DNA from: Herbaspirillum sp. DW155
Lineage (GTDB): Bacteria > Pseudomonadota > Gammaproteobacteria > Burkholderiales > Burkholderiaceae_D
Length of the DNA stretch: 64,000 nucleotides
Assembly (NCBI RefSeq): GCF_037076565.1
Contig: NZ_AP029028.1
Coordinates: 868,001 to 932,000, forward strand
Direction of reading: 5' to 3'
In this document: in pieces, positions 1 to 64,000 of the stretch
Layout: each line of letters starts with the position of its first letter
Numbering within the stretch: position 1 is the stretch's first letter
The notes under the pieces: generated by a model
Database searches by the model: none
What the model was told of the DNA's origin: nothing
The model's input: the letters and a program-made list of their open reading frames with translations, nothing else
Made by a program: the position numbers and the translations under genes

Positions 1-127
1 ATTGGTAGAAAGGTGATGCTCTCGAAGCGGAGCAACATTGCCGGCTGTTGTTGGTGGTGCGGCTTAGCTTCGTGATCGGGCTGGGCCAGAATGCACCTTC
101 CATCGTCACATCAGCGAGGTCTGCATC

Positions 128-436
128 ATGCGAGAAGTTGGTTCTATATCGCCAGGCGAGTTGCTTAAACGGGAGTTCCTGAAGCCCATGGGCATCACCC
201 AATACCGTCTGGCCAAGGAAATCGGCGTCTCTCAATTGCGCATCAGCGAGATCGTCAATGGCAAGCGTGCCGTAACAGCCGATACTGATTTGCGGCTCGC
301 ACGCTTCTTCGGACTCTCCGATGGATACTGGCTGCGCGCGCAAGTCGCGTATGACACTGAAATCGCGCGTGAAAAGATGCGCGATGTGCTGGCTGGTATC
401 AAGCAGTGGCAACCCAAGGAGCCGAGCCCGGTCTGA
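128..436 (+). CDS. higA: HigA-family antitoxin / XRE-type HTH regulator
   Basis: This 102-residue protein has the typical HigA layout. A short N-terminal stretch (ISPGELLKREFL, residues 7-18) leads into a helix-turn-helix at about residues 24-45 (QYRLAKEIGVSQLRISEIVNGKR), followed by the conserved TADTDLRLARFFG segment. HigA proteins neutralise the HigB mRNA interferase and repress their own operon. A higB gene normally lies immediately upstream, but all three forward frames in positions 1-127 carry stops and none looks like a HigB C-terminus. It is therefore either a solitary antitoxin or the survivor of a broken pair. The ribosome binding site is weak. A strong hairpin terminator follows at 458-490. 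The family call is secure; a working toxin-antitoxin role is not shown. Confidence 0.85.
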   Translation: MREVGSISPGELLKREFLKPMGITQYRLAKEIGVSQLRISEIVNGKRAVTADTDLRLARFFGLSDGYWLRAQVAYDTEIAREKMRDVLAGIKQWQPKEPSPV

Positions 437-456
437 GGAGGCAGCGGCTTCAATGA

Positions 457-490
457 AAATGACGGCTTCCCGAGGGAGCCGTCATTTTTT
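457..490 (+). terminator. Rho-independent terminator after the HigA-like gene
   Basis: A perfect 10-bp stem, AATGACGGCT (458-467) with AGCCGTCATT (477-486), closes a 9-nt loop and is followed by a T run. It lies 21 bp after the antitoxin stop codon. The A-rich left flank may let it also serve the convergent adhP gene. Confidence 0.85.
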
Positions 491-523
491 ATTGCGTCAA
501 GGTTCTGCGTACGCCGGAATCTC

Positions 524-1549
524 TTACTTCAGGTCCAGCACAATCCGCCCATCAATCTTGCCCTCTTCCATGCGCGCAAAGATGGCGTTGATGTTGTCCA
601 GCTTGTCCCAGGTGAAGTGCGCCGCGACCTTGCCTTCGGCGGCGAAGACCAGCGACTCTTCCAGATCCTGGCGGGTGCCGACGATGGAGCCCCGCACGGT
701 GATGCGCTTCAAGACCGTATTGAATACCGGCAGGCTGATGTCGCCCGGCGGCAGGCCGACCAGGGCCATGGTGCCGCGTGCGCGCAGGAAGCCGAAGGCC
801 TGTTCCATCGCCTTGGGCGAGACCGCCGTCACCAGCGCACCATGCGCGCCACCGATGATGCGCTGGACCTCGGCCACCGCATTGTGGTCGCGGCCATCGA
901 CGGTGAGGTCCGCGCCCAGCTTCCTGGCCAGGGCCAGCTTGTCTTCGTGGATGTCGGCGGCGACCACGTGCATGCCCATGGCCTTGGCATACTGCACGGC
1001 CATGTGGCCCAGGCCGCCGATGCCGGAGATGACCACCCATTCACCGGGGCGTACCTCGGTTTCCTTCAAGCCCTTGTAGACGGTCACGCCGGCGCACAGC
1101 ACCGGGGCAGCCGGGCCGAATTCCAGCGCGTCGGGCAGGCGGCCGACGAAGTTGGGATCGGCCAGGCCGTATTGGGCAAAGCTGCCGTTGACGGAATAGC
1201 CGGTGTTCTGTTGTTCGGCGCACAGGGTTTCCCAGCCGGTGCGGCAGGGCGAGCAGCAGCCGCAGGCCGTGTGCAGCCAGGGCACGCCCACGCGGTCACC
1301 TTCCTTGACGTGCTTCACGCCCGCACCCAGCGCGGCGACGTAGCCGGTGCCTTCGTGGCCGGGAATGAACGGGGGCGTGGGTTTGACGGGCCAGTCACCA
1401 TGGGCCGCGTGCAGGTCGGTATGGCACACGCCGCTGGCTTCGAACTTGACCAGGATCTGGCCCGGACCCGGCGTCGGGACGGGCACTTGTTCGATGGACA
1501 GGGGCTTGCCGAATTCGCGGACGACGGCCGCTTTCATCATTTGCGTCAT
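524..1549 (-). CDS. adhP: Zinc-dependent alcohol dehydrogenase AdhP
   Basis: This 341-residue protein belongs to the medium-chain dehydrogenase/reductase family and is close in length and motifs to bacterial AdhP (about 336 residues). Such enzymes oxidise primary alcohols to aldehydes with NAD+ in the cytoplasm. Catalytic zinc ligands are visible as C42 (GVCHTD), H65-E66 (GHEGTG) and C152. Structural zinc cysteines occur at 96, 99, 102 and 110 with the usual 3-3-8 spacing. The Rossmann motif GIGGLG is at 176-181. A good ribosome binding site (GAGGAG) precedes the start. The gene is convergent with the HigA-like gene and is the last feature before the glycerol regulon. Physiological substrate is not determined by sequence. 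Confidence 0.93.
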   Translation of the reverse strand: MTQMMKAAVVREFGKPLSIEQVPVPTPGPGQILVKFEASGVCHTDLHAAHGDWPVKPTPPFIPGHEGTGYVAALGAGVKHVKEGDRVGVPWLHTACGCCSPCRTGWETLCAEQQNTGYSVNGSFAQYGLADPNFVGRLPDALEFGPAAPVLCAGVTVYKGLKETEVRPGEWVVISGIGGLGHMAVQYAKAMGMHVVAADIHEDKLALARKLGADLTVDGRDHNAVAEVQRIIGGAHGALVTAVSPKAMEQAFGFLRARGTMALVGLPPGDISLPVFNTVLKRITVRGSIVGTRQDLEESLVFAAEGKVAAHFTWDKLDNINAIFARMEEGKIDGRIVLDLK

Positions 1550-1680
1550 ATGCGCTCCTCGGGGGGATCAACGGGATGCAAGGGCAGGGCGGCCTGCTTG
1601 TGCTGAATTGGCGGCCTGTTGTTCCTGCCTGCAAATGCCACTATCCTCCGCACCCGCGATGACGACAATCGATGATTGCG

Positions 1681-1696
1681 CATGGATTGATCCATG
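1681..1696. promoter_or_regulatory. Palindrome upstream of adhP
   Basis: CATGGAT-TG-ATCCATG is a perfect inverted repeat with a 2-nt centre, about 130 bp upstream of the adhP start. Its symmetry and position suit a dimeric repressor or activator, but no regulator can be assigned. Confidence 0.35.
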
Positions 1697-1761
1697 TCGC
1701 CCATCGTTGAAAAACTGCAGGGCGCGATCGCGCTGTTGCCGTCCGTTGATTACACTTCGCA

Positions 1762-1804
1762 GCGCCTTCGATACGGCCCTGACGGGCCTGCTCAGTCCGA
1801 ACGG
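1762..1804. repeat. REP-like element, single copy
   Basis: This 43-bp segment starts GCGCCTTCGATACGG and ends CTCAGTCCGAACGG. It matches the right arm of the element at 8734-8853 with only two mismatches. It lies in the 314-bp gap between adhP and glpR, and no inverted partner is visible beside it. Apart from this repeat and the palindrome at 1681-1696, I see nothing in the gap. Confidence 0.7.
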
Positions 1805-1863
1805 GGGCAGGGGCGCAGATGACTTCTCTTGCGCTGGTGTCACGTCCGGTCAGTCTGCGCTTC

Positions 1864-2622
1864 TTACTTTGCGATCACCACTTCCACATCGGTCTCCGCC
1901 AGCAACGCCGCCAGTTCAGGCGGGGGCGGAGCATCGGTGAAGAGCACGTCGATCTGCGAGAGGTGCGCCATCTTCACCAGCGCCTGCCGGCCGAACTTGC
2001 TGGCGTCGGCCACCAGCCAGACCTGGCGCGATTGTTCGATGATGGTCTGGGCCACCTTGACCTCGCGTGCATCGAAGTCGCGCAGCACGCCATCCATCTC
2101 GATGCTGGAGATGCCGATGATGCCGATGTCCACCTTGAACTGCCGGATGAAATCGATGGTGGCCTCGCCCACGATGCCGCGGTCGCGCGCGCGCACCACG
2201 CCCCCGGCGATGATGACCTCCAGCGCCGGATTGCTGGCCAGCGAGGTCGCCACGTTCAGGTTGTTGGTCACCACGTGCAGGTTCTTGTGCTGCTGCAGGG
2301 CGCGCGCCACTTCTTCGGTGGTGGTGCCCAGGTTGAGGATCAGCGAACAGCCGTCCGGCACCCGCGCCGCCACCGTGCGGCCGATGCGGCGCTTGGCCTC
2401 CGCATGCATGACCTGGCGCTCGGGATAGGCGATGTTCTCGGTCGAGGACAGCAGGCTGACCCCGCCGTGATAGCGCGCCAGCAGACTCGCATCGACCATG
2501 GCCTTGACGTCGCGGCGTACGGTCTGGGTCGTCACGTTCAGTTGCTGGGCCAGCTCTTCCACGGAAATGGTGCCGTGCTTGCGCACGCATTCCAGCAGCG
2601 TCTGTTGCCTGGGATTGAGCAT
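1864..2622 (-). CDS. glpR: DeoR-family glycerol-3-phosphate regulon repressor GlpR
   Basis: This 252-residue protein has an N-terminal winged HTH of the DeoR type (residues about 6-57, with VEELAQQLNVTTQTVRRD) and a C-terminal sugar-phosphate sensor domain (NLGTTTEEVA, TNNLNVA, GIIGISSIEMDG, VADASKFGR). GlpR proteins repress glycerol genes and are released by glycerol-3-phosphate. I chose the ATG at 2620-2622 because residues after it align with the family (MLNPRQQ). The frame stays open to 2859, but that extension is non-conserved leader sequence. The gene is transcribed divergently from glpD, and the shared 321-bp region carries candidate operators at 2673-2718. Confidence 0.92.
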   Translation of the reverse strand: MLNPRQQTLLECVRKHGTISVEELAQQLNVTTQTVRRDVKAMVDASLLARYHGGVSLLSSTENIAYPERQVMHAEAKRRIGRTVAARVPDGCSLILNLGTTTEEVARALQQHKNLHVVTNNLNVATSLASNPALEVIIAGGVVRARDRGIVGEATIDFIRQFKVDIGIIGISSIEMDGVLRDFDAREVKVAQTIIEQSRQVWLVADASKFGRQALVKMAHLSQIDVLFTDAPPPPELAALLAETDVEVVIAK

Positions 2623-2672
2623 GGAGGTGGTGGGAATTCGTTGATTTTTGGAAAACACTTTGGGCGCTATAT

Positions 2673-2718
2673 GAACATTAAAAAACATAAACGAACATAA
2701 AACAACAAATAATTGTTG
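2673..2718. promoter_or_regulatory. Candidate GlpR operator: 10-bp phased repeats plus palindrome
   Basis: Four consecutive 10-mers, GAACATTAAA, AAACATAAAC, GAACATAAAA and CAACAAATAA (2673-2712), form an AT-rich direct-repeat array with one copy per helical turn. The last merges into a near-palindrome CAACAAATAATTGTTG (2703-2718). It lies 50 bp upstream of glpR and just ahead of the proposed glpD promoter. DeoR-family regulators often bind repeated half-sites, so GlpR binding is a reasonable inference. Confidence 0.5.
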
Positions 2719-2745
2719 ATTTACTTTCGGGATGTCGCTTATCTT
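2716..2745 (+). promoter_or_regulatory. Candidate sigma-70 promoter for glpD
   Basis: TTGATT (2716-2721) and TATCTT (2740-2745) are separated by 18 bp. The -35 box overlaps the palindrome of the candidate GlpR operator. This start would give a leader of about 190 nt before glpD. Confidence 0.4.
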
Positions 2746-2823
2746 ACGGTGCACTGACAACTCTAGGGAAAGTCCGCGCGGCACGCTCGCTGTTGCGTAG
2801 CAGTACACCGGCATCGCGGCGGG

Positions 2824-2934
2824 CAATACGGTTCTTTCCCTCTGGCAATACGGTTTCAAACCGGCAGCAATACAGTCGGCAATACAGTCAGCAATACAGT
2901 TTCAACACAGTTTCAATACGGAACCAATACGGAG
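2824..2934 (+). repeat. Eight CAATACRGT repeats phased at 11/12/22 bp in the glpD leader
   Basis: Copies begin at 2824, 2846, 2868, 2880, 2892, 2903, 2914 and 2925. The spacings are 22, 22, 12, 12, 11, 11 and 11 bp. The consensus is CAATACRGTY with few changes (one CAACACAGTT, and the last two end in GGAA and GGAG). The final copy runs into the ribosome binding sequence GGAGAAG ahead of the glpD ATG. The period is not a multiple of three, so this is not a repeat peptide. Function is unknown. Confidence 0.8.
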
Positions 2935-2943
2935 AAGCGGCGA

Positions 2944-4485
2944 ATGACGCTCGAATATGATCTCTTGGTGGTCGGCGGCGGCATCAACGGCGCGGGCATC
3001 GCGCGCGATGCGGCCGGCCGCGGCCTGCGGGTGCTGCTGTGCGAACAGCATGACCTGGCCCAGCATACTTCCTCGGCCAGCACCAAGCTCATCCACGGCG
3101 GCCTGCGCTACCTCGAGTACTACGAATTCAAGCTGGTGCGCAAGGCACTGCAGGAACGCGAAGTGCTGCTGCGCTCGGCACCGCACATCATCTGGCCGCT
3201 GCGCTTCGTCATGCCGCACGACGCCAGCCAGCGCCCGGCCTGGATGATCCGCGCCGGCCTGTTCATGTACGACCACCTCGCCAGGCGCGAGATCCTGCCG
3301 CCCTCCGAAGGCGCCAACCTGAGCCGCCACGCCGCTGGTCAGCCGCTCAAGGGCGACTACCGCAAGGGCTTCGTCTATTCCGATGGCTGGGTCGATGATG
3401 CCCGCCTGGTGGTGTTGAATGCGATGGACGCGCAAGAACACGGTGCCCGCATCCTCACCCGCACCAAATGCATCAGCGCCCGCCGTGAAGGCAACCTCTG
3501 GCACGCCGTGCTGGAACAACAGCATGCCGGCGGCGTGCAGCAGGAAGAAGTGCGTGCCCGCGCCATCGTCAACGCCGCCGGCCCCTGGGCTGCGCGCTTT
3601 GCGCAGTCGGTGCCGCAGGCCAGGACCGGGCGCAGCCTGCGCCTGATCAAGGGCAGCCACATCGTGGTCAAGCGCCTGTTCGATCACCCTTACGCCTACA
3701 TCTTCCAGAATCCGGACAAGCGCATCATCTTCGCCATCCCCTACCAGGAAGAATTCACCTTGATCGGCACCACCGATCTCGAATACCACGGCGATGCCGG
3801 CAAGGTCGAGATCGATGCGCAGGAGATCGAGTATCTCTGCGAGATGGCCAACCGCTATTTCAAGCGCCAGATCAGCCAGGCCGACGTGGTGTGGACCTAC
3901 TCGGGCGTGCGTCCGCTGCTGGACGACAGCGCCGAGAATGCCTCGGCCATCACGCGCGACTACCTGCTCGAATGTGACGATGCCGGCGCCCCCATGCTCA
4001 ACGTCTGGGGCGGCAAGATCACCACCTATCGCAAGCTGGCCGAAGAAGCGCTGTCCATGCTGGCCCCGCATCTGGGCGCATCGAGCAAGCCGTGGACGGC
4101 CGGTGCGCCGCTGCCCGGCGGCGACCTGGAACAGCCCGGCAAGATGGTGGCGCGCTATGACTTCGATGCCTGGCTGCGCAAGTTCCAGGCGCGCCATCCG
4201 TGGCTGCCGGTTGAGCTTGCCCATCGCTATGCACGCAGCTATGGTTCGCGCGTGGAGCAGATCATCGGCCAGGCCGACAGCCTGGCCGCGCTGGGCGAAG
4301 AACTGACACCGGGCCTCTACGAGGCCGAAGCGCGCTATCTGGTGCAACACGAATGGGCGCGCGGCGCGGACGACATCCTGTGGCGCAGGAGCAAGCTGGG
4401 CCTGCATTGCGGGCCGCAGCACAGAGGACGACTGGAGGCGTGGCTGGCCAGTGTGCCGGACCCCGCCGCCCCAGTCCCCCACTGA
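2944..4485 (+). CDS. glpD: Aerobic glycerol-3-phosphate dehydrogenase
   Basis: This 513-residue FAD enzyme oxidises sn-glycerol-3-phosphate to dihydroxyacetone phosphate and passes electrons to the quinone pool at the inner membrane. The dinucleotide-binding motif GGGINGAG is at 11-18, the conserved STKLIHGGLRY block at 46-56, and a late GGKITTYRKLAEE block marks the end of the DAO domain before the C-terminal helical domain. Length agrees with bacterial GlpD (about 500). It is the first gene of the glycerol operon and the phased repeat array reaches its ribosome binding site. Confidence 0.96.
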   Translation: MTLEYDLLVVGGGINGAGIARDAAGRGLRVLLCEQHDLAQHTSSASTKLIHGGLRYLEYYEFKLVRKALQEREVLLRSAPHIIWPLRFVMPHDASQRPAWMIRAGLFMYDHLARREILPPSEGANLSRHAAGQPLKGDYRKGFVYSDGWVDDARLVVLNAMDAQEHGARILTRTKCISARREGNLWHAVLEQQHAGGVQQEEVRARAIVNAAGPWAARFAQSVPQARTGRSLRLIKGSHIVVKRLFDHPYAYIFQNPDKRIIFAIPYQEEFTLIGTTDLEYHGDAGKVEIDAQEIEYLCEMANRYFKRQISQADVVWTYSGVRPLLDDSAENASAITRDYLLECDDAGAPMLNVWGGKITTYRKLAEEALSMLAPHLGASSKPWTAGAPLPGGDLEQPGKMVARYDFDAWLRKFQARHPWLPVELAHRYARSYGSRVEQIIGQADSLAALGEELTPGLYEAEARYLVQHEWARGADDILWRRSKLGLHCGPQHRGRLEAWLASVPDPAAPVPH

Positions 4486-4534
4486 GCCAGGTCGTCGCAC
4501 ACCATCAATCAAAAAAATGTAGCGAGGAGACAGC

Positions 4535-5635
<1,101 letters not shown>

Positions 5636-5636
5636 C

Positions 5637-6725
<1,089 letters not shown>

Positions 6726-6728
6726 GCC

Positions 6729-7611
<883 letters not shown>

Positions 7612-7619
<8 letters not shown>

Positions 7620-8430
7620 GAACCAGGACAAGACCTTCACGCGCATGCTGGTGATGCTGGTCTACATCGCCTTCACGCTGGTGCCGCTGTACTGGCTGCT
7701 GAACACGTCGCTGAAGACCAACGAGGAAACCCTGTCGGTCTTCACGCTCTGGCCCAACGCGCCCACGCTGGATAACTACAAGGTGATCTTCACCGATCCC
7801 TCGTGGTATTCGGGCTACATCAACTCCATCATCTACGTGGCCATGAACACGGTCATGTCGCTGCTGGTAGCCCTGCCTGCAGCCTATGCCTTCTCGCGCT
7901 ATCGCTTTCTGGGCGACAAGCACATGTTCTTCTGGCTGCTGACCAACCGCATGACGCCGCCGGCGGTGTTTTTGCTGCCGTTCTTCCAGCTGTATTCCAC
8001 CATCGGCCTGTCGGATACGCATATCGCGGTGGCGCTGGCACACATGCTCTTCAACGTGCCGCTGGCGGTGTGGATCCTGGAAGGCTTCATGTCGGGCGTG
8101 CCGCGCGAGATCGACGAGACGGCCTACATCGATGGCTTCTCCTTCCCGCGTTTCTTCCTGCGCATCTTCCTGCCGCTGATCAAGTCGGGCGTGGGCGTGA
8201 CGGCCTTCTTCTGCTTCATGTTCAGCTGGGTGGAGCTGCTGCTGGCCCGTACGCTCACCTCGGTCAATGCCAAGCCGATCAGTGCCATCATGACCCGCAC
8301 CGCCTCGGCGGCGGGCATGGACTGGGGCATCCTGGCAGCGGCCGGCGTGTTGACGATTGTTCCGGGAGCGTTGGTGATCTGGTTCGTGCGCAACCACATC
8401 GCCAAGGGCTTCGCGATGGGGAGAGTGTGA
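7612..8430 (+). CDS. glpQ: Glycerol ABC transporter permease GlpQ
   Basis: This 272-residue permease of the MalG type carries the EAA loop EIDETAYIDGFSFPRFFLRI before the last membrane segments. I chose the ATG at 7612 (MNKNQDKTF), which overlaps the end of glpP by 8 bp. A longer start at 7594 adds only six residues from the glpP coding region. It should pair with GlpP. This is not the periplasmic phosphodiesterase called GlpQ in E. coli. Confidence 0.9.
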
Positions 8431-8432
8431 TC

Positions 8433-8717
8433 ATGGGAAATGCATTGTCGTGGATGTCGTGGACGCCACCGGTAGCGATCTTTTTCGTGTGCGTGGTGCT
8501 GATGCTGATCGGCATGACGGTGTGGGAAATCCGCTCGCCGACCATCGAACGCAAGGGATTTTTGCCCATGCGCACCACCAGGGGTGATCGACTGTTCATC
8601 GGTCTGTTGAGTGCGGCCTACATCAACCTGGCCTGGGTGGGACTGACCGATATGGATCAGTGGTATGCCGCCGTGCTGGGTTTGCTGGCGCTGGTGCTGA
8701 TCATGCGCAAGGGCTGA
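8433..8717 (+). CDS. glpU: Small membrane protein of glycerol transporter operons (DUF2160, GlpU-like)
   Basis: This 94-residue protein has three hydrophobic segments: one near residues 12-28 and two in the C-terminal half. It matches the DUF2160 type of small integral membrane protein found between the permeases and the binding protein in glpSTPQUV operons. Its role in transport is not known. The ATG at 8433 lies 2 bp after the glpQ stop. A 263-bp gap with a REP-like element follows before glpV. Confidence 0.85.
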   Translation: MGNALSWMSWTPPVAIFFVCVVLMLIGMTVWEIRSPTIERKGFLPMRTTRGDRLFIGLLSAAYINLAWVGLTDMDQWYAAVLGLLALVLIMRKG

Positions 8718-8733
8718 TCGGATGGCATGACTA

Positions 8734-8853
8734 CCGTTCGTCCTGAGTAGCGGCGTGGCCGCGTATCGAAGGCGCTCTGGATTCTGAGCGTCCCTTCGAC
8801 AGGCGCATGAGCGCCTTCGACACGGCCCTGGCGGGCCTGCTCAGTCCGAACGG
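8734..8853. repeat. REP-like inverted pair between glpU and glpV
   Basis: The left arm (8734-8774, CCGTTCGTCCTGAGTAG to ATCGAAGGCG) and the right arm (8811-8853, GCGCCTTCGACACGG to TCAGTCCGAACGG) are imperfect reverse complements around a 36-bp centre. The centre holds a further short CCCTTCGACAGGC fragment. The right arm is almost identical to the single copy at 1762-1804. This is the layout of a bacterial interspersed palindromic element. Within an operon it could stabilise the upstream mRNA or attenuate transcription. Confidence 0.75.
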
Positions 8854-8980
8854 TGTGTGATGGTGGTACGACTGAGTTTCAGTGGATGGCAGCAGGCAAC
8901 AGATCTGTAATCACAATGGACGTCCGGGGATTCTCCTTCCCTACCCGGCACGCCAATTCAGGGGAAGGTGACGAGGAGAC

Positions 8981-10729
<1,749 letters not shown>

Positions 10730-10759
10730 TGCGTACTGACTGGCATCATGCTTGAGAAG

Positions 10760-10800
10760 ACGCCATTCCGGCGGTGTCGGGATGGCGTTTTCGTGTTTTT
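10760..10800 (+). terminator. Terminator between glpV and glpK
   Basis: An 11-bp stem, ACGCCATTCCG (10760-10770) with CGGGATGGCGT (10778-10788) and one G-T pair, is followed by a T-rich tract. It suggests that glpK is transcribed at least partly from its own promoter. Confidence 0.7.
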
Positions 10801-10818
10801 ATGTGTACGTTTTTTTTG

Positions 10819-10874
10819 TTAGTTTTTCGGTAGTAAAAATTTAGTCTTTCCGTTTTCAAACCTTAGTTTTTCAG
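10819..10874. repeat. AT-rich CTTAGTTTTT motif copies upstream of glpK
   Basis: GTTAGTTTTTCGG (from 10819), AAAATTTAGTC (about 10836) and CCTTAGTTTTTCAG (10861-10874) are degenerate copies of the CTTAGTTTTT motif seen at 23906, 26014, 31846 and 35501. A CGTTTTC spacer element lies between copies, as at 26031. This is the only copy set between two genes of the same direction, and it sits in the presumed glpK promoter region. Confidence 0.5.
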
Positions 10875-10894
10875 TACGTCTGCAAGGAACAGTC

Positions 10895-12376
<1,482 letters not shown>

Positions 12377-12377
12377 G

Positions 12378-12403
12378 CCGGCGCAGACGCAAGCTGGCGC
12401 CGG
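12378..12403. terminator. Hairpin between glpK and the HD-GYP gene
   Basis: CCGGCGC (12378-12384) pairs with GCGCCGG (12397-12403) in the 30-bp gap between two convergent genes. There is no T run, so intrinsic termination is doubtful. Confidence 0.35.
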
Positions 12404-12406
12404 ACC

Positions 12407-13639
12407 TCAGGCAGGGGTGCCGGTGCTGAGCAGCTGCATGGTATCGAGGTGGCTCAGACGGGCCCACTCCTCGCCGCCGCGCGCGACGATGGTGTCGGCT
12501 TCGGGCGTGGCCATGAGGTCGAGGATCTCGGTGTCGCTCATTTCCATGTTGTCGTTGTAGCGGAACACCTTCAACACCGGGCGCGTCAGGTCTTGCGCAT
12601 TCTGGCGGATCACGAAGCCGGTGCGGCCCGATTCCAGCTTGACGATGGAGCCCACCGGATAGATGCCCAGGGTCTTGACGAAGGCCAGGAACATGGCGCG
12701 GTCGAAGTGGCCGTTCCAGGAAGCCATGCTGGAAATGGCCTCGGCCGGATCCCAGGCGCGCTTGTAGGGACGGTCCGAAGTCAGCGCGTCATACACGTCG
12801 CAAATGGCGGCCATGCGCGCATACAGGCTGATCTGGCCACTGCGCAGCGCATCCGGATAGCCGTTGCCATCCATCTTTTCGTGGTGGTGCAGGCAGACGT
12901 CGCGCGCATAGTCGGGCACGTTGGGGTCCAGGCTCAGGTATTTGTAACCCAGCTCGGGATGCTTCTTGACCTGGGAAAATTCCTCGTCGGTCAGCTTGCC
13001 GGGCTTGTTGAGCAATTCATGCGACAGGAAGGCCTTGCCCACATCGTGCAGGAAGCCGCCCAGGCCGGCTTCGCGGCAGGCGTTCTCGTCCAGTCCCAGG
13101 GTGCGGCCCAGCGCCACCATCAGGGCACAGACCGCCACCGAGTGCAGGTAGGTATATTCATCGGCCATCTTCAGGCGCAGCACGCTGAGGGTGCCGTTGG
13201 GGCTTTGCAGCACCGCGCCGGCAATCTCTTCCACCACCGTGACGCAGCGCTCCATGTCCAGCGCCTTGCCCAGACGGGCTTCGCTGAACATGGCCTTGGT
13301 GGCTTTCTTGGCAGTCTCGCGCAGGGCCACGGCGTCCATCAGCGTGGTATCGATGTCCGGGCCGGGAGGCAGGTCAGGTAATTCGGGGACGACGCTGGCC
13401 TCATCTTGCGCCGGCAGTTCATCGCCGCCATCGCCGCCATCATCGGCTTCGTCCACGTCCAGGCCGCGTTCGGTATCGATCCAGCAATACGGGATGCCGC
13501 TGGCGTGCGCCTGCCTGAGCTCGCTGTCGCTCTTGAGCAGGAACTTGTTCTTCCAGAACGGGTGGTCCAGCCAGGCTGCTTCAAAGCCGGAAAAATACAT
13601 ACCGAGGACCAGGTCCTCCGTTTTAATTTTTTTCAACAT
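12407..13639 (-). CDS. HD-GYP cyclic-di-GMP phosphodiesterase
   Basis: This 410-residue protein has an N-terminal DUF3391-like region (residues 1-60), a low-complexity acidic linker (about 61-98) and an HD-GYP domain. The HD pair is at 198-199 (FLHDVGK), followed by HHHEKMDGNGYP at 251-262 with the GYP motif. HD-GYP enzymes hydrolyse cyclic di-GMP and affect motility and biofilm. No signal peptide or receiver domain is visible, so it is likely cytoplasmic. It is convergent with glpK, and a chemoreceptor gene lies upstream. Confidence 0.9.
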   Translation of the reverse strand: MLKKIKTEDLVLGMYFSGFEAAWLDHPFWKNKFLLKSDSELRQAHASGIPYCWIDTERGLDVDEADDGGDGGDELPAQDEASVVPELPDLPPGPDIDTTLMDAVALRETAKKATKAMFSEARLGKALDMERCVTVVEEIAGAVLQSPNGTLSVLRLKMADEYTYLHSVAVCALMVALGRTLGLDENACREAGLGGFLHDVGKAFLSHELLNKPGKLTDEEFSQVKKHPELGYKYLSLDPNVPDYARDVCLHHHEKMDGNGYPDALRSGQISLYARMAAICDVYDALTSDRPYKRAWDPAEAISSMASWNGHFDRAMFLAFVKTLGIYPVGSIVKLESGRTGFVIRQNAQDLTRPVLKVFRYNDNMEMSDTEILDLMATPEADTIVARGGEEWARLSHLDTMQLLSTGTPA

Positions 13640-13745
13640 TTCTCGTACATCTTTCCGGCGAGCCGGGAGGGGGACTTGGCATCCCGGGCCACTGGCGGTG
13701 GAGCGCCGAGGGTCGCGGGGCGGGATTGCCGGTCGTTAATCATCT

Positions 13746-13763
13746 CATATGCATGTGCATATG
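13746..13763. promoter_or_regulatory. 18-bp palindrome upstream of the HD-GYP gene
   Basis: CATATGCA-TG-TGCATATG is a perfect inverted repeat with a 2-nt centre, about 105 bp upstream of the HD-GYP start codon. It could be an operator for that gene, but no regulator is indicated. Confidence 0.35.
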
Positions 13764-13832
13764 TGAAAGCTTCTGTTTGTTGTGATTTTACCCACAAGCG
13801 CGTTTGTCGGTGTTCACCGACGGGCCAAGACG

Positions 13833-13863
13833 AAAAAAAGCCCGTCCGGGGGATGGACGGGCT
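13833..13863 (-). terminator. Orphan Rho-independent terminator on the minus strand
   Basis: Read on the minus strand, AGCCCGTCC and GGACGGGCT form a perfect 9-bp stem with a 7-nt loop followed by seven T residues. No protein gene ends here. The only minus-strand sequence feeding it is the 384-bp gap below the chemoreceptor start, so it may end a small RNA. Confidence 0.65.
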
Positions 13864-14247
13864 GAAAGATCCGCTGGATGTCGTCGCAGCGGACAAGGGG
13901 AAGAGGAGTCCCGATGTGCTCACTGTAGGCCCCGAAAATTAAGCCAGACTTAAATGCGCAGAAAAGCTTGGACCAGCCCCCGCAGGCAAAGGGGACGGCA
14001 CTTTCCGGCGGGTAACGTGGCATGCGCGCATCACTTCATCCCTCTTTTGCGGGAAGTGCATGAATTTGTAAAATTCCGGAGCGCCCGCTGGTACGCTTGA
14101 GCACACCCGGATGGCATCAAGACCACGGGGATATCCGGGAGAGTCAGCCGGGCCAGACCACACCCCATCCTGCCCCCGGATGCCGGCGCCGCTGCGCGCC
14201 GGTGCCGGGCCATGCGGCCATCCGCGGTTTCTTCTGATCAGGACATC
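13864..14247. other. Non-coding gap upstream of the chemoreceptor
   Basis: No convincing gene is visible. TTAAG-N5-CTTAA (13938-13952) is a short inverted repeat. Open frames on either strand here have no family resemblance and atypical codon use. Confidence 0.5.
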
Positions 14248-16068
14248 ATGACATCGACTTCCCTGCGTACCCGGCTCATCGCTCTCTGTGCCGGCATTGT
14301 CGTGCTGGCCATGCTGGCCATCGTGCTGACCAACTTCCTCACGGCGCGCTCGCGCACCATGAGCGCGCTGGACGGGCAGATGGCCCAGCTGGCGCAGAGC
14401 CACGCCTCGGCCATTGCCGAATGGGCCGACGCCAGGAAGCTGGTGGTGACGTCCATCAAGCAGGCCGCCGACGCGGCCGATCCGCTACCCTTCGTGAAGG
14501 CGGCCGAGACTGCCGGCGGCTTCGACCTGGCCTATGTGGGCTATGCCGACAAGCACGCGGTGTTCTCGCAGCAGCGCAGCCGCGCGCCCGATTACGACCC
14601 GACCAAGCGCCCCTGGTACCAGCTGGCCGCTTCCAGCAAGGGGCCGGTACTGACGGCCCCTTACACCAGCGCCAGTACCGGCAAGCTGCTGGTGACCTTT
14701 GCCGAAGCCATCACCAAGGATGGTCAGGTGACCGCCGTGGCGGCGGCCGACGTGCTGCTCGACAGCGTGGTAGCCGACGTGGTGGCCATCAAGCCGACCC
14801 CCGACAGCTATGCCTTCCTGGTCGACCTGGGCGGCAAGATCATCGCCCATCCGAATGACAAGCTGCGCCTGAAACCCTTGTCCGACCTCGATGCCGGCAT
14901 CAGTGCGCAATCGCTGGCGGCGGCCATGGCGGCCAGCGGCCATCAGGAACTGTCGCTGGACGGGCGCCGGCAGATGCTCTATGCCGCCCGCGTGGCCGGC
15001 ACCGACTGGCTGCTGGTAGTGGCGCTGGACCGTGCCGATGCACTGGCTTCGCTGACCGCCATGCTGGCCAGCTCGGGCGTGATGGCCGTGCTGGTGACGA
15101 TATTGGCGGCGCTGGTGCTGGGCGCACTGATTTCTCGCGTGCTGCGCCGGTTGTCAGTGGTGCAGCGGGCCCTGGAGGAGATCGCCGATGGCGATGGCGA
15201 CCTCACCCGCCGTCTCGATACCCAGGGCAGCACCGATGAACTGGGGCGCATCAGCGCCGCGTTCAACCGCTTCGTGGACAAGGTGGAGCACGTCATGCTC
15301 GATATCCGCGAGGCCAGCCACACCATCCACGCGGCCACGCGCGATATCGCCAGCGGCAACATGGACCTGTCGCAGCGCACCGAATCCCAGGCCAGCTCGC
15401 TGGAGCAGACCGCCGCCGCCATGGAGGAGCTGACCTCCAGCGTGCGCCAGAATGCCGACAACGCCCAGCAGGCCAATGCACTCTCGCAATCGGCTTCCGA
15501 GATCGCCGGGCGGGGCGGCGCGATGGTGGAGCAGGTGGTGCAGACCATGAGCGCCATCAATGCCTCCTCGCAAAAGATCGTGGACATCATCAGCGTGATC
15601 GATGGCATCGCCTTCCAGACCAATATCCTGGCCCTCAATGCAGCGGTGGAAGCGGCGCGCGCCGGCGAGCAGGGGCGCGGCTTCGCGGTGGTGGCCTCGG
15701 AGGTGCGTTCGCTGGCCCAGCGCTCGGCCACGGCGGCCAAGGAAATCAAGGTCTTGATCAGCGATTCGGTGGAGCAGGTGCGGGCCGGCGAGCAAACCGT
15801 CGGCCAGGCCGGCAGCACCATCCGCAGTGTCGTGGAGAGCGTGCGCAAGGTCAGCGAGGTGGTCGCCGAGATCACCTCGGCCAGCCGCGAGCAAAGCCAG
15901 GGCATCCAGCAGACCAACGACGCCGTGGCGCACATGGACCAGGCCACCCAGCAAAACGCGGCACTGGTGGAAGAAGCCGCCGCCGGCGCACAGCAATTGC
16001 AGGAGCAGGCGGCACGGCTGGCCGAGGTGGTGGCGCTGTTCCGCTTGCGGGATGCCGAGCGGCAATGA
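14248..16068 (+). CDS. Methyl-accepting chemotaxis protein with dCache sensor
   Basis: This 606-residue transducer has an N-terminal membrane segment (about residues 8-30), a periplasmic dCache-type sensor with the conserved DPTKRPWY block, a second membrane segment near 275-297, a HAMP domain and a cytoplasmic signalling domain. The hairpin tip shows the near-invariant [20 protein letters not shown] segment. Nearby alanine-rich heptads carry likely methylation sites. It senses an unknown small ligand and signals to CheA-CheW. The start at 14248 gives a normal N-terminus; the frame opens at 14212 but adds only non-conserved residues. Confidence 0.93.
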
Positions 16069-16143
16069 CGGCTTGCTGGCCGGGGGCCGCTGGTGGCGGT
16101 ATGTAGGCTGCCAGGGCATTCACGCTCAGGCGGGTATATGAAG

Positions 16144-16178
16144 AAAAACGCGCTGGCGTGCAGGTCAGCGCGTTTTTT
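16144..16178. terminator. Bidirectional terminator between chemoreceptor and fsr
   Basis: AAAAACGCGCTG (16144-16155) pairs with CAGCGCGTTTTTT (16166-16178). A and T runs on both sides let it serve both convergent genes. Confidence 0.85.
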
Positions 16179-16208
16179 CATTCATGCGGTCGACTTCATC
16201 AGTGAAGT

Positions 16209-17468
16209 TCAGCGCTCGCGGACATCCGGCAGCAGTACCGTCAGCACCCCCGCCAGCGGCAGGAAGGCACACAGGCCATAGACCCAGGCGATTCCATACA
16301 GGTCGGCCAGGTGGCCCAGCAGGGCCGCACCGATGCCGCCAAAGCCGAACATCAGCCCGAAGAACACGCCGGCGATCATGCCGACCTTGCCCGGCACCAG
16401 CTCTTGCGCATAGACCACGATGGCGGAGAAGGCCGATGAGATGACCAGCCCGATCACCACGGACAGGATGGCCGTCCAGAACAGGTTGGCATGCGGCAGC
16501 AGCAGGGCGAAGGGGGCGGCGCCCAGGATGGAGATCCAGATCACCAGCTTGCGGCCGATGCGGTCGCCGATCGGGCCGCCGACGAAGGTGCCCACCGCCA
16601 CCGCACCCAGGAACAGGAACAGGTACAGCTGGGACGAAGCCACCGACATCTGGAAGCGTTCGATCAGGTAGAAGGTGAAGTAGCTGGTGAAGCTGGCCAT
16701 GTAGAAGTACTTGGAGAACACCAGCAGCGCCAGCACCACCAGCGCGCGACGCACGGTGGCCGGCGGCAGCGTATGGGCGGCGCGGGGTTTGCCCCGGCCC
16801 TTGTTGGCCGCCAGGTGGCCGCGATACCAGCGCGACACCCGCGAGAGCACTACGATGGCCAGCGCTGACAGCAGCACGAACCAGGCCACGTTGCCCTGGC
16901 CATACGGCACCACGATGGCCGCAGCCAGCAGCGGCCCAAAGGCCGAGCCGGCGTTGCCGCCCACCTGGAAGGTCGATTGCGCCAGGCCGAAGCGTCCGCC
17001 CGAGGCCATGCGGGCGATGCGCGAGGCTTCCGGGTGGAAGGTGGAGGAGCCCACGCCGATCAGGGCGGCCGCCAGCAGGAAGGCGCCGAAGCTGCCCGCC
17101 AGCGCCAGCAGCACGATACCCATCAGGGTGGCCACGGCACCGGTGGGCAGCAGCCAGGGCTGCGGATGGCGGTCGGTATACATGCCGATCCACGGTTGCA
17201 GCAGCGAAGCGGTGACCTGGAAGGTCAGCGTGATCAGCCCGACCTGGGTGAAGGTCAGGCCATAGCCGCTCTTGAGCATCGGGTAGATCGAGGGCAGCAG
17301 CGCCTGGATCATGTCGTTGATCAGGTGCGCGCCGCCGCAGGCCAGGATGATGCTCATCACCAGCGGCTGGGCGGCGATGGCGGCAGAGGCATTGGCCGCG
17401 GTGGAGGCGCCCGAAGCGCTGGAGGGCGCGGAGGCGTTGGAGGTGTTGGAGTCGGTGGCACTGGTCAT
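16209..17468 (-). CDS. fsr: MFS exporter of the fosmidomycin-resistance (Fsr) type
   Basis: This 419-residue protein has twelve predicted membrane segments. Its N-terminal half carries the blocks HLINDMIQALLPSIYP and LTFTQVGLITLTFQVTASLL, which are typical of E. coli Fsr. The first 33 residues are an unusual Ser/Ala-rich cytoplasmic extension. Fsr exports fosmidomycin in E. coli; the natural substrate here is unknown. It is divergent from an AraC-type regulator with an 88-bp gap, which suggests local control. Confidence 0.85.
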   Translation of the reverse strand: MTSATDSNTSNASAPSSASGASTAANASAAIAAQPLVMSIILACGGAHLINDMIQALLPSIYPMLKSGYGLTFTQVGLITLTFQVTASLLQPWIGMYTDRHPQPWLLPTGAVATLMGIVLLALAGSFGAFLLAAALIGVGSSTFHPEASRIARMASGGRFGLAQSTFQVGGNAGSAFGPLLAAAIVVPYGQGNVAWFVLLSALAIVVLSRVSRWYRGHLAANKGRGKPRAAHTLPPATVRRALVVLALLVFSKYFYMASFTSYFTFYLIERFQMSVASSQLYLFLFLGAVAVGTFVGGPIGDRIGRKLVIWISILGAAPFALLLPHANLFWTAILSVVIGLVISSAFSAIVVYAQELVPGKVGMIAGVFFGLMFGFGGIGAALLGHLADLYGIAWVYGLCAFLPLAGVLTVLLPDVRER

Positions 17469-17556
17469 GGTGTCTGGTCAGGCAAGCAGGAGGAGGACTC
17501 GAAGCGTATCATTGGCACCTATTCATGCTGATGACACTTGTTAGCGATTAAATGCC

Positions 17557-18378
17557 ATGCGTGCCAACCTGACCTCCGTGTGCCCCAGCGCCGAAGTGGA
17601 TACCTTCCAGCACCTGCCCAGCAGCGTGGTGGCCTTTGCCCGTGAACTGTCCTGCCGCGACCTGCTCACGGCGCACTCCCATCGCCGCGGCCAGTTGCTC
17701 TATGCGGTGGAGGGCGTGATGCAGGTGCGCACCCCGCAAGGCGTGTGGCTGGTGCCGCCGCAGCGGGCGCTGTGGCTGCCGCCCTGGGTGGAGCATGAAA
17801 TTCTGATGCTCAGCAAGGTCAGCATGCGCACCCTCTACATCGATCAGGCCCACGGGCGCGAGATCGGTGAGCAGTGTCGTCTGCTGGAGGTGTCGGTGCT
17901 GCTGCGCGAACTGATCCTGGCCATGCTGGCCGAGCCGCGCGATTATGCGCCGCACAGCCGTGCCGGCCATGTGGCCGAGCTGATCCTGTCGGAACTGGCC
18001 CGTGCGCCAGCCATTCCGGTGGCCATCCCGTGGCCGCGCGACCGCCGCCTGCAGGCGATCTGCGAAGCCATCCTGGCCGATCCGGGGCGGCAGTTTTCGC
18101 TGGCCGACTGGGCCGGCATGGGCGGGGCCAGCGTGCGCACGGTGATCCGGCTCTTTCCCAAGGAAACCGGTTTGCAGTTCCGCCACTGGGTGCAGCAGGT
18201 GCACCTGAGCGAAGCCCTGGTGCGTCTGGCACGCGGCGATGCGGTGGGCGTGGTGGCGCAGGCGCTGGGCTACCGCAGCCAGAGCGCGTTTTCCAACATG
18301 TTCCGCAAGGCCTTGCGCACCACGCCCAATCATTATTTGCCGCGTCAGGACCGGCGCCGCATCACGCTGGCGCAATAG
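17557..18378 (+). CDS. AraC-family regulator with cupin sensor domain
   Basis: This 273-residue protein has an N-terminal cupin-type ligand domain (about residues 20-100, with AHSHRRGQLLYAVEG and PPQRALWLPPWVEHE) and a C-terminal pair of HTH motifs (about 175-265, ending with ALGYRSQSAFSNMFRKAL). The arrangement resembles NimR of E. coli, which controls a neighbouring exporter. Divergence from the Fsr-like exporter supports a similar role here, by inference. Confidence 0.88.
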   Translation: MRANLTSVCPSAEVDTFQHLPSSVVAFARELSCRDLLTAHSHRRGQLLYAVEGVMQVRTPQGVWLVPPQRALWLPPWVEHEILMLSKVSMRTLYIDQAHGREIGEQCRLLEVSVLLRELILAMLAEPRDYAPHSRAGHVAELILSELARAPAIPVAIPWPRDRRLQAICEAILADPGRQFSLADWAGMGGASVRTVIRLFPKETGLQFRHWVQQVHLSEALVRLARGDAVGVVAQALGYRSQSAFSNMFRKALRTTPNHYLPRQDRRRITLAQ

Positions 18379-18463
18379 CTGCGCGGATCAGCCCAGCAAG
18401 TGCAGGCAAATGCTGGCAAATGCAGGCACACTGGCGGACTCGTTCGTTCTCAATGGAGTCTGC

Positions 18464-19048
18464 ATGGTTCACCCCCAGCGCCTGCCCGCCATCACCCGCG
18501 AGGCGATGCGTCCCGACCAGACCGCGATGCTCGATGCCATCCTGGCCGGCCCGCGCAAGAATCTCAACGGCCCCTTCGTGGCCTGGATCCACAGTCCGCC
18601 CCTGGGCGAGCTGGCCCAGCGTCTGGGGGCTTTCTGCCGCTACGATACCGGCTTGCCGCTGCGCCTGTCGGAGCTGGCCATCCTCACCACGGCGGCGTGC
18701 TGGCAATCGCAAGCGGAGTGGTTCATCCACCTGCCCATCGCCATCGAGGCCGGCATCGCGCCGGAGCTGGCCGAACAGATTCGCCTGGGCCGGACGCCCC
18801 GTTTCGTGGCCGAGGATGAAGCGCTGATCTGGCGTTTCACCACCGAGCTGTACCGCGACAAGCGGGTCACCGATGCCACCTATGCGCAAGCCTGCGAGAT
18901 GTTCGGTCTGCAGGTGGTGGTGAACCTGGTCGGCCTGCTGGGTTATTACGCGCTGGTGGCCATGACCCTCAACACCTTCGGCATGCGCGCCGAAGGGCAG
19001 GGCGAGGACCAACTGCCCTTCGCGGAGCCGCCGGTACGGTCCGCATGA
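18464..19048 (+). CDS. Carboxymuconolactone decarboxylase-family protein
   Basis: This 194-residue protein has the CMD fold with LPLRLSELAILTTAACWQSQ around residues 63-82. The CxxC pair of AhpD peroxidase partners is absent, because only one cysteine occurs in that helix. It is therefore closer to PcaC-like or uncharacterised members than to AhpD. The ATG at 18464 has GGAG upstream. It follows the AraC gene by 85 bp, but no pathway partner is visible. Confidence 0.8.
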   Translation: MVHPQRLPAITREAMRPDQTAMLDAILAGPRKNLNGPFVAWIHSPPLGELAQRLGAFCRYDTGLPLRLSELAILTTAACWQSQAEWFIHLPIAIEAGIAPELAEQIRLGRTPRFVAEDEALIWRFTTELYRDKRVTDATYAQACEMFGLQVVVNLVGLLGYYALVAMTLNTFGMRAEGQGEDQLPFAEPPVRSA

Positions 19049-19095
19049 TGCGTCGAGACGCCGCGTCCCGCCTGGATGATGCCGGTTTGCAAGTG

Positions 19096-19122
19096 TAAAG
19101 ATTGTCGATCTTTTACCGTAAC
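19096..19122 (+). promoter_or_regulatory. Candidate sigma-28 (FliA) promoter / inverted repeat
   Basis: TAAAGATT, an 11-bp spacer and ACCGTAAC partly match the flagellar sigma-28 consensus TAAAGTTT-N11-GCCGATAA. The same stretch contains AAAGAT-TGTCG-ATCTTT, an inverted repeat, so an operator or hairpin is an alternative reading. It lies 35 bp upstream of the unknown gene at 19157. Confidence 0.3.
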
Positions 19123-19156
19123 CAGGTCATGAGAACTCCGCATCAGGAGAGTGAAC

Positions 19157-21013
19157 ATGGCAATGGAAACCGATCTGGCCATCTCGGCGCGCGACGCGCT
19201 CACGCAACTGGCCCAGCAAAACCTGCCGCGCAATGACGCAGCCTCTGCGCCGACGACTGCATCCCTACCCGAAGTGGCTGCCTTGCCCGAAGAAGGCGTG
19301 ACCCTCTCGTTGTCGGCACAGGGCAAGCTGATGGCGGCGCTGGCCAGTGCGGTCGATCATGTCACGGCGGCGGCCGTCGATTCCACCGAAGCGGCTCAGG
19401 CTCCCGGCGTGCAAGCGGTCACCAGGACGCTCCTCGATGCCGCCACTCCCATCACGCGCAACACCCTCTTCGCCATCGAAGCCCGCCTGGTGGCCGCACG
19501 CCGGGGCGCCGACGCCATTGCGGCCGTCGATGCCGAGCTGCCGCCTTCGGACGACCCCCAGCGGCTGCGCCAGGCACGCCAGGCCACCGAGTCCTTGTAT
19601 GGACGTGCGGACAATCCGTTTGCAGACAAGACGCGCGCCGAGCTTTCGGCCATCGTCTATGACGAGAGCGGCGCCTATACCGTCAATGAACGCTATGCAG
19701 CCGCCAACCAGCGCACCGAACTGGACCAGAAGTTCTGGGCGCCGGTGTTCCGGCGCGCGCTGGAGAGTGGTGACTGGAAGCCCGTCATCACGGCGGCGCT
19801 GGTGTTCTATACCAGCTTGTCTGCATTGGAGCAGACCGCGTATCCGGACAACTACGCGCAACTGCTGCAGCAGTACCTCGACCTTTATCAGTGGCAGTCA
19901 CCGTCCGCGCCGGGCAGCTTGCCGCCGCAGCAGCAGGCCGATCTGGCGCGCATGCTGGAAACCCTGGTGCTGCCGCTGGGCCCGCTGGCCTTAGCCGGTG
20001 GCGTGATTCGCGGACTGATGCTGCCGCGCCTGGAACCCTCACTGGCTCAGCTCATTGCCGATGCGCCGCGTCTGGCCGATCTGGTCCAGGTCAACAACAG
20101 CGCCCGCGCGGCCCAGGACAGCGCTTATCTGGTGTTGCTGCAACGGGTCTTCGGGGTGACGCGTCGGGAGGACGAGCCCGTGCCGCTGCGCCGTGCGGCC
20201 GCCGGTGCGAGTCCGCGTGACTTCCTCGCCTTCGGCGACCGCCGCCTGCTGGCCGAGGCCTATGCCTATGCGCAACTGCATGAGATGGCGCTGGAAGACG
20301 TCGATGCGCTGGCCCATGACCTGGCCGCCTATCGCCGCGCCCGTGCCGGTGCGGCCAGCCTGCGGGCCGCCGGTCAGAGCGATGCGAAAGTGGCGGCGGC
20401 TGGCACGCAGGCGGTGGATGCAGTGCTGTCCCACGCCGCGCGCATGAGCAGCGAAGAGGCCGTGATCGCGCGGCGTCTGCTGACCAGTCGCGCGGCCAGC
20501 ATGACGCATTTCGATCATGGCTTCCTGGCCTGGCTGCTGGACCCTGCCGGCGCGGGCTGGCGCGATGGTGAGCTGAGCGGCCACGCCGTCAGTTTCAGCG
20601 CGCTGGAAAAATTGCTGGCCGGTCTGGCCGGTGTGAGCGTGGGAGAGTCCGTCGGTGAGGCCAGCGAGGTCGAGGCTTCCTACCGCATGACACTGGAACG
20701 CATCGCCCTGCAAGAGCCGCCACTGCTGCGCCCGCCATCGCAAGCCGCTGCCGAAGGGGCGCAGACGCTGACCCTTGCAGCGCAGATGGCCGCGCTGGCG
20801 CGCAGCGATGCGGCCGACAATGCCTTCATGAACAATGCGCTGATGCTGCTGCGCATGTATCGCCTGTCGTTGACCATGAGCCCGGCCGAGCAGCGCACGC
20901 TTTCCGAACTGGTCTATGCGGCCATGAAGAAGCGCCGTGTGCGGGCACGCCGTGGCAAGCTCTTCGTGGCCTGGGCCGAGCGCAGTCCGCTCATGCCGTC
21001 CTTGCCTGGGTGA
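19157..21013 (+). CDS. Unknown 618-residue protein
   Basis: I do not recognise the family. No signal peptide or membrane segment is evident. The N-terminal 60 residues are Ala/Thr/Pro-rich and end with VTLSLSAQGKLMAAL, and the remainder is predicted to be largely alpha-helical and alanine-rich. The C-terminus is basic (AMKKRRVRARRGK). The ATG at 19157 has AGGAG at a 7-bp distance, and a GTG two codons earlier is less likely. Base composition matches the neighbours and the codon pattern is clearly coding. It ends 10 bp before the convergent aidB gene. Confidence 0.85.
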   Translation: MAMETDLAISARDALTQLAQQNLPRNDAASAPTTASLPEVAALPEEGVTLSLSAQGKLMAALASAVDHVTAAAVDSTEAAQAPGVQAVTRTLLDAATPITRNTLFAIEARLVAARRGADAIAAVDAELPPSDDPQRLRQARQATESLYGRADNPFADKTRAELSAIVYDESGAYTVNERYAAANQRTELDQKFWAPVFRRALESGDWKPVITAALVFYTSLSALEQTAYPDNYAQLLQQYLDLYQWQSPSAPGSLPPQQQADLARMLETLVLPLGPLALAGGVIRGLMLPRLEPSLAQLIADAPRLADLVQVNNSARAAQDSAYLVLLQRVFGVTRREDEPVPLRRAAAGASPRDFLAFGDRRLLAEAYAYAQLHEMALEDVDALAHDLAAYRRARAGAASLRAAGQSDAKVAAAGTQAVDAVLSHAARMSSEEAVIARRLLTSRAASMTHFDHGFLAWLLDPAGAGWRDGELSGHAVSFSALEKLLAGLAGVSVGESVGEASEVEASYRMTLERIALQEPPLLRPPSQAAAEGAQTLTLAAQMAALARSDAADNAFMNNALMLLRMYRLSLTMSPAEQRTLSELVYAAMKKRRVRARRGKLFVAWAERSPLMPSLPG

Positions 21014-21023
21014 CAGCGGCTGC

Positions 21024-22676
21024 TCAGCGCTGAGGCCAGGCACGCTGCAGAATCGCTTGCTGCGCGGCAAGGCTGGTGCCATCGAGGGTGCCGTAGACGC
21101 GGCCGCCATCGCAGTCGCTGCGGCTGGCGAGGAAGGCGTCGGCCGAGCCTTGCGGTGCGTGGCGCAGCATCAGCATGGCTTGCAGGGCCAGCACCAGTTG
21201 CTGCACCAGGCGGCGGGCACAGGCTTCGCGCTCGTGCTCGGGCGCTGCGAGCATCTGCTTGAGCGCGCGTACCCGCAGCGCCAGTGCGGGATGCGCGGTG
21301 GCGGCGTCATCCAGTTCCAGCAGCAACTGTGCAAAGCCCTCGGTCTCGCGGCTCATCGCGCGCAGCACGTCCAGGCACATCACGTTGCCTGAGCCTTCCC
21401 AGATCGAATTGACCGGCGCTTCCCGATAAAGCCGCGCCATCGGACCGGTTTCCACATAGCCGTTGCCGCCCCAGACTTCCATGCATTCGCCGGTGAATTC
21501 GAGTGCACGCTTGCAGATCCAGAATTTGGCGGCGGGCGTGACGATGCGTTTCCAGGCGCGCTGCAGCGGATCATCGGGGGCGTCGAAGGCATGTGCCAGG
21601 CGCAGCATGAGCATGGTGGCGGCCTCGCTCTCCAATGCCAGGTCGGCCAGCACGGCGCGCATGATGGGCTGCTCGGCCAGCAGGCGGCCGAAGGCGCTGC
21701 GGTGGCGCGCGTGGTGGATGGCTTGCACCAGCGCCTGGCGCATCAGCGCGGCACTGCCGATGACGCAATCCAGGCGCGTGTGGTTGGCCATCTCGATGAT
21801 GGTGGGAATGCCGCGTCCGTCCTCGCCGACCATGATGCCCATGGCTTCTTCGAACTCCACCTCGCTGCTGCTGTTGGAGCGGTTGCCGAGCTTGTCCTTG
21901 AGCCGCTGTATCAGCACCGGATTGCGCGTGCCATCGGGCAGCCAGCGCGGCACGAAGAAACAGGACAGGCCATTCTCGGTACGCGCCAGCATCAGGTGCG
22001 CATCGCACATCGGCGCCGAGAAGAACCACTTGTGACCGGACAGCAGATAAGCCTTGCCGCGCCCTTCATTGAGGGGATCGGCCGGCATGGCAATGGAGGC
22101 ATTGCTGCGCACATCCGAGCCGCCCTGTTTCTCGGTCATGCCCATGCCGATCAGGATGGAGCGCTTCTGCGTCATCGGCAGGTCGCGCCCGTCGTGCTCG
22201 CGCGAATAGAGACGGCTGCGCAGTTGTTCGAACAGCGCCGGTTCCTGCTGCAATACCGGAATGGCGGCGAAGGTCATGGTGGTCGGGCAGAGCGAGCCGG
22301 CCTCCACCTGGGCATGCAGGAAATAGCCGGCAGCCCGCGCAGCGTGTGCGCCGTCGCCCGGCTGCATCCACGGCAGCGCGTGCAGCCCGGCGCGGCGCAA
22401 CTGTTCGAGCAACGTATGCCAGGCCGGGTGGAACTCGACGACATCAATGCGATGGCCGGTGCGGTCATGCGTGTGCAGCACCGGTGCATGGGTATTGGCC
22501 AGCATCGCCAGTTCGCTCATCTCGGCCTTGCCCAGCAGTTCGCCCTGGCTGGCGAGCGGGCTGTCGTGCCAGTGTGCGCCTTCGCGCTGCACTGCCTCGG
22601 TCAGGGCAAGGTCGCTGTGGTAGAGGTTGTAGTCGCACAGGTCGGGGACCTGGTTGGTGATGTCGTGGGTGTGCAT
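21024..22676 (-). CDS. aidB: AidB-like acyl-CoA dehydrogenase family flavoprotein
   Basis: This 550-residue protein belongs to the acyl-CoA dehydrogenase superfamily and is close in length to E. coli AidB (about 541). Conserved blocks include GMGMTEKQGGSDVRSN, LSGHKWFFSAPM, DKLGNRSNSSSEVEFE and EVWGGNGYVE. AidB binds FAD and DNA and is linked to alkylation-damage responses; some relatives are labelled isovaleryl-CoA dehydrogenase. No ada or alkB gene is nearby. It is divergent from cysM with a 255-bp gap. Confidence 0.88.
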   Translation of the reverse strand: MHTHDITNQVPDLCDYNLYHSDLALTEAVQREGAHWHDSPLASQGELLGKAEMSELAMLANTHAPVLHTHDRTGHRIDVVEFHPAWHTLLEQLRRAGLHALPWMQPGDGAHAARAAGYFLHAQVEAGSLCPTTMTFAAIPVLQQEPALFEQLRSRLYSREHDGRDLPMTQKRSILIGMGMTEKQGGSDVRSNASIAMPADPLNEGRGKAYLLSGHKWFFSAPMCDAHLMLARTENGLSCFFVPRWLPDGTRNPVLIQRLKDKLGNRSNSSSEVEFEEAMGIMVGEDGRGIPTIIEMANHTRLDCVIGSAALMRQALVQAIHHARHRSAFGRLLAEQPIMRAVLADLALESEAATMLMLRLAHAFDAPDDPLQRAWKRIVTPAAKFWICKRALEFTGECMEVWGGNGYVETGPMARLYREAPVNSIWEGSGNVMCLDVLRAMSRETEGFAQLLLELDDAATAHPALALRVRALKQMLAAPEHEREACARRLVQQLVLALQAMLMLRHAPQGSADAFLASRSDCDGGRVYGTLDGTSLAAQQAILQRAWPQR

Positions 22677-22931
22677 GTCGTCTCCATGGTTGCGCAGCCG
22701 CTTGCCGATGAGTACGCCCTGTTGGAGTTTTAGTGGGGGCCGTGCCTGGTACAGTGTAGGGCATCGCTGCTGGAGGGACAGGGCAAGATTGCTTTAAATG
22801 ATTTGGCTATATCGTTATAAGCATCTTGTTAGGTCGGCCTGCCAACAGATGCGCAGCAGTCATATTAGAATGCCCCTTTCGACCAAAGATCGCCCCGTGC
22901 CCCGGCACGGCTGCGCAAGGAAGCCAAGCAG

Positions 22932-23834
22932 ATGTCTTATCCGACCATCGAATCCACCATCGGCAACACCCCGCTGATCCAGTTGCCGCGCATTGGCGGC
23001 GAAGAAGCCAAGCGGCGCAACAACCTCATCCTCGGCAAGCTGGAGGGCAACAATCCGGCCGGCTCCGTCAAGGACCGTGCGGCCTATTCCATGATTACCC
23101 GTGCCGAGGCACGCGGCCAGATCAAGCCGGGCGATACCCTCATCGAAGCCACCAGCGGCAATACCGGCATCGCCCTGGCGATGGTGGCGGCCATGCGCGG
23201 TTACAAGATGGTCCTGCTGATGCCGGAAAATCTTTCCGAAGAACGTCGCCAGAGCATGGCTGCCTATGGCGCGAAGATCGTGCTCACGCCCAAGAGCGGC
23301 GGCATGGAATACGCGCGCGACCTGGCCGAGCAGATGCAGAAGAATGGCGAAGGCCTGATCCTCGACCAGTTCGCCAATCCCGACAATCCGCTGGCCCACT
23401 ACGAGACCACCGGCCCCGAGATCTGGCGCGATACCAAGGGCAGCATCACGCACTTCGTCAGCGCCATGGGCACCACCGGCACCATCATGGGCGTGTCGCA
23501 ATATCTCAAGGAGCAGAATGCCCAGGTGCAGATCGTCGGTGCGCAGCCGGAAGAGGGCTCTTCCATTCCCGGCATCCGCAAGTGGCCGGAAGCCTACCTG
23601 CCCAAGATCTTCGACCGCTCCCGCGTGGACCAGGTGGAGTCGGTCAGCCAGGCCGATGCCGAAAACATGGCCCGCAAGCTGGCCGTGACCGAAGGCCTGT
23701 TCTGCGGCATCTCGGCAGCGGGCGCCTGTGAGGTGGCGGTGCGCCTGTCGCATCAGCTGGAGAATGCGACCATCGTCTTCATCGTCTGCGACCGGGGTGA
23801 CCGCTATCTGTCTACGGGCGTGTTCCCGGCCTGA
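22932..23834 (+). CDS. cysM: Cysteine synthase B
   Basis: This 300-residue PLP enzyme makes L-cysteine from O-acetylserine and sulfide or thiosulfate. The PLP lysine is K47 in AGSVKDRA, and the phosphate-binding loop TSGNTG is at 74-79. Overall length and the GTTGTIMGVSQYLKEQN block fit CysM rather than CysK. A strong terminator follows at 23856. Confidence 0.95.
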   Translation: MSYPTIESTIGNTPLIQLPRIGGEEAKRRNNLILGKLEGNNPAGSVKDRAAYSMITRAEARGQIKPGDTLIEATSGNTGIALAMVAAMRGYKMVLLMPENLSEERRQSMAAYGAKIVLTPKSGGMEYARDLAEQMQKNGEGLILDQFANPDNPLAHYETTGPEIWRDTKGSITHFVSAMGTTGTIMGVSQYLKEQNAQVQIVGAQPEEGSSIPGIRKWPEAYLPKIFDRSRVDQVESVSQADAENMARKLAVTEGLFCGISAAGACEVAVRLSHQLENATIVFIVCDRGDRYLSTGVFPA

Positions 23835-23855
23835 GGCGATCAGCGGCGTGCAATG

Positions 23856-23884
23856 AAAAACGGAGCCGATGGCTCCGTTTTTTT
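23856..23884 (+). terminator. Terminator after cysM
   Basis: AAAAACGGAGCC pairs with GGCTCCGTTTTT across a 3-nt GAT loop and is followed by further T residues. The A run on the left also allows function on the opposite strand. Confidence 0.9.
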
Positions 23885-23905
23885 ATATGACCAGGCTGCG
23901 CGAAG

Positions 23906-23934
23906 ACTTAGTTTTTATCACCCAAAAACTAAGT
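23906..23934. repeat. ACTTAGTTTTT inverted pair between cysM and the HTH gene
   Basis: ACTTAGTTTTT (23906-23916) and AAAAACTAAGT (23924-23934) are exact reverse complements around a 7-nt loop. The motif belongs to the dispersed AAAACT(T/A)AGTTTT family. It lies between convergent genes and 22 bp beyond the strong cysM terminator, so it is not needed for cysM termination. Confidence 0.75.
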
Positions 23935-23993
23935 AAACCGTCCGATGCCAGCCACCACGACGACTGCAGCGCTGGCACGCGGCCGGCTGCGGA

Positions 23994-24344
23994 TTACTCC
24001 GTCGTGCCGCCAGTCGGTGCCGGTGCGCCCGGGGCTGCACCTGGCTTGGGTTTGAACTGCTTGTCGCTGATGCGGAATTTTTCGCGGCGGTCGCCCATCA
24101 GTTCGCGCAGTTCGCGGATCGACAGTTCGCTCACCTCGTGCATGCGGATCAGCAGCGATGCACCGACCGGCAGGCGGCGGTGACGGATCTTGCTGATCAC
24201 CGGCGGTGCCACTTCCAGCGCACGCGAGAGGGCGGCATCATTCTTCAGATGCAGCTTTTCGATCAGCGCATCGAGCAGATGGTTGGGATCGTAGTTGACT
24301 TGATCGGTAATCGAGTTGGATTCAGCAGTATCGTGGGTAGTCAT
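23994..24344 (-). CDS. Small HTH (XRE-like) regulator
   Basis: This 116-residue protein has a helix-turn-helix at about residues 36-55 (NDAALSRALEVAPPVISKIR), a second conserved helix (LLIRMHEVSELSIRELRELMGDRR) and a Pro/Gly-rich basic tail. The pattern is typical of small XRE-type proteins common in Burkholderiales. No target is known. A 338-bp AT-rich gap lies upstream. Confidence 0.75.
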   Translation of the reverse strand: MTTHDTAESNSITDQVNYDPNHLLDALIEKLHLKNDAALSRALEVAPPVISKIRHRRLPVGASLLIRMHEVSELSIRELRELMGDRREKFRISDKQFKPKPGAAPGAPAPTGGTTE

Positions 24345-24682
24345 GATCGGGACGTTCCATTATGCAGATGTTTGTGGAAGGCTTTGCGCCTATGCATTAA
24401 TTGTTTGTAAAACTGCAAAACGCGACTGACGTTATCCGCGAAGGCGTTGCCTTTTTCTGCAAGATACCGAAAGCCCTATCAAAGAACGGCTTCAAAACAA
24501 TACTTCTTATCAAGTTCTCTGTTCTCTGACCTAATGCGCTTGAAGCAGCGCAACAATAATTCTATGTCTATATAGAAATAATTGCACATTTTTCATGCAG
24601 TCAGAAAATTCTATTTCTCAATAGTTGCAGAAACTCATTTTCAAATTTGTAACAGATATTAACAGGATTTTTTGTGCATTTG
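24345..24682. other. AT-rich intergenic region
   Basis: This gap is much richer in A and T than the surrounding sequence and holds no plausible gene. A near-palindrome at 24556-24583 (AATAATTCTAT facing ATAGAAATAATT) and several TTCTAT/ATAGAA copies suggest protein binding. It contains the promoter of the 23994-24344 gene on its left side. Confidence 0.5.
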
Positions 24683-25282
24683 CTAGCGTTGTTCTTTTGA
24701 TACGACAAATGGCAGCATATTCCAGCCGCTTAGCCCCAGATTGCGCATGGTAGCCATGTTTTTTTCAAAGATGGCGGCCGCATCGGGGTAGGTGGCGACG
24801 GCCCGGTCGATGCTGCTTTCTCGCAACAGATGGAGGATGGGAAAAGGCGAGCGATTGCTGTAATTCTCAATATCGCCGGGCTCGGCATCGGCAAATTGAT
24901 AATCCGGGTGGAAGCTGGCAATCTGCAACACCCCGTCCAGCTCCATTCTTTCCAGCAAGCGGTCGGCCCAGTCCAGGAAATCGTTGTATTCGAGAAAATC
25001 GCCTAATGCGAGCGGGATGATGAAGAGGGTGGTGTCGACCTGCTCCGGGTCGGCTTTTGCCAAAAAGCTCAGTTCTTGTTCCAGATCAACTGAAAGATTG
25101 TTCCAATCCTGCTGCCGGCTGACGTGGTAGCGGACCTGATCCTTCACATGGACCGACTTGGCAAAAGGACAGAGATTCAGGCCGATCACGGCCTGTTCCA
25201 GCCAGGCGCGCGTGAGCGCCACGACCTCGGCGTCAGCGGGAGAGGGCAGGGAGGATGCGGGAGAAGGTGAAGAAGTACTCAT
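24683..25282 (-). CDS. DUF1415 family protein
   Basis: This 199-residue conserved protein has the family hallmark LNLCPFAKSV near residue 35, then IIPLALGDFLEYNDFLDWAD and ASFHPDYQFA. The function of the family is unknown. It is cytoplasmic with no membrane segment. The first 18 residues are Ser/Pro-rich and probably disordered. It is divergent from yaeQ. Confidence 0.9.
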   Translation of the reverse strand: MSTSSPSPASSLPSPADAEVVALTRAWLEQAVIGLNLCPFAKSVHVKDQVRYHVSRQQDWNNLSVDLEQELSFLAKADPEQVDTTLFIIPLALGDFLEYNDFLDWADRLLERMELDGVLQIASFHPDYQFADAEPGDIENYSNRSPFPILHLLRESSIDRAVATYPDAAAIFEKNMATMRNLGLSGWNMLPFVVSKEQR

Positions 25283-25424
25283 ACCGGCATTGTCGCACGC
25301 ACCACCGGCGCCTGGTCACAATTGCCCGCTGCCGCGCCAGATCGGCTATGCTTGCCAACCTTTGGCGGCGCGGCCGGTATTGCGGTATTGCGCGGCTGCC
25401 CTTTCCTTGCACGAACAGATTCCC

Positions 25425-25967
25425 ATGGCGCTCAAATCCACCATCTTCAAGGCCGACCTGCAGATTTCCGACATGGATCGGCATTACTACCAACAGCATG
25501 CACTGACCATCGCCCGCCATCCGTCCGAGACCGACGAGCGCATGATGATCCGCGTGCTTGCCTTCGCCCTCAACGCCAGCGAGGCGCTGGCCTTCGGCAA
25601 GGGCTTGTCGGACACCGATGAGCCCGACCTGTGGCAGAAAGACCTGACCGGGGCCATCGACCTGTGGATCGAAGTCGGCCAGCCGGACGACCGCGCCATC
25701 CTCAAGGCCTGCGGCCGCGCTGAACAGGTGCTGGTCTACAGCTACAGCAGCACCTCCAACATCTGGTGGAACCAGACCGGCAGCCGCGTGGACCGCGCCA
25801 AGAACCTCAAGGTCATCAATATCCCGGCCGAGGCCAGCCAGGCCCTGGCCGCGCTGGCCGAGCGCACCATGCAGCTGCAATGCACCATCCAGGACGGGCA
25901 GATCTGGCTGGGCGCCAATGAAAACATGGTGTTGATCGAGCCGGAAACGATCAAGGATGTTGCCTGA
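25425..25967 (+). CDS. yaeQ: YaeQ family protein
   Basis: This 180-residue protein matches YaeQ in length and in blocks such as IFKADLQISDMDRHYY, HPSETDERMM and YSYSSTSNIWW. The YaeQ fold is related to PD-(D/E)XK nucleases; its cellular role is not established. The ATG at 25425 is preceded by a weak ribosome binding site. The frame stays open far upstream, but the family begins at MALKS. Confidence 0.92.
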   Translation: MALKSTIFKADLQISDMDRHYYQQHALTIARHPSETDERMMIRVLAFALNASEALAFGKGLSDTDEPDLWQKDLTGAIDLWIEVGQPDDRAILKACGRAEQVLVYSYSSTSNIWWNQTGSRVDRAKNLKVINIPAEASQALAALAERTMQLQCTIQDGQIWLGANENMVLIEPETIKDVA

Positions 25968-26002
25968 GTCCGTGCATCAGGCGGGTCAATGCGGGTAGTG
26001 CA

Positions 26003-26041
26003 ACGCGTCTGGAAAACTTAGTTTTTCAGACGCGTTTTCTT
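26003..26041 (+). terminator. Long hairpin terminator after yaeQ with the AAAACTTAGTTTT motif at its apex
   Basis: ACGCGTCTG (26003-26011) pairs with CAGACGCGT (26027-26035), and the stem continues through one G-T pair and AAAACT/AGTTTT to a single central T. TTTTCTT follows. The dispersed palindromic motif forms the top of this stem. Confidence 0.75.
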
Positions 26042-26071
26042 AAAATCCAGGAAGCAAAAACTTAGTTTTTC
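26014..26071. repeat. Paired AAAACTTAGTTTT elements between yaeQ and the phosphotransferase
   Basis: Two direct copies of AAAACTTAGTTTTTC, starting at 26013 and 26057, are separated by about 30 bp containing GCGTTTTCTTAAA. The second copy provides the stop codon (TAA on the minus strand) of the phosphotransferase gene. The whole unit aligns with 31808-31862. Confidence 0.7.
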
Positions 26072-27234
26072 TCCAGCGCCTGCGCCCGCCCTTCCAGATG
26101 CCCCAGCAGCCGCTGCCCTTCACTGGAATGGAACCAGTCGGCATGCCCCAGGAAATAGGTGTCATAGGCCAGCGAAGCATTCTGCGGCGACTGCGTGACG
26201 CCGTGGAAATAGTCCAGTTCCGCCAGCGCGAATTCGGCATGCACCAGCGGCAGCAGTGCAGCCAGCGCGCGCATCTGGCGCGCATTCAGCGGCTGCTGCG
26301 CGGCATAGCCATCGAGCATCGCATCGAGCAGGTCCAGATGGACCAACTGCACGTCCCGCTGCGCAATGGCCAGCCATTCGACGATGTTGCGCTCGATGGC
26401 GGTGGCCAGGTCATGCAGCGCGCAGGTGCGGTCGCACAGGCCGAAATCGAGCACCGTCTGCACGCGCGCTTCGCGCGTGCCATCGGTCCACAGCAGGTTG
26501 GAGGCATGCCAGTCGTTGTGCGTCCACAGTGGCGTGAATTCATCCAGATAGGGCTTGAGCCCGGCATGCCAGGGCAGCAGGTGCTGCGCCACTTCGCCGC
26601 GCCACGGACGGCCTTCGAGATATTCGGCAATGGCCGGGCGCTGTTCGATGTAGTACTGCAGCGGCCGCACCGGGTCTTCCTGCGAGAAGATCGTGAAGCT
26701 CGATACCAGCGGTCGCGCCGGGCGTGCCGGGGCATCGTAGCCGGCTGCGGCCTGATGCAGGCGCGCCAGCATCTGTCCCGCTGAACGGGCATGGGTGCAG
26801 CTGCTGAAGGGTGTCCACGACATCGCTTCCCGATACAGATCCACGCCCGGCGCCAGCGGGAAGACTTCATAGGTCCAGTAGTCATCGGCCAGCGCCGTGG
26901 CGCCATCGGCCGTGCTCAGGGCGCTGATGACCGGCAGGCCGCGTGCCTGCAGATGCGCCACGAAGCGGTGTTCCTCGGCCAGTGCGGCGACGTCGCGCAC
27001 GCGTGCGTGATGGCGCTTGACGATGATGGGCCCGCTCTCGGTCTGCATCACGCAGGCCGCCGAGAACGGGCGCGGGCTGTGCCATTCCAGCCGCAACGGC
27101 TGGCCCACGCCGGGATAGTGGCGCAGCACGCGGGCCACTTCGGCCGAGGTCAGTGCGGGCCAGTCGGAAATGACCGGCTCCACGCCCATGCCGTGGCTGA
27201 TGACGCGGGTGAGGTGATGGGAAGCGGCGTCCAT
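26062..27234 (-). CDS. Phosphotransferase of the aminoglycoside/choline kinase fold
   Basis: This 390-residue protein has a kinase-like fold. The catalytic loop reads LWTHNDWHASNLLW (near residues 235-248) and is followed by the metal site VLDFGLCD. The family phosphorylates small molecules with ATP; it includes aminoglycoside, choline and homoserine kinases and the stress kinase SrkA. The gene lies 23 bp downstream of a TonB-dependent siderophore receptor on the same strand, so the two are probably co-transcribed. The start is uncertain, because the ribosome binding site is weak and an alternative ATG lies 15 codons in. Substrate unknown. Confidence 0.8.
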   Translation of the reverse strand: MDAASHHLTRVISHGMGVEPVISDWPALTSAEVARVLRHYPGVGQPLRLEWHSPRPFSAACVMQTESGPIIVKRHHARVRDVAALAEEHRFVAHLQARGLPVISALSTADGATALADDYWTYEVFPLAPGVDLYREAMSWTPFSSCTHARSAGQMLARLHQAAAGYDAPARPARPLVSSFTIFSQEDPVRPLQYYIEQRPAIAEYLEGRPWRGEVAQHLLPWHAGLKPYLDEFTPLWTHNDWHASNLLWTDGTREARVQTVLDFGLCDRTCALHDLATAIERNIVEWLAIAQRDVQLVHLDLLDAMLDGYAAQQPLNARQMRALAALLPLVHAEFALAELDYFHGVTQSPQNASLAYDTYFLGHADWFHSSEGQRLLGHLEGRAQALEKN

Positions 27235-27257
27235 GAAGTCGTCAGCAAACCGGCAGA

Positions 27258-29420
27258 TCAGAAATCATATTGCAGCGACAGTCGCGCCGTACGCGGCGCA
27301 CCGAGGTGCACATAGCTGTCGCCCAGGTACTGGCCGGCATCCTTCCAGTAACGCTTGTCGAACACGTTGTCGACGTTGGCGCGCAGGGTGGCGGTGTGGC
27401 CGTTGATGCGCAGCCTGTAGCGCAGCCCGGCATTGAACACGTGCACCGCCGGCAGGCTCACGCTGCCATCGCGCGTGGCAGGTTTGCGCCCGCTGTAGAG
27501 CCAGCTGCCCATGAGGTTGACGCCTTCCACCCCCGGCAACGCATAGTCGGCATAGACGCTGCTGCGCAGGCGCGGCACGTTGACTACCTGCTGGCCATCA
27601 TAGGCGGGCGTGCCGGTATCGCTGGCGCGCGCGCGGATGGCCGTCACGCTGGCACCGACGGCCAGGCGCGGGGTGAGCCTGCCGTTGGCGCCGAGTTCGA
27701 GGCCGGTGTTGGTCTGGCGGCCTTGCTGGACGTAGGTGAAACTGCCGCTGTCGTCCGGCTTCTGGTACTCGTAGGCCTTGCGGATGCGGAAGACGGCGGC
27801 GCTCAACGCCAGATCGGGCGACACCTCATATTTGGCACCGGCCTCCAGTTGACGTGCGACCGACGGCGGCAACGTGGTCGGGAAGTTGCTGACCCAGAAC
27901 GGTGCCGAGCTGCCCATTGTCAGGGTTTCGGCATAGCTGCCGTAGAGCGAGACGTTCTGCACCGGCTTGAAGATCAACGCCAGTTGCGGCAGGAAGAGAT
28001 TGCGCGAGGTGGCGCGCGTGACGCTGCCATCGGCGCCGAAAGCCTGCTCGTTCAGCCACACCTGACGTCCTCCGGCAATGGCTTGCCAGCGCTCCGAAAA
28101 TTGCAGGCGGTCGCTGAAGAAGAGCGCCTTCTGGCGACTGTCCAGGTTGCGGTAGGCTGGTGGAATGGGCGCATCTGAAGGTGTGAGTGCCGGCGTGCCC
28201 GTGTAGATGTTGCCGCTGCCCACCAGCACGCTGATGCCATCGGATTTGTCCACCACCCGGCGCGACATGGCCACGCCCATCGTCAGCTCATGCTGGAGCC
28301 AACCGGTGGCGAATTTGCCGGTCATGACCGCCTGCGCTTCGTCGTTGCGGCGCTCGTCATCGGGCACGCGATAGTCATAGACATCGAAGTCGCCATTGGC
28401 GGCAAAGGTGGAGGATGCCCCGCCACCGCTGCCATAGGGGAAGGCCAGATAATCATCGATGACGGCGCGGCTGCGCCCGGCCTGCACATAAGCACGCCAG
28501 TTCGCATTGACTTCGGTATCCACCCGCAGGCGATAGTTCAGCGAGCTGTCCCGCACCGGCTGCGCCCACGATTGCGGCGTCAGCATGGTGGTGGGCGACA
28601 CGCCAGAGGGCAGCGTGGTCCCGCCCAGCAACTGATAGCCGGCCACCGAGTGCTGCGCCTTCTGCTGGTATTCGGTATCGAACTGCACCAGCGTCTTGGA
28701 CGACAGCGCCCAGGTCGCCGACAGCGAGGCGAAGTCGCGCCAGCCATCGCCATTGTTGACGTAGGAATGGATGTCTTCATGCGCGGCATTGATGCGCAGG
28801 CCGAACTGCTTTTGCTCACCGAAGATGGCACCGAGGTCGGTGGCCAGGTAGCGCGAGCCGTTCGAATCCGTGCCCAGCGTGAGCGAACGCACGTTGGCCG
28901 GGCGCTTGGTCACATAGTTGACGATGCCGCCGGCGCTGCTCACGCCGGCCTGCAGACCGGCCACGCCCTTGAGAAATTCGACGCGCTCCTTGTTCTCCAG
29001 CGCCACGGTCTGCTCGCCGACGACGGTCAGTCCATCGATGCGATAGGCGCTGGCCGGGTCCAGCGTGATGCCGCGAATGGCGAAGTTTTCGTAATAGCCG
29101 ACGGGGGCATAGTTCTCGTTGATGGAGGCGTCGTTCTTGACCACATCCGAGAGCAGGCGCGATTGCTGGTCGCGCATCTGCGCCGCGGTGACGACCGCCA
29201 CCGAGGCCGGGGTATCGAGCAGCGGCGCGTCCTCGAAGCCGGCCACCGAGGCCGAGCGCGCATGGCTGGCGTCCTTGCTGCCGCTGGCGGTGACGTTGAC
29301 GGTGGGCAGGGACTCGCCCTTGTCGTCGGCGCTGTCGGCAGCACGGGCGGCCGAGAGGCCAAGCGAGGTGCCGGCCAGCGTCAGCATGAGCGTGGAGGCC
29401 AGGGGTGCAATGCGTTTCAT
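27258..29420 (-). CDS. TonB-dependent siderophore receptor
   Basis: This 720-residue outer-membrane receptor has a signal peptide (MKRIAPLASTLMLTLAGTSL, cleaved near AARA). A TonB-box-like LPTVNVTA stretch follows at about residue 35, then a plug domain with YENFAIRGITLD and ERVEFLKGVAG, and a 22-strand barrel ending in the aromatic SLQYDF motif. The plug resembles ferric hydroxamate and catecholate receptors. The ATG at 29420 gives a proper signal peptide; a longer frame to 29465 does not. No sigma or anti-sigma pair is adjacent. A phosphotransferase gene follows. Confidence 0.92.
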   Translation of the reverse strand: MKRIAPLASTLMLTLAGTSLGLSAARAADSADDKGESLPTVNVTASGSKDASHARSASVAGFEDAPLLDTPASVAVVTAAQMRDQQSRLLSDVVKNDASINENYAPVGYYENFAIRGITLDPASAYRIDGLTVVGEQTVALENKERVEFLKGVAGLQAGVSSAGGIVNYVTKRPANVRSLTLGTDSNGSRYLATDLGAIFGEQKQFGLRINAAHEDIHSYVNNGDGWRDFASLSATWALSSKTLVQFDTEYQQKAQHSVAGYQLLGGTTLPSGVSPTTMLTPQSWAQPVRDSSLNYRLRVDTEVNANWRAYVQAGRSRAVIDDYLAFPYGSGGGASSTFAANGDFDVYDYRVPDDERRNDEAQAVMTGKFATGWLQHELTMGVAMSRRVVDKSDGISVLVGSGNIYTGTPALTPSDAPIPPAYRNLDSRQKALFFSDRLQFSERWQAIAGGRQVWLNEQAFGADGSVTRATSRNLFLPQLALIFKPVQNVSLYGSYAETLTMGSSAPFWVSNFPTTLPPSVARQLEAGAKYEVSPDLALSAAVFRIRKAYEYQKPDDSGSFTYVQQGRQTNTGLELGANGRLTPRLAVGASVTAIRARASDTGTPAYDGQQVVNVPRLRSSVYADYALPGVEGVNLMGSWLYSGRKPATRDGSVSLPAVHVFNAGLRYRLRINGHTATLRANVDNVFDKRYWKDAGQYLGDSYVHLGAPRTARLSLQYDF

Positions 29421-29493
29421 CGTGTTCTGATCGTGGAAGAGGGCAAGCGGGAGCACGCCGGGCACGCTCCGTCATTCAACAGGGGCTGGTCAG

Positions 29494-30648
29494 TCAGGGA
29501 TTGCGCGCCGTGGCGACGGCACGGCCGAGGTCGGCCACCGACATCGCGTAGAAGTAGCTGCGATTGTACTGCGTGATGGCGTAGAAGTTGTTGGTGGCGA
29601 TCCAGTACTCGGTGGGGCCGGTGCCGTTCTGCAGGTCGACCAGGCCGAAGCGCATGCCGGCCGGCAGGTCCGGGGTGGAGATGCCGGCGGCGTGCAGTTC
29701 GTCGGCGGTGTATCTGGCTTCCAGGCCTTGGTTGAGCATGGCTTCCCACTGGCGGTTCTCGCTGGAGACCTGCACCGGGAAAGCCACCGGCTCGCCGCGC
29801 TGCCAGCCATGCACGGCCAGGTAGTGGGCCACGCTGCCGATGGCATCCACCGGCGAATTGCGCAGGTCGATCTTGCCGTCGCCATCGAAGTCCACCGCAT
29901 ACTCGCGGATGCTGCCCGGCATGAACTGCGGCCAGCCAATTGCGCCGGCATAGGAGCCGCGCAGCGACATCGGATCGATGCCGGCTTCGCGCGCCCACAG
30001 CAGGGTGTTTTCCAGTTCGCCGCGGAAGAAGGCCATGCGTGCGTCACGATTGGGCGTGTTGGGGTAATCGAAGGCCAGCGTGGTCAGCACATCCATGACG
30101 CGGAAGTTGCCGGTATTGCGACCATAGACCGTCTCCACGCCGATGATGCCGACGATGATTTCCATGGGCACGCCATACTGCGCTTCGGCGCGGGCCAGTG
30201 CCACGCCATAGGTGTTCCAGAAATCGACGCCGGCATTGATGCGCACCGGTTCCACGAAGCGCGCGCGATAGGCCGTCCAGTTCTTGGGCTTGGTGCCGGG
30301 CGCGGGCTTGATGAGCTGGATGGCACTGTCCACGTAGCGGGTCTGGGCGAAGAGCGCATTGAGGTCGCTGCGCTGGAAGTGGTTGCGTTCCACCATCTCG
30401 TCCATGAAGCGGCCGACGTCCTTCCACTCGTTGAAGTTGACGAACTCGCCCTGGTCGGCGGCCGCTGCTTTCTTCTTCGCCTGCGGTTTGGCCTTCTTGT
30501 CTGCCGTCTTCTTGTTCGCCGCCTTGTTCTGGGTTTTCTTGTCCACAGGCTTGCCCTCTTGCGCTTGCACGGCAGGAGCCAAGGCACACAGGCCGGCCAA
30601 CATCAGGATCAAGGTCAGGGAGGTCAGGCGGGGCAGGGAGATGGGCAT
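29494..30648 (-). CDS. mltB: Membrane-bound lytic transglycosylase B
   Basis: This 384-residue murein hydrolase has a signal peptide (cleaved near VQAQ, residue 30) without a clear lipobox. A Lys/Ala-rich linker spans about 33-63, and the catalytic glutamate is E172 in GVETVYG. Later blocks AIGWPQFMPGS and DFDGDGKIDL are typical of MltB. It cleaves peptidoglycan in the periplasm with 1,6-anhydro product formation. The start at 30648 was chosen for its signal peptide. The lysine-rich linker is longer than in E. coli MltB. Confidence 0.92.
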   Translation of the reverse strand: MPISLPRLTSLTLILMLAGLCALAPAVQAQEGKPVDKKTQNKAANKKTADKKAKPQAKKKAAAADQGEFVNFNEWKDVGRFMDEMVERNHFQRSDLNALFAQTRYVDSAIQLIKPAPGTKPKNWTAYRARFVEPVRINAGVDFWNTYGVALARAEAQYGVPMEIIVGIIGVETVYGRNTGNFRVMDVLTTLAFDYPNTPNRDARMAFFRGELENTLLWAREAGIDPMSLRGSYAGAIGWPQFMPGSIREYAVDFDGDGKIDLRNSPVDAIGSVAHYLAVHGWQRGEPVAFPVQVSSENRQWEAMLNQGLEARYTADELHAAGISTPDLPAGMRFGLVDLQNGTGPTEYWIATNNFYAITQYNRSYFYAMSVADLGRAVATARNP

Positions 30649-30865
30649 GAGCGGGATGGGCAGCAAACGAGGCAGGCGATCTGTTCGGCAGGGGAGGACA
30701 ACAAGCGCGCAAGTATACCCCATCGAGGGTCTTGCCCCGTGCTGGTGCAGGGTGGACGACGCGGCATTGACCACGATAAGCGACAGCCGATGTCAGCAGA
30801 TGTACACTAGCCCCACGAGACAACCCGGCTGGCCTCAGGCTTGCCAGATAGCAACAAGAGCAATA

Positions 30866-31807
30866 ATGACCACCGCCATCTATACGCACGCCGATTGCCA
30901 GCGCCATGAAATGGGTGACTGGCACCCCGAGGCTCCGGCTCGGCTGGAAGCCATCGAAGACCAGCTGATCCTGAGCCGCATCGATCAATTCCTCGACCGC
31001 CGCGAAGCGCCCCTGGCCGATCCGGCCGAACTGGAGCGCGTGCATACATCGGGCGCCGTCGATTACGTGCGCGAGCACTGCCATGCGCTGAGCCTGTCGG
31101 GCCAGCATTACTACTCCATCGACGGCGATACCCTGCTCAACAAGCACAGCTGGCGAGCCGCCCTGCGCGCGGCCGGCGCGGCCGTGGCGGCGACCGATGC
31201 GGTAATCGCGGGTGAACTGGACAATGCCTTCTGCGCGGTACGTCCGCCCGGCCACCACGCCATGCCGGGGCAGGCGATGGGTTTTTGCCTGTTCAACAAT
31301 GTGGCGGTGGCGGCGCGCCATGCCATCGATGTACACGGGCTGGAGCGGGTGGCGGTGATCGACTTCGACGTGCATCACGGCAATGGCACCGAAGACATCT
31401 TTGCCCATGATCCCCGGGTGCTGATGGTGAGCTTCTTCCAGCATCCCTTCTATCCTTTCTCGGGCGATGCGCCCACCGAGGCGCACATCGTCAACGTGCC
31501 GGTGCCGGCCTATTCCGATGGCAGCGCGGTGCGCCAGGTGGTCAACGAGAAATGGCTGCCGGCCTTGCATGCGCACCAGCCGCAGATGATCTTCATCTCG
31601 GCCGGCTTCGATGCCCACCGCGAAGACGACATGGGCCAGATGGGGCTGGTGGAGGCCGATTACGCCTGGATGACGCGACAGATCATGAAGATCGCCGACC
31701 AGTATGCCAAGGGCCGCATCGTCAGTTGCCTCGAAGGCGGTTACAACCTCTCGGCGCTGGGACGCAGCGTGGTGGCCCACCTCAAGGTACTGGCCGACCT
31801 GGAATAG
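30866..31807 (+). CDS. Histone deacetylase-like amidohydrolase
   Basis: This 313-residue protein belongs to the arginase/deacetylase superfamily. Key residues are visible: the His pair H130-H131 (RPPGHHA), the zinc ligands D168 and H170 (DFDVHHGNG), and SAGFDAHRED near residue 250. Bacterial members deacetylate polyamines, acetoin-related substrates or proteins; the substrate cannot be decided here. The ATG at 30866 begins MTTAIYTHADC, as in family members. Confidence 0.92.
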   Translation: MTTAIYTHADCQRHEMGDWHPEAPARLEAIEDQLILSRIDQFLDRREAPLADPAELERVHTSGAVDYVREHCHALSLSGQHYYSIDGDTLLNKHSWRAALRAAGAAVAATDAVIAGELDNAFCAVRPPGHHAMPGQAMGFCLFNNVAVAARHAIDVHGLERVAVIDFDVHHGNGTEDIFAHDPRVLMVSFFQHPFYPFSGDAPTEAHIVNVPVPAYSDGSAVRQVVNEKWLPALHAHQPQMIFISAGFDAHREDDMGQMGLVEADYAWMTRQIMKIADQYAKGRIVSCLEGGYNLSALGRSVVAHLKVLADLE

Positions 31808-31862
31808 TTAGGTTTTCCACAGGCGTTTGTTAAATTCAGGCCGGTAAAAACTAAGTTTTTGG
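31807..31862. repeat. Paired AAAACTAAGTTTT-family element between convergent genes
   Basis: A degenerate unit TTAGGTTTTCC (31808-31818) and a perfect 15-bp unit AAAAACTAAGTTTTT (31846-31860) flank AGGCGTTTGTTAAAT. This arrangement aligns along its length with the element at 26014-26071. Confidence 0.7.
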
Positions 31863-31866
31863 TTCA

Positions 31867-32739
31867 TCAGCCCTCATGGGCTTCATAGGCGGCAATGATC
31901 GCATCAGCCACTGCCCGCACCCGCGCGGTGCGGTTCAGGTCGCTGTGCAGCACCAGCCACATGTCGTAAGGTGCGGCGCGCTGCGGCCAGATGCGGACCA
32001 GGCCGCTGGCCTTGTCGCCCACGTGGGTGGGAAGCTCGCCGATGCCCATGCCCGCCAGAAGACTGTCATACATCACCAGTCCGGTACTTACTTCCATGGC
32101 CACATTGGCCTGGGCGATGGATTCGCCGCAAATCTGCTCGGATTTGGCGGGCGAGACGCTGCGCGGATAGATCACCACGTCCTGTCCCTTGAGGCCGGTG
32201 CCGGGTTCGGGCAGGCCGCGCTTCTTCACGTAAGCCTTCGAGGCATACAAGCCGGTGTACAGGCGCTTGAGGTGGCGCGCGATCAGGTCCGGCGCATCCG
32301 GGCGTACGGTGCGCACGGCGATGTCGGCCTCGCGCTTGGTCAGGTTGGTCAGTTGCGTGGAGGTCGAGAGCACCACGCGGATGGTGGGATGTTGCTGGCG
32401 CAGCCGGTGCAATGCCGGCAGCAGGAAGTGGCGCGCGCTGATGTCGGTGGCAGCCAGCCGGACCACGCCGCACAGGCGTTCATCCATGCCCTGCATCTGC
32501 CGCTGCAATTGTTCGGCCCCCTGTTCCATCTGGCTGGCTGCGGTGGCGGCCAGTTCGCCGGCGGGTGTGGGCACGTAGCCGCTGGGCGTGCGCAGGAACA
32601 GGCGCGCACCCAGCGAGGTTTCCAGCGCGGCCAGGCGGCGGCCGACGGTGGCCTGGTCGATGTCGAGATGTTCGGCCGCCCCGCGCAAGGTGCCGACGCG
32701 GTAGATGGCCAGGAAGACGCGGGCATTGTCCCAATCCAT
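31867..32739 (-). CDS. LysR-family regulator
   Basis: This 290-residue protein has an N-terminal HTH (DNARVFLAIYRVGTLRGAAE, residues 3-22) and a C-terminal substrate-binding domain. The atypical LDIDQATVGRRLAALE recognition region resembles the subgroup of LysR proteins that control exporters or oxidoreductases. The ATG at 32739 is chosen by family alignment, although the frame remains open far upstream over the neighbouring gene. It is divergent from a DHA2 exporter, with a perfect palindrome in the shared 198-bp region. Confidence 0.9.
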   Translation of the reverse strand: MDWDNARVFLAIYRVGTLRGAAEHLDIDQATVGRRLAALETSLGARLFLRTPSGYVPTPAGELAATAASQMEQGAEQLQRQMQGMDERLCGVVRLAATDISARHFLLPALHRLRQQHPTIRVVLSTSTQLTNLTKREADIAVRTVRPDAPDLIARHLKRLYTGLYASKAYVKKRGLPEPGTGLKGQDVVIYPRSVSPAKSEQICGESIAQANVAMEVSTGLVMYDSLLAGMGIGELPTHVGDKASGLVRIWPQRAAPYDMWLVLHSDLNRTARVRAVADAIIAAYEAHEG

Positions 32740-32772
32740 GATGTGCCTTTGCTGCGGTCTGAGGGGGGAGTT

Positions 32773-32794
32773 GCTGATGCAAATTTGCATCAGC
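32773..32794. promoter_or_regulatory. Perfect 22-bp palindrome between lysR and the exporter
   Basis: GCTGATGCAAA is followed directly by its exact reverse complement. It lies 34 bp upstream of the LysR start and contains the LysR-type T-N11-A pattern. A further TTGCATCA half-site lies at about 32817. Binding by the adjacent LysR protein is a strong inference. Confidence 0.65.
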
Positions 32795-32937
32795 GCGCCG
32801 ATTTTATACCTCTTTATTGCATCACCGCTGCGGCATAGAATCTGGCCCGTCCACAGTGGTTTCTTGCTTGTCCCGGCCTTGCCGGCGGCAGGTTTGCCGT
32901 TCTCCCTCGCACCGCACGTGCAGAAAGTTGTCTTGCC

Positions 32938-34386
32938 ATGTCTTCCACCCCATGCCCTCATGCGCCGGTTGCGGCGCTGGTGCCTCCCCTTGTTGCTGCG
33001 GCCCCCACGTCCACCGCTGCGCCGCAGGCCGGCATGCTGCCGCTGGTGGCGCTGGCCATCGGTTTCGTCATGGCGATGCTGGATGTGACGGTGGTCAACG
33101 TCGGACTGTCCAACATTTCCGCCAGCCTCGATGCGCCGCTGGCGATGCTGGTGTGGATCGTCGATGGCTACACGCTGACCTTCGCCGCCATGCTGCTGGT
33201 GGGCGGCGCGCTGGCCGATCGCTTCGGGGCGCGCCGGCTTTATCTGACCGGGCTGTTCCTGTTCGTGCTGGCCTCGCTGCTGTGCGGGGCCGCGCCTAGC
33301 GGTCCCTTCCTGATCGCGGCACGCCTGTTGCAGGGATTGGGTGCGGCCTTCTTCATGCCCAGTTCCCTGAGTCTGCTCACCCATGTCTATGAGGATGACC
33401 GCGTGCGGGCCCGCATGCTGGGCGTGTGGTCGGCCACCGTGGGGCTGGCCGCGGCCGCCGGGCCGCTGCTGGGTGGCGTGCTGATCCACTGGCTGGGCTG
33501 GCGCAGCGTGTTCCTCATCAACGTGCCGGTCGGCCTGCTGGGTTTGCTGATGGCGCGCAAGCTCATCCCGCAGGTGGCCGGACATGCCCGCGCCCTGCAC
33601 CTGTACAGTCACCTGGCCGGGGTGGTGATGCTGGCGGGGCTTTCCTTCGTGCTGATCCAGGGACCGGTGTATGGCTGGACTTCGCCGCGCATCCTGACTG
33701 CGCTGGCGGTGACGGTGCTGGCCGCCGTGGCGCTGGTGCGCCATGAGCTGCGCGGCATTGCGCCGCTGCTGCCCAAGGCGCTGTTTGCCACGCCGCAGTT
33801 TGCGGCGGCCAATGGCATTGGCTTCCTCATCAACTTCGGGGTCTATGGCAACCTGTTCTATCTGGCGCTGTTCCTGCAGCAGGGGCGCGGGGCCGATGCC
33901 CTGCAGACCGGCCTGCAACTGCTGCCGATGATGGCGGTGGTCTTCTTCGGCAACCTGATGTCGGGCCGCATGGCCGCCCACTGGGGGCCGCGCGTGCCGC
34001 TGCTGCTGGGCTTGTCGGCGGGCACGGTCTTCACCGCCGTGGCAACCAGTTTCCGTCCCGAGACGCCCTACTGGATGCTGGCCCTGGTCTGCGCGGCTGC
34101 CAACCTGGGCATCAGCATCGCCATTCCGGCCATGACCACGGTGGTCATGCAGGTGGCGGGCAAGGCCCACGCCAACAGTGCTGCCGCCGCGCTGAATGCC
34201 AATCGCCAGATCGGTGCGCTGGTGGGGGTGGCCTTGATGGGCGCCCTCCTGCACAGCGTAAGCGGCTGGGGCCTGCGCAATGCGCTGGCCTTCGGGGTGA
34301 TGGCGCTGGGCTATGGGCTGGCGCTGTGGCTGGTGTGGCGCTTCGTGGGTGTTGTCAGGGAGCAATGGACGGTGCGCGGCAGCTGA
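32938..34386 (+). CDS. MFS drug exporter of the DHA2 (EmrB/QacA) family
   Basis: This 482-residue protein has about fourteen membrane segments. Motif D1 (MAMLDVTVVNVGLSNI) is near residue 45 and the motif A-like GGALADRFGARR near 92. The first 32 residues are a Pro/Ala-rich cytoplasmic tail. DHA2 members export hydrophobic drugs using proton antiport. The divergent LysR gene is its likely regulator. A strong terminator follows. Confidence 0.9.
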   Translation: MSSTPCPHAPVAALVPPLVAAAPTSTAAPQAGMLPLVALAIGFVMAMLDVTVVNVGLSNISASLDAPLAMLVWIVDGYTLTFAAMLLVGGALADRFGARRLYLTGLFLFVLASLLCGAAPSGPFLIAARLLQGLGAAFFMPSSLSLLTHVYEDDRVRARMLGVWSATVGLAAAAGPLLGGVLIHWLGWRSVFLINVPVGLLGLLMARKLIPQVAGHARALHLYSHLAGVVMLAGLSFVLIQGPVYGWTSPRILTALAVTVLAAVALVRHELRGIAPLLPKALFATPQFAAANGIGFLINFGVYGNLFYLALFLQQGRGADALQTGLQLLPMMAVVFFGNLMSGRMAAHWGPRVPLLLGLSAGTVFTAVATSFRPETPYWMLALVCAAANLGISIAIPAMTTVVMQVAGKAHANSAAAALNANRQIGALVGVALMGALLHSVSGWGLRNALAFGVMALGYGLALWLVWRFVGVVREQWTVRGS

Positions 34387-34405
34387 GCGGTGTTGTTCCC
34401 TGTCC

Positions 34406-34445
34406 AACGGCCTGCCCCGACTTGTGCGCGGCAGGCCGTTTTCTT
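34406..34445 (+). terminator. Terminator after the DHA2 exporter
   Basis: AACGGCCTGCC (34406-34416) pairs perfectly with GGCAGGCCGTT (34430-34440), and TTTTCTT follows. Confidence 0.85.
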
Positions 34446-34523
34446 GGGGATTTGTTAGGGATTGGCGGGGCAGGGCCGTAAAATAGCGCCTTCAACGAAA
34501 TACGCATCAGAAAGAAGCTCCGC

Positions 34524-35486
34524 ATGTCCATCCAATGGTTCCCCGGTCACATGAACTCCGCCCGCCGCAAGGCGGCCGAGAGCATGGAAAAAGTCGATAT
34601 GGTCATCGAAGTGGTCGATGCCCGCCTGCCCCAGGCCAGCTGCAATCCCATGATCGAGCAGCTGCGCAATGCACGCCAGCGGCCCTGCCTGAAGATCCTC
34701 AACAAGACCGACATGGCCGACCCGGTGGCCACGCAAGCCTGGATCGACTACTACAACAGCCAGAAGGGCGTGACCGCGGTGGCGCTGTCCTGCAAGAAGC
34801 CCTCGGACGTGGCGCGCGTGCCCAAGCTGGCCATGCAGGTGGCACCGCATCGCGGCACCGCCTTGAAGCCGCTGCGCATGATGATCATGGGCATCCCCAA
34901 CGTGGGCAAGTCGACCCTGATGAATGCGCTGCTCAAAAAACGCGTGGCCGCCGTGGGTGATGAGCCGGCCGTGACCAAGACCCAGCAGCGTCTCTACCTG
35001 GGCAACAACATGGTGCTCACCGACACCCCCGGCATGCTCTGGCCCAAGATCGAGCATCCCAGCGATGGCCTGATGCTCGCGGCCAGCCATGCCGTGGGCA
35101 GCAATGCGCTCATCGAAGAGGAAGTGGCGACCTTCCTGGCCGACCTGCTGCTGCAGCGTTATCCGCAACTGCTCAAGGCGCGCTATGGCTTCAATACCGA
35201 AGGCATGGATGGCGTGGCGGTGGTGGAGGGGGTGGCGGCCAGGCGCGGGTTCCGCCTCAAGGGCGGCGAGTACGATTTCGAGAAGGCCGCGCATACCTTC
35301 CTGCAGGATTACCGCAGCGGCGCACTGGGCCGCATCTCGCTGGAGACGCCGCAGTCGCGTGCCGAGCTGCTGGCGACCTATCGCTCCACCGACAATCCCG
35401 ATGCGCTGCCGGCCGAGGACGACGAAGATGAAGAGGAAGACTTCGACTGGCGAGACGCACCGGATCATCGCGGGCGCAAAGACTAA
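34524..35486 (+). CDS. rbgA: Ribosome biogenesis GTPase RbgA/YlqF
   Basis: This 320-residue protein has circularly permuted GTPase motifs: G4 NKTD at 60-63, G1 GIPNVGKST at 123-131 and G3 DTPG at 167-170. The family assists late assembly of the large ribosomal subunit. The C-terminus is strongly acidic (EDDEDEEEDFDW) and basic at its end. The stop codon TAA lies inside a copy of the ACTAAG motif. No operon partner is visible. Confidence 0.92.
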   Translation: MSIQWFPGHMNSARRKAAESMEKVDMVIEVVDARLPQASCNPMIEQLRNARQRPCLKILNKTDMADPVATQAWIDYYNSQKGVTAVALSCKKPSDVARVPKLAMQVAPHRGTALKPLRMMIMGIPNVGKSTLMNALLKKRVAAVGDEPAVTKTQQRLYLGNNMVLTDTPGMLWPKIEHPSDGLMLAASHAVGSNALIEEEVATFLADLLLQRYPQLLKARYGFNTEGMDGVAVVEGVAARRGFRLKGGEYDFEKAAHTFLQDYRSGALGRISLETPQSRAELLATYRSTDNPDALPAEDDEDEEEDFDWRDAPDHRGRKD

Positions 35487-35536
35487 GTTTGACGGTCCCT
35501 AAAACTTAGAAAATGGCGTTGTAAAACTAAGTTTTC
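35481..35536. repeat. AAAACTTAGTTTT-family cluster between rbgA and metQ
   Basis: GACTAAGTTTGACGG (35481), AAAACTTAGAAAA (35501-35513) and AAAACTAAGTTTTC (35523-35536) are three units in 56 bp, with GGCGTTGT between the last two. The first unit carries the rbgA stop codon. Confidence 0.65.
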
Positions 35537-35555
35537 AGGATCTTCGGCGCCATGC

Positions 35556-35586
35556 AAAAAAGGCCAGCTCGATGAGCTGGCCTTTT
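35556..35586. terminator. Bidirectional terminator between rbgA and metQ
   Basis: AAAAAAGGCCAGCTC pairs with GAGCTGGCCTTTT across a GAT loop. The A run gives metQ on the minus strand a strong terminator, and the T run serves rbgA. Confidence 0.9.
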
Positions 35587-35610
35587 CGTTGATGCGAGTG
35601 AAGTTGCGGA

Positions 35611-36408
35611 TTACCAGGAGGTGATCACGGAACCCTTGTACTTTTCCAGCACGAACTTCTTCACTTCCGGGCTGTGGTAAGCCTTGACCAGCTTGGCGAC
35701 CCAGGGCTTGTCCTTGTCGGCGATGCGCACGGCGATCACGTTGGCGTAAGGACCGGTGGAGGCTTCCACGGCAATCGCATCCTTGGTCGGCGAGAGGCCG
35801 GCCGATTCAGCGTAGTTGCCGTTGATGACAGCCGCATCGAAATCATCCAGAGAACGCGGCAATTGTGCGGCGTCCAGTTCGACGATCTTGATCTTCTTGG
35901 GGTTTTCGACGATATCCAGCGGGGTTGCCTTCAGGCCGGCATCGGCCTTGAGCTTGATCACGCCCTTGGCTTGCAGCACCAGCAGGGCGCGGCCACCGTT
36001 GGTCGGATCGTTGGGCACGCCCACGCGCGCACCTTGTTTCAGGTCGTTGAGCGACTTGATCTTCTTGGAGTACACACCCATCGGGAAGGTGATGGTGCTG
36101 CCCACGCTCACGAACTTGTAGCCGCGGTCCTTGATCTGCGCATCCAGATAGGGCTGGTGCTGGTAGGAGTTGGCATCCAGGTCACCGGCGGCCAGGGCGG
36201 CATTGGGCTGGATGTAGTCGGTGAATTCGATGACCTTCATCTGCACGCCGTCTTTTTCGAGCAGCTTCTTGACCTGTTCCATGATCTCGGCATGGGGACC
36301 GGCGGTCACGCCCATCTTGATCTGATCTTCGGCCATGGCAGGGGCGGAGATCAGGCCGGCGGCCAGGCCCAGGCCTGCGATGAATTGAATCAACTGACGA
36401 CGCTTCAT
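35611..36408 (-). CDS. metQ: Methionine ABC transporter binding protein MetQ
   Basis: This 265-residue NlpA-family protein binds methionine in the periplasm. The signal peptide ends in APAMA before EDQIKMG, and there is no lipobox cysteine, unlike E. coli MetQ, so it is probably a soluble periplasmic protein. Blocks FTDYIQPNAALAAGDLDAN and VPNDPTNGGRAL are characteristic. The ATG at 36408 (MKRRQL) is preferred. It is the last gene of a metN-metI-metQ operon. Confidence 0.93.
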   Translation of the reverse strand: MKRRQLIQFIAGLGLAAGLISAPAMAEDQIKMGVTAGPHAEIMEQVKKLLEKDGVQMKVIEFTDYIQPNAALAAGDLDANSYQHQPYLDAQIKDRGYKFVSVGSTITFPMGVYSKKIKSLNDLKQGARVGVPNDPTNGGRALLVLQAKGVIKLKADAGLKATPLDIVENPKKIKIVELDAAQLPRSLDDFDAAVINGNYAESAGLSPTKDAIAVEASTGPYANVIAVRIADKDKPWVAKLVKAYHSPEVKKFVLEKYKGSVITSW

Positions 36409-36470
36409 GACTTTCCTTTCGAGCATTGAGGTGGGCAGCGGGTAGCTGCCGTTTTTTGTAGTGAATGCGC

Positions 36471-37124
36471 TCAGCGGTGGCTGAGCTTGCGGACCAGCAG
36501 GTCTCCCAGGGATTGCACCAGCTGGACGAACACGATCAGGATCAGCACCACGGCCAGCATCACTTCCGGCAGGAAGCGCTGATAGCCATAACGGATGCCC
36601 AGGTCACCCAGGCCGCCGCCGCCGATGGCACCGGCCATGGCCGAATAGCCGACCAGGCTGACGAAGGTGATCGTGAGACCGGCGACGATACCAGCAAATG
36701 CCTCGGGCACCAAGACCTTGTAAATGATTTGCCAGGTGGTGGCGCCCATGGCTTGCGCCGCTTCCACCAGGCCGTGGTCGACTTCGCGCAGGGCGGTCTC
36801 GACCAGACGCGCGATGAAGGGCGCGGCGGCAATCGTCAGCGGCACGATGGCCGCGGCCGTACCGATGGAGGTGCCGACGAAGAAGCGCGTCATCGGAATC
36901 ACCGCCACCAGCAGGATGATGAAGGGCGTGGAGCGCACGGCGTTGACCAGCAGGCCGGCCACGCGATTGAACACCACATTGGGCAGCACGCCCTTGGATT
37001 CGGTGATGTGCAGGGCGATACCGAGCGGAATGCCCAGAAGCGATCCGACCACGCCCGAAATCACCACCATCATCAGCGTCTCACCGAAGGAGCTGACGAA
37101 CAGATCGATCAGTTCAGATGACAT
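36471..37124 (-). CDS. metI: Methionine ABC transporter permease MetI
   Basis: This 217-residue inner-membrane permease has five predicted membrane segments. The EAA-type coupling loop reads [15 protein letters not shown]. Length and motifs match MetI. It overlaps the end of metN by 11 bp and lies 62 bp before metQ. Confidence 0.94.
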
Positions 37125-38151
37125 GGTTAAGCTCCTCGACGACCACGCCCTGCTCGCGCAGGTATTGCATGGCCTGGTTGATGTTGTCCTGGGTGCCGTT
37201 GGCGAGGATCGCCAGCGAACCGAATGCCTGGCCCTGGATTTCGTCGATCTGGCCGTGCAGGATGTTGAAGTTCAGGTTGAAGCGGCGCACCGCTTCCGAC
37301 AGGTGCGGCTGGTCCACATCGTTGCCGGTGAAGGCGAAGCGGAACAGGTGGTCCGTGCCCTGGCCGGCATCGGCGCGCGCCAGGCGTTCGCGCAGGCGTG
37401 CCAGCACGCCCTTGGGCAGCTCGTGGGCAATGACGTCGCCGATCAGCGCGCGGGTGACTTCATGGCGCGGCTGGCGGAATACCTCCAGCACTTCACCCTG
37501 TTCGATCACCTGGCCGGCTTCCATCACGGCCACGCGGTCGCAGATCTGCTTGATGACTTCCATCTGGTGCGTGATCAGGACGATGGTCAGGCCCAGTTCC
37601 TTGTTGATCTTGCGCAGCAGGTCGAGGATGGAGCGGGTGGTTTCGGGGTCCAGCGCCGAGGTGGCTTCGTCCGACAGCAAAACCTTGGGATCGTTGGCCA
37701 GCGCCCGGGCGATGCCCACGCGCTGCTTCTGGCCGCCGGAGATCTGCGCCGGATAGCGATCGCGCAGGGCAGTCAGACCGACCAGTTCCAGCAGCGGCTC
37801 GACCTTGGCGGCGATCTCCGACTTGCTCTTGCCGGCCAGTTCCAGCGGCAGGGCGATGTTGTCGTAGACGCTGCGCGAGGACAGCAGGTTGAAGTGCTGG
37901 AAGATCATGCCGATGCTGCGGCGCGCTTCGCGCAGTTGCGAGGACGACAGCGCGGTCAGGTCCTGGCCATCGAGGACGATGCGGCCGGAAGTGGGACGGT
38001 TCAGCAGGTTCAGGGTGCGCACCAGGGTGCTCTTGCCGGCGCCGCTGCGGCCGATGATGCCAAAGATCTCGCCCTTGCGGATCGACAAATCGACATTGCG
38101 CACCGCTTCGACATTGCCGAATCGCTGGGTGACAGCTTGTATTTCGATCAT
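37114..38151 (-). CDS. metN: Methionine ABC transporter ATPase MetN
   Basis: This 345-residue ATPase has Walker [10 protein letters not shown] (near residue 34), signature [15 protein letters not shown] and Walker [12 protein letters not shown]-terminal NIL (ACT-like) domain of about 75 residues allows feedback by methionine in known MetN proteins. It is the first gene of the operon. A nested palindrome lies 137 bp upstream. Confidence 0.95.
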
Positions 38152-38287
38152 GGTGGAAAAGAAGAATGGCAGCGGGCCCCGGGTTCCTGCGCCAGCGCGG
38201 CATCGTGGGACGCTGCAGGCGGCTCAGGACCTCAGGTCTCCACTGCCATCAATATTTTTATAAGAAGCCGCTATTTTAAGGCTGCAA

Positions 38288-38328
38288 GGTTATATAGGGA
38301 AAATAAATTTTCGCCTATGCATATAACC
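38288..38328. promoter_or_regulatory. Nested palindrome upstream of metN
   Basis: GGTTATATAGG (38288-38298) faces CCTATGCATATAACC (38314-38328), and between them lies a second palindrome GAAAAT-AA-ATTTTC. The site is AT-rich and sits in the 410-bp gap between metN and the yefM-like gene. No known methionine riboswitch structure is evident. I see nothing else in this gap. Confidence 0.4.
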
Positions 38329-38561
38329 ACTGCGTCTTAGCATGCGGCGGGAACCCGCATGCAGATGGCGTTTGCGGGCCGCTGTGCGGATCTGGCAAGG
38401 CGCGCTTGTCTCGATCTTGAACGAGAAAGTATTCGAATAAGTTCTGCCGTTCACTTCATTTTTGAGCGGAATGCTGCCGCAGGCGGTGCCGGGGCTTATC
38501 TTGCTGGATTTTTTTGCCCGGCGTGCTGCAGCGCGCCGGGCCAAGCGCCGGAATCCTTCCC

Positions 38562-38804
38562 ATGTATGCCTTTCCTGTCACTGACCTGGCCGTGCGTCTG
38601 GACGCGCTGCTGGAGCTGGCCGATATTGATGAAGTCATCCTCACCCGAGCGGGTGCCGACAACCTGGTGCTGGTGCGCGAACCCGTCTGGCGCGGCGTGC
38701 AGGAAGCGCTGCACCTGCTGGGCAACGATCTTAACGCGGAGCGCCTGCTGTGCAGCCTCTTGCAACTGCGCGCCGATCTGCTGCCCGTGAAGAATTCTCC
38801 GTGA
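38562..38804 (+). CDS. YefM/Phd-like antitoxin
   Basis: This 80-residue protein has the Phd/YefM pattern: an N-terminal strand-helix (PVTDLAVRLDALLELADIDE), then VILTRAGADNLVLVREP, and a C-terminal tail (LGNDLNAERLLCSLLQLRAD) matching the toxin-binding segment of YefM proteins. The sequence is diverged. It overlaps the toxin start through GTGA, as usual for such pairs, so the two are translationally coupled. Confidence 0.75.
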   Translation: MYAFPVTDLAVRLDALLELADIDEVILTRAGADNLVLVREPVWRGVQEALHLLGNDLNAERLLCSLLQLRADLLPVKNSP

Positions 38805-39058
38805 CTCCCCTCTGGATGACCCCGCTGGCCCGCGAAGATCTGGCCTGGTGGCGCCGCCATGACCGTCGCGTCGCGCGCCAATTGCTTCATTTGTTGCGGC
38901 GTCTGCGTGACGGCGCCTGCATTCCTGCGGCACGCCAGGTGGCCTTGCCCCTGCGTCTGCCCGGACTGTTCGCCTTGCGCCTGCATGCCGAACATCGGCT
39001 GGTCATCGAGCGCGTGGCGGGCCGCGTGGTGATTCATCAATGCCGCTTTCATTACTGA
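38801..39058 (+). CDS. YoeB/RelE-type mRNA interferase toxin
   Basis: This 85-residue protein aligns with YoeB from the first residues (VTPLWMTPLAREDLAWW against the YoeB N-terminus) to the last. The catalytic-region motifs EHRLVIE and C-terminal CRFHY are present, including the final His-Tyr pair. YoeB cleaves mRNA in the ribosome A site. The start is GTG at 38801 within the antitoxin stop. It is Arg/Leu-rich. An ATG five codons later would remove a conserved tryptophan region. Confidence 0.75.
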   Translation: MTPLWMTPLAREDLAWWRRHDRRVARQLLHLLRRLRDGACIPAARQVALPLRLPGLFALRLHAEHRLVIERVAGRVVIHQCRFHY

Positions 39059-39120
39059 AGTCAACAAAATTGGTCTGCGCACTATGCGCGACAGTAGTTG
39101 TGATAAAGCTACAGAAAAGT

Positions 39121-39132
39121 CTTATTAATAAG
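39121..39132. promoter_or_regulatory. CTTATTAATAAG palindrome upstream of the porin
   Basis: This perfect 12-bp palindrome lies 154 bp upstream of the porin start in an AT-rich stretch. It may be an operator or an AT-rich promoter element. Confidence 0.3.
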
Positions 39133-39285
39133 TGAAAGTCAAAAAATGAGTCATTTGAAAAAATAAAGTCGGTTTAGATTTGCGCTGACTTCTTGATGTT
39201 TCTTCCGGAAGCCTGGGTGGCACCCCCGCCGTGCGGCAGCGCCCACCCGCCAATCAACAGCAATCAAACCACTACGGAGTACTCT

Positions 39286-40539
39286 ATGAAAAAGACCATC
39301 CTGGCCCTGGCCGTGCTGGGCGCTTTCGCCGGCACGGCGCACGCGCAAAGCGGCGTGACCATCTACGGTGCAGTCGATGCCAGCCTGTCCTACGTCAACA
39401 CGATCTCCACCGGCGGCAAAAATACGGGCAGCCAGATGGCCCTCGATTCCGGCCTGATGAAGGGTTCGCGCCTGGGCATCAAGGGCAGTGAAGATCTGGG
39501 CGGCGGTCTGAAGGCCGTGTTCACCATCGAGAACGGTTTCAATGTCGATACCGGCGAAGCCGGCCAGAAGGGCACGCTGTGGGGCCGCCAGGCAACCGTT
39601 GGCCTGTCCGGCAACTTCGGTACCATCCTGGCGGGCCGCCAGAAAGACGTGCTGGACGACGTGGGCAGCATCACCTCCCCGGGTGACTTCGGTGGCGTGG
39701 TCAGCCGCGTTCACTCGCTGAACCTGGATCGCACCAACGGCGAGCGCGTCAACAACTCCATCCGCTACAACACCCCTAACTTCAACGGCTTCACCGGTAG
39801 CGTCATCTATGGCTTCGGCGAGCAGGCCGGCAACACCGGCGCTGGCCAGTCCTTCGGTCTGGGCGGCACCTACGCCAACGGTCCGCTGAACATCGGCCTG
39901 GGCTACTTCCAGAGCAAGATGGGCGGCAAGTCCGCCAGCGACGTCAACGGCGCGGCAGCTTGCAATGGCGCAGTGATGGCCATGGGCAAGGACAAGATCG
40001 GCGACAAGGCGGGCGACACTTGCCTGAAGACCTGGACGCTGGCGGCCGCGTACCAGTTCGGACCGGCCCGAGTCTATGGCTCCTACTCGCGCGTGAAGCT
40101 GCCGTTGGCCAAGGTGCCGTCGGAAATCGCCGACAATCCGAAGCACGACTACAGTTTCGCTTCGCTGGCACATCCCAAGGACCGTCATGACACGCCTCTC
40201 TACAACATGGAAGGCGACGGCGACTTCGTCATTGGCGGCTACAACAACGAGTCCAGCAGCACGCTGGACTTCGGCGTGCATTACCAGCTCTCGCCGGCCC
40301 TGTCGCTGATCAGCAGCCTGCAGTACACCCGCGCCAAGTTCGCACGCAGCGCCGACGGCCGTCTGCTGCAGGTCAACCTGGGCGCCAAGTACCAGCTGTC
40401 CAAGCGCACTTCCACCTACGCCGTCGTGCGCAACCTGCGTTCGTCCGACATGTACAGCGTTGGCCTGGCCAGCGACCGTGTGCCGGGTAGCGACCGCAGC
40501 CAGACCGGCATCAATGCTGGCGTGATCCACAGCTTCTGA
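39286..40539 (+). CDS. Gram-negative general porin
   Basis: This 417-residue outer-membrane protein has a 21-residue signal peptide (MKKTILALAVLGAFAGTAHA, then QSGVTIYG). The mature start SGVTIYGAVDASLSY and the terminal GVIHSF, with phenylalanine last, are standard for 16-strand betaproteobacterial porins. A cysteine pair lies in the middle loop (AACNGAV and DTCLKTW). Ribosome binding site ACGGAGT precedes the ATG at 39286. Confidence 0.94.
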   Translation: MKKTILALAVLGAFAGTAHAQSGVTIYGAVDASLSYVNTISTGGKNTGSQMALDSGLMKGSRLGIKGSEDLGGGLKAVFTIENGFNVDTGEAGQKGTLWGRQATVGLSGNFGTILAGRQKDVLDDVGSITSPGDFGGVVSRVHSLNLDRTNGERVNNSIRYNTPNFNGFTGSVIYGFGEQAGNTGAGQSFGLGGTYANGPLNIGLGYFQSKMGGKSASDVNGAAACNGAVMAMGKDKIGDKAGDTCLKTWTLAAAYQFGPARVYGSYSRVKLPLAKVPSEIADNPKHDYSFASLAHPKDRHDTPLYNMEGDGDFVIGGYNNESSSTLDFGVHYQLSPALSLISSLQYTRAKFARSADGRLLQVNLGAKYQLSKRTSTYAVVRNLRSSDMYSVGLASDRVPGSDRSQTGINAGVIHSF

Positions 40540-40582
40540 TCACTGGCACTGCATCCGGGCTCGTGGGAGCCCGATGTTTTGG

Positions 40583-40612
40583 CCCGCATCCGCAAGGATG
40601 CGGGTCTTTTTT
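40583..40612 (+). terminator. Terminator after the porin
   Basis: CCCGCATCC and GGATGCGGG form a 9-bp stem with a GCAA tetraloop, followed by TCTTTTTT. Confidence 0.9.
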
Positions 40613-40735
40613 CATGGCTTGGCTGTGCAGCGATGATGGAGAGCGTGCTGCGGTCTGCACCTTGCAGGGCGCGACGAGGGCGAAAGGCCAATGCCTTTAG
40701 CGTGGCGCAGCGAGCCTGATCAGATCGCTGCCCAA

Positions 40736-40766
40736 CAAAAAACCCGCATCATCGCTGATGCGGGTT
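40736..40766 (-). terminator. Terminator after groEL
   Basis: AACCCGCATC (40741-40750) and GATGCGGGTT (40757-40766) pair; on the minus strand the stem runs into a T6 tract. The core CCCGCATC/GATGCGGG is shared with the porin terminator 150 bp away. Confidence 0.88.
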
Positions 40767-40816
40767 CTTCTTGCAGCACAGGCCATGCGATGCATGGCCC
40801 TGGGCCGGAAGGCAAA

Positions 40817-42559
<1,743 letters not shown>

Positions 42560-42608
42560 TCAGGTTTTCTTTCTATATAGAGAAGGAAAAGGAAGGCCCG
42601 ATGCCGAA

Positions 42609-42899
42609 TTACTTCTCGACGACGGCGAACAGGTCTTCTTCGCGCATGACCAGCAGTTCCTGGCCATCGATCTTCACGGCCTGGCCGGAGTACTTGCCGA
42701 ACAGAACGCGGTCGCCGACCTTCACGGCCAGTTGGCGGACCTTGCCATCTTCCAGGATCTTGCCGTTGCCGACGGCCAGGACTTCGCCTTGGTCCGGCTT
42801 TTCGGTCGCTGCGTCAGGCAGAACGATACCGGAAGCAGTCTTGGTTTCCTGGTCGAGGCGCTTGACGATAACGCGATCGTGCAAAGGGCGAAGATTCAT
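42609..42899 (-). CDS. groES: Co-chaperonin GroES
   Basis: This 96-residue lid protein of the GroEL system starts [14 protein letters not shown] and shows the mobile loop region [12 protein letters not shown]. It is the promoter-proximal gene of groESL. Ribosome binding sequence AAGGAG lies just upstream of the ATG. Confidence 0.98.
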
Positions 42900-43014
42900 G
42901 AGAACTCCTTAATTTTCAATAAGTTAGCATTGATTGCGGCGAAGCCTGCAACGGTTGTCTTCCAAATGCAGCAAACCTCACCGCAAGAAAAAGGGGATTG
43001 CGCCCGGCGGGCTG

Positions 43015-43041
43015 TTAGCACTCTGCCGTGACGAGTGCTAA
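43015..43041. promoter_or_regulatory. CIRCE operator of groESL
   Basis: TTAGCACTC-N9-GAGTGCTAA is an exact match to the CIRCE inverted repeat bound by the repressor HrcA. It lies about 120 bp upstream of groES and abuts the -10 box of the promoter. Confidence 0.95.
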
Positions 43042-43070
43042 GTATAGGGATGGGTTGGGGAATTTTCAAG
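43041..43070 (-). promoter_or_regulatory. groESL promoter (sigma-70 with sigma-32-like features)
   Basis: On the minus strand TTGAAA (43064-43069) and TATACT (43041-43046) are 17 bp apart, a near-consensus sigma-70 promoter. CTTGAAA followed by a CCCTATA element also resembles a sigma-32 heat-shock promoter. The rest of the 324-bp gap to the EthD gene shows nothing notable. Confidence 0.7.
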
Positions 43071-43223
43071 GCGTCAATTGCTGTGCACGATTGTCCAACG
43101 CTTGAATTTTTTGCGATGACCTTGCTCATTTTGATTTGCTTTGGGATTAGCTAATGAGCAGGTTTTCAGGGGGGGCAATACAACCGGGCGCCCCTCAGGG
43201 CGCCCCGATGTGACGGCACTACA

Positions 43224-43949
43224 TCATCCCGGATAGAGCGCGTGCTCCAGCGCAATGCTGGCCATGCCACGCTGCCAGACCTGCCACAAGCCGGGTGCAG
43301 TCGCCTCGCTCGCCAGACCTTCCTTGAGCAGCGCCAGCAGACGTTCGGCACTGTCTGCATCATCGAGCCAGAATTCCTCGATCAGATCGACGCTGGCGGT
43401 GCCGCCCGGCGGATTCATCACCCGGTTGCGGACATGGCGCGAGATATACGGCGTGCGCCGGTCCGCCACCACGCGGGCAACCACCTCGGCGAACTGCTCG
43501 GCACGCGGTCCGTCCTCCGTGGCGGCTTCCGGGGCCGCAGGCAGGACGAAGAACAGCTTGTGGCGCGCAGTGCGCCGCTGGTCACAAAAGACCAGCTCCT
43601 CCTGCACCATGAATTTGCAGACGGTGGACTGCTCCACGAAGTTCTCTTCATCCGGGCGCAGCTTTTCCTGGTAGAAGGGCAGGGCCAGGCCGGCCATCGC
43701 CTCGGCGGGGGAGGTGGCCCAGACCTGCGTCACGAAGTCGCGGTCCAGTGCCCAGTCAGACTCCGCAGGCGTGCCCAGGGCATGGGTAGCGTCGATGAAA
43801 TGGTTCTGCGCATAGCGTTTGGGCGCCTCGGCCGGATGCGCGGCGATGAACTCCAGTACAAGAGGGGCGTGGATGTTGAGCATGTGGTGCTGCATGTCGC
43901 GGCGGGTCATGCCGGCTCGGCGTCGGCCGATGATCATCAATTTGATCAT
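43224..43949 (-). CDS. EthD-domain protein
   Basis: This 241-residue protein appears to contain two dimeric alpha-beta barrel units, one starting MIKLMIIGRRRAGMT and one after ARHKLFFVLP (about residue 128). EthD domains occur beside cytochrome P450 and aromatic degradation genes and in polyketide cyclases. No P450 is adjacent. The function is not known. It is divergent from the livK-like gene over a 702-bp gap. Confidence 0.7.
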   Translation of the reverse strand: MIKLMIIGRRRAGMTRRDMQHHMLNIHAPLVLEFIAAHPAEAPKRYAQNHFIDATHALGTPAESDWALDRDFVTQVWATSPAEAMAGLALPFYQEKLRPDEENFVEQSTVCKFMVQEELVFCDQRRTARHKLFFVLPAAPEAATEDGPRAEQFAEVVARVVADRRTPYISRHVRNRVMNPPGGTASVDLIEEFWLDDADSAERLLALLKEGLASEATAPGLWQVWQRGMASIALEHALYPG

Positions 43950-44651
43950 GAATGTCTCTTTTCTTTTCTCGTCGTGGTGATGCTGTTTTCATAGGAGGGG
44001 GCGGCACCCTGGTGCAGACCCCGCATCACTCCAAGGTCCCCTTTGCTGCAGAACAAATGGATTGTGCTGATGTGAGCTATCCACCCGCGTGATGGCTCTG
44101 GCCGTCCTATTCGTGAGATATTCTCAATTTGCGGGAATTTATATGCGAATAATAAGAGGCATTTTCTGCTGCAGTTTGTGGCCGGGTGCAGCTTTCTTCT
44201 GTTACATGGCCCTTAATGGTGCATCCCTTCGCATTTCGATTTAAAAAAGTGCATAAAACGTGCGATATCAACGAAGTACCGCGTTGGCACGGAACTGGCT
44301 CTCCCAGCCGCACCATTACGGTGTATTCTGCCCGGCGGGGCGGTGTATTGGAGGCACTGCCCCGCCTGGCCTGGCGCTGCGGCCGGGCCGCTTGGCTGCT
44401 GTGGCTCCGTCCCTTTTTAAGCGGGGATGGCCGGCGGTAAAGCGCCCGAGTCGGGATGCTCTCAGGCATGGCTCGTTTTTTGCAGTAGCAGAGTCCGCAA
44501 GCAAGAACCGGTCAGAAACTGGGAGGCGCTGCGGCGTTGTCCGGTCTTGCCACCGTCCACAAGGGGGGAGCAGGGCCGGTCAGCGTACCTAAAACAAATG
44601 GCACAACGCACTGCGTTTTCAATCATTCATTGGAAGTAATAGGAGCAATTC
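43950..44651. other. 702-bp gap upstream of the livK-like gene
   Basis: I see no credible gene. A short inverted repeat TGAGA-TAT-TCTCA lies at 44114-44126. The segment from 44330 to 44420 is very GC-rich, while 44110-44260 is AT-rich and probably holds the promoters of both flanking genes. The livK ribosome binding site AGGAG lies at 44640-44644. Confidence 0.45.
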
Positions 44652-45797
44652 ATGCAAAAAATCAAAATGATTCCTGTCGCTACAGCACTGGTGGCAGCGT
44701 TCGCATTCGCAGGGGCTGCACAAGCACAAGAAGTCATCAAGATCGGTCACGTCGCTCCCCTGACTGGTCCCAATGCACACATCGGCAAGGACAATGAAAA
44801 CGGCGCCCGCATGGCCGTGGACGAACTCAATGCCAAGGGCATCACGATCGGCGGCAAGAAGGTGACCTTCCAGCTGGTCGCCCAGGATGACGCCTCCGAC
44901 CCGAAGCAAGCCACCACCGTGGCACAGGCTCTGGTCGATGCCAAGGTCAAGGGCGTGGTCGGCCACATGAACTCCGGCACCACCATCCCGGCCTCCAAGA
45001 TCTACTTTGACGCCGGCATCCCGCAAATCTCGCCCTCGGCAACCAACCCCAAGTACACCCAGCAAGGCTTCAACACCGCCTTCCGCGTGGTGGCCAACGA
45101 TGGCCAGCTCGGTGGCGTCCTGGGTCGCTATGCCGTCAATGAACTCAAGGCCAAGAACGTGGCCGTCATCGACGACCGCACCGCTTACGGTCAAGGCGTG
45201 GCTGAAGAATTCCGCAAGAGCGCCCAGGCTGCTGGCGCCACCATCGTGGCTACCCAGTACACCACCGACAAGGCGACCGACTTCAACGCCATCCTGACCT
45301 CGGTCAAGGCCAAGAAGCCGGATCTGATCTTCTTCGGCGGTATGGATGCCGTGGCCGGCCCGATGCTGCGCCAGATGGATCAACTGGGTATCGTTGCCAA
45401 GTTCATGGGCGGTGACGGTATCTGCACCACCGAACTGCCGGGCCTGGCTGGCGCCGGTCTGAAGGACGACCAGGTGGTCTGCGCCGAAGCTGGTGGCGTG
45501 ACCGAAGCCGGCAAGAAGCCGCTGGACGACTTCAAGGCCGCCTACAAGAAGAAGTTCAACCAGGACGTCGTGATCTACGCACCGTACACCTACGACTCGC
45601 TGATGACCCTGGCTGATGCAATGCAACAGGCTGGTTCGTCCGATCCGAAGGCTTACCTGCCGGTGCTGGCCAAGATCCACCACAAGGGTGTGACCGGTGA
45701 AATCGCCTTCGACCCGAAGGGCGACATCCTCAACGGCAGCCTGACCCTGTACACCTACAAGGGTGGCAAGCGTACTCTGCTGAACGTGGTGAAATAA
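44652..45797 (+). CDS. livK: Branched-chain amino-acid ABC transporter binding protein (LivJ/LivK type)
   Basis: This 381-residue periplasmic protein has a signal peptide ending in GAAQAQ before EVIKIGHVAPLTG. Blocks GKDNENGARMAVDELNAKG and YGQGVAEEFRK are typical of Leu/Ile/Val binding proteins, and a cysteine pair (GDGICTTE and QVVCAEAGG) matches the family disulfide. No permease or ATPase gene is adjacent, so it must share components coded elsewhere. A strong terminator follows. Confidence 0.92.
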   Translation: MQKIKMIPVATALVAAFAFAGAAQAQEVIKIGHVAPLTGPNAHIGKDNENGARMAVDELNAKGITIGGKKVTFQLVAQDDASDPKQATTVAQALVDAKVKGVVGHMNSGTTIPASKIYFDAGIPQISPSATNPKYTQQGFNTAFRVVANDGQLGGVLGRYAVNELKAKNVAVIDDRTAYGQGVAEEFRKSAQAAGATIVATQYTTDKATDFNAILTSVKAKKPDLIFFGGMDAVAGPMLRQMDQLGIVAKFMGGDGICTTELPGLAGAGLKDDQVVCAEAGGVTEAGKKPLDDFKAAYKKKFNQDVVIYAPYTYDSLMTLADAMQQAGSSDPKAYLPVLAKIHHKGVTGEIAFDPKGDILNGSLTLYTYKGGKRTLLNVVK

Positions 45798-45848
45798 GCA
45801 CGAAGCTTCATCTCCGGTGCCGTTATGGTGCCGGAGGAAGTCGATTTG

Positions 45849-45878
45849 AAAGCCCCGGCATTTTTGCCGGGGCTTTTT
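45849..45878 (+). terminator. Terminator after livK
   Basis: AAAGCCCCGGC pairs with GCCGGGGCTTT across a short T-rich loop and is followed by TT. Confidence 0.9.
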
Positions 45879-45885
45879 CATTCAT

Positions 45886-46056
45886 ATCGACCAAAACCGG
45901 GCCAATCTGCCGGCCAAGCTGCGGAGTGCCTTCCTGCGCTCCCAGCCAGATGGCCTGGCCTGTGCCGAAATTGCGGAGCGTCCGGAGGTATCGCCGAGCC
46001 CGGTGCAGCAATACATGAAGCGCGCCTTCACCGCCTGTTGCCGTCTGCAATATGGC
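45886..46056 (+). pseudogene. Remnant of a FecI-like ECF sigma factor (region 4)
   Basis: One forward frame reads IDQNRANLPAKLRSAFLRSQ, then PDGLACAEIAERPEVSPSPV and QQYMKRAFTACCRLQYG. This is the sigma region 4 pattern of FecI-type sigma factors (LPxxxRxAFLxSxxDGLxxAEIAExxxVSxxxVxxYMxRA). The first two thirds of a sigma factor are missing, there is no start codon in place, and the fragment begins directly after the livK terminator. The frame then runs on without a matching end. Confidence 0.65.
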
Positions 46057-46173
46057 ACTCACGCCACCGAAAGGTGGCAGGGCATTTTTCAGAGAAAATA
46101 TTTATTCAATATAAATGATTTATATCGTTTATTGATTTTGCCTGCCGCTGCCTTCCGATATCGTCATGCGGCT

Positions 46174-47097
46174 TCAGGCTCCCGCATCCGCATCCATCTC
46201 CCGCGCACTGTCCATGAAGACCCGCCGCAGCCATTCGATCCCCGGATCATTGGTGCGATAGCGGTGCCACTGCAGCATCTGGTGCATTTCCGCCAGGGGC
46301 AGCGGGCTTTCCTTCAACACCACCGGAAAATGCGGAGCCAGCTTGCGTGCCAGCCGGCTATGCACGGTGGCGATGCGGTCGGTTCCCGGCAGCAGTGCCA
46401 TGCAAGAGGCAAAGCTGAAACTGGTCACCTCCACCCGCCGCTCCAGACCTAGCTTGTGGAGTCTCCAAGCTTCCACCGACGCCGAATTGGCGCCGGGCGG
46501 CACCATCACCACGTGGCCTGCGGCCATGTAGCGCTCCAGCGTCAACTCGCCCTGCGCCAGCGCGCTGTCGCGCCACACCACGCACACGTAGCGCTCGCGG
46601 AAGACTTCTTCGGCGGGGTGGTCGGGCGTACAGAATTCCTGTGGCAGCACCAGCAGATCGACTTCCGCGCGGTCCAGCGAACGGGGCGGGTCTTGCACCT
46701 GCGGTATCAGCGCAAAGCGGATGCGCGGTCCCTCGGCATGGGCGCGTGCGATCACGTGCGGGATCAGTACGCTCAGGCTGAAGTCCGAGACCGAGATGCG
46801 GAATTCCCGCTGAGACTCGGCCGGCACAAAGGCCGGCTTGGCCGCGATCGAACCTTCGATGCGCCTGAGCACATCGTTGACCGCATCGCGCAGAACCTCG
46901 GCGCGCGGTGTCGGCTCCATGCGGCGTCCTACCTGGATCAGCAGGGCGTCATCGAAATAATCGCGCAGGCGGGCCAGTGCATTGCTCATGGCGGACTGGC
47001 TCAGGTGAGTCTTCTCGGCGGCGCGGCTGATGTTGCGTTCGGTCAGCAGCGCATCGAGGGCGACCAGCAGATTGAGGTCGAGCTTGTTGAAGCGCAT
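46174..47097 (-). CDS. fdeR: LysR-family (NodD-like) activator FdeR
   Basis: This 307-residue protein starts MRFNKLDLNLLVALDALLTE, the typical NodD/NahR-like beginning, with an HTH at about 18-37 (TERNISRAAEKTHLSQSAMS). It is divergent from a ten-gene catabolic operon with a 280-bp shared region. In H. seropedicae the equivalent LysR protein FdeR activates the fde operon in response to naringenin. The symbol is given from this context and gene order; the effector has not been shown here. Confidence 0.85.
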   Translation of the reverse strand: MRFNKLDLNLLVALDALLTERNISRAAEKTHLSQSAMSNALARLRDYFDDALLIQVGRRMEPTPRAEVLRDAVNDVLRRIEGSIAAKPAFVPAESQREFRISVSDFSLSVLIPHVIARAHAEGPRIRFALIPQVQDPPRSLDRAEVDLLVLPQEFCTPDHPAEEVFRERYVCVVWRDSALAQGELTLERYMAAGHVVMVPPGANSASVEAWRLHKLGLERRVEVTSFSFASCMALLPGTDRIATVHSRLARKLAPHFPVVLKESPLPLAEMHQMLQWHRYRTNDPGIEWLRRVFMDSAREMDADAGA

Positions 47098-47181
47098 GGA
47101 TAGGTCTCCGTGGTCAGGGTGCCGGCCTTCTTGTGCGTTTCGCTGGGCGCGGTTGAGGTATTGATGCCGCCGATATCATGA

Positions 47182-47210
47182 ATCAAAACAATCCATTTGA
47201 TCAATATCAA
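47182..47210. promoter_or_regulatory. Candidate FdeR binding sites
   Basis: Two overlapping inverted repeats are visible: ATCAAA-N8-TTTGAT (47182-47201) and TTGAT-CAAT-ATCAA (47197-47210). They recall the ATC/GAT halves of nod-box sites bound by NodD-like proteins. They lie 85 bp upstream of fdeR and about 170 bp before fdeA. Confidence 0.5.
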
Positions 47211-47377
47211 CCTCAACCTTAATCTTCACACAACCGCTGCACGGCCTCGCAGACAAGCATGAGAAAAGGCCGGCACGGCAAGCCGGTGGCGCGCTGCGCC
47301 GCTTTTGGCCTGGCCCCGAGAACACGCCGAGACGGCGACACAACAAGCCAGGCAGGGTAGGAGACAAGGAGACAGAA

Positions 47378-48304
47378 GTGAAGAGAGGATACGTACCAGC
47401 CCGTCGGCTGGCAGCTTGTGCCGTCGTGACCGTTTGGGGTGCTGCCAGCATGCAGTCCGCGCTAGCCTTCGAAAGTGGAGTTTCGCCATTCCCCACCGGA
47501 TCAACCAGTGAATACATCGCGGCGTTGCCGCCGATCCCGGGCCTGTTTGCGGTGGAGCAGTTCAACTACAGCTCGTCCAGCGGCCTGTACGACAACAAGG
47601 GCAACAAGCTGCCGATCCCTTTCAAGTCTGATGCCTACTCGGCGACCACGCGCATCTTGGCTTCCTATGGCGCGGAATTCCTGGGTGCCAAGGTGTATTC
47701 GCAACTGGTGCTGCCGGTCGTCTCGCTGCATACCGAAGTGTTCGGCCACGGCGAGAACCACAATGGCCTTTCCAACGTCACCGTCACGCCCTTGCTGCTG
47801 CGCTGGGACGTGGCCGCGAACACCAACGTCACCTGGGGTTTTGACTTCGCGCTCAAGACCGGCTCCTACAATCCCGCCCGCACCAGCGTGGCGGTCGGCT
47901 ACACCTCCTACCAGCCGGTGCTGGCCATCCGCCACAACGATCCGCAGGGTCTGGATCTGGGCATCTCCAACCGCCTGCTCTTCAACGACAAGAACAGTGA
48001 TACCAACTACCGCTCCGGCTCGGCCTATGTGGCCGATTTCATCGGCGGCTGGAACTTCGGCAAGTGGAAGGTTGGCGTGACCGGCGCCTACATGAACCAG
48101 TTCACCGACGACAGCCAGAACGGCAACACCATCACCGGCAATCGCGCGCGCAGCTTCGCGATGGGTCCGATCGTCAATTACAACGCCGGCACCTACAGCA
48201 TCAACATGAACTACCAGCGCGGCCTGTATGCCGCCAACACGGCCAAGAGCGATGCGATCTGGATCAACTTCGCCATGCCGCTGTGGCTGGGCGGACCGCA
48301 CTGA
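47378..48304 (+). CDS. fdeA: Outer-membrane protein of the SphA/MetA-pathway phenol type, FdeA
   Basis: This 308-residue protein has an N-terminal signal segment (about residues 10-31, ending SALAFESG) and a beta-rich body with alternating aromatic residues. It resembles outer-membrane proteins of aromatic degradation clusters (SphA-like). It probably helps flavonoid uptake. The start is GTG at 47378 with AAGGAG 6 bp upstream. It is the first gene of the operon and follows the LysR-bound region. Confidence 0.8.
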   Translation: MKRGYVPARRLAACAVVTVWGAASMQSALAFESGVSPFPTGSTSEYIAALPPIPGLFAVEQFNYSSSSGLYDNKGNKLPIPFKSDAYSATTRILASYGAEFLGAKVYSQLVLPVVSLHTEVFGHGENHNGLSNVTVTPLLLRWDVAANTNVTWGFDFALKTGSYNPARTSVAVGYTSYQPVLAIRHNDPQGLDLGISNRLLFNDKNSDTNYRSGSAYVADFIGGWNFGKWKVGVTGAYMNQFTDDSQNGNTITGNRARSFAMGPIVNYNAGTYSINMNYQRGLYAANTAKSDAIWINFAMPLWLGGPH

Positions 48305-48358
48305 GGCAGCAGCAACGCGGCATCCCCGAGCATTACTCATCACCTAAGGAGTTACACC

Positions 48359-49519
48359 ATGTTCCGTTATTTCCCGACGAACTATGTCTGGAATCTTTCC
48401 GTCGATCTCGCCATCGAGATGGGCGCACGCATCGGCGAAATCGAAGCCATGTGCGCGCCCTTGCAGGACGCGGCCAGGCAGCCTGACGCCGAAGGCACCG
48501 CGGCCTTTCGCGCCACCTGGGCGGACATGGCAGAGAAGCTGTGCAGCCTGGCCGCCGAGGATGAAGTGCGTGGCCGGCTGCTGTCGGCCGGTACCAAGTA
48601 CAAGCGCGCGGCCAGCTACCTGCTGACCTGCGAACGCCTGCAGGGCCACGGTGCGCCGGGCCGGCTGGAGCTGTACCGGCGCTTCCTGGAAGTGTTCCAG
48701 CGTGGCATCACCCTGGCCGGCGACAACTGCGAGCGCGTGGAAATTCCTTATGAGGGCAAGGTCATCTCGGGGCTGTATACGCGTGCCCACAATGTGCAGG
48801 GTCCGGCGCCGATCCTGGTGCAGCTCAATGGCCTGGATTCGACCAAGGAAATGAAATACCTGGTCGGCCTGCCCGGCTGGCTGGCCGAGCGCGGCGTCTC
48901 CTCGCTGGTGATCGACCAGCCCGGTACCGGCGAAGCCCTGCGCCTGCACGGTCTCACGGCACGCTTCGATGCCGAGCATTGGGCGCGCCACGTGGTGGAC
49001 TGGCTGGAGCAGCGTGACGACGTGGACCCCACCCGCATCGGCTGCGAAGGCGTCTCCCTCGGCGGTTACTACTGCCCGCGCGTGGTCGCCATGGAACCGC
49101 GCTTTGCCTGTGGCGTGGTGTGGGGCGCCAATCACGACTGGCGCGACGTGCAGAAGCGTCGTCTGGAAAAGGAGGGCGACTTCCCGGTGCCGCATTACTG
49201 GCAGCACGTGTGCTGGGTCTGGGGTGCCAAGGACATCGAGGACTTCATGCGCATTGCCGAAGACGTGCATCTGGACGGCGTGGTCGAGAAGATCCGCGTG
49301 CCCTTCCTGGTCACCCATGGCGAGAAGGACAGCCAGATTCCGCTCAAGTGGGCGCATCGCACCTACGAACAACTGGTCAACAGTCCCAAGCGCGAATTGA
49401 AGATCTTCACCGACCGCGAAGGCGGTGCGCAGCACGCCAGTTTCGACAACTCCATCAATGCCGGCCACGTCATCGCCGACTGGGTGGCCGAGACCCTCGG
49501 CGGCCGCACCAAGGGCTGA
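48359..49519 (+). CDS. fdeB: Alpha/beta hydrolase FdeB (C-C bond hydrolase type)
   Basis: This 386-residue hydrolase has the family-specific helical N-terminal domain and the alpha/beta core. The probable triad is S233 (GVSLGG), D324 (GEKDSQIP) and H359 (AQHASF). Length and layout resemble 2,6-dihydroxypseudooxynicotine hydrolase, which cleaves a carbon-carbon bond. In this operon it probably acts on a ring-cleavage product. Ribosome binding sequence AAGGAG precedes the ATG. Confidence 0.85.
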   Translation: MFRYFPTNYVWNLSVDLAIEMGARIGEIEAMCAPLQDAARQPDAEGTAAFRATWADMAEKLCSLAAEDEVRGRLLSAGTKYKRAASYLLTCERLQGHGAPGRLELYRRFLEVFQRGITLAGDNCERVEIPYEGKVISGLYTRAHNVQGPAPILVQLNGLDSTKEMKYLVGLPGWLAERGVSSLVIDQPGTGEALRLHGLTARFDAEHWARHVVDWLEQRDDVDPTRIGCEGVSLGGYYCPRVVAMEPRFACGVVWGANHDWRDVQKRRLEKEGDFPVPHYWQHVCWVWGAKDIEDFMRIAEDVHLDGVVEKIRVPFLVTHGEKDSQIPLKWAHRTYEQLVNSPKRELKIFTDREGGAQHASFDNSINAGHVIADWVAETLGGRTKG

Positions 49520-49570
49520 TGCCCACGGCGCAACGAGAAAAAACACCGAGTCAATCACAAGGAAATCCGC

Positions 49571-50494
49571 ATGAACATCATTGGACCTGATGCCCTGGTC
49601 TTTGGCGTGGACGATCTGCCCGCCTGCCGCCAGTACCTGATCGACTATGGCCTGAAGGATGCCGGCAACGATCGCTTCGAAGCCCTGGATGGCACCGCCA
49701 TCGTGCTGCGCGCCAAGGACGACGCCGCACTGCCGCCGGCCATGGGCACCGCCAGCCTGTTGCGCGAGACCGTCTATGGCGTGGCCGACGTCGCCACCCT
49801 GGACGCCATCGAAGCCGAACTGCGCCGCGACCGCGAAGTCACTCGCCGCGATGGCGTGGTGCGCAGCGTCGACGACATGGGCTTTGCGCTGGCCTTCCAG
49901 CTGACCGTGCGCCGCGACCTGGCGCTGTCCTCCGAGCGCGTCAACGGTCCCGGCGATGCCCAGCGTGCGCCCAACGAACTGGGTTTGCCGCCTGACCTGC
50001 AAGCCCTGCCGCGCACGCTCTCGCACGTGGTGTATTTCGTGCCCGACACGGCCAGGGCCGAGGCTTTCTATCAACGTCTGGGCTTTGTCTGCACCGACCG
50101 TTTCACCGGCGTGGGCCCCTTCCTGCGCCCGGCCGGTACACAGGATCACCACACCCTGTTCATGATCCAGACCCCGCCCTTCATGAAAGGCTGCGAACAC
50201 TTCACCTTCCACATGGGTGGCCCCACCGAAGTGCTGCTGGCCGGCACCCGTTTCGTCGAGAAGGGTTACCAGAGCTTCTGGGGCCCGGGTCGTCATCGCT
50301 TTGGCAGCAACTGGTTCTGGTACTTCAATTCGCCGCTGGGCTGCCACGTCGAATACGACGCCGACATGGACCTGCACGACGATCAGTGGGCCGCGCGCGA
50401 AGCGCCGATGGGCGCCGATGCCTCGCAGCTGTTCCTGTTCCAGTACCGCGAGAAGTGGGCACCGAGCGGCCCGCCGCCCGGCGCTGGGCGCTGA
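49571..50494 (+). CDS. fdeC: Extradiol ring-cleavage dioxygenase FdeC (VOC family)
   Basis: This 307-residue protein has the two-module VOC arrangement of type I extradiol dioxygenases. Candidate iron ligands are H152 (LSHVVYF), H214 (FTFHMGG) and E261 (CHVEYDAD), with spacing close to that of known enzymes. It should open the hydroxylated A ring of the flavonoid. It lies 51 bp after fdeB. Confidence 0.87.
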   Translation: MNIIGPDALVFGVDDLPACRQYLIDYGLKDAGNDRFEALDGTAIVLRAKDDAALPPAMGTASLLRETVYGVADVATLDAIEAELRRDREVTRRDGVVRSVDDMGFALAFQLTVRRDLALSSERVNGPGDAQRAPNELGLPPDLQALPRTLSHVVYFVPDTARAEAFYQRLGFVCTDRFTGVGPFLRPAGTQDHHTLFMIQTPPFMKGCEHFTFHMGGPTEVLLAGTRFVEKGYQSFWGPGRHRFGSNWFWYFNSPLGCHVEYDADMDLHDDQWAAREAPMGADASQLFLFQYREKWAPSGPPPGAGR

Positions 50495-50521
50495 GCGCTG
50501 ATCGGACAGGCGGAGACGGCC

Positions 50522-50860
50522 ATGTACCTGTGCCATGTGACCCAATTGCCTGCGGATGGCGCGCGCGGTTTCGATACCGAAGGCGCGGGGCAGGCCACCA
50601 TCTTCCTGCTGCGCCGGGGTGATCAGGTCCGGGCCTGGCGCGACATCTGCCCGCACCACGGCACGCCGCTGCCGTGGCGCCGCGATGCCTATCTCGACGC
50701 CAGCGGCGAGCACGTGGTCTGTGCCGCCCATGGCGCCTTGTTCGATCCGCTCACCGGCGTCTGTACGCTCGGCCCTTGCCTGGGGGATACGCTCACCCCG
50801 GTGCCACTGCGCATCGATGGCGACGGTGGCCTGCATGTGGCCGATGACGATCAGCTTTGA
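50522..50860 (+). CDS. fdeD: Rieske [2Fe-2S] protein FdeD
   Basis: This 112-residue protein carries the Rieske ligands C43-P-H45 (CPHHG) and C67-A-A-H70 (CAAHG). It is a stand-alone ferredoxin-type Rieske protein and may pass electrons to an oxygenase of the pathway. The insertion between the two motifs is 21 residues. It lies 27 bp after fdeC and 43 bp before fdeE. Confidence 0.87.
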   Translation: MYLCHVTQLPADGARGFDTEGAGQATIFLLRRGDQVRAWRDICPHHGTPLPWRRDAYLDASGEHVVCAAHGALFDPLTGVCTLGPCLGDTLTPVPLRIDGDGGLHVADDDQL

Positions 50861-50903
50861 TTTGTGCAAGAAAAAATTCAGTAAAAAATTCAGGAGACAC
50901 ACC

Positions 50904-52034
50904 ATGACACTCGCAGCCCAACGCATCCTCATCATCGGCGGCGGTTTTTCCGGCACGTCGGCCGCCATCGAACTGCGCCGCCTTGGCGCCCAGGTCGATC
51001 TGGTGGAACTCGATGCGCAGTGGCGCAACTATGGCGCCGGCATCAGCCTGGGCCCGGCCACCCTGCGCGCCTTGAAGCAGCTGGGCGTGCTCGATGCCTT
51101 CCTGCGTGAAGGCGCTGCCGGTGATGGCGTGCACCTGTGCCTGCCGCATGGCCCGCAGGTCGCCGTGCTGCCCACGCCACGCCTGGCCTCGCCGGACGTG
51201 CCGGGTGGCGGTGCGATCCTGCGCCCGGTGCTGGCGCGCATCCTCGCCGATGCTACCCGCGCCGCTGGCACGGACGTGCGTCTGGGCTGCACCTTTACCG
51301 CTTTGCGCGAGGTCGGCGATGAAGTCGAAGTCGATTTCACCGACGGCCAGACCCGCCGCTATGACCTGGTGATCGGTGCCGATGGTCTCTATTCCAAATT
51401 GCGCGCCCACATCTTCCCCAACGCGCCCAAGCCGCGTTACAGCGGCCAGGCGGTGTGGCGTGCGGTGCTGCCGCGTCCGGCGGAGATCACCACCTGCACC
51501 ATGTGGATGGGGCCGCGCATCAAGCCCGGCGTCAACCCGGTCTCCAGGGATGAAATGTATCTCTTCGTCACCGAGCCGCGTCCGGTCAACGATCACGTCG
51601 ATCCGGCCACCTTCGTCGAGCGCCTGCGCGGCCTGCTGGAGGAATTCGGCGCGCCGGTCCTCAAAACCATCCGCGACCAGCTCGATGACAACGCCCGCAT
51701 CATCTTCCGTCCGCTGGAAGGCATGCTGCTGCCGCGCCCGTGGTATTCGGGCCGTGTGGTCCTCATCGGCGACGCCGTGCATGCCACCACGCCGCACCTG
51801 GCCTCGGGGGCCTGCATCGGTATCGAGGATGCGCTGGTGCTGGCGGACGAACTGGCGCGCAATGGCACCGTGCCGCTGGCCCTGTCGGCCTTCGAAGAAC
51901 GCCGCTGGGAACGCTGCCGCATGGTGGTGGAGAACTCGGCGCGACTGGGCGAGATCGAGGTCGACGGCGGCGACAAGGACGAACATGCCCGCATCATGCG
52001 CGAGTCGCACGCCGCGCTGGTCCAGCCGATCTGA
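50904..52034 (+). CDS. fdeE: FAD-dependent monooxygenase FdeE
   Basis: This 376-residue group A flavin monooxygenase has the FAD motif GGGFSG (12-17) near the N-terminus, the DLVIGADGLYSKLR block, and the GDAVHATTPHLASGACIGIE block. In H. seropedicae FdeE hydroxylates naringenin on the A ring, which prepares it for FdeC. CAGGAGA lies 7 bp before the ATG. Confidence 0.9.
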   Translation: MTLAAQRILIIGGGFSGTSAAIELRRLGAQVDLVELDAQWRNYGAGISLGPATLRALKQLGVLDAFLREGAAGDGVHLCLPHGPQVAVLPTPRLASPDVPGGGAILRPVLARILADATRAAGTDVRLGCTFTALREVGDEVEVDFTDGQTRRYDLVIGADGLYSKLRAHIFPNAPKPRYSGQAVWRAVLPRPAEITTCTMWMGPRIKPGVNPVSRDEMYLFVTEPRPVNDHVDPATFVERLRGLLEEFGAPVLKTIRDQLDDNARIIFRPLEGMLLPRPWYSGRVVLIGDAVHATTPHLASGACIGIEDALVLADELARNGTVPLALSAFEERRWERCRMVVENSARLGEIEVDGGDKDEHARIMRESHAALVQPI

Positions 52035-52102
52035 TCGCACGATAAACAATATAAAAAATAAACGATCCACGGATTTCAATCTGCGCGCAACAAGGAGACA
52101 CG

Positions 52103-53257
52103 ATGATCACGACCTATTCCAAGCGCGCCCTGGCTGCGCTGATGCTGGCGCACTGTGCCGGCATGATCGATATGGTGGCGCTACCGGTATGGGTCGGCGC
52201 GCTGGTGGCCCACTACAGCTTCAATCCCCAGCAGGCCGGCCTGCTGGTGTCGCTGTTTCTGGGCGGGGCGGTGCTGGCCAGCGCCCTGGTGGCGCCGCGC
52301 TTCGACCCGCCCACCTCACGCCTGCGAGCGACCCTGGGCTTCAGCATGTCGGCGATCCTGTTCGTACTGGCAGCGCAGACTCATAGCCTGCTGCTGCTGG
52401 CGTTGCTGCATGCCGGCTGCGGCATGACGACGGGGCTGGCGCTGAGCGTCACCCACGGCACCATCGCCCGGGGCGTCAATCCGCATCGCGGCTTCGCTGT
52501 GGTGGGCATGGCACTGGGCGTGTTCGCCATTGTGTTTTTAGGCGGCTCGCCGGTCATCATTGCCGCTCAGGGTGGCCAGGCCCTGTTCTACATCTTCGGG
52601 GGTGTCATGGCCGTAGGCGCACTGGCGTGCGCGCTCGCGTTTCCTCTTCCCGAGACCGATGGCATCCTGCCTCGTGGTGGCCCGCGCGAGCCGATGCCAC
52701 GGGTGTTGTGGTTCGGCATTGCCGGGGTTGCCTGCATGGGGTTGGTGCAATCGATGATCTTCAGTTTCCTGGAACGGGTCGGCATGGATCGCGGTTTCGG
52801 TCACGAAGCGTTGACCGGCGTGCTCATCGCCCTGGGTTTCGTCAATCTGCTGCCGGCACCGCTGGCGGCCCTGTTCGAAAAGCGCCTGCCAGCCCGTGGC
52901 GTGCTGATGGTGGGGCCGCTGGTCCAGGCCATGCTGGCCGCCGTGATGATGTCCTCGACGCACTTTGCGCCCTATGCCGTCGCCGCCGCAGTATTTGCCG
53001 CCGTGATGATCTTCTCCCACACCTTCGGCTTCGGCCTGATGGCCCGGCTCGATCGCAGCGGCCGCGCCCTGGCCGCCACTCCCGCCATGCTGATGACGGG
53101 GGCCGCCATCGGCCCCATCCTCGGCGGCACGCTGGTGCAGGACTGGGGCTATACCTGCCTGGGCTCGGTGGCGATCGCACTGGGGCTGACGGCATCGTTT
53201 TGTTTTTCCCGGCTGCCGCGTGGCGCCGCTGTTCAATCTCAGGAGGCATTGGCATGA
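52103..53257 (+). CDS. fdeF: MFS transporter FdeF
   Basis: This 384-residue protein has about twelve membrane segments and a short YbfB/MFS-1-like pattern without long loops. It is likely the inner-membrane carrier of the pathway substrate or product. The last four bases overlap fdeG (ATGA). It has no close family name. Confidence 0.8.
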   Translation: MITTYSKRALAALMLAHCAGMIDMVALPVWVGALVAHYSFNPQQAGLLVSLFLGGAVLASALVAPRFDPPTSRLRATLGFSMSAILFVLAAQTHSLLLLALLHAGCGMTTGLALSVTHGTIARGVNPHRGFAVVGMALGVFAIVFLGGSPVIIAAQGGQALFYIFGGVMAVGALACALAFPLPETDGILPRGGPREPMPRVLWFGIAGVACMGLVQSMIFSFLERVGMDRGFGHEALTGVLIALGFVNLLPAPLAALFEKRLPARGVLMVGPLVQAMLAAVMMSSTHFAPYAVAAAVFAAVMIFSHTFGFGLMARLDRSGRALAATPAMLMTGAAIGPILGGTLVQDWGYTCLGSVAIALGLTASFCFSRLPRGAAVQSQEALA

Positions 53258-54069
53258 CCGCACCCTTGCACGCAGGTCGACGTCATCGTTTCGTCGACTT
53301 GTCCATCTATCTTGAAAACGACGTGCTCTCCGATCCGCCACCGCTGGCACCGAAGATCACTTATCAGAAGCACGCTGACACCTTGCCGGAATTCATGGCC
53401 ATGCTGCCCGGCACCCGACCCGAGGATTATCCCGACGGCGAGGCCGCAGCCGCCGAGTGGGTCACCCTGACCACGCACAATGGCACGCACCTGGATGCAC
53501 CCTGGCATTTCCACTCTACGCAGGACGCCAAGAACGGCGGTGCCCGTCCCTCCATCACCATCGATGAAGTGCCGCTGGAATGGTGCTTCCAGGCCGGCGT
53601 GAAGCTGGACTTCCGGCACTTCCCTGACGGCTACGTCGCCACGGCGGCGGATGTGGAAGCCGAACTCAAACGCATCGGTCACGTCCTGCAGCCGCTCGAT
53701 ATCGTGGTGGTCAATACCCGCGCAGGCTCGCGCTATGGTCACCGCGACTATCTGGGGGCCGGCTGCGGCATGGGCTACGAAGCCACCATGTACCTGCTCG
53801 AACGCGGCGTGCGCCTGACCGGCACCGATGCCTGGAGCTGGGATGCGCCGTTTTCCTATACCGCCCAGCGCGTGGCCGAGACCGGCAACAAGGCTTTGAT
53901 CTGGGAGGGCCACAAGGCCGGCCGCGACATCGGCTACTGCCATCTGGAAAAACTCCACAACCTCGAGGCCTTGCCGGCACACGGCTTCACCATCAGCTGC
54001 TTCCCGCACAAGATCCGTGGCGCAAGCGCCGGCTGGACGCGGGCGGTGGCGATCTTCGACGAACCCTGA
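53254..54069 (+). CDS. fdeG: Cyclase-family amidohydrolase-like protein FdeG
   Basis: This 271-residue protein belongs to the cyclase/kynurenine formamidase family, with the metal-binding block NGTHLDAPWHF and the later GTDAWSWDAP. Members hydrolyse formamides or lactone-like rings. It may act on a ring-opened or lactone intermediate. The start is the ATG overlapping the fdeF stop, with AGGAGG 7 bp upstream. Confidence 0.85.
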   Translation: MTAPLHAGRRHRFVDLSIYLENDVLSDPPPLAPKITYQKHADTLPEFMAMLPGTRPEDYPDGEAAAAEWVTLTTHNGTHLDAPWHFHSTQDAKNGGARPSITIDEVPLEWCFQAGVKLDFRHFPDGYVATAADVEAELKRIGHVLQPLDIVVVNTRAGSRYGHRDYLGAGCGMGYEATMYLLERGVRLTGTDAWSWDAPFSYTAQRVAETGNKALIWEGHKAGRDIGYCHLEKLHNLEALPAHGFTISCFPHKIRGASAGWTRAVAIFDEP

Positions 54070-54122
54070 CGCCGGTCTGCTGCACCGGCAGCGACCAGCG
54101 GATTTACGATGCATAGGAGTCC

Positions 54123-54713
54123 ATGATGTCCTTCCCCCCCATTCACCGCGTCGTCACCGGCCACGATGCGCAAGGCCGATCCATCATCACCAGCGACGGT
54201 CCGCTGCCCACCGTGGTCGAGGTGGCCGCCATCCCCGGCACGCTCTTCCATGAGGTCTGGAACACCAGCACCACGCCCGTGCGCGTGGACAATGGCGCCG
54301 ATCCCAGCGTGGGACCACTGGTACTGTCGCCCCCCGAGCGCGGCACGCGCATGCGCTTCGTCGACATCCCGCCCGATACCGAGGAATTCCTCGCCAGCGC
54401 CAAGAGCAAGATGCACGAAGCCTTCAGCCAGATCGGCGAAGCCCAGGCCTCCACCGTGCAGGCGGATTCGCCGCATCCGCTGATGCACCGGACCGAATCG
54501 GTGGATTACGGCATCGTCATCGAAGGCGAGATGACCCTGGTTCTGGAGCGTGGCGAAGTCGCCCTCAAGCCCGGCAGCGTGGTCGTGCAGCGCGGCACCA
54601 ACCATGCCTGGGCCAATCGTTCGGGCAAGCCTTGCCGCATGCTCTTCATCCTGATCGATGGCGAATATGATCCGGCCATCGCCGCACAACTGGGCAAGGA
54701 GCACGCATCATGA
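54123..54713 (+). CDS. fdeH: Cupin-domain protein FdeH
   Basis: This 196-residue protein has a single C-terminal cupin barrel with IVIEGEMTLVLERGE and GSVVVQRGTNHAWANRSG. The N-terminal half is not recognisable. Two ATGs (54123 and 54126) are possible; the second has better spacing to AGGAG. It overlaps fdeI by 4 bp. The catalytic role is unknown. Confidence 0.8.
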   Translation: MMSFPPIHRVVTGHDAQGRSIITSDGPLPTVVEVAAIPGTLFHEVWNTSTTPVRVDNGADPSVGPLVLSPPERGTRMRFVDIPPDTEEFLASAKSKMHEAFSQIGEAQASTVQADSPHPLMHRTESVDYGIVIEGEMTLVLERGEVALKPGSVVVQRGTNHAWANRSGKPCRMLFILIDGEYDPAIAAQLGKEHAS

Positions 54714-55693
54714 AGTTCGCCACCCTGCGTGACGGCACGCCCGATGGCGCGCTGGTGCTGGTCGCCCGCGACGCCCGCAGTGCCTTGCCGGTGCCACGGA
54801 TCGCCACCACCCTGATCGATGCCATGGCCCGCTGGGACGAGGTATATCCCGCATTGGCCGCGCATTATCAGGCGCTCAATGAAGGCCGCGCCGAAGGTGT
54901 CATCCCCTTCGATGCGCAGCAGTGCATGGCGCCGCTGCCGCGTGCGCCGCAATGGCTGGATGCCTCGGCCTTCCTCAATCATGGCCGGCTGATGGAGGAA
55001 GCGTTCAAGACGGCGCCCATCCCCAACTTCGATACGGTGCCCGTGATGTACCAGGGCGCCAGCGATGATTTCCTCGGTCCGTATCAGGATGTGCCGCTGC
55101 GCTCGGAACAGGAGGGCATCGATTTCGAAGGCGAGTTCGGTGTGGTGGTCGGCCCGGTGGCCATGGGGGCTACACCGGAAGAAGCGCTGCGCGCCGTGCG
55201 TCTGGTGGTCCAGCTCAACGACTGGAGCCTGCGCGCGCTCGGTCCGCATGAGATGAAGACCGGCTTTGGCTTCCTGCAGGCCAAGCCCTCCACCGCCTTT
55301 GCACCCATTGCCGTCACTCCCGATGAACTGGGCGATGCCTGGCGCGATGGTCGCGTGCAGATGCATCTGCACGTGCAATGGAATGGCACACGTTTCGGTC
55401 AGCCGCACGGTGGCGAGATGAATTTCTCCTTCGGCCAGCTGATCGCGCACGCCGCCCACAGCCGCCGCCTCACGGCCGGTTGCATCATCGGCTCGGGCAC
55501 GGTGTCCAACGTGGCGCGTGCTGCCGGCTCGGCCTGCATCGCCGAGCGGCGCGTGATTGAAAAGATCGACCAGGGTGAAATCCGCACCGGCTTCATGCAT
55601 TTCGGCGATACGGTGCGCATGCAGGCCTGCTACGAGGATGGCCGCGAAGGTCCGTTCGGCGTGGTGCAGCAACGCGTGGTGCAGGCGCCATGA
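54710..55693 (+). CDS. fdeI: Fumarylacetoacetate hydrolase family protein FdeI
   Basis: This 327-residue protein has the FAH C-terminal domain, with metal-ligand blocks IDFEGEFGVVVG and LNDWSLRA. The family cleaves carbon-carbon bonds in 1,3-diketone acids. It is a plausible late hydrolase of the A-ring fragment. It is coupled on both sides by ATGA overlaps. Confidence 0.88.
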   Translation: MKFATLRDGTPDGALVLVARDARSALPVPRIATTLIDAMARWDEVYPALAAHYQALNEGRAEGVIPFDAQQCMAPLPRAPQWLDASAFLNHGRLMEEAFKTAPIPNFDTVPVMYQGASDDFLGPYQDVPLRSEQEGIDFEGEFGVVVGPVAMGATPEEALRAVRLVVQLNDWSLRALGPHEMKTGFGFLQAKPSTAFAPIAVTPDELGDAWRDGRVQMHLHVQWNGTRFGQPHGGEMNFSFGQLIAHAAHSRRLTAGCIIGSGTVSNVARAAGSACIAERRVIEKIDQGEIRTGFMHFGDTVRMQACYEDGREGPFGVVQQRVVQAP

Positions 55694-56655
55694 AGGTTCT
55701 GGTCACGGGGGCCGGTGGCTTCATCGGCGCGACGCTGTTGCAGTTGCTGCAGCAGGCCGGGCAGGTCGGCCACCGGCGCATCACGCGGCTGGCCGCCATG
55801 GACCGGCAGTTGCCGGCGTTGTCCGGCGAGGTCGAACGTATCGAAGGCGAATTGCAGGATGCGCGGGTGCAGGCGCGTCTGGCGCAGTTCGGTGCCGATG
55901 TTTGCTTTCATCTGGCGGCGGTGCCGGGGGGCGCCGCCGAAGCCGATCCGGTGCTGAGTCGCCGCGTCAATCTCGATGCCACGCTGGACCTGTTTGACTT
56001 GCTGGCCTCCGGCCGCGCGGCAGGGGAAGCGCCTCCTGTGGTGGTCTATGCCAGCAGCATCGCGGTCTATGGCACCCCCTTGCCGAACCCGGTGACCCCG
56101 GCCACGCCCACGCGGCCGGCGCTGATCTATGGCGCCCACAAGCGCGCCTGCGAAGTCCTGCTGGCCGATGCCACGCGCCGTGGCCGGCTCGATGGCCGCT
56201 CGCTGCGCCTGCCGGGTATCGTGGCACGTCCACGGGTGGCGTCGGGCCTTGTCTCGGCCTTCATGAGCGAACTGCTGCATGCGCTGGCCGCCGGTGAACC
56301 GGTGAGCCTGCCGGTCAGTCCGCAGGCCACGGCCTGGTGGATGTCGGCACAGCGCTGCGCCGAGAATCTGCTGCATGCGGCGATCATGGATCCGACGCTC
56401 GATACCGAGGGCCATAGTGAACGTACCTGGGCGCTGCCGGTGCTGAGGCTGTCGATGCAGGAAGTGGTCGATACCCTCTCTGCATTGTATGGCGTGGATG
56501 GACGCGCGCTGGTGCGCTATGCCCCGCAAGAACAGGTGGAGGCGGTCTTTGGCCGTTATCCCGTCCTCGATGATGGCATTGCACGCCGCCTCGGGCTGCG
56601 TGATGACGGTTCCCCCGAGGAGCTGGTGCGTCGCGCCTTGTCTCCTTTTTCCTGA
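55690..56655 (+). CDS. fdeJ: NAD-dependent epimerase/dehydratase family protein FdeJ
   Basis: This 321-residue short-chain dehydrogenase-like protein has the NAD motif GAGGFIG (7-13) and a YGAHK sequence that carries the catalytic Tyr and Lys. It resembles D-erythronate dehydrogenase-like epimerases. Its function in flavonoid breakdown is not known. It is the last gene of the operon and has no strong terminator after it. Confidence 0.85.
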   Translation: MKVLVTGAGGFIGATLLQLLQQAGQVGHRRITRLAAMDRQLPALSGEVERIEGELQDARVQARLAQFGADVCFHLAAVPGGAAEADPVLSRRVNLDATLDLFDLLASGRAAGEAPPVVVYASSIAVYGTPLPNPVTPATPTRPALIYGAHKRACEVLLADATRRGRLDGRSLRLPGIVARPRVASGLVSAFMSELLHALAAGEPVSLPVSPQATAWWMSAQRCAENLLHAAIMDPTLDTEGHSERTWALPVLRLSMQEVVDTLSALYGVDGRALVRYAPQEQVEAVFGRYPVLDDGIARRLGLRDDGSPEELVRRALSPFS

Positions 56656-57002
56656 GCACCCCGGAGCCGCTGCGTTGCTGCGTGTTCCGGTGTCCGTGCT
56701 GCAGCGACATTCTGGTCCGGTCTCGCGGTAAGGGGACTTGCGACACCTTTCCTCCGGCTCCAAATTTTTTGCAGTGACTTCGACGCTACGTCAGCCTTGC
56801 GTCAGCTATAAAAATCAATGCTGCTCTAGAATAGTTCCCGCCAGCCAGGATTGGAAAACGTGAGGGAAGGGGCGTCATCGCCAGGCGCAGCAATGCCGTG
56901 CAGGCAGGGCTGCGCGGGGACCCATCGGCGAATGCAACCGGGCGCGTGGCTGGCGCATCCACAGTAGCCTGATCCATCAAAAATCTAATATTAAGGACTG
57001 CA
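56656..57002. other. Gap after the fde operon
   Basis: No gene is visible. AT-rich sequence around 56800-56835 could contain a promoter for the small gene at 57003, whose ribosome binding site AAGGA is at about 56991. No strong terminator for the fde operon is evident, only a weak TCCGG/CCGGA hairpin near 56660. Confidence 0.4.
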
Positions 57003-57212
57003 ATGCTTCAACGTATTTTCAATGCAGCCAGATTTGTGGTGCGACAAGGCGATGCCACCGTGTATGACAAGGTGTTGAGCATACAGAGGAAATGGGAGTC
57101 ATCGTTTGTCGGTGCCGTGGCTGTTCGCGATGCGATCACGCAATACGGCGCGATGTTCCAGCGGCTGCAGCGCAAGCTGTTCGACGATCCGGATTTCTTG
57201 AAACTGACATGA
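57003..57212 (+). CDS. Unknown 69-residue protein
   Basis: I do not recognise this small protein. It is basic and mostly helical, without a signal peptide, and includes AARFVVRQGDATVYDKVLS and QRLQRKLFDDPDF. Placement 46 bp ahead of the secreted paralogue pair on the same strand suggests a common transcript. AAGGA lies upstream of the ATG. Confidence 0.6.
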   Translation: MLQRIFNAARFVVRQGDATVYDKVLSIQRKWESSFVGAVAVRDAITQYGAMFQRLQRKLFDDPDFLKLT

Positions 57213-57258
57213 CGGGATGGGAGCCTGGCCGCAATGGCTGCCGGGCTCGGGGAAAACA

Positions 57259-57714
57259 ATGAACAGGATCTTGACCGCGTTGCCGGTCTTCTTCGGGGCA
57301 CTGCTGCTCTGTTGTGCTGCGCGGGCCGCCACCGGATTGGGCATCGAGTTGGGCGACGACGTGAGCAGCGTCAGGCAGGCGCTGCAGACCGAGATGCCAG
57401 AAGAGACGGAGATGTCGCCCGCCATGGGCTCATCGGTCATTCATCTGAGAACGCGCGGCATATGGGTCTTCCTGACCGCAGGAAAGGTGGCGACGATCCG
57501 CCTGGATGCGCCTTATGCCGCAGCCGTGAACGGGATCAGGATCGGCGATGGCTACGGCAAGCTCATGTCCACCATGGGGCAACCCAAGTTCGCCTTTCCA
57601 TTTGGTAATTTGCAGGCATTCACCTATCCGCTGGATGGCAGTTCGTATATCCGGTTCGATCTCGATGAGGACGGTGTACAAATCATTTACATCCTTCCCG
57701 CCAGAAAAAAATAG
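57259..57714 (+). CDS. Secreted protein of unknown function, paralogue 1
   Basis: This 151-residue protein has a signal peptide (MNRILTALPVFFGALLLCCA, cleaved near ARAATG). The mature part contains GLGIELGDDVSSVRQALQTE, SSVIHLRTRGIWVF and LDGSSYIRFDLDEDGVQII. The same pattern recurs in the next gene. No family is recognised. It is predicted to be periplasmic. The ATG at 57259 was chosen because it begins the signal peptide. Confidence 0.75.
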   Translation: MNRILTALPVFFGALLLCCAARAATGLGIELGDDVSSVRQALQTEMPEETEMSPAMGSSVIHLRTRGIWVFLTAGKVATIRLDAPYAAAVNGIRIGDGYGKLMSTMGQPKFAFPFGNLQAFTYPLDGSSYIRFDLDEDGVQIIYILPARKK

Positions 57715-57739
57715 TTCACCCACTGATGAGGAGTCACGA

Positions 57740-58222
57740 TTGAATTGTTTCAAAACCACGATCATTGCGAGCATGCTGCTTGCCGCCAATCTCGCCGTGG
57801 CGCAGATGACCCCGGCCAACGGCCTCAATTTCAAACTGGGCGACGACGTGGCCACGGTCAAGGCAGCGTTGCATACCAATCAGGATCCCGAGCAACCGGA
57901 GTCGCCTTTCCCTGTCCAGGTGCCGATGCAAGTGCAGATGAAACAAGTCTTGCACCTGCGCACCAAGGGCATCACCGTCACGTTCGGCCGGAAGCAGGTG
58001 GCAGAACAGATCCTGCTCGACTCGCCGTTCGCAGGATCGGTCGCCGGTATCAAACTGGGTGACAACGAAGCCAAGATCCGTGCCGTCATGGGCAAGCCGA
58101 TCAAGGAACCCTGGACCTTCGGTACCAATCGTTTCTTCTTGTATGCGCTTGACGACAGTGCTTACATTCAGTTCACCGTCACCGAAGACGGCGGTGTTCA
58201 GGCCATCATCATCAAAAAATAA
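57740..58222 (+). CDS. Secreted protein of unknown function, paralogue 2 (TTG start)
   Basis: This 160-residue protein is a diverged copy of the preceding one (GLNFKLGDDVATVKAALHTN, VLHLRTKGITVTFG, LDDSAYIQFTVTEDGVQ-like end). The start is TTG at 57740, with GAGGAG 6 bp upstream; it gives a signal peptide LNCFKTTIIASMLLAANLAVAQ in two parts. An ATG at 57771 would shorten it and lose the basic end. It lies 25 bp after paralogue 1. Confidence 0.75.
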   Translation: MNCFKTTIIASMLLAANLAVAQMTPANGLNFKLGDDVATVKAALHTNQDPEQPESPFPVQVPMQVQMKQVLHLRTKGITVTFGRKQVAEQILLDSPFAGSVAGIKLGDNEAKIRAVMGKPIKEPWTFGTNRFFLYALDDSAYIQFTVTEDGGVQAIIIKK

Positions 58223-58273
58223 GTACGCCGTCGTGACCGGAGGATGGCACGCGCAGCACTGCGGCCATCCGCC

Positions 58274-59830
58274 TCAGGCCGCCAGGCCGAATGCTTCCAG
58301 CGTATAAGGCTGCCGCTGCTGCAGCACCTCGGCCAGTTCCATGGCCTTGCTGAACAGCCAGCCCTGCGCATGGATCTGCGGTGCGATACCGCGAATCAGG
58401 CGCAACTGTTCTTCGGTCTCGATACCCTCGATGACCACCTTCAGTTCCAGCTCGGTGGCCAGACGCAGCAGGTTGGGGACCACCGAGCGCAGTGGCGAGC
58501 CGGTGCTCAAGGCACTGGTGAACAGCCGGTCGATCTTGATGCCGTCAAACTGCGCATACGACAGGTGCGAGAGATTGGCGCTGCCGGTGCCGAAGTCATC
58601 GATCCAGATCGCAAAGCCCGCCTGACGCAGCACTTCGATGTTGCGCGTGAAGAGGGGCGAGCGGATGTCGGCGCGCTCGGTCACTTCCAGATGCAGTTGC
58701 GGGCGTAGCCCGGGTGCGGGCGTGGTGAGTTCGAGGGCGAAGTCGATGAAGTCCGTATCCTCGATGTCGGCCACCTCGGTATTGACCGCCAGCACCAGCG
58801 ACGGATCGGCCTGCAGCAGGTCGTGCATCTCGCGCAGCGCCCGTGCCAGCACCACCTTGGCCAGCGCCGTGCTGAGCCGGTTCTGCGCCGCCAGCGGCAC
58901 GAAGATGTCGGGACCGATTTCAGGTTCATCGGCAGGCCGCCAGCGCGCCAGCGCTTCGTAACCCTTCAGGCTCAGGTCGCGCACGCAGACGATGGGTTGA
59001 TACAGCAGCACGATCTCATCGCTGGCGATGCCTTCGCGCAGTTTCTGCAGCACGCCCTGGTGGCGGCGCAGGCGCAGATAGACCAGATAGGCCAGCGCAC
59101 CCAGCAGGCCACTGCCGGCCAGCACCGCGAGGAAACTCAGTGGCTGGGCCAGCGCAAACCAGTGCAGGTGGGCCGAAGCCTGTGCGCAGATGGCCATGTC
59201 AGGGCTGCATTCGGTGATGTCGATGCCGGGTAGCAGCTCGATCGCCCCGGAAGGGTTGTAACGCAGGCCCTCGCGCTGGGCATAGGTATGCGTGCCGTCG
59301 CCATTGGTAATGCGCAGCGACACGTCCTGATAAAAGCGGTTCAGGTCAAAGGTCGAGGGCGAAGAGATGGCCAGGCTGTGATTGAGGGCCACCAGGTTGC
59401 TCATGTAACGCGTCCGCCATATCGCCTGGTTGCTCCATACCTTGAAGCCGCCCCTGGCCTGATAGTGCGGCTCGGGCAGGCCGGTGGCCTGTTCCAGCCT
59501 GCCCCACAGCGCCGTGCAGCGCACCGCGCCTTGCTCGATGCGGCCCAGGTCGGCCACGTAGTTGTTGGCATACGCGATATTGCGCAGGATGGCCAGGTCG
59601 CCCTCGGAGCAGGCTTCGAACGGACTGGCCTCGGCGCGCCGCAGTGCATCCACGGTGGCACGGCTGGCATCTTCCGCGCGTTGCAGCGCCTGTATCGACG
59701 AAGCATCGATGTGGCGGATCTCGGAAAGGGTCAGCGCAAGCTGGGCCAGGATGATTCCTCCCGCCATGCTGCTGCAGGCCCAGAGAAGAATTTTCCACAG
59801 GGAAACGCGCCGGAGGACTTTGCGGTTCAT
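58274..59830 (-). CDS. CSS-motif EAL cyclic-di-GMP phosphodiesterase
   Basis: This 518-residue protein has an N-terminal membrane segment with the CSS motif (WACSSMAGG), a periplasmic redox-sensing domain with cysteines, a second membrane segment near 235-255, and an EAL domain. Catalytic motifs are present: YEALARW, LEVTER, DDFGTGSANL, KIDR and EGIETEEQ. CSS-EAL enzymes respond to periplasmic thiol state and hydrolyse cyclic di-GMP. It is convergent with the secreted paralogue pair. Confidence 0.9.
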   Translation of the reverse strand: MNRKVLRRVSLWKILLWACSSMAGGIILAQLALTLSEIRHIDASSIQALQRAEDASRATVDALRRAEASPFEACSEGDLAILRNIAYANNYVADLGRIEQGAVRCTALWGRLEQATGLPEPHYQARGGFKVWSNQAIWRTRYMSNLVALNHSLAISSPSTFDLNRFYQDVSLRITNGDGTHTYAQREGLRYNPSGAIELLPGIDITECSPDMAICAQASAHLHWFALAQPLSFLAVLAGSGLLGALAYLVYLRLRRHQGVLQKLREGIASDEIVLLYQPIVCVRDLSLKGYEALARWRPADEPEIGPDIFVPLAAQNRLSTALAKVVLARALREMHDLLQADPSLVLAVNTEVADIEDTDFIDFALELTTPAPGLRPQLHLEVTERADIRSPLFTRNIEVLRQAGFAIWIDDFGTGSANLSHLSYAQFDGIKIDRLFTSALSTGSPLRSVVPNLLRLATELELKVVIEGIETEEQLRLIRGIAPQIHAQGWLFSKAMELAEVLQQRQPYTLEAFGLAA

Positions 59831-60177
59831 TGCTCAAAAAGAAATTATTTCGGGCAAGCTTAATTTAAAACCGCGTCTCCCTATCTGGTTTTTTTCGTCG
59901 CCGCTTGTTTTGCATCGCGTTTTGCAGCGTTTTCCCAACGTGCAGTCAATCCGTCCTGTGCAAGTGATGCGTGCAGTCCACGAATCTGGCCAGTCCTCGC
60001 TTTCATGAGGGATGGCTCACGGCATGTGCTATTGCGTCGGGATCAGGAAGTGACCTTGACCGCGCCACCGATGGAGCTGCTAACCACGAGGAGCCGAGCC
60101 GGATGCGCTGATCTGAACATATTTTTTAAAATATTTACGCAGGGATACATGATGATTTCCCTCGGAAAATATTCACT
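59831..60177. other. Gap upstream of the EAL gene
   Basis: No convincing gene is seen. A short open frame from 60005 has no resemblance to a known family. An AT-rich stretch lies at 60118-60180. Confidence 0.4.
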
Positions 60178-60360
60178 TCTCCCGACGCAGCGCGCGCGGC
60201 GCAGTGCTACGTGGTGATCGACCAGAGCAAGCTGGGCCGTTTCCGTCCGGCCTTCTACAGCACGCTGGAAGTGTTTTCGGGGATCGTGGTGGGCGGAACA
60301 CCGGAACAGGATCAACTGGACCTGTTCTCGGACTTTCCCATCGAGGTGGTGGCGGGCTGA
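60178..60360 (+). pseudogene. Remnant of a DeoR-type sensor domain
   Basis: A forward frame without a proper start reads SPDAARAAQCYVVIDQSKLGR and ends IEVVAG before a stop at 60358. The VVIDQSKLGR segment recalls the ADxSKFGR motif of DeoR/GlpR C-terminal domains (compare VADASKFGR in GlpR here). The HTH and most of the sensor domain are missing, so it would be a broken gene. The stop lies inside a hairpin (60348-60371). Confidence 0.4.
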
Positions 60361-60371
60361 GACCCGCCACC
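60348..60371. terminator. Hairpin near the end of map
   Basis: GGTGGCGGG (60348-60356) pairs with CCCGCCACC (60363-60371). There is no T run. It lies 20 bp beyond the map stop. Confidence 0.4.
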
Positions 60372-60390
60372 GGCGTGCTGCTCAGGCAGG

Positions 60391-61188
60391 TCAGTTGCGG
60401 GTGGCGATGGAGGGATAGTCGCCGAAGCCTTCCGGCCAGGGCGTGAGGATTTCATAGCCCTTGGCCGTCACCACCACCATGTGTTCCCACTGCGCCGACA
60501 GCGAGCCGTCGGCGGTCAGCACGGTCCAGCCATCGTCGAGCTGGCGGGTGTGGCGCTTGCCGGCGTTCAACATCGGTTCGATGGTGAAGATCATGCCTTC
60601 CTTGAGCGGCAGGCCGCTGTTGCGCTGGCCGTAGTGCAGCACCTGCGGCTCATCGTGATAGATGGTGCCGATGCCGTGGCCGCAGTATTCGCGCACCACC
60701 GAGAAGCCGTCGCGCTGGGCCACGGTCTGGATGGCGTGGCCGACGTCGCCCAGCGTGGCACCGGGCCGCACTGCCCGAATGCCTGCGCACATCGCCTCAT
60801 AGGTGGTGTTGACCAGCTTGCGCGCGGTGGCGTTGGGAGAACCGACGAAGTACATGCGGCTGCAGTCGCCATACCAGCCATCCTTGATGACGGCCACATC
60901 GATGTTGATGATGTCGCCATCCTTGAGCACCTGGCCGCCGGGAATGCCGTGGCAGATCACGTCATTGACGGAACTGCAGATGGTCTTGGGAAAGCCGTGG
61001 TAGCCAACGTTGGCCGGGATGGCCTGCTGCACCTTGACGATGTGGTCGTGGCAGATGCGATCCAGTTCGTCGGTGGTGACGCCAGCCTTGACGTGCTCGG
61101 CCACGATGTGCAGCACTTCGGCCGCCAGTTGCCCGGCCACGCGGGCCTGGGCGATTTCTGCGGCGTTGCGCAGCTTTACTTTTCTCAT
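60391..61188 (-). CDS. map: Methionine aminopeptidase type I
   Basis: This 265-residue enzyme removes N-terminal methionine. Metal ligands are visible in NIDVAVIKDGWYGDCSRMY (two Asp), CGHGIG (His), FTIEPML (Glu) and QWEHMV (Glu). The ATG at 61188 (MRKVKLRN) matches family starts; the frame stays open upstream to 61272. It is not next to rpsB here, so it may be an additional copy. Confidence 0.93.
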   Translation of the reverse strand: MRKVKLRNAAEIAQARVAGQLAAEVLHIVAEHVKAGVTTDELDRICHDHIVKVQQAIPANVGYHGFPKTICSSVNDVICHGIPGGQVLKDGDIINIDVAVIKDGWYGDCSRMYFVGSPNATARKLVNTTYEAMCAGIRAVRPGATLGDVGHAIQTVAQRDGFSVVREYCGHGIGTIYHDEPQVLHYGQRNSGLPLKEGMIFTIEPMLNAGKRHTRQLDDGWTVLTADGSLSAQWEHMVVVTAKGYEILTPWPEGFGDYPSIATRN

Positions 61189-61369
61189 GCTTGTCTGTTC
61201 GGTGGGTGCCGCGGGGTGCGCAGCGGTCGTTCGGGCGACTATTTTAGCCGGGGTGGCGCCCGGCTGCCGCATTGCCTGCGTTTGCCCGTGTTGCGCGGGT
61301 TTCGGGCGAGGTGTTCATTGCTTCACGGCGCCACCCGGGAGAGGCCTTTTGCGGTGTTCCCGTGCCGGA

Positions 61370-62542
61370 TCATATGAACCGCCGGACCGCCCGCGGACCC
61401 AGCAAGGCCACCGCCATCATCACCAGCGACACGCCCACGAAACTCGCCCGCAGATCCAGATGCTCGGCCACGCCGCCGATGCACACCGGTCCCAGCAGCA
61501 TGCCGACGTAGGCGAAGCGCGCCACGGCGGCGATGCTCTCGGCGGCCGGCATGCCTGGTACGCGCGCAGCGGCCAGGAAAAAGATCGGCATCAGGTTGGC
61601 AATGCCCAGTCCGGCCAGCAGCAGGCCGGTCATGGTCGCCAGGGGTGTGGGCAAGGCCGCGGCCAATGCGATGCCGGCAGCACCCGCCACCCCGCTCCAG
61701 AGCAGCGTGCGCAGGCCGCCGATGCGGGCACGGATGCGGTCGCCCGTCAGGCGTCCGGCGGCCATGCCGGTGGAGAAGGCGGCATAGCTGTAGCTGACCC
61801 AGGCCGCCGGAGACTGCGCCACGTCGCGCATGTACACCGCCGCCCAGTCATACATGCCGCCCTCGCACATGAGCGCGAGGAATGCGATCACGCCCAGTAC
61901 CAGCACCATGCGCCGTGCCGACTTGCCGCCGCCCGCAGTGGCTGCCGTTTCATCGTGGACTTCATCGGGCAGTGCAAAGGATCCGATGGACAACGCCACC
62001 GCCAGCGTCACCGCCGCCACCAGCGTGGCGTGCGCCAAGGGCGACAGGCCGGGCAGGGCGCCCAGGGCCGAGCCGGCAATGCCACCGATGCTGAACATGG
62101 CATGCAGGGTGGACATGATGGGCCGGCTGCGCCCGCCTTCCACGAGTGCAGCCTGCACCGACATGGCCACGTCGAAAGCGGCCATGGCGCTGCCGAATAC
62201 CAGCAGCAGCGCCACCAGCATCCAGAACTGAGGTGCCAGCGGAATGAGCAGCAGCGTGGCGGCATAGAGGATGCCCGCCTGGCGCAGGGCGCGCGCGCTG
62301 CCTACGCGCGCGATCCACTTGCCGGACTGGCCCATGGTCAGCAGCGCGCCGCCGGCCACGGCCAGCATGGCCAGCGACAGCACGGCATCGGACAGGGCGA
62401 AGCGTTCCTTCACCGAAGGGATGAGCACGCCCCAGGTGGCGAAGGTGGCGCCATTGACGAAGAATTGCGCCATGGTGGCGCGGGTGGCGTTGCGGATGCG
62501 ATGTTGCCCGGAGGTGGATACGGATGAGCTGCCTGAATGCAT
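61370..62542 (-). CDS. MFS transporter (YbjJ-like)
   Basis: This 390-residue protein has about twelve membrane segments. Blocks ATWGVLIPSVKERF and GGSRP-like VEGGRSRPIMSTLHAMFSIG resemble the YbjJ-like group of MFS proteins. Substrate unknown. The start at 62542 (MHSGSS) is preferred although the frame runs back to 62725. Confidence 0.82.
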   Translation of the reverse strand: MHSGSSSVSTSGQHRIRNATRATMAQFFVNGATFATWGVLIPSVKERFALSDAVLSLAMLAVAGGALLTMGQSGKWIARVGSARALRQAGILYAATLLLIPLAPQFWMLVALLLVFGSAMAAFDVAMSVQAALVEGGRSRPIMSTLHAMFSIGGIAGSALGALPGLSPLAHATLVAAVTLAVALSIGSFALPDEVHDETAATAGGGKSARRMVLVLGVIAFLALMCEGGMYDWAAVYMRDVAQSPAAWVSYSYAAFSTGMAAGRLTGDRIRARIGGLRTLLWSGVAGAAGIALAAALPTPLATMTGLLLAGLGIANLMPIFFLAAARVPGMPAAESIAAVARFAYVGMLLGPVCIGGVAEHLDLRASFVGVSLVMMAVALLGPRAVRRFI

Positions 62543-62670
62543 GGAAAACCTGCGCAATGAATCAAAGAGCGTGACTGTGCCAGTTTTTGATGCATTCGTT
62601 AAATGGAATCTGCGGATGAGCTTGCCCGGCGGTGACGGCGGATGAGGATAGGTTGGCGCCAGCGTATCGA

Positions 62671-62738
62671 GAAATCCGAACCCGGATTTCACTGAAAGAG
62701 AGTATTTCAGCCTGTGCTGAAACACGGATTTTCAGTGA
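62671..62738. repeat. Cluster of interlocking hairpins
   Basis: GAAATCCG-AACC-CGGATTTC (62671-62690), CTGAAA-N7-TTTCAG (62692-62710) and TTTCAG-N6-CTGAAA (62705-62722) overlap, and GGATTTTCAGTG follows at 62727. Several alternative stems can form, within the 322-bp gap between the MFS gene and dgoD. Confidence 0.5.
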
Positions 62739-62795
62739 CATGGCGCTTTCTTCCGTGTTGCTGTACCGATCCCTTGTTCAAGGACAACGGCCCGC

Positions 62796-62829
62796 AAAAA
62801 AGCCCGGCCAGCTTGCGCCGGACCGGGCT
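62796..62829 (-). terminator. Terminator after dgoD
   Basis: On the minus strand AGCCCGG and CCGGGCT form the outer stem with an internal CCGG stretch, followed by a T6 tract. It lies about 35 bp past the dgoD stop. Confidence 0.75.
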
Positions 62830-62864
62830 GAGGGACTACCGAGGAGGAGTTTCGGCTGATCGCT

Positions 62865-64000
62865 TTACCACTCGGCAAAGCTGCCATCCTTGTGGCGCCA
62901 GATCGGGTTGCGCCAGCGGTGGCCGACTTCGGCGCGCTGACGGACATACTCTTCGTTGATCTCGATGCCCAGGCCAGGGCCTTGAGGGATCTTGACGTAG
63001 CCGTCTTCATACGCGAACACGTTCTTGTCGCGGATGTAGTCCAGCAGGTCATTGCTTTCGTTGTAGTGGATGCCCAGGCTCTGCTCCTGGATGAAGGCGT
63101 TGTAGCTGCCGGCATCGACCTGCAGGCAGGAGGCCAGCGCGATCGGGCCCAGCGGGCAGTGCAGCGCCAGCGCCACGTCGTAGGCTTCGGCCATCATGGC
63201 GATCTTGCGGGTCTCGGTGATGCCGCCGGCGTGCGAGACGTCCGGCTGGATGATGTCCACGTAGCCTTCCGACAGGATGCGCTTGAAGTCCCAGCGCGAA
63301 TACAGGCGCTCGCCCAGCGCGATCGGGGTCGAGGTCAGGTGGGCGATTTCCTTCAGGGCTTCCGAGTTCTCCGACAGCACCGGTTCTTCGATGAACATCA
63401 GCTTGTACGGCTCCAGTTCCTTGATCAGCACCTTGGCCATGGGCTTGTGCACGCGGCCGTGGAAGTCCACGCCGATGCCCACGTTCGGGCCCACGGCTTC
63501 ACGCACGGCTTGCACGTTGGCCAGGGTCAGTTCGATCTTGTCGTGGCTGTCGATGAATTGCAGTTCTTCGGTGCCGTTCATCTTCACGGCGGTGAAGCCA
63601 CGGGCCACGGCATTCTTGGCGGCGGCTGCCGTATCGGCCGGGCGGTCGCCGCCGATCCACGAATAGACGCGAATCGAGTTGCGCACCGCGCCACCCAGCA
63701 GCTGGTGCACGGGCACGCCCAGGGCCTTGCCCTTGATGTCCCACAGCGCCTGGTCGATGCCGGCCAGGGCGCTCATGTGGATGGCGCCGCCGCGATAGAA
63801 GCCGCCGCGATAGAGCACGGTCCAGTGGTCTTCGATGTTGCGCGGATCTTTGCCGACCAGGTAGTCGGCCAGTTCATCCACGGCCGCCGCGACGCTGTGC
63901 GCGCGGCCTTCCACGATGGGCTCACCCCAGCCGACGATGCCTTCGTCGGTTTCGATCTTGAGGAAGCACCAGCGCGGGGGCACGATGAAGGTAGAGATCT
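62865..64000 (-). CDS. dgoD: D-galactonate dehydratase, N-terminus beyond the window
   Basis: This enolase-superfamily enzyme converts D-galactonate to 2-keto-3-deoxygalactonate. It is closely similar to E. coli DgoD along its length ([58 protein letters not shown] and the end [11 protein letters not shown]). The frame is open to the right edge. The residues before VPPRW at 63983 (ISTFI) continue the family alignment, so the true start lies outside and the GTG at 63981-63983 is not the start. Other sugar-acid dehydratases of this group share these motifs. Confidence 0.92.

Follow-up and report, generated by a model that had tools for sequence, protein, structure and literature searches.

The leader of glpD, the glycerol-3-phosphate dehydrogenase gene of Herbaspirillum sp. 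DW155, contains eight CAAYACRG boxes, a motif that matches the half-site of an operator of probable OapR type. Our leading but tentative explanation, drawn from sequence comparison and held at a probability of about 0.45, is that the array consists of operator boxes bound by an OapR-like regulator, or by a paralogue recognizing that box, and that this binding affects glpD to some degree, as a roadblock or as a sink for the regulator.

The array in the glpD leader

The sequence studied was a window of 64,000 nucleotides, positions 868001-932000 of the 5.47-Mb chromosome of Herbaspirillum sp. DW155 (genome G000); coordinates without a genome label refer to this window. The eight boxes lie on the plus strand between the divergent genes glpR and glpD, and their starts follow each other at intervals of 22, 22, 12, 12, 11, 11 and 11 bp. 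Read as the nonamer CAATACRGT, five of the eight copies are exact and three have one mismatch (CAACACAGT once, CAATACGGA twice). The features of the region are the following.

1864-2622, minus strand: glpR, gene of a DeoR/GlpR-family regulator, divergent from glpD
2673-2707, strand not given: direct repeats of GAACATWAAA type preceding the glpD promoter, candidate GlpR operator
2716-2745, plus strand: predicted glpD promoter TTGATT (2716-2721)-N18-TATCTT (2740-2745), proposed from genus-wide conservation
2801-2808, plus strand: worn possible ninth box CAGTACAC, 23 bp upstream of box 1
2824-2933, plus strand: the whole eight-box CAAYACRG array, glpD leader
2824-2832, plus strand: box 1, CAATACGGT
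2846-2854, plus strand: box 2, CAATACGGT
2868-2876, plus strand: box 3, CAATACAGT, among the six best OapR-type single boxes in 864 kb
2880-2888, plus strand: box 4, CAATACAGT
2892-2900, plus strand: box 5, CAATACAGT, also among the six best in 864 kb
2903-2911, plus strand: box 6, CAACACAGT, one mismatch
2914-2922, plus strand: box 7, CAATACGGA, one mismatch
2925-2933, plus strand: box 8, CAATACGGA, overlapping the ribosome-binding site GGAG (2931-2934)
2944-4485, plus strand: glpD, ATG at 2944

The array is situated between the conserved promoter, which a consensus promoter scan did not report, and the glpD ATG, and its last box runs into the GGAG. A tandem-repeat report covered only boxes 3-5 and 6-7, with 91-92% matches; elsewhere the spacers are unequal.

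The GAACATWAAA-type repeats are likely to be the GlpR operator. They are separate from the array and are conserved in relatives whether or not these have it. The array shares the intergenic region with this DeoR-family operator, but the candidate GlpR repeats stand upstream of the promoter and are conserved, whereas the array has a different motif and is not. The array motif is not part of the conserved glpR-glpD operator region; array-free relatives retain both the repeats and the promoter. An array of GlpR operators was ruled out by these differences in motif and position. A peptide-coding repeat was rejected as well, most spacings not being multiples of three, and a 331-aa open reading frame with a TTG start, running antisense through the array, proved to be glpR read from too early a start.

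The array box matches a half-site of a putative OapR-type operator

The sequence CAATACAG-N14-CAATACAG was found in most of the Herbaspirillum genomes searched, between a MocR-family gene and a divergent omega-aminotransferase gene. In the genome of DW155 the regulator gene is:

G000:C1:5284630-5286045: OapR-like MocR-family regulator with GntR and aminotransferase domains

The divergent gene scores above the cut-off for AptA and is followed by a gene for an MMSDH-type semialdehyde dehydrogenase. Across the 22 Herbaspirillum species whose region was read, the two boxes with their 22-bp distance are conserved and much of the remaining region is not. These pairs always have ACAG, never ACGG. Mirrored boxes stand on the regulator side in most of the closer species, in DW155 including a pair 12 bp apart, and an inverted GTGTAKC is present in the region. 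Orthologues in other genera and families of the order (44-66% identity) also face an omega-aminotransferase gene, and next to several of them there are boxes of a related NATACAGTT type at a distance of 22-23 bp.

Genome context and published descriptions make the Herbaspirillum protein a candidate member of the OapR group. It shares with the beta-alanine-inducible OapR system of Cupriavidus necator the genome context of a divergent omega-aminotransferase and a semialdehyde dehydrogenase; the available portion of that report describes no arrays (PMC7057948). The C. necator OapR responds to beta-alanine and has been suggested to act as a dual regulator (PMC7057948). The operators of MocR regulators are direct repeats one or several helical turns apart (PMC5320631, Suvorova and Rodionov 2016), an arrangement to which the glpD boxes conform. 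Known operators of this kind have between two and four boxes, placed close to the promoter they regulate (PMC5320631), whereas the glpD array has eight in the leader of an unrelated gene. Betaproteobacterial OapR operators consist of two direct boxes and an inverted one, and in the glpD leader there is no inverted third box.

Boxes 3-5 of the array are identical to CAATACAG and box 6 differs from it by one change, while boxes 1, 2, 7 and 8 read ACGG. Pairs of boxes 22 bp apart occur several times in the array, the other spacings being 11-12 bp. The array is adjacent neither to the regulator gene nor to a known kind of target: the regulator lies at 5.28 Mb of the contig and glpD at 0.87 Mb.

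The match was assessed with a 35-position matrix trained on the operators of 16 species that the motif searches had shown to be free of such arrays (15 distinct sequences). The scan covered 864 kb of G000 together with the permease and OapR loci, approximately 870 kb. The OapR operator ranked highest with 32.9, and was followed by pairs at the glpD (21.2 and 13.7), permease (19.2 and 13.3), marR (9.9) and chalcone-isomerase-like (8.5) loci. The best unrelated place scored 7.1, below all array loci. The ACGG boxes taken singly score low; 62-105 places in the 864 kb score as high or higher. Because of the matrix ranking, a protein that binds the OapR operator should bind the glpD array, perhaps not at every box. 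One of the three readings offered by the initial annotation, an array for a transcription factor, has thereby gained a candidate regulator, the box being a conserved MocR/OapR-type half-site, although its binding is a prediction from sequence.

Arrays at other loci and in related species

CAAYACRG boxes are rare in the sampled DNA, with a mean density of 0.006 boxes per 110 bp in 864 kb of G000. In this sample 110-bp windows with at least four boxes were found at the glpD, marR and chalcone-isomerase-like loci only, and a reversed control motif never occurred twice within 110 bp. The low density and the result with the reversed control indicate that the eight-box array is no chance cluster. 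An unbiased search of the same 864 kb (16% of the genome, a sample partly chosen around known arrays) for any 8-mer occurring four times within 110 bp returned ten clusters, among which the array motif alone recurred at more than one locus. Outside the arrays no excess of lone CAATACAG boxes was seen in intergenic DNA, as delimited by crude gene calls.

The initial annotation had proposed looking for further clusters in the genome, and such clusters do exist elsewhere in G000. Pattern searches with a reversed control, which nearly always gave zero, and reading of the loci revealed similar arrays with 11- and 22-bp spacing at about eight further loci in one branch of Herbaspirillum, that is, about nine loci with glpD:

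before marR, divergent from emrA
before an amino-acid ABC permease gene, within its operon
before a chalcone-isomerase-like gene
before a lipoprotein gene
before the gene of a TAT-type protein, adjoining a GMC oxidoreductase
before a MazG-like gene
before a STAS gene, within a chemotaxis operon
before a gene at G019:4732166

The subset of loci that carry an array differs from species to species. Every array stands immediately upstream of a start codon, and several are inside operons. At eight of nine loci the array is sense to the next gene (p = 0.02; seven of eight without the divergent marR locus, p = 0.035). The chalcone-isomerase-like array is antisense in both species carrying it, and inverted boxes are present at the marR and permease loci. 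The distances between successive boxes, counted with one more degenerate box position allowed, fall at 10-12, 21-24, 32-33 or 43-45 bp in 98 of 108 cases (21 arrays, eight loci). Spacings of 12 bp were found in G000 only, where they occur at three loci (5/14 versus 0/35, p = 0.001). Our literature search found no description of such repeats in Herbaspirillum.

A 12-bp-period repeat of boxes from G000:C1:295449 onward was left out of the array count; it lies inside an adhesin-like coding sequence, in which Asn-Thr-Val-Ser codons are repeated with a four-codon period. At G008:C5:100055 three inverted boxes CTGTATTG CCGTATTG CTGTATTG, 8 bp apart, directly follow the stop codon of an ABC substrate-binding gene; their orientation is opposite to that of the sense array located downstream.

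In 15 of 16 aligned pairs there are fewer differences in the boxes than in the spacers (3/40 versus 17/37 for the chalcone-isomerase-like locus of G000 and H. huttiense), a count in which the boxes themselves may have anchored the alignments of more distant species. For the close and nearly colinear pair H. huttiense and H. aquaticum, with four loci pooled, the corresponding difference gave p = 0.11.

The glpD array is present in G000 and in the three closest relatives examined, H. huttiense (G028), H. aquaticum (G025) and strain GW103 (G008); a three-gene tree places the four in one clade. Since its distribution is confined to this clade, the simplest history is a single gain or expansion of the array in their common ancestor, followed by later alteration. 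The four arrays differ in length, copy number and units. Variation of copy number and spacing among relatives, which the initial annotation had suggested examining, is thus found for both, one genome having been compared per species, so that the differences are differences between species. In the next relatives, G020, G011, G012 and G013, the leader is short and has no array, with the same promoter and glpD start, and the glpD leader of G019 has one or two worn boxes left. The initial annotation had regarded loss of the array in relatives with unchanged glpD regulation as a sign of neutral drift. The absence of the array from close relatives, which still have glpR, the promoter and glpD, agrees with the first half of this expectation.

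Helical phase

At 10.5 bp per turn the eight boxes stand at 0, 34, 69, 120, 171, 189, 206 and 223 degrees. The suggestion of one shared helical face for all copies is incorrect at this pitch: the boxes wind through approximately 220 degrees, with a mean vector of 0.29, which rises to 0.86-0.96 at 11-11.2 bp per turn. Neighbouring boxes and pairs 22 bp apart are in phase, whereas the two ends of the array are not. The argument from regular phase to selection is likewise weak, because the period is 11 rather than 10.5 bp and because an unrelated leader repeat in G000, CTGAAGTGGCC, also has an 11-bp period. Helical phasing was ruled out as proof of selection, given this repeat and the lack of a common face at 10.5 bp per turn.

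Possible action of the array and competing explanations

If the boxes act as operators, the OapR-like protein is the most likely binder of the amplified half-sites. A head-to-tail MocR dimer that recognizes CAATACAG-N14-CAATACAG could also bind the pairs in the array, several dimers at once. Since the array lies between promoter and start codon, the bound dimers would mainly block glpD transcription as a roadblock; alternatively, the array may serve as a sink for the regulator. A response to the ligand of the regulator (beta-alanine in the case of C. necator OapR) would be expected. The array may have grown as units of 11-12 bp were duplicated locally in tandem, and may have been kept because of, or despite, the binding.

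The operator-box explanation draws on the conserved box pair between the regulator and aminotransferase genes, the matrix ranking, the sole recurrent motif of the unbiased scan, the regular spacings (98/108), the conservation of the boxes and the known operators of MocR regulators. Against it speak the ACGG sequence and low scores of half of the glpD boxes, the lack of the inverted third box, the absence of one helical face common to the whole array at 10.5 bp per turn, and the p = 0.11 for box over spacer conservation in the close pair. In addition, the genes beside the arrays have no clear common function, several arrays are inside operons rather than at promoters, and most species with an OapR-like regulator have no arrays. 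A wider version of this explanation, which we consider less likely than not, is that tandem amplification of one half-site in leaders and operon gaps of unrelated genes has given a MocR regulator new targets in one branch of Herbaspirillum. The targets would be glpD, marR/emrA and the amino-acid permease, chalcone-isomerase-like, lipoprotein, MazG-like and STAS genes, and the arrays, of up to a dozen boxes, would be new, fast-changing control elements or regulator sinks.

The closest rival, which we regard as a real possibility even though the odds are against it, is a dispersed short repeat with no regulatory role. Insertions are tolerated in the stretch that separates a ribosome-binding site from the promoter or gene upstream of it; an 11-bp unit would have been seeded there several times and multiplied by slippage or by copying between loci of one genome. 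Such an origin would fit the variable presence of the arrays among close relatives. The confinement of 12-bp spacings to three loci of G000 looks as if units had been swapped between loci, and in the closest pair, H. huttiense and H. aquaticum, spacers diverge faster than flanks at three of four loci. Ordinary tandem repeats, including the one with an 11-bp period, are found in other leaders of G000. The chalcone-isomerase-like array of H. huttiense is bounded by TTGCCC repeats, and H. aquaticum has an empty site whose sequence is the one that removal of all the DNA between these repeats would leave, which may reflect either deletion between short repeats or insertion with a duplicated target.

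Homogeneous slippage arrays, however, have equal spacers, whereas in arrays of the glpD type the spacers differ and the boxes stay. As regards the slippage-born tandem repeat envisaged by the initial annotation, the copy number varies between species, and the spacers are unequal outside boxes 3-5 and 6-7. Slippage-born minisatellites (VNTRs) resemble the array in their head-to-tail units of 11-12 bp and in copy number differing between species, but the array differs from them in having variable spacers between constant boxes and in that about nine loci share its box. In the 864-kb scan every other motif was confined to a single locus. The match to the conserved 22-bp operator pair would require coincidence or ancestry; a repeat seeded from the operator could owe its likeness to descent and not to use.

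An action at the level of RNA appears improbable. CAAUACRG repeats in the transcript would bind a protein, a small RNA or Rho every 11 nt or so and control translation or termination. The sense orientation at eight of nine loci (p = 0.02), the location of all arrays just before a start codon, several of them within operons, and the excess of C over G in the glpD array (29 versus 20) are what such an element would show. The antisense array at the chalcone-isomerase-like locus in two species and the inverted boxes at the marR and permease loci argue against it, as does the identity of the array box to a DNA operator box. The glpD leader folds no better than shuffled sequences (z = 0.68) and matches nothing at gathering score in Rfam, which ruled out a riboswitch or known RNA. 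The earlier proposal of a leader RNA element thus retains the sense bias and the position before start codons, and is weakened by the antisense loci and by the lack of a fold or an Rfam match.

Should the regulator bind, close species would offer a natural series in which one half-site has been gained, lost or changed in copy number. The array-free relatives would be the controls, and the growth of a target set through leader repeat expansion would be directly testable. Should it not bind, the arrays would be a clear case of a dispersed short repeat imitating an operator, and a caution against calling regulons from motif matches only.

Other repeats in the sampled sequence

Three other repeats were seen in the sampled stretches of G000. 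The CTGAAGTGGCC copies, 11 bp apart, at G000:C1:4271695 are an ordinary tandem repeat of unrelated motif, apparently in the leader of a minus-strand gene. At G000:C1:4317364 a gene leader contains TCTAAGTA at least six times, with a distance of 8 bp. A further set of 8-mers, present in about 80 copies, can be assembled into a palindromic repeat similar to GGTTCATCCCCGCATACGCGGGGACCAG, which in its sequence resembles the repeat of a type I-E CRISPR array.
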